IMG/VR virus record: IMGVR_UViG_3300014499_000021
Coordinates: 1 to 29,985 of that record
Length of the DNA: 29,985 bases
From: a virus
Strand: one strand, 5' to 3'
Of the stretch, positions 1 to 29,985 are shown one piece after another. The notes beneath the pieces are model-generated. The model saw only the letters and a list, made by a program, of their open reading frames with translations, was not told the DNA's origin and searched no databases. Within the stretch, counting starts at the first letter, position 1; the number at the start of each line of letters is the position of its first letter. Made by a program: the position numbers and the translations under genes.

Positions 1-240
1 AACGCGCGGGTGTGGGGCGACGCGCGAGTGTCGGGCGCCGCGCAGGTGTACGACAACGCGCGGGTGTACGGCAACGCGCAGGTGTCGGGCAACGCGCGGG
101 TGTGGGGCGACGCGCGAGTGTCGGGCGCCGCGCAGGTGTACGACAACGCGCAGGTGTACGGCAACGCGCGAGTGTTGGGCAACGCGCGGGTGTGGGGCGA
201 CGCGCGAGTGTCGGGCGCCGCGCGAGTGTACGGCAACGCG
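1..240 (+). repeat. In-frame 18-bp tandem repeats arranged in a 90-bp higher-order unit
   Basis: The basic unit is 18 bp (six codons), repeated about 13 times. A 90-bp super-unit of five units is visible: 1-90 and 91-180 are almost identical, and 181-240 repeats most of the first part. The array probably continues left of the window. It encodes the beta-helix of the surrounding gene, and unit number could change by slippage or recombination. Confidence 0.9.
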
Positions 241-459
241 GATTTCCTATTGGTCGGTCCAATTGGCTCACGACGTAGTTTTTTGACCATCACGGCTGAT
301 GCAAAAATAAAGGTACGGTTTACTACGGGTTGTTTCTCCGGCAGTCGAAAACAATTGATTGCAGCAATCAAGAAAACGCATAAGCCTACCAGCCGCTACG
401 CTAAAGAATATGCGGCGGCGCTCGTTATGGCTAAATTGGTGAAAGCAATGAAGGGGTAA
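1..459 (+). CDS. Hexapeptide-repeat (left-handed beta-helix-like) phage protein, 5' truncated by the window
   Basis: The reading frame is open to the left edge, so the true start lies outside; GTG codons inside the repeats are not convincing starts. The first 80 codons are tandem six-residue units of the form N/D/A-A-R/Q-V-W/Y/S-G/D, the periodicity of a left-handed beta-helix. The last 70 residues form a different, non-repetitive domain beginning near FLLVGPIGSR, with a central TTGCFSG motif and a basic helical end. This combination is seen in phage proteins of unknown role, and I cannot assign a function. Base composition changes abruptly at about 240, where the repeats stop. The TAA at 457-459 sits inside the ribosome binding site of the next gene. 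Confidence 0.75.
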   Translation, partial: NARVWGDARVSGAAQVYDNARVYGNAQVSGNARVWGDARVSGAAQVYDNAQVYGNARVLGNARVWGDARVSGAARVYGNADFLLVGPIGSRRSFLTITADAKIKVRFTTGCFSGSRKQLIAAIKKTHKPTSRYAKEYAAALVMAKLVKAMKG

Positions 460-463
460 AGAT

Positions 464-688
464 ATGACCGCGCCGCACTTCAACATCCTCACGCAGGAGG
501 AGCTGACCATCGACCTGTCGCGTGACGCCATGCGTATCATCGAGGCCGCTATCGTGAACGGGCTCGACGTGATGCGGACGCAGCCGGACCACGTCTACTG
601 CGAGATTGACAACTTCAGGAACACTCTGCTAAATTTGCTGGAGCGATCTGAACCCAAACCTGGAAACATGGACCTGATAGGGGGCTGA
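464..688 (+). CDS. Unknown small phage protein (74 aa)
   Basis: I do not recognise this protein. The ATG follows a good ribosome binding site (AAGGGG, 452-457) that overlaps the stop of the upstream gene. The sequence is acidic and largely helical, containing LTIDLSRDAMRIIEAAIVNG and a C-terminal segment with an LLNLLER stretch; there is no signal peptide or membrane segment. It lies head to tail with the next gene, with one base between the stop and the following ATG, so the two are probably co-translated. A regulatory or accessory early protein is possible, but nothing in the sequence shows it. Confidence 0.55.
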   Translation: MTAPHFNILTQEELTIDLSRDAMRIIEAAIVNGLDVMRTQPDHVYCEIDNFRNTLLNLLERSEPKPGNMDLIGG

Positions 689-689
689 G

Positions 690-899
690 ATGAAGATAGC
701 GCAAATTCTGGACGAGATCGACGACATGAAGCGGTCGGTCGAGCCGACCCGCGAGTCGATCACTAGCTGGTACGACTGGCTGAGTGTGATCCGTGACGAG
801 CAAGAGTTCGTGGAGGGTCGCGAGCTGTACGTCCGGGTTCTGGACATTCAGCTCGGGCACCTGATCCTGATGCTGGTCGGGCTCTCGGTGTCGCTGTGA
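690..899 (+). CDS. Unknown small phage protein (69 aa)
   Basis: The ATG at 690 follows a G-rich ribosome binding site (GGGGG, 679-683) located at the end of the previous gene. The N-terminal 50 residues are charged and helical (ILDEIDDMKRSVE). The last 16 residues are hydrophobic (LGHLILMLVGLSVSL) and could be a C-terminal membrane tail. The stop overlaps the GTG of the next gene. No family is recognised. The gene is supported mainly by tight packing, a sensible ribosome binding site and codon use like its neighbours. Confidence 0.5.
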   Translation: MKIAQILDEIDDMKRSVEPTRESITSWYDWLSVIRDEQEFVEGRELYVRVLDIQLGHLILMLVGLSVSL

Positions 900-1132
900 C
901 CGTCCGCTTCACGCCTCAGGGCTGCAAGGTGGAGACCACCTGCATCATCCAACCGAACGGCCAGTACCGCGAGTGCATCGTGCTCTCGGTCGACCCCGCC
1001 AGCCACCTCGCGCTCGCGGTCGAGGAGAGCGCGGGCCAGTCCCTCGCGCCCCGGGCCGGGCTCCCGCCGCGCGGCTCGACCCGCGTCCGAGCGACGAAGT
1101 ACGGGTTCGAGGTAGTGCCGGAGCGTCGGTGA
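896..1132 (+). CDS. Unknown small phage protein (78 aa)
   Basis: The GTG start at 896 overlaps the preceding stop (GTGA), which suggests translational coupling; the ribosome binding site itself is weak. The protein is probably a small beta-rich fold: TVRFTPQGCKVETTCII and QYRECIVLSVDP look like alternating strands, and a VRATKYGFEVVPE strand closes the C-terminus. Three cysteines lie in the first half. I do not recognise the family. It ends the first gene cluster, and the following 141 bases contain a candidate promoter. Confidence 0.5.
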   Translation: MTVRFTPQGCKVETTCIIQPNGQYRECIVLSVDPASHLALAVEESAGQSLAPRAGLPPRGSTRVRATKYGFEVVPERR

Positions 1133-1152
1133 GCTGGAATCGTAAAGCGTGG

Positions 1153-1182
1153 TTGAAGACCGCAAACGGGCGCACGTAGACT
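1153..1182 (+). promoter_or_regulatory. Candidate sigma70-like promoter upstream of 1274
   Basis: TTGAAG at 1153-1158 and TAGACT at 1177-1182 are separated by 18 bases, in the 141-base gap between 1132 and 1274. The -10 box resembles TAGAGT at 2023, where a second candidate promoter is proposed. The leader to the next gene would be about 85 bases. This is pattern matching only. Confidence 0.35.
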
Positions 1183-1273
1183 GGAACAAATAGAAACTGT
1201 GACGTAGTTCCTGCTTTTTCGGTTGAGGGCGCGTAAGATTTAAACCATCGAAGCAACGGAACTGGAGAACGAG

Positions 1274-1480
1274 ATGATGAAAGAGATCCCCGACAGCATA
1301 GAACTTGAGCAGGCTCTGCGCCACGCGGCCGTCACGTTCCACCCGGACAGCATTAGCTTTGACAAGCGCACCGGCTCCGCCAAGGTCCGCGTCAATGGCG
1401 CCTACACTGCCGACGGACTCCGCGCCCTGGCTGCGGAGATGGACTATCTGGCCGCCGCCATCGAAGTGGTGACCCGGTGA
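1274..1480 (+). CDS. Unknown small phage protein (68 aa), coupled to the recombinase
   Basis: Two adjacent ATGs occur at 1274 and 1277; 1274 is chosen because GGAG at 1264-1267 is then six bases away. The protein is acidic, with a central beta-hairpin-like stretch ([19 protein letters not shown]) followed by a helix rich in Ala and Leu that could dimerise. No domain is recognised. The stop overlaps the GTG of the serine recombinase (GTGA), so the two products are probably made together. A small partner or regulator of the recombinase is possible from position alone. Confidence 0.6.
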
Positions 1481-2025
1481 AGACCGCCATCGCCTACACC
1501 CGGGTCTCCACCGCCGAGCAGGGGCGCTCCGGGCTCGGCCTGGAGGCCCAGCGGGCCGCCATCGCGGCGTTCGCGGAGAGGGAAGGGATAGCCGTCCAGG
1601 CGTGGCACGCTGACGTACAGTCCGGGAAGCGGGTGTCGGACACCCTGACGGAGCGCCCCGGGCTCAGCGCCGCCCTGGCGGCCTCCCAGGCGGCCGGGGT
1701 GCCTGTCCTGGTATCGAAACTGGACCGCCTGTCCAGGGATGTGCACTTCATCTCGGGGCTGATGGCCCACAAGGTGCCGTTCCTGGTGGCCGAGCTGGGC
1801 GCGGACGTGGACCCCTTTATGCTGCACCTCTTCGCCGCCCTGGCCGAGAAAGAGCGCGCGATGATATCGCAGCGCACAAAAGCCGCCCTGGCCGCCCTCA
1901 AGGCCCGGGGCGTCAAGCTGGGGCCGAAGCGACCGAACCCGACCGCCGGCAACGAAGCGAACCGGCGGAAGTGGGCGGCGTACCGGGCGCAGAAAGCTGT
2001 TGACGGCGCCCGGGCGCAGGCGTAG
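1477..2025 (+). CDS. Serine recombinase (resolvase/invertase catalytic domain), short form
   Basis: A 182-residue protein with a full serine-recombinase catalytic domain. The N-terminal YTRVSTAEQ carries Arg9 and the nucleophile Ser11, KLDRLSRD at 81-88 carries the conserved Asp/Arg cluster, and [15 protein letters not shown] at 124-138 is the start of the long E helix. Members of this family cut and rejoin DNA at paired sites. After the E helix the protein has only about 35 residues, GPKRPNP followed by a basic, Ala-rich tail, and I see no classical helix-turn-helix like that of gamma-delta resolvase. It may therefore bind DNA poorly, use a partner, or use the basic tail. The start is GTG, overlapping the previous stop. 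A candidate promoter for the next gene lies in its last codons. Confidence 0.9.
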
Positions 2026-2028
2026 AGT
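2000..2028 (+). promoter_or_regulatory. Candidate sigma70-like promoter at the end of the recombinase gene
   Basis: TTGACG (2000-2005) and TAGAGT (2023-2028) are separated by 17 bases, the ideal spacing. The -10 box straddles the recombinase stop codon. Transcription would begin about 30 bases before the ATG at 2065, after a short leader ending in a GGAG ribosome binding site. Confidence 0.45.
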
Positions 2029-2064
2029 TCAAGGCGTCGATCAACCGAAACTGGAGATTCGAAA

Positions 2065-2313
2065 ATGGACACCCTCTTAAAGTTCCACCACACCCCGACC
2101 GGCCGCACCACCATGAAGCGCTTCGAGGAGGTCTCCGTCTCTACGGGGGCAAACACGCGCGACTCCGAAGGGCGGTGGGCGTTCATCAACGTGCACGTCA
2201 GCGACCTCACCAGCGAAGGTGAGCCCTCCTATTACGTGCAGATGGACCGCGAGACCGCGGCGCGCGTCGCGAAGCAGCTGCAGGAGTACCTGGACGCGAA
2301 GGTGCCGTCATGA
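2065..2313 (+). CDS. Unknown phage protein (82 aa)
   Basis: The start is fixed by GGAG at 2052-2055 and an ATG at 2065. The 16 bases GGAGATTCGAAAATGG around this start recur exactly at the DUF2815 gene at 5740. The protein appears to be a small alpha/beta fold: beta-like segments around EEVSVSTGAN and RWAFINVHVSDL, then a C-terminal helix (RETAARVAKQLQEYLD). I do not recognise a family. It overlaps the next gene by four bases (ATGA), placing it first in a three- or four-gene unit probably driven by the promoter at 2000. Confidence 0.6.
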   Translation: MDTLLKFHHTPTGRTTMKRFEEVSVSTGANTRDSEGRWAFINVHVSDLTSEGEPSYYVQMDRETAARVAKQLQEYLDAKVPS

Positions 2314-2633
2314 GCCGCTCCGACAAGGTCGGCAAGACCGCCACCAAGGTCTTCATTGACGAGTCCGACAACTCGTTCAACGTGAAGTACCACAACACCA
2401 TCGTCTGGAAGCGCCGCGCGGACGGCGTCATCGTCCTCAACTCCGGCGGCTGGCGCACGGTGACCACCAAGGCCCGCATGAACCAGGCGTTCAACCAGTT
2501 CGAGGGCGGCGCTTACCAGGTGTACCAGGAGAAAGGCGAGTGGTTCGTGCAGCGCCTGCCGCACGGCAGCGCCCAGCCGATGCCGTTTGACGATCACATG
2601 GTCATCAACCCGAGCTGGAAGTCGGAATCATGA
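2310..2633 (+). CDS. Unknown conserved-looking phage protein (107 aa)
   Basis: Coupled by ATGA overlaps to both neighbours, with AAGGTG as ribosome binding site. The sequence reads as a compact beta-rich domain: VKYHNTIVWKRRADGVIVLNSGGWRTVTTKARMNQ, then YQVYQEKGEWFVQ, then FDDHMVINP. The GGWRTVTTK...N pattern resembles small phage proteins of unknown function, but I cannot name the family. There is no signal peptide or membrane segment. Codon use matches the neighbours. Confidence 0.6.
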   Translation: MSRSDKVGKTATKVFIDESDNSFNVKYHNTIVWKRRADGVIVLNSGGWRTVTTKARMNQAFNQFEGGAYQVYQEKGEWFVQRLPHGSAQPMPFDDHMVINPSWKSES

Positions 2634-2806
2634 ACCTACCGTTCCCCGAGCGGTACCGCCAGGCCCGCCTCTACGCCGCGCAGGTGCGCCAGCGCCAGGC
2701 GATGGGCCGGCGCTATGATCATCACCCGAACAACATCATCAAGCCGAACATCAGGAGAATCGTTAGTGCGAGCACCGACATTGAGCCATCCGTGGCGCGA
2801 GCGTAG
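2630..2806 (+). CDS. Unknown small basic protein (58 aa)
   Basis: The ATG at 2630 overlaps the previous stop (ATGA) and the frame ends with TAG at 2804-2806. The peptide is strongly basic in its first half (RYRQARLYAAQVRQRQ) and His/Asn-rich in the middle (DHHPNNIIKPN). It ends inside the next gene, whose GTG start at 2766 lies within it, giving a 41-base overlap. The coding call rests on coupling to the upstream gene and on spanning what would otherwise be an untranslated stretch. No function can be assigned. Confidence 0.45.
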   Translation: MNLPFPERYRQARLYAAQVRQRQAMGRRYDHHPNNIIKPNIRRIVSASTDIEPSVARA

Positions 2807-3041
2807 CCCCGGCGTGCAGACCATCGACCCAGTGGCGAGCAGCCGCAGCAGCCAGTTCGCAGCGTACTTGGACACGCTGCCGCCGGTCGAGCGCCGGCAG
2901 ATCGAGGTGGCGGAGCGCGCGTTCGTGTCGCGCTCCCATCTGACCACGAGCCCGCAGCATTCGACGGCGCGAGACTTCGCCGCCAGCATGCTCGGCGTGA
3001 AGGAAGACGAGCCCGCGGGCTACCGCGGTTTCGTTGTTTGA
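2766..3041 (+). CDS. Unknown phage protein (91 aa)
   Basis: The GTG at 2766 is chosen over an upstream ATG at 2715 because AGGAG at 2754-2758 sits eight bases before it. The upstream extension is Ser/Thr/Arg-rich and would overlap the previous gene much further. The protein has a helical core (SQFAAYLDTLPPVERRQIEVAERAFVSRSHL) and a C-terminal DFAASMLGVKEDEP segment. No family is recognised. Its stop overlaps the -35 box of the next candidate promoter, so it probably closes the 2065-3041 unit. Confidence 0.5.
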   Translation: MRAPTLSHPWRERSPGVQTIDPVASSRSSQFAAYLDTLPPVERRQIEVAERAFVSRSHLTTSPQHSTARDFAASMLGVKEDEPAGYRGFVV

Positions 3042-3065
3042 CAGGCGGGGAATTTCTGTTACTCT
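3038..3065 (+). promoter_or_regulatory. Candidate sigma70-like promoter with consensus -35 box
   Basis: A perfect TTGACA at 3038-3043 overlaps the stop codon of the previous gene. It is followed by a 16-base spacer and TACTCT at 3060-3065. The gene at 3111 begins about 40 bases after the expected start of transcription, behind a GGAG ribosome binding site. The -10 box is weak. Confidence 0.5.
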
Positions 3066-3110
3066 GGAAAGTGTACCCCCAAATTCGTTAACCCGAGGAG
3101 ATAGAAGCCG

Positions 3111-3557
3111 ATGAGCATTGCAAAATTTGCGGCTGCGCTGCACGCGTTCGCCGATGCCTTGATGGAAGACGCCGAGGGCGAGGTCGAGAAGGTCGTCGCC
3201 GCCGTGAAGGGCAAGGGCAAGAAAGCTGCCGCGACCCCCGTCGTGGACCCTACGCCTGCGTCTGGTGCGGTACAACCGACGGCAGCGACGGCCTCTGTGC
3301 CTGCGGTTGCCCCGGCTGCGGCTACCGCCCCTGCCGCTGTCACCTCATCGATTACCAAAGACCAACTCAACAAGGTTGTGCTGAAGGTGGCCGCGAAGGA
3401 TCGTGACGCGGCCGAGGCGATCCTCGCCAGGTTCGGCGCCAAGAACACCGTGACGATGCCGCCGGAGCAGTGGCAGGCGGTGTACGACGCGTTCGAGGAA
3501 GAGATCGCGAAGCAGGACGCGGCCGCCGTGCAGGTCGCGCAGGCGTCACTGGTCTGA
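3111..3557 (+). CDS. Unknown phage protein with Ala/Pro linker (148 aa)
   Basis: Strong ribosome binding site (GAGGAG) before the ATG at 3111. Residues 1-45 form an acidic then basic helix (FADALMEDAEGEVEKVV, then KGKGKK). Residues 46-78 are a low-complexity Ala/Pro/Val/Thr linker. Residues 80-148 form a conserved-looking domain (ITKDQLNKVVLKVAAKDRD, then AILARFGAKNTV and EQWQAVYDAFEEEIA). This C-terminal domain occurs at the end of other small phage proteins of unknown role. The flexible linker between two charged helical parts suggests an adaptor or DNA-associated protein, which is inference only. The gene is likely transcribed from the promoter at 3038. Confidence 0.6.
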   Translation: MSIAKFAAALHAFADALMEDAEGEVEKVVAAVKGKGKKAAATPVVDPTPASGAVQPTAATASVPAVAPAAATAPAAVTSSITKDQLNKVVLKVAAKDRDAAEAILARFGAKNTVTMPPEQWQAVYDAFEEEIAKQDAAAVQVAQASLV

Positions 3558-3561
3558 GAAG

Positions 3562-3629
3562 AGTCCCGCCCGCGCGCCGAAGCGTGTGTAAGACGCCCTG
3601 TTTAGACGGGGGAGTAGGCGCGCGGGACT
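3562..3629 (+). ncRNA. Long hairpin leader element A
   Basis: AGTCCC (3562-3567) pairs with GGGACT (3624-3629), and GCGCGCC (3572-3578) pairs with GGCGCGC (3617-3623), giving a 13-bp stem with a four-base left bulge. Inside it, 3596-3601 and 3606-3611 form a second small hairpin with loop TTAG. There is no T tract, so it is not a standard terminator. The left arm repeats almost exactly at 6434, also just before a gene with an AGGAG ribosome binding site. A structured 5' leader or RNA processing site is the best guess. Confidence 0.5.
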
Positions 3630-3647
3630 GGGCTAGGAGCTGAAACT

Positions 3648-4055
3648 GTGATAATCAACGAGCTACCGCCGAACTTCGAGCAGATCAAGGCCGCGTTCCC
3701 GCGAGCGGGAAACCCCGGCGTGGTGTTCGCGTACTGCCCCGACATATACAACCCCTCCGGCATCACCCTCCCGCCCGCGCTGATCGCTCACGAGAACGTA
3801 CACATGGAGCGACAGACCGCGTGGCTACAGCAGAAGTGGTGGGAGCAGTACATCGCGGACTCTGAGTTCCGCTACAACGAGGAGCTGCTGGCGCATGTCG
3901 CCGAGTTCAAGGCCCTGAAGGCTGGCGACCGGAACGCGAGCGCGCGGCTGCTGATGTCGACGGCGCTCCGGCTGGTGGCGCCGCTCTACAACTACCAACC
4001 GCCGCGCACGCTGCAGCAGGCGATGAAAGACCTTCTACAGGAGATTGCAAAATGA
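3648..4055 (+). CDS. HExxH-containing (zincin-like) phage protein
   Basis: A 135-residue protein with HENVH at 48-52, the zinc-binding and catalytic HExxH signature, in the context LPPALIAHENVHMERQ. An acidic helix FRYNEELLAHVAEF follows at 74-87 and could supply the third zinc ligand (Glu78 or Glu79). Small phage proteins with this pattern exist without a known role. A metallopeptidase activity is inferred only from the motif, and no substrate can be named. The start is a GTG at 3648 behind AGGAG (3635-3639), directly after the hairpin element. The gene overlaps the next by four bases. Its last 22 codons have a diverged second copy at 4216-4287. Confidence 0.65.
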   Translation: MIINELPPNFEQIKAAFPRAGNPGVVFAYCPDIYNPSGITLPPALIAHENVHMERQTAWLQQKWWEQYIADSEFRYNEELLAHVAEFKALKAGDRNASARLLMSTALRLVAPLYNYQPPRTLQQAMKDLLQEIAK

Positions 4056-4153
4056 TTAACGTTCAATGGATCGAGTTTCCTCTCGCTATCTCTGGCATGT
4101 TCTTCTGGCTGGGTATTCTCGGTGTCGCGATCCGCGCCAGCAGAAAAAAATGA
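4052..4153 (+). CDS. 33-residue single-pass membrane peptide
   Basis: An ATG overlapping the stop of the HExxH gene opens a 33-codon frame that ends in a TGA overlapping the next ATG, so it is coupled on both sides. The peptide has a short N-terminus, a hydrophobic segment (FPLAISGMFFWLGILGVAI) and a basic end (RASRKK), as expected for a membrane peptide with its C-terminus in the cytoplasm. It is too short to assign by family. The matching place before the full DUF2800 gene holds a different gene (4284), so this peptide may be a cargo of the duplicated segment. Confidence 0.5.
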   Translation: MINVQWIEFPLAISGMFFWLGILGVAIRASRKK

Positions 4154-4287
4154 GCGGCACGCACTCAATTCTCGCGCCCTCGGGCTCCGCCCGCTGGCTA
4201 CGCTGTGTCGGCGCGCTCTACAACTACCAGCCCCCGCGGACGCTGGCGCAGGCGGTCAAGGATCTACGACGGGAGATTGGGAAATGA
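4150..4287 (+). pseudogene. Chimeric remnant: DUF2800 N-terminus fused to HExxH-protein C-terminus (45 codons)
   Basis: Codons 1-24 encode exactly the same residues as the first 24 of the DUF2800 gene at 4523. The two DNA copies differ at seven positions, all silent third bases. From codon 22 onward the sequence matches instead the end of the HExxH gene (LYNYQPPRTL, then REIGK versus QEIAK). The switch lies in the shared CGCTCTAC, present in both parent genes. This looks like the scar of recombination between related phage segments or of an old tandem duplication. The frame is intact and coupled on both sides (ATGA), so a short peptide may still be made; a function is unlikely but not excluded. 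Confidence 0.75.
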
Positions 4288-4526
4288 GAGCGTGGCTTTT
4301 CCGTTTACTATCCCCCAAGCACGACGCCGCCCAGCCGTTGGCCGAGCTGCGCCGCGAGTACGAGCGCAAGTGGTCCACACTGCAGCGGTCACCCCTCGAT
4401 GAGAGTGTGTGGGCGCGTAAGTTCGCGGTGCTGGACGCCGACTACGCCAACCTGGTGAAAGATACGCAGGACGTGCGAGATGAGAACGTTATGCTTAAGC
4501 GCACCCTCGCCAAGTTGCTGTCATGA
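4284..4526 (+). CDS. Unknown coiled-coil-like phage protein (80 aa)
   Basis: The start at 4284 overlaps the chimera stop and the end overlaps the DUF2800 start, both as ATGA. A longer frame opens upstream at 4122 but would run out of frame through the chimera. The sequence starts with a short hydrophobic-basic stretch (MRAWLFRLLSPKH). It then becomes charged and helical (LAELRREYERKW; VRDENVMLKRTLAKLLS), compatible with a coiled coil. No family is recognised. Position directly before the DUF2800 nuclease suggests, but does not show, a partner role in DNA metabolism. Confidence 0.6.
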   Translation: MRAWLFRLLSPKHDAAQPLAELRREYERKWSTLQRSPLDESVWARKFAVLDADYANLVKDTQDVRDENVMLKRTLAKLLS

Positions 4527-5728
4527 GCGGCACGCATTCAATCCTCGCACCCTCCGGCTCCGCGCGCTGGCTCCGCTGCGTCGGCGCGCTCTACCTGTCG
4601 CGCGGCGTGCCGGATCCTGACAAAGAGCACAGCGCGAGCGGGACGTGCTCGCACTGGCTGCTGCAGTGGCAGCTGGAGCACCCGACGCTCGACCTCGACA
4701 GCTGGCTCGGCAAAGAAATGACCTTCGGCGAGAATCCGCCGTTCACGTTTAAGGTCGACGAGGAGCGGCTCGACCGCGTGCGCTCGTGCGTCGCCGTCAT
4801 CAACCGCGAGCCGGGCGAGATGCTGGTCGAGCACCGGCTCGACACGACGCCAGTCCTGGGTGTGCCGGACCAGGAAGGGCACAGCGACATCATTAAGCTG
4901 TACCCGGAGGGCGGCGCGGTCATCCGCGACCAGCTGTACCCCGGCGTCCTGTCCGTGCACGACTACAAAGACGGTTACCTCCTGGTGAACGCGAAAGACA
5001 ACACGCAGGGGTTGATCTATCTTTGCGCCGCGATGATCGAGTTCAGTCTGATCGGCATCTTCAACGCTTTTCGGTTCTGCATCCACCAGCCGAAACTGAA
5101 CCACTACGACGAGTGGACCTACACACGCGCGGAGCTGGAAGCGTTCATGACGCTGATCCGCCCCGTCGCGAAGCTGGCCTATGACATCTACCACGAGAAC
5201 GTGCCGTTCGACCCCGCACTGCACCTGGTGGCAGGCGAAGAGCAGTGCACGTACTGTGAGGTACGCGGCCGCTGCATCGCGCGAGCACGGCGCATAGCGA
5301 GCATGTTCGAGCCGCTGATCAAACGGCACGAGATGGACGACAAGTCGCTCGGGATCGTGTACGCTCAGCTCGACGAGATCGAGGCGGCGATCACGGACTT
5401 CCGCGCCGAGGCGCTGCGCCGCGCGAAGCTGGGCGTGATCGTCGACGGCCAGAAGCTGATCTACGGCAACAAGGGCCGGCGGCAGTGGATCGACAAGGCG
5501 AAGGCTGAGTCGATGATGCAGCTGATGGCGCCCACGGAGAAGATTTACGAGCCGCGCGAGATCGTCTCGCCAACTCAGGCAGAGAAGATTTTGAAGGGCG
5601 ACTACGCCGCCCTCAAAGACCTGGTGACACAGTCGGACCCCCAACTCCGGCTCGTGCCACTGGACCACAAGGGAGCGGCGGTAACGCCGATCCAGTTCGC
5701 CCCGACGCAAGAGCCGGGATTAATCTAG
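4523..5728 (+). CDS. DUF2800 family protein (Cas4/RecB-like PD-(D/E)XK nuclease)
   Basis: A 401-residue protein that starts with the typical DUF2800 pattern, SILAPSGSARWLRC. Visible elements are Cys19; GTCSH with His44; GHSDI with Asp122; VHDYKDG with Asp147 and Lys149, the D..DxK core of PD-(D/E)XK nucleases; a Gln-containing helix (NTQGLIYLCAA, about 161-170); and CTYCEVRGRC with Cys242, Cys245 and Cys251. Cys19 plus the last three resemble the four iron-sulphur ligands of Cas4/AddB nucleases. In phages this family is usually next to DUF2815, PolA and a helicase, as here, so a role in DNA end processing during replication or recombination is likely. The start is shared as ATGA with the preceding gene. 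Confidence 0.88.
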   Translation: MSGTHSILAPSGSARWLRCVGALYLSRGVPDPDKEHSASGTCSHWLLQWQLEHPTLDLDSWLGKEMTFGENPPFTFKVDEERLDRVRSCVAVINREPGEMLVEHRLDTTPVLGVPDQEGHSDIIKLYPEGGAVIRDQLYPGVLSVHDYKDGYLLVNAKDNTQGLIYLCAAMIEFSLIGIFNAFRFCIHQPKLNHYDEWTYTRAELEAFMTLIRPVAKLAYDIYHENVPFDPALHLVAGEEQCTYCEVRGRCIARARRIASMFEPLIKRHEMDDKSLGIVYAQLDEIEAAITDFRAEALRRAKLGVIVDGQKLIYGNKGRRQWIDKAKAESMMQLMAPTEKIYEPREIVSPTQAEKILKGDYAALKDLVTQSDPQLRLVPLDHKGAAVTPIQFAPTQEPGLI

Positions 5729-5739
5729 GAGATTCGAAA

Positions 5740-6423
5740 ATGGCTGAAGTAACTTTGAACCGTCAGATCAAGATGAACAACGTGCGGCTGCTGCGCGTGT
5801 CGCTCACGAAGCCGTACGTCGGCAAGGATGCGAAGGTCGACCCGGCCACGGGCAAGCAGGAGGGGAAACACCACATCGACGCGGTGTTCCCGCCGACCCA
5901 CCCGCAGTTCCCCGAGCTGCAGAGCCTGATCCGCAACGTCGCAACGGCGAAGTGGAACGAGCTGGCGCAGCAGAACTTGGACATGATCAAGGGCAACAAC
6001 CAGCGCTTTCCGCTCCAGCGCGGCGACCAGTACCGCCCGGGTAAGCCGGCGTACGCGGGACAACTCTATATCAGCGCCGGCAACAAGGACCAGCCGACGA
6101 TCCTGGTGACCGAGAACGGGGTGAACATCTCGAACCGCCCCAACGGTCTCGGTGGCGCGGTGTTGACGCCGAGCCACCCGTGCTGGCCGTACGAGGGCAG
6201 CTTTGCGAACGTGCTCCTGGAGTTCTACACGTACGTGTACGGCAACTCGCCCGGCATCGGCTGCAGCGTGCTCGGCGTGCAGTTCGCGAAGCACGGTGAG
6301 CGGTTGCGCGGCAGCTCGGTGGCGAGCGGCAGTGAGTTCGGTCTGGTTCCGCAGGACGCGGACGCCGCGCCGGCCGGCGCGCAGGCTCCGGCGGCCGCGG
6401 TCGGCGGCGCGGGCCTGATCTAA
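5740..6423 (+). CDS. DUF2815 family ssDNA-binding protein
   Basis: A 227-residue protein with the DUF2815 layout: an early strand with NNVRLLRVSLTKPY, HHIDAVFPPTHPQ, a middle segment around GDQYRPGKPAYAGQLYISAGNKDQP, then LEFYTYVYGNSPGIGCSVLGVQFAKHGERL. The family is regarded as an OB-fold-like single-strand DNA-binding protein of phage replication modules, comparable to T7 gp2.5. The last 30 residues are Ala/Pro/Gly-rich with only a few acids (PQDADAAPAG), so a strongly acidic tail is missing. The start is set by TAGGAG overlapping the DUF2800 stop. It is separated from the polymerase by two small genes and a hairpin leader. Confidence 0.85.
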   Translation: MAEVTLNRQIKMNNVRLLRVSLTKPYVGKDAKVDPATGKQEGKHHIDAVFPPTHPQFPELQSLIRNVATAKWNELAQQNLDMIKGNNQRFPLQRGDQYRPGKPAYAGQLYISAGNKDQPTILVTENGVNISNRPNGLGGAVLTPSHPCWPYEGSFANVLLEFYTYVYGNSPGIGCSVLGVQFAKHGERLRGSSVASGSEFGLVPQDADAAPAGAQAPAAAVGGAGLI

Positions 6424-6433
6424 GGTTGTAACC

Positions 6434-6527
6434 GAGTCCCGCCCCGCGCGCCGCCGCCCAGTCAATAAAAGCTGGCAAATTAAGTTGGTGCATCTGATGG
6501 CACTGGCGTCGCGCGGGGAGATGGGGC
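6434..6527 (+). ncRNA. Long hairpin leader element B
   Basis: CCCCGCGCG (6442-6450) pairs with CGCGCGGGG (6510-6518). After one C/T mismatch, CGCC (6452-6455) pairs with GGCG (6505-6508): 13 of 14 positions paired around a 49-base, AT-richer loop. The left side (GAGTCCCGCC then GCGCGCCG) repeats element A at 3561 with one extra base. The element ends just before the AGGAG ribosome binding site of the gene at 6546. The repeat and the shared position argue for a functional RNA or DNA structure. No T tract is present. Confidence 0.55.
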
Positions 6528-6545
6528 AGAAACTAGGAGTTGAAA

Positions 6546-6881
6546 ATGACTGAAGCAACGCAACAGCGATGGCCCGGGTTCGGCTACGAACCCGTGCGCG
6601 GTCTCGCGAACCGCTACATCTCGCGCTACCTCCGCACGCAGCGCAAGAACATGCGCCGCTTTTTCCAGGAGCGCGGCCTGTACGCACTCGCCGAGCGCAT
6701 GAACCAGATCCGAAACTCACGGCAGGGTATGCTTGCCAAGAACTTGATGTTCCAGGCGGTGCTCAATGACTACGCAAAACTTTCCTCCCCTCCGGTCGTC
6801 ACTTCTGATGTTCCGGGAGTTCCAGAAGGTGCAGGAGAACCGGCGCAAGATATCGTCATTGACGAAGCCGCACATCCGTAA
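6546..6881 (+). CDS. Unknown basic phage protein (111 aa)
   Basis: The ATG at 6546 is chosen because AGGAG lies six bases before it; a TTG six bases upstream is less likely. Residues 1-75 are rich in Arg and aromatic residues (GLANRYISRYLRTQRKNMRRFFQERGLYALAERMNQIRNSRQ), suggesting a helical nucleic-acid-binding protein. The last 40 residues are acidic and Pro-rich. These overlap the next gene by 116 bases in another frame, so the tail may be poorly conserved. No family is recognised. It lies between the ssDNA-binding protein and the polymerase, which suggests an accessory replication role by position only. Confidence 0.55.
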   Translation: MTEATQQRWPGFGYEPVRGLANRYISRYLRTQRKNMRRFFQERGLYALAERMNQIRNSRQGMLAKNLMFQAVLNDYAKLSSPPVVTSDVPGVPEGAGEPAQDIVIDEAAHP

Positions 6882-6999
6882 GCTGCGCGGCGTCGACACC
6901 TGGGTGTGCCAGTACCGTTACTTTGGGCCGCAGATCCCCGGGTTCGGCTTGACGCCGTCGGAAGCGTACCGTGACTGGAAGGCATCTCAGCAGTGTTGA
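6766..6999 (+). CDS. Unknown small phage protein (77 aa)
   Basis: The ATG at 6766 has AGGCGG six bases upstream; an internal ATG at 6808 gives a shorter form but no visible binding site. The C-terminal half, TWVCQYRYFGPQIPGFGLTP followed by SEAYRDWKA, has the W-x-C ... GFG-x-TP-x-x-AY-x-x-W pattern that I associate with small phage proteins that present a trimmed substrate-like fold of unknown role. The N-terminal half is basic and helical (REFQKVQENRRKISSLTKPH). It overlaps the previous gene by 116 bases and the polymerase by seven. Confidence 0.55.
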   Translation: MTTQNFPPLRSSLLMFREFQKVQENRRKISSLTKPHIRKLRGVDTWVCQYRYFGPQIPGFGLTPSEAYRDWKASQQC

Positions 7000-9215
7000 A
7001 GCTTCTCTTCCTCGACACGGAGACCCGCTCCCGCGTTGACATCAGCGCGGGCACGGACCGTTACACGCGCGCGGCCGAGTGCATGATCGTGACGTACACG
7101 TTCGCGACCGGGCCGGCGAAGATCTGGCTCCCGCGCGTGGACCCGCTGCCGCCGCGCGACCTCGCCGACGCGCTGAGCGATCCCGAGTTCCTGATCCTCG
7201 CGCATAACTCCGCCTTCGACCGGCTGATCCTCGCCCGCGCGCTCGGGCTCGTGACGCCGATCTCTCGCTGGCGCTGCACGATGGCGGCCGCGAGCGCGCA
7301 CGGGCTCCCCGGGTCGCTGGAGAGCCTGGGCCGGGTCTGCATGCTGACCGCGGACGAGGGCAAGCTGACGGACGACAAGGGCCTCATCCACACGTTCTGC
7401 GTGCCGCAGCCGGCGACCGGCCAGTTCATCGAGCCGGAAGACAAGCCGGAGGAGTGGGCGCGCTTCTGCGCGTACGCTATCCGCGACACCGAGGCGCTAC
7501 GCGCGATCTTCAACCGCATGCCGGCCGTGAACTACGCGGGCGTGAACCTTCGCAGCTGGATGCTAGACCAGCTTATCAATGAGCGCGGGTTCGGGTTCGA
7601 CGTGAAGCTTGCGCAGGCGGCGTCCGACTTCCTCGATCAGGCGCGCGAGGCGTCGCGAAAGGTGATGCGCGCGAACACCGACAACCAGATCGGCTCGGCA
7701 ACGCAGGCGAAGCGCCTGCTCGCCTACATCCGCAACCGCTACGATATCGATATCGAATCCCTCAAAGCAGGAGATGTGCGTGACTGGCTTGAAAGTGACG
7801 ACCTGGACCCAATTCTTCGCACTGTTCTCGAAGAGCGGCTTGAAGCTGGAAAAAGTGCTGGTAGTAAATGGAAGCGGGGACTTGCTTTGGTTGGCCCCGA
7901 AGCGCGCATCCGCCACTGGTCCCGTTGGTCTGGTGCGGGCCGTACAGGCCGCCATAGTGGACGCGGGCTACAACCACACAACCTTCCACGTCCGTCTATC
8001 ACCACAAGGCGCCCTCCGGGACACCCGAGAGCTGGACGAATCGAGCTGGAGCCGGTTAAAGCAGATACTATTGACGATATCATCATCCCAGGAATCTACT
8101 CCGGCGCTGCACTGAACAACCCGCTCGTCTACGGCGGCCCGTTTGAGGCCACCGCGATAGCTTTGCGCCACGGGATTGTCGCGGCTCCAGGTAACGAGTT
8201 AATGGTCGGCGACTTCAAAAATATAGAGAGCGTCGTGACGCCCTGGCTCGCTGGCGAGACGGCCGTGCTCGACGCTTTCCAGGCGCTGTTCGACAACCCC
8301 AAGGACAAATCGCGCGACCCGTACCGAATCCTCGCCGGCAAGATGCTTGGGAAAGCACCAGCAGATGTGAACGAGTCCGAGCGGCAGATGGGCAAGGTAG
8401 CGATCCTTGCGTTCGGGTTCGGCGGCGGCGTCGCCGCGCTGGTCAACATGACCATCGTGTATCAGATGGACATAGAGCCGCTGGCCGCTATCGTGCTGCC
8501 GACGGCGACGCCTGAGCAGCTGGAGAAAGCGAACCAGGCCTGGGAGCGTGCGTTCCTGACAGGCGAAGATTTCGAGCTGGACCGCGCGACGTATATGGCG
8601 TGCGACGTTCTCAAGCAGGCGTACCGCGCCGCTAACCCCGCTATCAACCAGATGCGCTACGACTTGAACACCGCGATCCTGGAGGCAGTAGCCGACAAGA
8701 ATGGTACAGTGTACAACGTGGCGCGGTGCCAGGTCTGGTGTAATGCGTCGTTCCTGGTGATTCAATTACCGGGCGGCCGACGACTGCTCTACGCGTCACC
8801 GATCCTGAAGCAGGAAGAGGTAGAGGATCCGCTCGGCGGCAGGTCGTGGAAGAGCCGATACGTTACTTACCTAACCGTCAGAGGGCGTAGCTGGCGCCGC
8901 GAGCGCGCGTGGTCCGGCCTCTTCGTTGAAAACATAGTCCAAGCAACCGCCAACGACGTGCTCCGGGCCGCGATGCTGCGACTGCACGACGACACGCTTA
9001 CAGTACCAGCTATCGTTACCTATTTGCAGACGCTAGAACCGTACGCCAGGACAGCGCTGAGCCTTCATGTGCACGACGAGGCGGCCCTAGATATACCCAA
9101 AGGTAGCTACCCCGAGGAGCGGTTTCGAGCGGTACTCACGGCTAAAGAGCCGTGGATGAACGGCTTACCGGTGGCCGCCGATACGTGGCGACATGATCGT
9201 TATGGGAAAAGGTGA
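6993..9215 (+). CDS. polA-like: Family A DNA polymerase with 3'-5' exonuclease domain
   Basis: A 740-residue phage replicative polymerase. Exonuclease motifs are FLDTE (Asp8, Glu10), HNSAFD (Asn72, Asp76) and YAIRD (Tyr161, Asp165). Polymerase motifs are GAGRTGRHSGRG followed by NLPRP at about 314-333; motif A VGDFKNIE with Asp407; motif B RQMGK followed by FGFGGG, with Arg464 and Lys468; and motif C HVHDE with Asp695 and Glu696. All metal ligands are present, so both activities are expected. The residue equivalent to E. coli Phe762 is Leu472 and that equivalent to Tyr766 is Phe476. There is no 5'-nuclease domain, as usual in phages. The start is GTG at 6993; TTG at 6996 is an alternative. 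The product would copy the phage genome with the DUF2815 and helicase proteins. Confidence 0.95.
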   Translation: MLKLLFLDTETRSRVDISAGTDRYTRAAECMIVTYTFATGPAKIWLPRVDPLPPRDLADALSDPEFLILAHNSAFDRLILARALGLVTPISRWRCTMAAASAHGLPGSLESLGRVCMLTADEGKLTDDKGLIHTFCVPQPATGQFIEPEDKPEEWARFCAYAIRDTEALRAIFNRMPAVNYAGVNLRSWMLDQLINERGFGFDVKLAQAASDFLDQAREASRKVMRANTDNQIGSATQAKRLLAYIRNRYDIDIESLKAGDVRDWLESDDLDPILRTVLEERLEAGKSAGSKWKRGLALVGPEARIRHWSRWSGAGRTGRHSGRGLQPHNLPRPSITTRRPPGHPRAGRIELEPVKADTIDDIIIPGIYSGAALNNPLVYGGPFEATAIALRHGIVAAPGNELMVGDFKNIESVVTPWLAGETAVLDAFQALFDNPKDKSRDPYRILAGKMLGKAPADVNESERQMGKVAILAFGFGGGVAALVNMTIVYQMDIEPLAAIVLPTATPEQLEKANQAWERAFLTGEDFELDRATYMACDVLKQAYRAANPAINQMRYDLNTAILEAVADKNGTVYNVARCQVWCNASFLVIQLPGGRRLLYASPILKQEEVEDPLGGRSWKSRYVTYLTVRGRSWRRERAWSGLFVENIVQATANDVLRAAMLRLHDDTLTVPAIVTYLQTLEPYARTALSLHVHDEAALDIPKGSYPEERFRAVLTAKEPWMNGLPVAADTWRHDRYGKR

Positions 9216-9220
9216 TGACA

Positions 9221-9484
9221 ATGAGCGACAGGGAAGCGGACGACATTTTTCTACGGCAGCTGCTCGGACTTATCCAGCTGGGTGTGTTCGGCATCGCCGT
9301 GATGCTGCTGATCGCAGTTTATGCATATTCACAACAGGAGAGTATCTGTGGAAAAAACGAAGTACGAGCTGAAAGCGGAAGTGGAGACAGCGAACGTCCT
9401 CCCGAAGACACTGCAGGCGGAGACGCAGCTCATGCCTATGGGTGGCGCGACGATTCCGATGTACGCGGTCTACGGCCGCACTGA
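9221..9484 (+). CDS. Small membrane protein (about 87 aa)
   Basis: Of three possible starts (GTG 9212, ATG 9215, ATG 9221), 9221 has the best spacing to AAAAGG at the end of the polymerase gene. An acidic start (SDREADDIF) is followed by one clear membrane segment (LGVFGIAVMLLIAVYAY). The remaining 45 residues are polar and low in complexity and overlap the next gene by 137 bases in another frame, so the real functional part may be only the membrane anchor. No family is recognised. Confidence 0.45.
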   Translation: MSDREADDIFLRQLLGLIQLGVFGIAVMLLIAVYAYSQQESICGKNEVRAESGSGDSERPPEDTAGGDAAHAYGWRDDSDVRGLRPH

Positions 9485-9656
9485 CGACGACCGGCGCGTG
9501 TGGTGCGCAACGTTCGTCGACTCGGACGAGGCGATGGCCTGGGTGCACGCGTCGCGAGTGTTCGGCCGCGCGGTGCGCGGGGCGGTGATAGCGCAACAGG
9601 AGGCGAGCGATGGCACGGGAACGGACGGTGGAGCGACGGCTGAAGCAGCGAATTGA
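9348..9656 (+). CDS. Unknown phage protein (102 aa)
   Basis: The GTG at 9348 follows AGGAG (9336-9340), which is better supported than an ATG at 9321. Residues 1-25 are charged (KTKYELKAEVE). Residues 30-75 form a likely beta-sheet core (MGGATIPMYAVYG, then RVWCATFVDS). A helix follows (DEAMAWVHASRVFGR), and the tail is Ala/Gly/Thr-rich. The family is not known to me. It overlaps the VRR-NUC gene by 47 bases and so belongs to the same tightly packed replication unit. Confidence 0.55.
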   Translation: MEKTKYELKAEVETANVLPKTLQAETQLMPMGGATIPMYAVYGRTDDDRRVWCATFVDSDEAMAWVHASRVFGRAVRGAVIAQQEASDGTGTDGGATAEAAN

Positions 9657-10095
9657 AGATGTCGGCGGCGCGTGCGAAAAGTTCGAGAGCGCGGTCAGGG
9701 GTGAGCCTGACCGCATCTGCTCGTTCCCTAACAAGTATCACTGCATGGTGGAAACTAAGTGGGCGAAGAACGTCAGGCCGGAGCCGCACCAGCTACGCCG
9801 ACACGAGTTCTGGCGTAGGCGCGGCATGGATGTGTGGGTGGTAGGCTGCAATGAACACATCGAACAGCTCATTGATTTTGCCTCCCTTCAGCCCGCGCGA
9901 CTATCAGTCGGAGGCATCGATATTTTTAGTGGATCACCCGCGAGCGATGCTGGTGGCCGACCCCGGCCTGGGAAAGACGGGAACGTCACTGTTAGCCTTG
10001 GATTTACTGAAGCTGATCGGATCAAACTTTTTTCCGGCACTTGTCTTAGCCCCGAAGCGCGTCGCGGACGTGGTGTGGGCAGGGGAGAAAGATAA
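9610..10095 (+). CDS. VRR-NUC domain nuclease
   Basis: Residues 1-90 form a VRR-NUC domain, a PD-(D/E)XK fold: basic start (RERTVERRLKQRIEDVGG), GEPDRI with Asp34, MVETKWA with Glu48 and Lys50, Gln61 in PHQLRRHEFWRR, and a final GMDVWVVG strand. The family acts on branched or structured DNA, and phage versions are usually coded next to an SNF2-like helicase, as here. AGGAGG precedes the ATG. The frame continues for 70 more residues over the first 245 bases of the helicase gene. That Gly/Arg-rich tail has no recognisable domain and may exist only because no stop happens to occur. Confidence 0.85.
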   Translation: MARERTVERRLKQRIEDVGGACEKFESAVRGEPDRICSFPNKYHCMVETKWAKNVRPEPHQLRRHEFWRRRGMDVWVVGCNEHIEQLIDFASLQPARLSVGGIDIFSGSPASDAGGRPRPGKDGNVTVSLGFTEADRIKLFSGTCLSPEARRGRGVGRGER

Positions 10096-11260
10096 GTGGG
10101 CATCATTCCAACATCTGAAGGTGGTCCAGATAACCGGGACATTGAACGAGCGATTAGAGATTTTGAAGAGACCGACGGCCGATATCTACGTGATAAACTA
10201 CGAGCTAGTGCCGTGGCTTATCTCACTTTGGCCGCCGGAGAGGTGGCCGTTCCGTATTGTGATAGCGGACGAGTGCAGCCGCCTCAAGGGGTTTCGCCTC
10301 AACAAGGGGACTGTGAGAGCGACAGCCTTAGCGAGTATCGCGCAATTCACCGGGCGCTGGTGGAATCTTACTGGAACGCCCTCTCCGAACGGCTTACAAG
10401 ATCTCTGGGGACAACTTTGGTTTATCGATTTTGGACAGAGACTGAAGCGGACATACACGGCATTCTCCGAAGCGTACCTCATGGAAGACAGATACACGAA
10501 AAAGATTTCTTTGCAGCACGGGGCAGAAGCGGCGATACATGAGGCGGTCAAAGACGTGCTAGTAGCGTACCGCGCCGAAGACTGGCTAGACATCACGAAG
10601 CCGCAGGAGCTGGCGGTCGAGTTCGAGCTGCCGCCAGCGGTCCGCGCGCAGTACAAGCGCATGGAAAAAGAGTTTTTCCTCGAAGTTGACGACGCGGCAA
10701 TCACCGCCGGTACCGCGATGGTCAAGTCCACAAAGCTGCTGCAGATCGGCGCCGGATCAATCATAGACACCGATACAGGAGAGACACATGCGTTACATGA
10801 CGCCCGGCTGGAAGCGCTCGACGACGTTCTGGAGCAGATTGAACCTGCGCCTCTACTGGTTAGTTACTGGTGGAAAAGCGATCCGGCCCGCATCCTGGCG
10901 CATCTGGCTCGCAAGAAAATTCTGGCGCGGGTATACCAGGGGAAGCAGGATGAACAAGACTGGAACGCGCGCAAGTTCCGGGTGCTCCTCCTCCAGGAGC
11001 AGAGCGCGTTCGGGCTGAACCTGCACGGACCCTGCCGCGACATTCTGCATTACAGCTACACCTGGAGCGCGGAGCTGTGGCAGCAGATGGTGGAGCGTGT
11101 CGGCCCAGCGCGGCAGGCCCAGGCTGGTAAAAAGGCGGCGGTTCGTGTATGGTATGCCGTAGCGAAAGGTACTGTCGACCAGGACGTGGTCGACAGCAAT
11201 TTTCAGAAGATAACCGTTGAGCAGGCGTTGAAGCGCGCCCGCGCGAGGAGCAGACAGTGA
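9851..11260 (+). CDS. SNF2-like superfamily 2 helicase
   Basis: A 469-residue ATP-dependent DNA translocase. FSPRDYQ (13-19) is the Q-motif region, ADPGLGKT (36-43) is Walker A, LVLAPKRV is motif Ia, IADECSRLK with Asp140 and Glu141 is the DExx box, and LTGTPSPN (173-180) is motif III. The C-terminal half contains LLLQEQSAFGLNL followed by a WQQMVERVGPARQ segment in the place of motif VI and AKGTVDQDV near the end. It probably unwinds or remodels DNA with the VRR-NUC nuclease and polymerase. The ATG lies inside the VRR-NUC frame; its binding site (GGTAGG) is moderate. The stop overlaps the next GTG. Confidence 0.92.
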   Translation: MNTSNSSLILPPFSPRDYQSEASIFLVDHPRAMLVADPGLGKTGTSLLALDLLKLIGSNFFPALVLAPKRVADVVWAGEKDKWASFQHLKVVQITGTLNERLEILKRPTADIYVINYELVPWLISLWPPERWPFRIVIADECSRLKGFRLNKGTVRATALASIAQFTGRWWNLTGTPSPNGLQDLWGQLWFIDFGQRLKRTYTAFSEAYLMEDRYTKKISLQHGAEAAIHEAVKDVLVAYRAEDWLDITKPQELAVEFELPPAVRAQYKRMEKEFFLEVDDAAITAGTAMVKSTKLLQIGAGSIIDTDTGETHALHDARLEALDDVLEQIEPAPLLVSYWWKSDPARILAHLARKKILARVYQGKQDEQDWNARKFRVLLLQEQSAFGLNLHGPCRDILHYSYTWSAELWQQMVERVGPARQAQAGKKAAVRVWYAVAKGTVDQDVVDSNFQKITVEQALKRARARSRQ

Positions 11261-12918
11261 GAACTACAGAGCTGAAACCCAAGTGCCCGAAGTGTGGGCG
11301 CGTGATGATTCACGGGAAAGATACGCGCGGCAAGCACCGCTGGGTGTGTCGCGAAAGTAGCGGAGATCGTAAGACATGTTACTCAACCGTAGGAGACCCG
11401 ACCGTGGTGAAGAAACAGGACGGTTCAACGAAGCGCGCGGGGCCGCCGCCGAAGTTTAAGCGACCGCTCGACTCGAAGATTTTCGTCGTCACGGCCGCGC
11501 AGAACGCGACGCCGCTACACGATACGTTTTGGGCGTCGCTCCTGCAGTATTGCGAGTTCCGCGGCGCCGAGCTGCTGGTGCTCCCGATCCGGTACAAGAA
11601 CGCGACCTCGCGCTGGACCGCGAGCCAGGCGAACGAGGAGTGGTGGCTCGACCGTCCGGCGGCGCCGTATAGTATTGAAACGCACGCTCCAGAGACGCCT
11701 GACGCGTACTACAATCGAGTCTACCCGAACCGGAAATACCTGTGGAACGTGCGCCGCGACCTGAACAAGAACATCACGGTGCTAGGCGACATCAAGGTGC
11801 AGCCGACCGCGGCGAGCCCGCTGACCGGCTTCGAGGGCATCACGCACGGCGAGTCTGGCATCCTGGGCCACACGAAGTTGCAGCTCAAGGTGGTCGCGAC
11901 GCCGCAGGGCAAGTACCCGAAGATCCTGACGACGACGGGCGCCTGCACGGTGAAGAACTACACCGACTCGCGCGCCGGCAAGCTGGGCGAGTTCCATCAC
12001 ACGCTCGCGGCGGTGGTGGTCGAGGTCGACGGCCCGCGCTTCCATCTGCGGCAGATCAACGCCTCGAAGGATGGGACGTTCTATGACCTTGACTACTTCT
12101 ACGACGGCTCGAAGCGCAAGCCTGTGCAGTGCAGCGGCGTGCCCGCGCTCGTCATGGGCGACACGCACGTCGAGGGTATCGACCCGGCGGTGGAGAAGGC
12201 GACGTTCGGTGACATGATCCCGTTTTTCCGGCCGAAGAAGCTTTTCTGGCACGACCTGGAGGATGGCGGTAGCGTCAACCACTGGGCGCAACAGAACCCG
12301 TTCGTGTCCGGCGCCCGCTACTTTGCGCAGCAGGGCTCGGCCAGCGAGGAGTTCTACAGCGCGCTCGCGTTTGTCAGCGAGAACACGCCGCTCGACACCG
12401 AGTCGTACATCGTGGCCTCGAACCACAACGACTGGCTGCACCGCTGGATCCTGGAGCGCGACTGGAAGACGCTGTCACCCCGCGACCGAGGCTTCTACCT
12501 CAAGGTGGCGAGCAAGCTGTATGAACAGTCAAAGCTACTCACGGGCGACGATGCTGAGAAGCTGAACGCTTTCATCATGCTCGCTAAAGAGCACTTCGCC
12601 AACGTTCCAAACATCAAGGTGCTCGACTACGAAGAGAGCGCCGTCGTGGAGGGTATCGAATGTGGCATGCACGGACACTATGGGCCGAACGGCTCGCGGG
12701 GATCGGCGCGCAACATGCGCCGGATCGGTGTGAAGAGTATCATCGGGCACTCGCACACGCCCGCCATCGAGGAGGGGTGCTACCAGGTTGGTACATCCAC
12801 CAAGCTGTCGCGGGGCTACACGCACGGCCCAAGTTCCTGGCTGAACACGCACTGCTTGATATACCCCAACGGCAAGCGTACACTGATCAACATCATCGAC
12901 GGAAAATGGAGGTTGTGA
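11257..12918 (+). CDS. Zinc-ribbon plus calcineurin-like metallophosphoesterase (A1-like) protein
   Basis: A 553-residue protein. Cys10, Cys13, Cys31 and Cys41 suggest an N-terminal zinc ribbon. Residues 70-115 contain FVVTAAQNATPLHDTFWASL and LLVLPIRYKN, typical of large phage proteins of unknown role. The second half carries metallophosphoesterase motifs in the right order: VMGDTH (299-304), ASNHND (387-392), MHGHYG (471-476) and IIGHSHTP (495-502). These would bind two metals and cut phosphoesters. Length and motif order recall the T5 pre-early A1 protein, linked to host DNA degradation and second-step DNA transfer; this relation is inference. A DNase or phosphatase role next to the helicase is plausible. 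The start is GTG at 11257. Confidence 0.75.
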   Translation: MRTTELKPKCPKCGRVMIHGKDTRGKHRWVCRESSGDRKTCYSTVGDPTVVKKQDGSTKRAGPPPKFKRPLDSKIFVVTAAQNATPLHDTFWASLLQYCEFRGAELLVLPIRYKNATSRWTASQANEEWWLDRPAAPYSIETHAPETPDAYYNRVYPNRKYLWNVRRDLNKNITVLGDIKVQPTAASPLTGFEGITHGESGILGHTKLQLKVVATPQGKYPKILTTTGACTVKNYTDSRAGKLGEFHHTLAAVVVEVDGPRFHLRQINASKDGTFYDLDYFYDGSKRKPVQCSGVPALVMGDTHVEGIDPAVEKATFGDMIPFFRPKKLFWHDLEDGGSVNHWAQQNPFVSGARYFAQQGSASEEFYSALAFVSENTPLDTESYIVASNHNDWLHRWILERDWKTLSPRDRGFYLKVASKLYEQSKLLTGDDAEKLNAFIMLAKEHFANVPNIKVLDYEESAVVEGIECGMHGHYGPNGSRGSARNMRRIGVKSIIGHSHTPAIEEGCYQVGTSTKLSRGYTHGPSSWLNTHCLIYPNGKRTLINIIDGKWRL

Positions 12919-13253
12919 TGCGGTACGCTCTTCTGTTCGCCTTGATTCAGCTGGTGAACTTGCCGCTGATGGTTGCGGGCTGGTTCCTTTGCCTACTGCC
13001 TACGGTGCCTTGGCTATGGTGGAACGATGACGATTACGCGCTTATCCGCGACATGACCTATTGGCGGCGCTACGTGTACATCGCTTGGCGTAACCCGGTC
13101 GCGAACCTGCGGCACGTCCCCGGCGTCTCGAAGGTAGGCAGACCGCTTTACTACCGAACGTGGCTAGTAAAGGGAAGGCAGCTATATTTTAAAGCCGGCT
13201 GGATGAGCAACGGGTATCCTGCGCTCTCAGCTGGCGCCGGTAGGGGGTACTGA
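12918..13253 (+). CDS. Small phage membrane protein (111 aa)
   Basis: The ATG at 12918 overlaps the previous stop (TGATG) and follows GGAGG; a longer upstream frame from 12660 is out of phase inside the phosphoesterase gene and is not used. Two hydrophobic stretches, YALLFALIQLVNLPLMV and GWFLCLLPTVPWLWW, form one or two membrane passes. A conserved-looking soluble tail ends in FKAGWMSNGYP followed by LSAGAGRGY. This ending is shared by other small phage proteins as far as I recall, but their job is unknown. Confidence 0.65.
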   Translation: MRYALLFALIQLVNLPLMVAGWFLCLLPTVPWLWWNDDDYALIRDMTYWRRYVYIAWRNPVANLRHVPGVSKVGRPLYYRTWLVKGRQLYFKAGWMSNGYPALSAGAGRGY

Positions 13254-13254
13254 C

Positions 13255-13398
13255 ATGAAATGGATCCTGGTATGGTGGGTGATCCACCCGCACCACCCTC
13301 AGGTGATACACCGCGAGGTGTACGCCTCGATGGCGGAGTGCGTGAACATAGAATCTATTCTTCCGGCGAACAGCCGGCATCACTGCAGTGTGGAGTAA
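13255..13398 (+). CDS. Unknown small protein (47 aa)
   Basis: ATG two bases after the preceding stop; TAA at 13396-13398, four bases before the next ATG. The peptide begins with a Trp-rich hydrophobic stretch (MKWILVWWVIHPHH), and the rest is polar with two cysteines (Cys32, Cys44). It fills a gap that is otherwise non-coding, and the reading phase is flanked by tightly packed genes. The ribosome binding site (GGGGG at 13244-13248) supports it. No function can be given. Confidence 0.5.
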   Translation: MKWILVWWVIHPHHPQVIHREVYASMAECVNIESILPANSRHHCSVE

Positions 13399-13401
13399 AT
13401 A

Positions 13402-13644
13402 ATGGCACAGACGAAGCTTGGATCGATAGCTGAGGCTTGGGCGAACATCGCCGTAGGCTTCACCATCAACTATTGCGCGAACCTGGTGATCCTCCCGCTG
13501 TTCGGCTTCCACAGCCTGACCGCGCGGAACAACTTCATCATCGGCTGCATCTACACAGTCATCAGTCTGGTACGTAGCTACGTGCTGCGGCGCTGGTTCA
13601 ACGGACTGAAGTTCGGTCACGACACGCAACCGGCGGGAGGCTGA
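13402..13644 (+). CDS. Small two-TM phage protein, DUF7220-like (80 aa)
   Basis: The sequence AEAWANIAVGFTINYCANLVILPLFG followed by IIGCIYTVISLVRSYVLRRWFN contains two hydrophobic segments and the basic RSYVLRR end typical of the small phage membrane family I know as DUF7220. Orientation by the positive-inside rule puts the RSYVLRRWFN end in the cytoplasm. Its role is unknown. It lies between a 47-residue peptide and the MazG-like enzyme with one base of spacing. Confidence 0.7.
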   Translation: MAQTKLGSIAEAWANIAVGFTINYCANLVILPLFGFHSLTARNNFIIGCIYTVISLVRSYVLRRWFNGLKFGHDTQPAGG

Positions 13645-13645
13645 G

Positions 13646-13969
13646 ATGAGTGATATAAAGGTATTTCAGGATTGGGTTGAAAGCGGTTGGACGCGCAAGG
13701 TAGACTCCGAGCGGGACGAGCTGCGCGAGCTGGCGGTGATGACTCTCGGTCTGGCCGGAGAGACTGGCGAGGTGATTGAGCCGATCAAGAAAGAGATCCG
13801 CGGGGATGGTCCGGTGGACATCGCCAAGCTGGAGCTGGAGCTGGGCGACGTACTGCACTACCTTTGCCGCATCGCTAGCCACTACAAGATCAACATGGCG
13901 GGCGTGATCATCAGCAACATCCAGAAGATCGAAAGTCGGCGCGGCAAGCGCGCGTGGGAGGTAAAATGA
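13646..13969 (+). CDS. MazG-like nucleotide pyrophosphohydrolase
   Basis: A 107-residue all-helical protein with the MazG signature. LAGETGEVIEPIKKEIRG gives Glu39-x-x-Glu42, and ELELGDVLHYLCRIA gives Glu65-x-x-Asp68; these four acids bind magnesium. MazG-like enzymes split nucleoside triphosphates into monophosphate and pyrophosphate. In phages they adjust the nucleotide pool or ppGpp; which substrate applies here cannot be told. The next gene, with an ATGA overlap, is another nucleotide hydrolase, so the pair likely acts together. Confidence 0.9.
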   Translation: MSDIKVFQDWVESGWTRKVDSERDELRELAVMTLGLAGETGEVIEPIKKEIRGDGPVDIAKLELELGDVLHYLCRIASHYKINMAGVIISNIQKIESRRGKRAWEVK

Positions 13970-14409
13970 AGATGACCCTACCGACGGACAGCAACGAGCG
14001 CAAGAACATTCCGCTCTATTCCGGCGTCCTTAAGTACGCCCCGGCGGCGCTCGCCGGGATGGCGCGCATCTCGAAGGCGGGCAACGATAAGCACAACCCA
14101 GGGGAGCCGCTGCACCACGCGCGCGGCAAGTCGAACGACCACCCCGATTGTATCCTGCGGCACGCGGCGGACGTAGCCGACATAGAAGCGGCACTGCAGC
14201 GCAGGGATTTCCCCATCGACAAGGATGATGACTTGGCACGCGCCGCGACCATCAAGGCGCTGCTTACGGAGGCTAGCCAGCTCATGTGGCGGGCGGCGTT
14301 GTGGTCGCAGGAGCTGCACGAGAAGTACGGCGGTGCGCCGCTGGCACCAGGGGCGCGCGAGCCATCTGCGGCTGAACCAGGGAGTAGTCCGTGCTGGACA
14401 AGCTGTTAG
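13966..14409 (+). CDS. dATP/dGTP diphosphohydrolase-like protein (MazZ-type fold)
   Basis: A 147-residue protein with the pattern of the dATP/dGTP diphosphohydrolase N-domain family: RKNIPLYSGVLKYAPAALAGMARISKAGN, then KHNPGEPLHHARGKS, then DHPDCILRHAADVADIEAAL. His43, His59, Asp61 and His66 are candidate metal or base ligands. The family removes pyrophosphate from purine deoxynucleotides. In cyanophage S-2L a member (MazZ) supports 2-aminoadenine DNA, but no PurZ is visible here, so only pool adjustment is inferred. The C-terminal 25 residues are Ala/Pro/Ser-rich and overlap the next gene. The start is fixed by GGAGG and the ATGA overlap. Confidence 0.75.
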   Translation: MKMTLPTDSNERKNIPLYSGVLKYAPAALAGMARISKAGNDKHNPGEPLHHARGKSNDHPDCILRHAADVADIEAALQRRDFPIDKDDDLARAATIKALLTEASQLMWRAALWSQELHEKYGGAPLAPGAREPSAAEPGSSPCWTSC

Positions 14410-14924
14410 ATCTTCTGGCGAGTCTGTGGGAGCAACTCGTGCCGCTCGGCGTGATCCACCCGTACAACGGCGGCGTGCAGCTGCGGATGGGGAAGTTTCG
14501 GCGGGTGATAGAGAGCGGCACCTGGTACTGGAAGATACCGTTCGCGGACCACATCCTCACAGAGTGCGTGGTCCCGCGAACGGAGCGGCTGACCGGGCTT
14601 GCGACGACGACGGTCGACGGTAAAGCCGTCGGCTTCGACGCCGTCATCACGTACCGCGTCTCTGATATTCAGAAGTCGTTGCTCGAAGTGAACGACCTGA
14701 AGGACGCCATCGCCGACACTTGCGCCGGCATCATCGGCACGGAGCTGAGCAACGCGACGTGGGCATCTATCATTCACGGCGACATGGTCGAATCTTTGAC
14801 CTCGGCGTGCCGCAAGCGTGGTTGGGAGTGGGGGGTTGAGATACAGCTCGTGCAGCTTACGGGCGTTGCGCCAGTGAAAAATCTGCGCGTGTCCATGAGC
14901 GGGCACGCGCATCTACCTGTTTGA
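14391..14924 (+). CDS. SPFH/band-7 (stomatin-like) domain protein
   Basis: A 177-residue protein. After a hydrophobic N-terminus (LLDLLASLWEQLVPLGV) comes PYNGGVQLRMGKFRRVIESG and WKIPFADHI, then TTTVDGKAVGFDAVITYRVSDI and WGVEIQLVQLTGVAP. These match the order of strands and helices in SPFH/band-7 domains, which assemble on membranes into microdomains or cages, and some modulate membrane proteases. The GTG start follows a weak GGGAG and overlaps the previous gene by 19 bases. It is the last gene of the + arm and is followed by a terminator. Its role in infection is not known; membrane organisation or superinfection control would be guesses. Confidence 0.8.
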   Translation: MLDKLLDLLASLWEQLVPLGVIHPYNGGVQLRMGKFRRVIESGTWYWKIPFADHILTECVVPRTERLTGLATTTVDGKAVGFDAVITYRVSDIQKSLLEVNDLKDAIADTCAGIIGTELSNATWASIIHGDMVESLTSACRKRGWEWGVEIQLVQLTGVAPVKNLRVSMSGHAHLPV

Positions 14925-14946
14925 GCGGTGAGGAGTGGAGAACTTT

Positions 14947-14971
14947 GGGGCGCTACGGCGCCCCTCTTTTT
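14947..14971 (+). terminator. Intrinsic terminator closing the + strand arm
   Basis: GGGGCGC (14947-14953), loop TACG, GCGCCCC (14958-14964), followed by TCTTTTT. It ends transcription from the left arm. In the opposite direction the stem lacks a T tract, and the stop codon of the - strand gene (14953-14955) lies inside the hairpin, so - strand transcripts probably end elsewhere or by convergence. Confidence 0.9.
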
Positions 14972-15627
14972 ATCTTGACGTGAACGATCTTGTGCCGATA
15001 CTTTGTCGTCTGCGCACGGTGGCGTGATGCGAAGTCTTTCATCGTGACGCGGCTGCCGGTCACGGGCACAGAGGCCGCTGGAGCCGGAGCTGGAGCTGGT
15101 GTGGCGGCCGGCGTAGCATTGTCCGCCAGCGCGGGCGCCGGAGTTTCGGGCGGCGGCGGCGGCGTGGGAGGGGTCTCGTTCACCACGCTACCGAGCGCGT
15201 ACCTGGTACTGCCCACCAGGCTTCCGGCGGAGTCTTTCGATACGGGCGAGCTGGCCGGATCGAACATACGCACCTTGTTGTCGGCCAGCGCCAGCACGTA
15301 GCTCGGCGCCTTGAGCTGCTGGGCAGTGCTGATATCGTTGTCGGAGAACTGCGTAGAGCGATCCTCGCCCGCCGGGTGCGTGTGATAGGTGGAGTGCAGC
15401 TGCCATCCTTTGGGTACGCCCACCGCCGCCTCGAAGTGCGCGCCGTCGTTCTGACCCACGGGCGCGGTTGCCGCGTAGACCTTCTGCTCCGGGTTGTACA
15501 GGATGCCGCCACCTGTCTCGGTTTTCTGGTTGGTAATGCCGCGCAGCGCAGCGACCGCCGCCGCACTCGCCGTCGGGTAGGTCTGATACTGGGCCGCGAG
15601 CCGCGATGGTGAAGGTTTGCCGCTCAT
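14953..15627 (-). CDS. JAMM-like DUF4329 domain protein at the end of the fibre operon
   Basis: A 224-residue protein. Residues 40-125 contain GILYNPEQKVYAA, STYHTHP (His82, His84), FSDNDIS (Ser95, Asp98) and YVLALADNKVRMFDP. The His-x-His-Pro ... Ser-x-x-Asp arrangement is the zinc site of JAMM/MPN metallopeptidases and resembles DUF4329 domains. Residues 150-190 are a Pro/Ala-rich linker, and the last 30 residues are basic (FASRHRAQTTKYRHKIVHVKIKRGAP). The gene overlaps the fibre gene by four bases. It may process or assemble the fibre, act on peptidoglycan, or be delivered to the host; none of these is shown. The very basic tail could bind DNA or membrane. Confidence 0.65.
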   Translation of the reverse strand: MSGKPSPSRLAAQYQTYPTASAAAVAALRGITNQKTETGGGILYNPEQKVYAATAPVGQNDGAHFEAAVGVPKGWQLHSTYHTHPAGEDRSTQFSDNDISTAQQLKAPSYVLALADNKVRMFDPASSPVSKDSAGSLVGSTRYALGSVVNETPPTPPPPPETPAPALADNATPAATPAPAPAPAASVPVTGSRVTMKDFASRHRAQTTKYRHKIVHVKIKRGAP

Positions 15628-18077
15628 GTGTAACGGAAGACCACAGCACCAGAAGAGCCTGCGTAGCCGCCGGCAACAGCGCCGCCGGATCCGCCAACGC
15701 CGTACGGACTGCCGTCGCCGCTTATTTTCCCGGCAGTGCCGGCGCCGGGTCCGGCTGCGCCGGTTGTGTTGGTGTTGTTACCGCCAGTTGCCGTACCGCC
15801 CGCACCTCCCGTACCGTTCGTCGATGGGGTGGCGCCCGTACCGAACGCGCCGCCGTTGGCTGTCATTGTGGTGAACCCAGTGACAGTGCCCGCAATGATA
15901 GAGCCGGCAGATCCCGCTGTGCCGTTAGCACCTGTGCCGCCAGCACCGGCACCGCCGGCCGGTACGGTGTATTTGAAAGTCTTACCAGTGCCACCTAACC
16001 CGCTAGCGGTATAGACGCTGTACGAGAATCCTCCGCAGCCGCCGTAACCGCCGCGATGCCCGCCAGTGTTAGCTCCGCCGCCGCCTCCGCCCGAACCCCA
16101 CACCTCCGCGTAGACGTTCGTCGTGCCGGTTGGGATCGTCTCCGTCGCAGCGGTGCCCGTCGTGTAGACGTGAAGGATCGCGCCCGCGTTTACGCTCAGC
16201 GCAACCGTCCCGCTACCCAGTACCGGCGTGCCACTGTTGCTGTTGGATATTTTGTACGTTCCACTGACGGTGACGGTCCCGACATCTCCGGTATATCCGG
16301 TCATGCCGATGGACAGGCCGGAGTTCGTGATGTTGGTCCACGACCCTTGCGCCGCGGAGAAGTTTACGCCCGCCGTGCCGCCGGTTCGCGTGATGTCTAT
16401 CCAGTACCCGGCCCCCTGGTTCGCCTCGTTGGGCGACAGCCAGCTCGATGTCGTCACGCCGTTCAGCGTGGCGGATCCGTTACCCGCCAGCACTAGCGGC
16501 GTCGTCCCGCTCCAGTTCGGCGACTGCACATTAGAGCCGCCGGTCAGCGTGATGGAACCGGAGCCGAGCTGGTTCACGCCGCCCGAGTCGCTCGCAATGA
16601 TGTACGTGCCCGTGGCGTTCGTGGTCCCGCTACCGCCAATGATGCCGATGGTAAGACCGCCGCTCGTGATGTTGGTATACGCGCCGGTCGCCGCAGTGAA
16701 CGTGGTACCGCTGGTGCCGCCGGTCTGCGTTATCTTGATGTAGTAGCTCGCGCCGATACTTCCGGTCGACGGTGCGTACCAACTAGATGCGCCTACGCCG
16801 TTGAGCGCCGCCGCTCCGTTGCCGTTCAGGACAAGGTTCGCCGCGCCATTGTACGTCGGGCTCTGCACGCCGTTGTTGCCCGATAGCGTGATCGTACCGC
16901 TCGCGACTACCGGGGAACCTGTGATGCTGCTCGACAGACTGTACGTCCCGGTGATCTGCGCCTGCGCGTTGCCGCTGATCGTGAGGCCGCCGCTCGTGAT
17001 GTTGGCCCACACCCCTTGGGTGTCTATCGTCAAGACAGTGGTGGGGGTGCCAGAGATGTTGGTGCTGGGGCAGGTAAAGGTCGGGCTACCGGCAGTAAAG
17101 GTACAGCCCGCGATAAGCTGCCCCGTGCTTAGCTGTATGTTGTAGTTGCTCGCTGTGTTCCCGTTGAAGTTCGCGGTTAGAGATCCGCCCGTGTAGGTGG
17201 CGCCGCTCGGCGCCACGGTGGCGAAGGCAGGGTTGATTACAACGAACGCGAGGCCGGAGAGGCCGCCAGTCTTCGTGATCTTGATGTAATAGCTGGCGCC
17301 TATGTTGGTTGCTGTTGGCGTGAACCAATTACCGGGCACGGCGGTTCCGCCGGTCGCCGTCGTAAGACCGCTACCTCCGAACGTGACACTGGTGGCGGTA
17401 ATCACCTCACCTTGCGCCGTGGGGCTCGATACGTACGGGGAGAACGGATTACCGTGCCAGATGGGCGTGTAATATTGCACGCCGTCGCAGGTGATCGGCA
17501 GCCACCCGGCCGGGGAGCTGGCAGCTGTCCCCGGCTTGTTTGTGGCAACGAACGTTGCGGTGTGCGCTCCTGTCGTCGCTGAGCTGTTCACGATCAGCGC
17601 GGAGTTCCCGGCCTGGGTCGAGGATATCTGCAGCGGGGCGCTGCCGAGCGCGCCCGCGTTGAGCGTGAGCGTAACGCCCGTGCCGCCGCTGTTGGGCGCG
17701 TCCAGTGTCATCTCGCCCGTGGCCGCTATCTGGAAGCCGTACGCGGAAAGCGCCGATGTCCCCACAGTCGCCAACGGCGGAGTGTACGGATCTACCTGCC
17801 ATCGTAGCGTGTTCGTGCTGTCGTAGAACTGCACGAGGTAGATGACCGACGTGTCGAGATAGATCGGCGGGAAGCGCCCGTAGCTGTCCGCGGTCACGAA
17901 GCCGGTGATCGGGAACGGCGTCGTCAGCGCACCGTCCTGATAGACGTTCGCTGGCGTGGAAGAGCCCGACAGGAAGAACTGATAAGTGGATCCTGCGAAC
18001 GCAGGGCTCAGACACGACTGCGCCTCGCAGTACGGCAGGCCCTCCACAGACATTCCGTCGACGGTGGGATAGCTCAC
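15624..18077 (-). CDS. Tail fibre / receptor-binding protein with glycine-rich tip
   Basis: An 817-residue fibre. Residues 1-205 are an attachment domain shared with the 206-residue protein encoded just upstream: PANVYQDGALTTPFP, PPIYLD, VDPYTPP, GEMTL and ATFVATNKPG, then WLPITCDGVQYY. Residues 251-626 hold three related repeats of about 110 residues. From 661 to the end the sequence is dominated by Gly (GSGGGGGGANTGG, GGYGGCGG, then many GGxG units), ending in AVVFRYT. Such glycine-rich ends occur in adhesins whose tips bind host receptors. The fibre is therefore the likely host-range determinant. Its stop overlaps the start of the JAMM-like gene (ATGA). Confidence 0.85.
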   Translation of the reverse strand: MSYPTVDGMSVEGLPYCEAQSCLSPAFAGSTYQFFLSGSSTPANVYQDGALTTPFPITGFVTADSYGRFPPIYLDTSVIYLVQFYDSTNTLRWQVDPYTPPLATVGTSALSAYGFQIAATGEMTLDAPNSGGTGVTLTLNAGALGSAPLQISSTQAGNSALIVNSSATTGAHTATFVATNKPGTAASSPAGWLPITCDGVQYYTPIWHGNPFSPYVSSPTAQGEVITATSVTFGGSGLTTATGGTAVPGNWFTPTATNIGASYYIKITKTGGLSGLAFVVINPAFATVAPSGATYTGGSLTANFNGNTASNYNIQLSTGQLIAGCTFTAGSPTFTCPSTNISGTPTTVLTIDTQGVWANITSGGLTISGNAQAQITGTYSLSSSITGSPVVASGTITLSGNNGVQSPTYNGAANLVLNGNGAAALNGVGASSWYAPSTGSIGASYYIKITQTGGTSGTTFTAATGAYTNITSGGLTIGIIGGSGTTNATGTYIIASDSGGVNQLGSGSITLTGGSNVQSPNWSGTTPLVLAGNGSATLNGVTTSSWLSPNEANQGAGYWIDITRTGGTAGVNFSAAQGSWTNITNSGLSIGMTGYTGDVGTVTVSGTYKISNSNSGTPVLGSGTVALSVNAGAILHVYTTGTAATETIPTGTTNVYAEVWGSGGGGGGANTGGHRGGYGGCGGFSYSVYTASGLGGTGKTFKYTVPAGGAGAGGTGANGTAGSAGSIIAGTVTGFTTMTANGGAFGTGATPSTNGTGGAGGTATGGNNTNTTGAAGPGAGTAGKISGDGSPYGVGGSGGAVAGGYAGSSGAVVFRYT
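16200..17327 (-). repeat. Three internal protein repeats in the fibre shaft
   Basis: Residues about 251-395, 433-510 and 546-626 share the pattern W-x-x-P, IGASYYIKIT-x-TGG, YTNITSGGLTIG, GTYxI and SGxITL. The first copy has a long insertion containing CTFTAGSPTFTC. The repeats probably form successive beta-domains of the shaft. The DNA of the copies is diverged, so they are not recent slippage products. Confidence 0.75.
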
Positions 18078-18078
18078 G

Positions 18079-18699
18079 TTACAGCCAGAGCGGAAGGTAG
18101 TACGTAGCGCCGTCGCACGTTATCGGTAGCCATTTCGTCGGTGCTGTAGTCGCGGAGCCCGGCTTGTTGGTCGCTGTGAACGTAGCGGTCTGCGCTCCCG
18201 CGACGACGGTGGAGTTCGCAATCAGCGCGGGCGCCCCTGCGCCAGAACCTACGAGTTCGAGCGCGGTGCCGCCGGCACGGGCGGGCACCGTCAGTGTGAT
18301 GCCAGCCCCTCCGGGGACGGGCGCCGACAACGTCATCTCGCCCTGCGCGTTGAGCACTATCTGGCCGTTGCCGGTGACCGGCATCGCTGGAACGTACGGG
18401 TCCACATCCTCGATCAGGCTCCAGGTCGAGTTATAGAGCTGCACGCGATAGACCGTCTCTGGGTTCAGGTAGATCGGCGGCATCGCGCCGGTACCGTCAG
18501 CTTGGACCACGGAGTAGAGCGCCGACGAGCCGTTCAGAGCGGCGGCAGGGAACGGTAGCGTGAGCCCCGCGTCCTGGTACACCTGCGCCGGGTTCGTCGT
18601 GCCAGAGACGTAGAAGTTGTAGTACGCGCCGGGCATAGAGACGCCCAGCGACGAGAGCGGTCGCGCGACCGGATCGTAAAACAGTTGACCTGTTGCCAT
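18079..18699 (-). CDS. Fibre N-domain paralog without distal part (206 aa)
   Basis: This protein matches the first 205 residues of the 817-residue fibre along its whole length: NPAQVYQDAGLTLPFP, PPIYLN, VDPYVP, GEMTLSAP and ATFTATNKPG, ending WLPITCDGATYYLPLWL. It stops almost exactly where the shared domain ends in the longer fibre. It could be an adaptor or collar protein that fixes the fibre to the virion, or a duplicated fibre that lost its receptor-binding part. The ribosome binding site AGGAAGA lies in the end of the large virion protein gene; one base separates its stop from the fibre start. Confidence 0.75.
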   Translation of the reverse strand: MATGQLFYDPVARPLSSLGVSMPGAYYNFYVSGTTNPAQVYQDAGLTLPFPAAALNGSSALYSVVQADGTGAMPPIYLNPETVYRVQLYNSTWSLIEDVDPYVPAMPVTGNGQIVLNAQGEMTLSAPVPGGAGITLTVPARAGGTALELVGSGAGAPALIANSTVVAGAQTATFTATNKPGSATTAPTKWLPITCDGATYYLPLWL

Positions 18700-18702
18700 T
18701 TA

Positions 18703-21700
18703 TCAGTCTTCCTTTGGTGCGCTCTTGCCTGACGCTCGTCGTTCCTGTCGCAGCGCTTCTAGGCGCTCGGCCGCTGAAATGAGGTGAGGTCGGAGAGCTT
18801 CTTGAGCAGCCTGGCGCGCTTGGCTTGTACCGGCTGTGTTGGTGCTTTGCTCTTTCCCTGGAGCCACCCGTTCAGCATCTCCTGCAAACCTGCTTGATTG
18901 GAGGAGCCCGCGGTGTTGCTCGGTGCTAAAGAGCTGGTGGAAGTCTGGGGTGCTGCGGATGAGGTCATCGGTGATATCTCCGTTCTTAACTAACTCAGGA
19001 ATCGTGCGGTCGCCCTTCTCTTCGGCATGTTCGTACGCGGTCTTCGCCCAGGACCATACGGTCTCTTGCACTTCGGCCGGCGTCCACGTCTCACCCGTCA
19101 TGCGCGAGAGCAGGCTCGCCGCCGCGCGCACCTTGCCCGAGAGTGCGAGGTAGGTCGCCGACTTGCCGGGGCCGCTCTGGTTGAGTCCGCCGCCGAGTTT
19201 CGCCGGGTCGATCTTGGCGAACGACGCCATCCAGGCATCGTTCGTCACTTCGTTGACGTTGTCGGTGAGGTTGTTGTAGAAGCTGTGTACTTTCGGGCCG
19301 GACAGCTTGACGTTCGACGGATCATCAGCGGTCAACGCGCGGACGCCGTTGTTCACCCACGCATCGAGCACGTTCGAGCGGTCCGTGTTCTTCGCGCTCT
19401 TCTGCGAACTTTCTTCCATGATCCGACGGATGTCCGACGGATCGGTGGGCCGCCCTTCCTTATCCCAGTTGACATAGGTCTTGAGCGCGTTCGCGAAGTT
19501 AGTCTGTACACTCACCTGGGGTGACATGGCAGAGAGGAGGGCGGCGAAGCGGGGCGCCTCGTGCCCGAACGTGTTCACGATGGCCTGCGCGCTCTGTTTG
19601 TACCATCCACGCTTAGCTGCACCGGCAAGCGCCGCCGCTGCGTACTCCTCAGTGGCGGGCGTCCCGTGAAACGCCTCGACCACTCGCTTCGTAGTATCTG
19701 CTCGCAGCTGATCGCGTTCGCTGTCTGTCAGCTGGTTCGTGACATGGCGCTCGTCGGCACCGACGCCCTCCTCAGCGGACTTCACGACCTTGGGCGGCAG
19801 GAGGCCGGCCTTCTGGTCCGCATAGATCGTGTCGGCTCCCGAGGCGCCTTTGTTCTGCGCACCCGCAGGGCCTGAGTTCACCCAGGAGTTTTGACCCAGG
19901 GTTTCAGCGTCCATTGCACCACGAGCTGCTGGCGAATACATCTGTCGATGAGCGCGCCAGGCGTTATACTCACCGTTTGCGCGGAAACCGTTACCCTCGG
20001 CGGCATGTCCGTAGTAGTCATGTACGGCCCGGAATAGATCGTTGTACGTTGCATCCTTTCCCCCCATCTGGACCGGCGCCTTCTCCATCAGTGGGTGATC
20101 GGACGGCGCGGCATCTCCCGATCCGAAGCCCGCTTCGGTCGGATAGATGCTCATGTGATTGTTCGCGCGCACGTCTTCGTGCATCTCGCGCGGGTTCGTG
20201 TACGGGTAATCCTTGTTGAGGTCCACCTTCACGCCCGCCTTCTGCATCTGCTTGTACTGCGCTAGGGTCTCGGCCTTGAACGCGGCATAGGACTTCGCGA
20301 CCTTCGGGTCGGTCGGGTCGTGCTTCATCGCATCGTAGGCATCGGCCACGTTCTTCGCCACCTTAGGGTCGATGTAGCGATAGTCTTTGAGCGCTGGCGT
20401 GTCGATGCCGGCGGACTTCTTGTACGCAGCGGCCGCGGCGCGCGCTTTGCCGTTCGGCTTGTCGCCTTCCGGCGCACCTTCGAGCGGTTTTTCACCGTCC
20501 GACTCGGTCGCCGTCGTACCGTCGTGGTTGCGGAAATAATCCTTATTGAACTTGTCCCACCCCTGCTCTTTCGCAGTCTGCTCGTGGCCCGGCGCGACGT
20601 GCATCTCGTCCCCGGTCGGCGTGCGTTGAGGAATCGCAGACTGTTTCGTCTTCGCAAGCACTTGCTGCATCTCGGGCGCGGACAGCGGGCGGTTAGTGTC
20701 GGCCACGACCGTAGGCTCGTACACGCCGTGCTTCTCCGGCGTAAGCACAGACGCCTTCGTGACCTTAGCTCCGGTAGATTCGACAGCTCCCGTCGCTTCC
20801 TGTTTGCTCATCTGGCGAAAGCCGGGCTCACCTTTGTTACCCTGGTTCAGGCCGATGTTGAGCGTGCCGCCGCGCTGCTTGTTACGGCTGCCGGCAGTTG
20901 ATTGCTTTCCCACGTCACCCGCGGCGCCTGTCTGACCGGAGAGCCGCCCCAGGATGCGCTTCTGCTCATCTGACAACTGCCGGCCGCCGGCCAGCTGGTC
21001 GTTTGCGTTGTACTCCGAGCGCGGGTTGCGCTCGACACCGAACGATCCGCCGCGCTGCTTGTTGCGAGACGCTGCGGTGGCGTTGTTTAGCGGATTGTCG
21101 TTCTGAAACGAGAACGAACCGCGCTGGCCGGGCGGCACGTTGATGCGCTGACCAGGCGCTATGCTGTTGGGGCGCGGGCGCACCTCGAAGACGTGATCGC
21201 CGACCGCGTGGTAGGCACCTCCGCGGTGGTCGGCGTCTTTCTTCGTTACGTCGTACCCGAGCTTCTTCAGGTTGGAGTACGCGCCGGCCTGGCTGTCAGA
21301 GACCTGCTTGTCGCTACGCCATGTCTGACCAGCGGCGTGAGTATCATCGACCGCGCGCTGTAGCATGCGGGTACCCCAGCCCTTGCCCCGCTCGTCCTTC
21401 GGGATGAAGGACATGTTCGGTTGGCGTACACCCAGCTCGGGGCGCTCAACTACATCCATCCCACCTTCTTTGCCAGGTGTCCGGTATGTGTGGTAGGTCT
21501 GCCCGTCGCTGCGCTTCTCTGACTCGTGGGTGATCGCGTCGCGCTGGCTTAGGTCACCGACCGCGCCCCGCTGCTTGCCACCACCGACACGCGCGCCGAG
21601 CGGTTGACCGCCGGGCGCTGGCGGGTTCATCGGCTTCCCGGAACCTACCCGGTTACCGTTGCGGTCGATCAGACGCTCCTTTACCGCGCTATCGCTAGCG

Positions 21701-24285
21701 GCCTGTTCCATTTTGCCGGACGCCTTCTCGACCCCGTGCTCGATAGCTCGCCCGATGTAGCGGCCGACCACAGGCACCTCGTGCGCGAGGCTGGCGGTGA
21801 TGTTCCCGCCAGTGGTGAGCGCATTAACCCCGAAGCCTGTACGCTGTTTCTGCGCCTCGGAACCCGGGTAGTGCTTGTCCATGTGCAGCGTGTTGCCGGC
21901 GTCGTTGATCGTCTGTAGATTCTTGAGTATGTCGGGACGTTCCTTGAACAGCTCAGGAGCGTTACGCGCGTACTGGTTCGCGGAGTTATAAAATTTTCGC
22001 GCGTTCCAGCTGCCGTCCGCGTCCGTAGCGGCGGCGTGTGCGCGGCTGGCAACGTGCGCCTGCAGTTCGCGTATGGCGGCGGCGCTTGCGTCCGCAAGTC
22101 CACCATCCCCTAAGTGCGCGCCTGCCCGCAAGACGTTCATCACATGCTGATGTTGTTCGGTCGGTAGGTCCGATATGTAATCCGCCACCTTGTGTGTCGG
22201 TATGGCGTGATTGATGCCCTGGCTGTCCGACGGCGTCAGGAGTTTCTTTATGCCGGTAGGATTTTCGAGCATCTGCGCCTGATGCGTACGCATGTCGCGC
22301 GCTTTTTGAAATAGTCCGGGTCCGCCCTGCTCGGACACGTCGGTGTCGACGTGGTCCTTCAGCTGCTTGACGACATGCGCGTTATCGAGCGTGCGGTTCG
22401 CGTTCAGCCATTCACGGAACTTTTCAGCGGCCGCGACACTGCCCGGCCCGGCGCCGCTGTTCGGCGTGCCATCACCGTTGTCGCCCACCGTCTTCAGCTG
22501 CTGCAGGCGCGCCTGTGCGGAGCGCCGGAAGCTGTCGGGCATATAGTTCGCGTCGTCTTTCAGGAAGCTATCTGCGCGGTTCAGGAACTGCGGCATCGGC
22601 TGTGTGCCGTGCGCGGCGCGTGCCGCATCATAAAGGCCGTCGGTCGCCTTTCCGAACCAGTCCTGTATGCCTTGGATGGCGTTCCGTATCACGCGTCCAC
22701 GATTGTCTAGCGTGGTGCTGTCGACACTATCACCAAACTCTGAGCCGATGCTCTGATGCACGTTCGCGGCAGCTTTGTGGAGCGCGTCGTTCTCGCTCGC
22801 GATCTGCTGGCGCATGGGCGCGCTACCGACTTCCTTAGCTTGGTAATCATCCCCCGTGGCGTTGTAGTCGCCATTCAGGGCAGATTCCCGGCGCGTGGGC
22901 AGCGCACCATTGGAAAGTTTGTCGACGGCGTCAAGATGCGCGGCGCGCTGCTGTTGCTGTTCCGGCGACGGCGTCGCTTGCGGACCCTCTTTGGCCGGCT
23001 CGTTGAACAGCTTTTGGGCTGCCGCCGGAGGCGCCGGCCTGGCAGGCGGTGCCGGGGCTGAGGGTTGGGTCGCCGTCGGCTCGGGCGGCGTAGCGCGGCT
23101 CGTAGACGCGCCGTTGGCCCGTCGCGCGGCGACACCTTCTCTGACGAGCGCTCGCTGCTCAGGTGACAGAGACATATCCAGCGGAGCGTCGTCGGCGGTC
23201 GGTAAAGTGACCCGGTTCGACTCATGCCCGAACGGCATCGTGCCGGCGCCGTTGGCGGCCGGAGCCGGCGACGGTGCCGGACCCTCCCCCGGCTGTCTGA
23301 TGCGTTCACCCATCCGAACAGGTGAAACGCCGTTGTCGTCGGCAGTGCCGTGTCGCTGCGCTTCCGCGTCCGCGGCGTCAACCAGACGCTTAAGACGCAC
23401 GCCCTCTGGAGAGTCCATCCGTACGGCACCCCCGGCCGCTTTCGCCTGCCAAGCCGCCAGCGCGTCCTGCGCTGGGGTCTGACTCGGAGGAGCGGCGGGA
23501 GATTCGCCCGCTTCGCTCATCGTGCGGTGGAGGGTGCCCTCCGGGTACGGAATCGGGTTCGGCTGGGCGCGTAAATCATCGCCCGTGAGTGGCGCGCCCA
23601 CATCCGGGGTGGGTGATACAGGTTTAGGGGCCGCCGGGCGGGGGGATAGCACGCGATGAGTGAGAGCGGCCGCCAGGTATCCCGTAGCGGCATCGGTGCC
23701 CGGGGCGAGACCGGCGCCCCCGACCGCCTGCTGCGCCACACCTGCGGCAGCTCCTGAGGCGACACTGCGTAATGCCCCAACAGTGCCACCCTCGCTGCCA
23801 ATGAGGGACGGGGCGGCCATCTCAGCTCCGGCATGCGCGTACCAGTTTAGGTTGGTAGGTTCCTGTACGTCCACCGAGCTGGCGCCCAAGTACTTACGCG
23901 CCTTCTCTTTGAACCATTCCGAGGAGCCTACGTCGGCTGACGTAGCAGGTTCAAGCGAGCTAGGTACGGGTTTGTCTGTAGACTGTCCAGGCTCCGGCAT
24001 CAATGCGACAGGGTTACCCTGGTCATCGACACCGTACTTGATGTTGCCGCCAACGGCAGATAACGTCCCCGCCGCGGCCTTCCCGAGTTCGAGCGCGTTG
24101 CGCGCAGTGTCGACCGGCAGGCCCGCGACATCCGCGATGCCCGCCTGTAGACCGCTCGCGCCGGCTTGCGTAAAGCCGCCCGCGGTCTGAGATGGCGCGT
24201 CTGTCGTATTACCAGACCACGCATCTTCCGCTGGCGGTGTCCAAACCGCATCGCTTGCCGGCGGAGACCAGGCTGCATCCGTCAT
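18703..24285 (-). CDS. Giant multidomain virion-type protein (1860 aa), probable ejected protein
   Basis: Residues 1-450 are Ala/Pro/Gly-rich and poorly ordered, with one Ala/Gly-rich helical stretch (about 165-205). Residues 450-870 are helical. Residues 945-1040 resemble a GNAT acetyltransferase: SFIPKDERGKGWGTRMLQRA, SDKQVSDSQAGAYSNLKKLGYDV. Linkers carrying KQRG occur at about 904, 1076 and 1136. Residues 1410-1475 contain a domain common in large phage proteins (DLFRAVHDYYGHAAEGNGF, NAWRAHRQMYSPAAR, GQNSWVN). Residues 1525-1800 contain another (WYKQSAQAIVNTFG, LLSAMSPQVSVQTNFANAL). Its position after two ejection-type proteins suggests it is packaged and injected. No lytic transglycosylase motif is seen. 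Its start overlaps the previous stop (TAATG). Confidence 0.7.
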   Translation of the reverse strand: MTDAAWSPPASDAVWTPPAEDAWSGNTTDAPSQTAGGFTQAGASGLQAGIADVAGLPVDTARNALELGKAAAGTLSAVGGNIKYGVDDQGNPVALMPEPGQSTDKPVPSSLEPATSADVGSSEWFKEKARKYLGASSVDVQEPTNLNWYAHAGAEMAAPSLIGSEGGTVGALRSVASGAAAGVAQQAVGGAGLAPGTDAATGYLAAALTHRVLSPRPAAPKPVSPTPDVGAPLTGDDLRAQPNPIPYPEGTLHRTMSEAGESPAAPPSQTPAQDALAAWQAKAAGGAVRMDSPEGVRLKRLVDAADAEAQRHGTADDNGVSPVRMGERIRQPGEGPAPSPAPAANGAGTMPFGHESNRVTLPTADDAPLDMSLSPEQRALVREGVAARRANGASTSRATPPEPTATQPSAPAPPARPAPPAAAQKLFNEPAKEGPQATPSPEQQQQRAAHLDAVDKLSNGALPTRRESALNGDYNATGDDYQAKEVGSAPMRQQIASENDALHKAAANVHQSIGSEFGDSVDSTTLDNRGRVIRNAIQGIQDWFGKATDGLYDAARAAHGTQPMPQFLNRADSFLKDDANYMPDSFRRSAQARLQQLKTVGDNGDGTPNSGAGPGSVAAAEKFREWLNANRTLDNAHVVKQLKDHVDTDVSEQGGPGLFQKARDMRTHQAQMLENPTGIKKLLTPSDSQGINHAIPTHKVADYISDLPTEQHQHVMNVLRAGAHLGDGGLADASAAAIRELQAHVASRAHAAATDADGSWNARKFYNSANQYARNAPELFKERPDILKNLQTINDAGNTLHMDKHYPGSEAQKQRTGFGVNALTTGGNITASLAHEVPVVGRYIGRAIEHGVEKASGKMEQAASDSAVKERLIDRNGNRVGSGKPMNPPAPGGQPLGARVGGGKQRGAVGDLSQRDAITHESEKRSDGQTYHTYRTPGKEGGMDVVERPELGVRQPNMSFIPKDERGKGWGTRMLQRAVDDTHAAGQTWRSDKQVSDSQAGAYSNLKKLGYDVTKKDADHRGGAYHAVGDHVFEVRPRPNSIAPGQRINVPPGQRGSFSFQNDNPLNNATAASRNKQRGGSFGVERNPRSEYNANDQLAGGRQLSDEQKRILGRLSGQTGAAGDVGKQSTAGSRNKQRGGTLNIGLNQGNKGEPGFRQMSKQEATGAVESTGAKVTKASVLTPEKHGVYEPTVVADTNRPLSAPEMQQVLAKTKQSAIPQRTPTGDEMHVAPGHEQTAKEQGWDKFNKDYFRNHDGTTATESDGEKPLEGAPEGDKPNGKARAAAAAYKKSAGIDTPALKDYRYIDPKVAKNVADAYDAMKHDPTDPKVAKSYAAFKAETLAQYKQMQKAGVKVDLNKDYPYTNPREMHEDVRANNHMSIYPTEAGFGSGDAAPSDHPLMEKAPVQMGGKDATYNDLFRAVHDYYGHAAEGNGFRANGEYNAWRAHRQMYSPAARGAMDAETLGQNSWVNSGPAGAQNKGASGADTIYADQKAGLLPPKVVKSAEEGVGADERHVTNQLTDSERDQLRADTTKRVVEAFHGTPATEEYAAAALAGAAKRGWYKQSAQAIVNTFGHEAPRFAALLSAMSPQVSVQTNFANALKTYVNWDKEGRPTDPSDIRRIMEESSQKSAKNTDRSNVLDAWVNNGVRALTADDPSNVKLSGPKVHSFYNNLTDNVNEVTNDAWMASFAKIDPAKLGGGLNQSGPGKSATYLALSGKVRAAASLLSRMTGETWTPAEVQETVWSWAKTAYEHAEEKGDRTIPELVKNGDITDDLIRSTPDFHQLFSTEQHRGLLQSSRFAGDAERVAPGKEQSTNTAGTSQARQAAQEALRPHLISAAERLEALRQERRASGKSAPKED
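20866..21585 (-). repeat. KQRG-type linker repeats in the giant protein
   Basis: GGGKQRGAVG, SRNKQRGGSFGV and SRNKQRGGTLNI occur at residues about 901, 1073 and 1133, with a partial form (PGQRGSF) at 1053. The DNA CCGCGCTGCTTGTT is repeated at two of the sites. They lie between or beside domain boundaries and look like spacer or processing sequences. Confidence 0.6.
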
Positions 24286-26213
24286 TATTGACCGCCTTTC
24301 TTGTGTGGTTTCCCGTTAGCGTCCGTGTACGCTGCGCCTTTAGGTAATGCATCGTATTGCGCCTGCGATGTGATGGTTGGTACGCCTCCGCCTCCACTCT
24401 GTCCTGGGCGCGCGGGCTGAGTCGCTTCCTCCATCGGGAAGTGCGTCTGGTTCCACGTTGGGAACTGGTTCGCATCCTTCCGCGCGGCCAGGTACGCCGG
24501 CACGCGCTTCGCAGAGTCCAGGCTGTACTGCGCCGTTTTCACGCCGCGCGATATCATATCACGTAACGCGGTCGGGTCCATACCCGGGGACGGGTTCAGG
24601 TCGTGTAGGATAGCGTCCGACTCTTTCTCCGTCATCTGCGAGAAGATGCCCTTGCCGGATTGCAGCGCGGCGTTGCCGAGGTACTTCGCGACCTCCTGGT
24701 AGTCGCCGGCCATGTGGTTCTGCCAGCCGGCGGGGAGCCACTTCGAGTACTTCGCCAGCTCCTGGTTCCAGGCGCCGCCGTCGTAGTTACCCTTCGCGAG
24801 CGTATCCTGCGCTGCCTTGTACATCGTGAGCGCGGCGGAGGCGGCGCCGACGCCTTGACTAGACGTACTTGCCAAAGAGTTCCGGGCGTCGGTCTGTTTT
24901 TTCATGTCGTCCATCACGGGCGGCGGCGGCGTGTGGCCGATCTGCGCCGTGTACGGCTGCCCGTTGAGCGACGGCTTGTAGTCGAAGTCAGGATCGTGCA
25001 GCGCGTCGGTCAGCTTCGGGTCGATGTTGCCTTGCGCGTTGCGCGCGGTGCCGACGCCGTTCTGCGCTTTCGGCGTGCCGCTCGGGTTCGTCGCTGGGGC
25101 GGCCGCGTGGTTGGCGTTCGCAGTATCGATTGCGGACTGTGCCGTCGCCCGCGCCTCTTGCGCGTGCGCGCCGTTCTGGTTCTGCGCCGCGCCGCCATCG
25201 GCGCCCGGGAGCTTGCGCATCTGCGCCTGTACCATCACCCAGTCGCCGGGACCGTTCATGTTCTTGGCGCCACCCATCTGCGCGGCCTTCCAGGGCGCGA
25301 CCTTGATCGTGCCGCCGCTGCCGTCGGGCATATCGACCGAGGGTGTGATCGCTTCGTGCGCCAGCTTGATGTACTGATCTTTCGATAAGCCCACCTGGTC
25401 GACGCCGGGGATCGGAATACCTGTCGCCTCGTCACGGTAGACACCCGCATCATCCTTCACAGCCTTTCGGTCCGTGTACTGGTGGACCACCCCGGCGGCG
25501 TGCGCCGCGAAGAGGCGCGCCTGATCTTCTTCGTCCCGCTCCTCGTTGGGGTCGTTCGCAAACTGTTTCTTGAGTGCGGCCACAACCTCGGGGTGCGAGG
25601 CTTGGAGCACGTTCATCGCTTGCCCGTCGGGCGCGTTGGTCACCGCGGAGAGCGCGTCGAAGTCGTCGCGCGAGCTTTGCTGAACCTGGGCAACGCGCTG
25701 TGCTTTCCACATGTCGATGCGCGTCTGCACACTCTTCGGCCCCATACCGTACTGGTCGGTGGGGTCCACCGCGTACGCATCGTTGATCGCCTTCAGCGCG
25801 CCGGGCGGCACCGGAGGTATGTAGTATTGGCTGCGGAAAGCTTTATCGATGGCGCCAGGGTCTAGGATAGAGCTGTCCGCGGAACCAGAGCGGTCACGCG
25901 CTTGAGAAAGTTCCTCGGGCTCGCTGGCCGGACCTGCGCCGGACGGTGCGCTGCCTGAGCCGCCCACGCCAGACTGATCGCTCATGCCGGACGACATGTC
26001 GTGCAGCCGCGCAAGGATCATAGGCATGCGCGCCGCCATCAGCTTGTTCTGCATGGCCTGCGCCTGCGCGGTCTGCTGCACGTTCTGCGTCTGCGCGCCG
26101 GCCAGGTTCGTCTGCGCGCCGGTAAGCTGCTGGTTCGCGACCGCGGTCGGGCCGAAGTTCTGGGAGATGTTGCCTGCGATATCTTGGGCGGAATCTGCTG
26201 CGATGTCACTCAT
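24285..26213 (-). CDS. Internal virion / DNA ejection-type protein (642 aa)
   Basis: Gln/Ala-rich N-terminal helix (VANQQLTGAQTNLAGAQTQ, then QQTAQAQAMQNKLMAARM), then a region with PPGALKAINDAYAVDPTDQYG. A basic/acidic middle has DEEDQARLFAAHAAGVVHQYT. A Gln/Asn/Ala-rich linker at about 320-400 is followed by a C-terminal helical domain (AALTMYKAAQDTLAKGNYDGGAWN, YLGNAALQSGKGIFSQMTEKESDAI). No catalytic motif is visible. Size, composition and place between another such protein and the 1860-residue protein resemble podovirus ejection proteins (P22 gp7/gp20/gp16 type organisation). The function is inferred from that arrangement. Confidence 0.6.
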   Translation of the reverse strand: MSDIAADSAQDIAGNISQNFGPTAVANQQLTGAQTNLAGAQTQNVQQTAQAQAMQNKLMAARMPMILARLHDMSSGMSDQSGVGGSGSAPSGAGPASEPEELSQARDRSGSADSSILDPGAIDKAFRSQYYIPPVPPGALKAINDAYAVDPTDQYGMGPKSVQTRIDMWKAQRVAQVQQSSRDDFDALSAVTNAPDGQAMNVLQASHPEVVAALKKQFANDPNEERDEEDQARLFAAHAAGVVHQYTDRKAVKDDAGVYRDEATGIPIPGVDQVGLSKDQYIKLAHEAITPSVDMPDGSGGTIKVAPWKAAQMGGAKNMNGPGDWVMVQAQMRKLPGADGGAAQNQNGAHAQEARATAQSAIDTANANHAAAPATNPSGTPKAQNGVGTARNAQGNIDPKLTDALHDPDFDYKPSLNGQPYTAQIGHTPPPPVMDDMKKQTDARNSLASTSSQGVGAASAALTMYKAAQDTLAKGNYDGGAWNQELAKYSKWLPAGWQNHMAGDYQEVAKYLGNAALQSGKGIFSQMTEKESDAILHDLNPSPGMDPTALRDMISRGVKTAQYSLDSAKRVPAYLAARKDANQFPTWNQTHFPMEEATQPARPGQSGGGGVPTITSQAQYDALPKGAAYTDANGKPHKKGGQ

Positions 26214-28043
26214 TTAAAACCCCAGGTAGCTGGTCGCATTGCTCGCGGCGCCGCTGCCGTAATCGAGGCTGCCGCCGACAGTGCTCATATCGGTGCCAAA
26301 GTTCATCCCGGCGGACGGATCTGTCAACCCGCTGGAATCGAACGTCGGAGTGGTGATAGCCTCGCTGCCCCACGACTGCCCGGTACTAGGATCTATGCCC
26401 GTGTCGCCGACGTTGTTCTGGTTGTACGCATCGATTGCGTTCTGATTGTTGGCAAGAGGCGTACCAGAGAACGGGTCAGCGGCGTTGCTCGCCACGGTGC
26501 CGCCACCTTGCGGCACGCCGCTGCTGTTGACGCCGCTGCTACCGAGCGCCTTGCCGGCGGCGTTGATCAGGCTGGTACCCGCGCCGTTGGCGCCAAAGAG
26601 GCTGCCCGTCGCGTCGGCCGTGCCGAGGTACCCGCCAGCCTGCGCCTTACCGATGTTACCCTGCAGCGTGCTGATGTTGTTGCCGGCATTGATATTGGCG
26701 CCTTGCAAGTTCGTGTTCGCCGTCGTGCCGAGGCCGGCCGCGCCCATCAGCTGACTTATGTACGTGTTGTAGTCTTGCATGGCGGTGCCGGTCACGTACT
26801 GACCTACAGCGGCTGCCGTGTTTGGAGTGTACGCGCTGCCCATCGCAGCGGCCTGGCGTTGGATGGCTTGCGTCCCTTGCTGCGTGGCGAACGCGTAGCC
26901 TGGCATGTTCTCGAAGCCGGAGTAGTTCGCGGGCTGCCCGTTCGTGCCGAGCGCGGAACCGAGCGAGGTATCGGCGCCTTGCCCCAGCTTCTGCTGCGTG
27001 CCCCAGATGTTGTTGATGTTGCCGAGCGTGTTCTGCTGCGTGGTGATTGCGTTGCCGTACGCGTTCGTTTCAGCGTTCGCGGCAGCCAGCGAGCCGGCGG
27101 TACCGATCCCCGCTTGCAACACGCCGGGCAGTGCGCCCGTGATGGTCGAAGCGAGACTTGAATCTGTGCTTGTCATACTGCCGTTGTTCCCTTGTCCAGT
27201 GGCGCCCGCGCCTAGATAGCTTGCCCCGCCGCCCAGCGCGAGACCGCCTAAAATACCTGCCCCGCCGCTCGTGCCGACGCTTGAACCCGGCGTAGCGATG
27301 GTGCTCATGGGGTTCGGCCCCATCTGCGTTGCGCCACTCGTTAGCGCACCGCCGTTCGACACGCCGCTGTTCGACGTGCCCGTGTTTGTCACACCGCTCG
27401 TAGAGCCTGATAAGGCGTTACCGAGCGCGTTCATGCCCAGGCTGGAGGCGCCTTTAACCAGCGCGTTGGAGACTCCCTGATTGAGCCCGGTCGCGCTGCT
27501 CAAATCCCCAGACAGCGTGCCGGCTTCAGACGCCAACCCCGCGCCAGCGCCGCCCAGCACGGCGGACTTAGCTAAACCGCCAGCCGTGATGTTGTTGCCT
27601 TGCAGGCCGTTCGTAACTACGTTGCTAGCCACGCCGCCGGCTGCACCGCCGGCTATCGCGCCCGTCAGGCCGCCGATGGCGGCGGAAGCGGCGCCACCTG
27701 TCAGGACTCCAGCGGCGGCGCCTAGCACCATCGGGCCATACGACTGCAGGGCGTCGCCAAACTTCGTGTTCATGCCCTGAATAGCGTTGTACTGCCGCTC
27801 GACGTAGTTCGATTGCTGCTGTGGCGTCATCGCCATCAGAGCGGCATGAATGTTGGCGTTCGGGTCGCCGAACTGCTGAAAGTCCGGCGACGTTGGTTTG
27901 TCCTGCGCGGCATTGTACGCCGACACTACGGACGCGCCATCCCCCTTGATGGCGCTGTATCCCCAATCACCGTTATACCCGTTTTGTAGGTCGGCTACGC
28001 CGTACGGAGTCGACGCGTTCCCGCCTCCGACAGTCATTCGCAT
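26214..28043 (-). CDS. DNA ejection / internal virion-type protein (609 aa)
   Basis: Gly/Ala/Ser/Asn-rich protein. Residues 100-160 contain two hydrophobic Gly/Ala stretches (MVLGAAAGVLTGGAASAAIGG; GAIAGGAAGGVASNVV) able to insert in membranes. Around 370-440 a conserved-looking pattern occurs, NMPGYAFATQQGTQAIQRQ, AMGSAYTPNTAAAVGQY, DYNTYISQLMGAAGLG, as in phage DNA-transfer proteins with a Pro-x-Tyr-x-Phe ... long-helix signature. It likely forms part of the channel through which the genome crosses the envelope. Start ATG 28043 with GGAAAG eight bases upstream; it directly abuts the holin stop. Confidence 0.65.
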   Translation of the reverse strand: MRMTVGGGNASTPYGVADLQNGYNGDWGYSAIKGDGASVVSAYNAAQDKPTSPDFQQFGDPNANIHAALMAMTPQQQSNYVERQYNAIQGMNTKFGDALQSYGPMVLGAAAGVLTGGAASAAIGGLTGAIAGGAAGGVASNVVTNGLQGNNITAGGLAKSAVLGGAGAGLASEAGTLSGDLSSATGLNQGVSNALVKGASSLGMNALGNALSGSTSGVTNTGTSNSGVSNGGALTSGATQMGPNPMSTIATPGSSVGTSGGAGILGGLALGGGASYLGAGATGQGNNGSMTSTDSSLASTITGALPGVLQAGIGTAGSLAAANAETNAYGNAITTQQNTLGNINNIWGTQQKLGQGADTSLGSALGTNGQPANYSGFENMPGYAFATQQGTQAIQRQAAAMGSAYTPNTAAAVGQYVTGTAMQDYNTYISQLMGAAGLGTTANTNLQGANINAGNNISTLQGNIGKAQAGGYLGTADATGSLFGANGAGTSLINAAGKALGSSGVNSSGVPQGGGTVASNAADPFSGTPLANNQNAIDAYNQNNVGDTGIDPSTGQSWGSEAITTPTFDSSGLTDPSAGMNFGTDMSTVGGSLDYGSGAASNATSYLGF

Positions 28044-28475
28044 TTAGTGCTTTCCGACGACGCCCTGTATCTTCTCGACGGTGCGCGTGATGTGACCGAG
28101 CCCCAGCATGCCGGCGAGCGTCGACTGCAAGAGCGGATCATTCAGCGCGGGGAACTGGGTGGGGTGTCCGACCAGCGTGCTGACCCAAGTGAAGAGCGGG
28201 GCAATGATGCAGCTGATGGCGAGTCCGGTGCCGCACACCCAGCCGACGTACGGGCGCCAGCCGGCAACCCACCACGACGCGCTGGCAGCCTCGACCTTGT
28301 CGACATCGGACTGCGCGCTCGTCACGGACTGGAGCTGCAACATCTCTTCATCGAGCGCCCCTTTCAGCTGCAGCTCCTGCAGCTGCGCGACGGCGGCGGC
28401 GGCCGCAGCCTTGTCAGGTACGACCTTGTTGATGATCGCGATGATAGGTGCGGCGACGGTGTCCCAGATGCTCAT
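28044..28475 (-). CDS. Holin, 3-TM (GTA-holin type)
   Basis: A 143-residue protein. A hydrophobic N-terminus (VAAPIIAIINKVV) and a helical Ala/Gln/Glu segment (VAQLQELQLKGALDEEMLQL) are followed by SWWVAGWRPYVGWVCGTGLA, ISCIIAPLFTWVSTLV and a C-terminal LLQSTLAGMLGLGHITRTVEKIQG. The WRP followed by membrane segments and the GLG...R..EK ending match the 3-TM holin family used for cell release. The ATG at 28475 overlaps the lysozyme stop; a longer frame upstream is in the lysozyme gene and is discarded. With the lysozyme it forms the lysis cassette. Confidence 0.8.
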   Translation of the reverse strand: MSIWDTVAAPIIAIINKVVPDKAAAAAAVAQLQELQLKGALDEEMLQLQSVTSAQSDVDKVEAASASWWVAGWRPYVGWVCGTGLAISCIIAPLFTWVSTLVGHPTQFPALNDPLLQSTLAGMLGLGHITRTVEKIQGVVGKH

Positions 28476-28972
28476 GACGGGTATGCTCCGGTCAGAAAAT
28501 AATTCGCTATGCGCGTAGCGCGGCCCGGCTTGTCGAAGCCGTGCGGCTGCACTTCCTTCGCCCAGAGGCTGGCGAGCAGGTGATCGTGCACCGTCTGCCA
28601 CTCCTGCGCCTTGACGGCGGCGCGCGTCGGGCCGAACCCTTCCCACTTGCCGCCCATATTGAACGCGATCTCGGTGAGCGCGTTCTTACGACAGTCGGTG
28701 TCGCATGACGCGTACTCCGGCCAGCGAGATGCTAGCCGCATCGCGTTCAGGATGTCGGTGCAGAACCATCGGTCACTCGTCGATTGTGGGACGCTGAAGC
28801 CTTCCCACGACCGGCCTGGCGCCGGACGCGGCATCAGATGCCCGCGACCACACGTCCAATTGCCACGAGTATCGAGATAGGCCGTGAGTTCATCCCTCTC
28901 TGCAGCATCCAGATCAACTGCCAGACGCCTATCGATAGACGGATCGAGAACGGTCTCATTGGTTATTGCCAT
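28472..28972 (-). CDS. GH24 lysozyme (endolysin)
   Basis: A 166-residue T4-type lysozyme. AERDELTAYLDTRGNWTCGRGHL gives the catalytic triad Glu25, Asp34 and Thr40 with exactly the spacing of T4 lysozyme (9 and 6 residues). NALTEIAFNMGGKWEGF and a C-terminal PGRATRIANYFLTGAYP complete the fold. It cleaves the glycan chains of peptidoglycan. There is no signal peptide or anchor, so export depends on the holin encoded next. GAGGA precedes the ATG. It overlaps the anchored coiled-coil gene by 17 bases and the holin by four. Confidence 0.92.
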   Translation of the reverse strand: MAITNETVLDPSIDRRLAVDLDAAERDELTAYLDTRGNWTCGRGHLMPRPAPGRSWEGFSVPQSTSDRWFCTDILNAMRLASRWPEYASCDTDCRKNALTEIAFNMGGKWEGFGPTRAAVKAQEWQTVHDHLLASLWAKEVQPHGFDKPGRATRIANYFLTGAYPS

Positions 28973-29246
28973 GTGGTTTCCTCACCTGCGCCTGAATGTC
29001 GTGGACAACGTCTTTAATATCGTCTAGCGACTGCTTCGTCGCTGCATTCTGTTGTTGAATGTTTGCCAGCGTATCGTCGTGCTTCGAGACGCGCGCATCT
29101 GTTTGCGCCGTGTGATTTTGTAGCTCGACAATCTGCTGGTTGACTTGGCCGCCGTGATAGACGGTCGAATACAGGCCGCCGGCTGTGGTTACTACCACGG
29201 CGACAGCGGCCCAAACGGATTCCATTGTCCACTTCAACATCGACAT
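28956..29246 (-). CDS. N-terminally anchored coiled-coil protein of the lysis region (96 aa)
   Basis: One membrane segment (SVWAAVAVVVTTAGGLYSTVY, about 10-30) followed by a long heptad-like helix (IVELQNHTAQTDARVSKHDDTL, then QSLDDIKDVVHDIQAQV). The topology is like an inner-membrane spanin or a hemolysin-type accessory, although I see no partner outer-membrane lipoprotein. The start at 29246 is favoured by an AAAGAG site; ATG 29240 is possible, and an upstream ATG at 29282 lies in the previous gene. Its location directly before the lysozyme supports a lysis-related or holin-regulating role. Confidence 0.6.
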   Translation of the reverse strand: MSMLKWTMESVWAAVAVVVTTAGGLYSTVYHGGQVNQQIVELQNHTAQTDARVSKHDDTLANIQQQNAATKQSLDDIKDVVHDIQAQVRKPHGNNQ

Positions 29247-29250
29247 CTCT

Positions 29251-29514
29251 TTACTCTTTCGGCGGTGTGGCCGGTAACCCACCGAACGGCACGCCCTGCT
29301 TCTGTTGCTGGGGCTGCGGTGTTGCCTGCGACGGCACTTGCTGTTGCACGAACTGGTAGGCTTCCACCCACGCTACAGCCTCCATGCCGGTCGACTGCAC
29401 GCGCCGCAAGAACTCAAGTAAGTTCTTGGCGATGTGTTCCGGGATCACTGGCTGAATAGTTGCGCCCGGTATCGTGGCCGCCAGCATGTCATCTACAGAT
29501 ACTTGATTCGTCAT
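29251..29514 (-). CDS. Unknown phage protein with Gln/Pro-rich tail (87 aa)
   Basis: GAGGTG precedes the ATG at 29514. The first 50 residues form a compact, largely helical domain (VDDMLAATIPGAT, PEHIAKNLLEFLRRVQSTGMEAVAWVEAYQFV). The rest is low-complexity Gln/Pro (TPQPQQQKQGVPFGGLP). No family is recognised. Placed between the fibre and the lysis genes, it could be a small structural or chaperone protein; this is inference only. Confidence 0.6.
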   Translation of the reverse strand: MTNQVSVDDMLAATIPGATIQPVIPEHIAKNLLEFLRRVQSTGMEAVAWVEAYQFVQQQVPSQATPQPQQQKQGVPFGGLPATPPKE

Positions 29515-29537
29515 GACTCACCTCGTAAGTTAAACCG

Positions 29538-29985
29538 TCAAAACAGTGAATAGGCTACAGTAACCGAAGCATTTAAACCCTTAGTCCCGGCCGCTGTGAA
29601 TGATGCAGTTGTCTCGCTAGCGCCTTTGTAAAACTGAACTGTACCACTAGTGCCCACACTGACCGCCCCGTTAGTAGTCACGGAGTTATCTACGATAAAC
29701 GGTATAGACTGGTTCGAACCCCCGGACGCGGTGGTCCATATTTCCGACGGCACTCCGGTAAAAGTGCAGCCGGTCGAGTTGCTTGTCCCTGTGATAGCCG
29801 GAAGTTGTAGCAGGACTAAATTCCCAATCTTAGCCCAACGCGCTGTACCCGTCGGAGCTGTTGTACAGCCTGTAAGAGTTGCCGTGAATGTTCCAGTGTC
29901 TGGCGCCATGTCTACTTGGGCGTTAGCCGTTAGACCTTTGCCTGTGATACTCGTCCCTGTAATCTGTAGGCCGCCGCCTGCTGTA
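29538..29985 (-). CDS. C-terminal part of a fibre/spike protein, 5' truncated by the window
   Basis: The frame is open to the right edge; an internal ATG at 29909 is not a likely start because coding-like sequence (GLQITGTSITGKGLTANAQVD) continues upstream. The visible 148 residues contain FTATLTGCTT, TGTARWAKIGNLVLLQLPAITG, GTSNSTGCTFTGVPSEI and a final VTVAYSLF, typical of the distal beta domain of fibres and spikes. Base composition is clearly less GC-rich than the rest of the window, consistent with exchange of receptor-binding parts. It would be a second receptor-binding protein besides the 817-residue fibre. Confidence 0.7.
   Translation of the reverse strand, partial: TAGGGLQITGTSITGKGLTANAQVDMAPDTGTFTATLTGCTTAPTGTARWAKIGNLVLLQLPAITGTSNSTGCTFTGVPSEIWTTASGGSNQSIPFIVDNSVTTNGAVSVGTSGTVQFYKGASETTASFTAAGTKGLNASVTVAYSLF

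Follow-up and report, generated by a model that had tools for sequence, protein, structure and literature searches.

A giant phage protein in the third slot of an ejection triad, with C-terminal enzyme-like modules

What phages deliver with their DNA, and why, is largely unknown. The stretch of virus DNA analysed here, 29,985 nucleotides of the IMG/VR record IMGVR_UViG_3300014499_000021 (the window), encodes a protein of 1860 residues, P0001, and raises the question of whether this protein enters the cell with the phage genome and what its modules would do there. The 1860-residue multidomain open reading frame lies exactly at 18703-24285 on the minus strand, and the observation of such a protein in the initial annotation is confirmed as a whole. 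The gene starts with an ATG that overlaps the stop codon of the upstream gene (TAATG). Relatives cover P0001 at 58-99% identity, and the pN/pS of every module is 0.04-0.47. Because of this coverage and these ratios, P0001 is considered a real gene under selection; decaying pseudo-domains are ruled out by the pN/pS values.

P0001 belongs to a minus-strand block that is composed, in the order of transcription, of the holin, P0005, P0004, P0001, P0003, P0002, and P0007. The features of this block that bear on the question are as follows.

28044 to 28646, minus strand: holin, first in the block
26214 to 28043, minus strand: P0005, 609 residues, family match to phrog_598, 'DNA ejection'
24285 to 26213, minus strand: P0004, 642 residues, second ejection slot (the position of P22 gp20), by position; co-conserved with P0001
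18703 to 24285, minus strand: P0001, whole gene, 1860 residues, placed third in the ejection triad, enzyme-like modules at the C-terminus
18079 to 18699, minus strand: P0003, tail-fibre-like, located after the triad in relatives (gene order)

P0005 matches phrog_598 with an E-value of 5.5e-17, and P22 gp7 is in the same PHROG (E 2e-95). No family match was found for P0004. Thus, of the two ejection-type proteins described upstream of P0001, one is identified by family and the other by position only. The order of a gp7-like protein, a second protein, a large third protein, and a tail fibre is that of P22 7-20-16 and of T7 14-15-16-17, and it recurs in the relatives that were fetched. The trunk of P0001 (residues ~408-865) matches the third-slot protein of MW202520, a P22-like phage (tblastn and hhalign, prob 99, E 4.7e-19); the first slot of that phage is likewise occupied by a phrog_598 protein. 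A protein of MW202674 matches the trunk as well (profile E 3e-17), and the stretch from the trunk to residue 1257 is 56-81% identical in relatives. Profile comparison of P22 gp16 and gp20 and of T7 gp15 and gp16 with the trunk, P0004, and P0005 gave no match. Ejection proteins are known to diverge fast (PMC8954989). Because there is no match to P22 gp16 or T7 gp16, P0001 is assigned here to the third slot of a P22-type triad on account of its position, the family of its partner, and the shared trunk, and is not called a homologue of P22 gp16. On these grounds, its place in a P22/T7-type ejection triad appears well supported, and the gene context indicates that P0001 is probably packaged in the virion and injected with the phage DNA.

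Several other genes of the window were noted. P0003 and P0002 (15624-18699, minus strand) carry a related tail-fibre N-terminal region in tandem, an arrangement that is kept in relatives. P0007 (14953-15627, minus strand), a candidate peptidase downstream of P0001, has the JAMM motif HTHPAGEDRSTQFSDND, a match to DUF4329, and a sub-threshold match to Prok-JAB. Far from the triad, a protein of 553 residues (11257-12918, plus strand) matches phrog_1745, 'DNA transfer protein' (E 2e-138), and its gene adjoins a helicase gene. A match to DNA invertases and integrase-type recombinases (phrog_125) is located at 1477-2025, plus strand.

P0001 itself is composed of the following parts.

23089 to 24285, minus strand: variable N-terminus, residues 1-399, Pro/Ala/Gly/Ser-rich (composition; comparison with relatives)
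21607 to 23088, minus strand: helical trunk, residues 400-893 (predicted model; homology)
21565 to 21576, minus strand: KQRG junction motif, residues 904-907 (sequence)
21166 to 21555, minus strand: predicted GNAT fold, residues 911-1040, with the acetyl-CoA motif R-G-K-G-W-G at 966-971 (model; fold search)
21118 to 21129, minus strand: GQRG junction motif, residues 1053-1056 (sequence)
21049 to 21060, minus strand: KQRG junction motif, residues 1076-1079 (sequence)
20869 to 20880, minus strand: KQRG junction motif, residues 1136-1139 (sequence)
20515 to 20868, minus strand: small module, residues 1140-1257, TLN(I/V)GL..., with a low-confidence model; relatives conserve it at changed positions
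19768 to 20502, minus strand: domain A (phrog_3170), residues 1262-1506, predicted metal-binding enzyme (pLDDT mostly about 90 to 99)
19888 to 20034, minus strand: invariant core of domain A, FRAVHDYYGH (1418-1427), GEYNAWRAH (1438-1446), and AETLGQN (1460-1466) (alignment)
18934 to 19677, minus strand: domain B (DUF7178), residues 1537-1784, predicted HhH-GPD DNA-glycosylase fold with K1665/D1683 (Pfam; VIA)

The Pro/Ala/Gly/Ser-rich composition of the N-terminal ~400 residues fits a disordered region, and the N-terminus of two relatives (L004 and L005) differs from that of P0001. The helical parts proposed earlier correspond to the trunk, which is helical in the predicted model. The two further domains proposed behind the GNAT-like domain are also real: phrog_3170 matches at ~1278-1490, and DUF7178 at 1554-1745. 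P0001 therefore joins three unrelated enzyme-like domains: a GNAT fold, domain A, and an HhH-GPD fold.

The assignment of residues 911-1040 to the GNAT acetyltransferase fold is well supported, because the predicted model, Foldseek, VIA, and the RGKGWG motif agree. In the model of residues 400-1265, this domain has a pLDDT of 80-91, and its strands and helices follow the GNAT order. Foldseek ranks 49 enzymes that are GNAT-fold or GNAT-like ahead of all other rows, mostly with a probability of 1.00. The best 50 VIA rows are all GNAT-fold proteins (Z 8.8-10.3 over 90-123 residues), and the anti-CRISPR acetyltransferase AcrVA5 is among them (Z 8.9). RGKGWG (966-971) agrees with the acetyl-CoA motif R/Q-x-x-G-x-G/A. 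Several Pfam GNAT families match weakly (best E 0.0026), and the window copy is below every cut-off, a Pfam gathering cut-off being a library threshold and not a biochemical feature. The GNAT-like domain that had been read from the sequence is thus borne out by fold search. Gp113 of phage Alice, a solo GNAT noted by Iyer et al. (PMC5512222), was ruled out on comparison as a close relative of this domain.

Domain B is predicted to have the HhH-GPD DNA-glycosylase fold. Residues 1554-1745 score over the Pfam cut-off for DUF7178, a family for which the literature search found no papers. A VIA search with the model of residues 1255-1825 places DNA glycosylases in its first 16 rows (Z 6.2-10.5), and the unrelated rows below them reach 5.6. 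The best row is SsOgg (3fhg; Z 10.5, rmsd 3.2, 176 aligned), and MjOgg (3knt; Z 10.1) and endonuclease III (2abk; Z 7.3) are also found. Sequence comparison of domain B with the PDB gave no match, and the Foldseek E-values of the A+B model against the PDB were not significant. The fold call rests on the VIA Z of about 10 and on the spacing of a Lys/Asp pair. HhH-GPD DNA glycosylases possess a catalytic Asp, to which bifunctional members add a Lys. K1665 and D1683 are 18 residues apart, as are K120 and D138 of endonuclease III. Alignment A3 has the Asp in every sequence and the Lys in at least 90%. Members of this fold bind DNA and need not be glycosylases.

Domain A is widespread and highly constrained, yet unnamed in standard libraries (Pfam, NCBIfam). 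It was found in at least 571 IMG/VR stretches and in 38 loci of species genomes. Comparison with Pfam, with NCBIfam, and by sequence with the PDB gave no convincing match. Across 53-59 diverse sequences, 16-17 residues are invariant; the invariant core includes H1422, D1423, H1427, E1439, H1446, and E1461. The core, N-D-x-F-R-x-V-H-D-x-x-G-H-x3-G-x2-F-x3-G-E-x2-A-x3-H...E-T-x-G-Q-N, holds with few departures in actinophages, cyanophages, proteobacterial phages, and cellular copies. The pN/pS of domain A is 0.09-0.16, as compared to 0.21-0.40 for the trunk, and is below that of the trunk in every pair; still lower values were found for the 1140-1257 module in one pair and for domain B in another. 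Domain A is among the most constrained modules of P0001.

The signature of the aromatic amino acid hydroxylases is P-D-x-x-H-[DE]-x-x-G-H-x-P with a third Glu ligand. Domain A has an HDxxGH, reminiscent of the iron site of these enzymes, and a downstream invariant Glu, and the flanking Pro residues are absent. Comparison with the hydroxylase profile gave prob 10% and E 0.003, a little better than the 0.018 reached by the best of 26 unrelated decoys. No aromatic amino acid hydroxylase is among the best 50 Foldseek rows for the A+B model, for which the VIA list is filled by domain B. The hydroxylase assignment is thus a motif-level lead only.

Solo copies of domain A are found in actinobacterial genomes in two settings. 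In Micromonospora and Streptomyces (L110, L113, and L115), the gene belongs to a conserved cluster that also encodes an S-adenosylhomocysteine hydrolase, an MFS transporter, a class-V aminotransferase directly downstream of domain A, and a PLP enzyme of Cys/Met metabolism; two of the three clusters also have a homocysteine S-methyltransferase gene. These neighbours hint at small-molecule chemistry by domain A. In a second set, mostly Micromonosporaceae (L116, L117, L119, L121, L123-L127, and L129-L131), solo domain A adjoins a conserved divergent N-6 DNA methylase, and in many of these loci a UvrD-like helicase gene is nearby.

Domain A is often accompanied by domain B. B is present in 38 of 128 A-bearing loci (about 30%), in 33 as one open reading frame and in five as adjacent ones; because the flanks are limited, 38 is a lower bound, and a few of the loci overlap as copies of a single contig. 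The fused domains occur in either order. The split dyad is encoded by adjacent genes in mycobacteriophage Alice (gp98, B; gp99, A) and Gordonia phage Skog (165/166), and of the 204 phage records that Alice gp99 matches, 187 are from Mycobacterium phages. Gp205 of Rhodococcus phage E3, in which A and B are fused, is annotated as a 'structural protein'; the literature searched held no evidence for virion presence of E3 gp205 or of the cluster C homologues. That the pairing recurs, both fused and split, is the strongest indication of A working together with a partner that binds or acts on DNA.

Though relatives retain the trunk, the modules behind it are swapped, deleted, or reordered, mostly at [GK]QRG. 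The initial annotation described domains joined by KQRG linkers, which holds for KQRG at 904, 1076, and 1136 and for GQRG at 1053; no such motif lies between the last two domains. The joint, [x]QRG[S/A/G], is found behind the trunk and ahead of most modules, and in many relatives ahead of the trunk as well. QRG occurs 44 times in 11 members of the lineage, as compared to a shuffled mean of 4.6 and maximum of 12 (2000 trials), though these proteins are kin to each other and the counts are not independent. QRG was rejected as a general motif of polyvalent proteins, as 71 other domain-A giants show no excess of it (31 observed, 39.7 expected).

Five relatives (L135, L138, L139, L140, and L142) have the same GNAT as P0001 in different company. 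By-eye assignment places another GNAT-like module instead of this GNAT in L004 and L005, and a ParB-like module in L005 and L140. The C-terminal end of L004 and L139 is the A+B dyad, as in P0001, and relatives differ in the order in which the QRG linker block and the module 1140-1257 are arranged. Moreover, pS is unequal between modules of one pair (in L004, 0.64 for the trunk and 0.36 for B), and this unequal synonymous divergence fits separate module histories. Two proteins of the same trunk family (L144:523-5364 and L149:265-5385) have a diverged domain-A-like module in their C-terminal half (FRAWHDK.H...GFDHDGEL). Its similarity to domain A has modest support (prob 60%, E 8.5e-5), and their C-terminal module resembles domain B weakly (prob 10%).

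The reading that we favour, with moderate confidence, is that P0001 fills the third ejection slot in a short-tailed phage with a P22-type triad, and that its trunk delivers C-terminal enzyme modules, which act early and are swappable cargo jointed by QRG motifs. Its basis is the gene, the trunk homology, the triad order, the predicted folds, the conserved residues, selection, module shuffling, and the A-B pairing; from these we infer virion packaging, ejection, catalysis, the targets, and a purpose in counter-defence or host takeover. The helical trunk (400-893) would load P0001 into the head and help build the DNA conduit, and as a result the C-terminal modules would enter the cell with the genome and act before or during the first phage gene expression. 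The GNAT may acetylate a host (or phage) protein, altering or inactivating a host target. The A+B dyad would act on DNA: in the manner of HhH-GPD proteins, B may read or flip a base, and A may perform metal-dependent chemistry on that base, on a nucleotide, or on a linked small molecule. The [GK]QRG motifs would be the joints at which relatives exchange cargo. A broader proposal is that domain A represents a new metal-dependent enzyme family of phages and some actinobacteria, which acts on nucleobases with its DNA-glycosylase-fold partner and is injected or virion-linked as part of an ejection protein with interchangeable cargo. Taken as a whole, this proposal is tentative and rather doubtful.

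Other explanations begin from the same modules. The dyad could work late, on the phage's own DNA, in base modification or proofreading before packaging; its fusion to P0001 would then provide proximity to the genome, and injection would be incidental. This is in keeping with the predicted DNA-glycosylase fold of B, with the separate adjacent genes for A and B in the late region of Alice (gp98 and gp99), and with their location near tail and capsid genes in a prophage-like contig of Burkholderiaceae (L096). We nevertheless consider it unlikely, as a dyad that is fused to an ejection-triad trunk together with a GNAT and swappable modules suits delivered effectors better. The modules could also be parts of the conduit without catalysis, with B binding DNA and with A and the GNAT fold as scaffolding. 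Ejection proteins do build a DNA conduit (PMC8954989), and HhH-GPD folds bind DNA. However, conservation extends to the Lys/Asp pair in B, to the acetyl-CoA motif in the GNAT, and to the polar invariant core in A, and relatives that have kept the trunk have these modules absent or replaced; a purely structural role is decidedly improbable.

A further possibility modifies the favoured reading without replacing it. The [GK]QRG motifs may be protease sites at which the trunk and free enzymes are cut apart, either ahead of packaging or once inside the cell; P0007, which has a JAMM motif and weak JAB/DUF4329 matches, could be the peptidase. QRG follows the trunk, precedes most modules, and in many relatives also precedes the trunk, which would suit such cleavage; polyvalent proteins have been proposed by Iyer et al. 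to undergo processing (PMC5512222). A plain linker or a recombination seam accounts for the motif equally well, though, and other domain-A giants lack it, which makes cleavage improbable as well. With respect to delivery of a cargo by an ejection protein, the initial annotation, which had inferred packaging in the virion from the two proteins upstream and early action by delivered enzymes, is supported in part: the place in the ejection triad and the GNAT fold both stand.

This lineage is a natural experiment on delivery, in which the trunk is constant and the cargo varies. Domain A, which in Alice has domain B beside it, occurs in about 190 records of cultured phages that mostly infect M. smegmatis, and its role is therefore genetically testable now.

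Both themes that meet in P0001 have precedents. Iyer et al. described polyvalent proteins in 2017, among them GNATs encoded near late genes (PMC5512222). As far as the consulted passages of that work go, P0001 is similar in being a large late-region protein with unrelated enzyme domains, a GNAT among them, and in its proposed co-delivery with DNA; unlike those proteins, it has an ejection-triad trunk and modules bounded by a lineage-specific QRG motif. The same passages do not name domain A or DUF7178, and P0001 has no Pfam match to an LPD, MPTase, or ART domain. The analogy to polyvalent proteins made at the outset therefore holds for the multidomain design and the late-gene setting, but apart from the GNAT, which is placed at the superfamily level, no domain could be matched to the published list in these passages.

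The A-B dyad of P0001 is the same as that of Alice (gp99, gp98), Skog (166, 165), and E3 (gp205), where it is adjacent or fused. Unlike P0001, the loci read in these long-genome phages have no match to the ejection trunk. P22 gp7/gp20/gp16 and T7 gp14/gp15/gp16 share with this triad the gene order, the tail-fibre or spike genes that follow, and a third protein that is the largest, and P22 gp7 and P0005 share the first-protein family, phrog_598. P0001, at 1860 residues, is larger than P22 gp16 (609 residues) and T7 gp16 (1318 residues), and its trunk has no detectable profile similarity to them. The N4-type virion RNA polymerase (PMC12633501) is a giant ejected enzyme that acts directly after entry. 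P0001 is likewise a giant protein and probably ejected, but its enzyme-like domains are different and no polymerase domain was detected in it. A peptidoglycan hydrolase domain has been swapped between ejection proteins (reviewed in PMC8954989). Polyvalent proteins and ejection proteins are thus already known; the cassette-swapping, probable ejection protein and the A-B dyad are a new form of these, and P0001 joins both themes in one protein.
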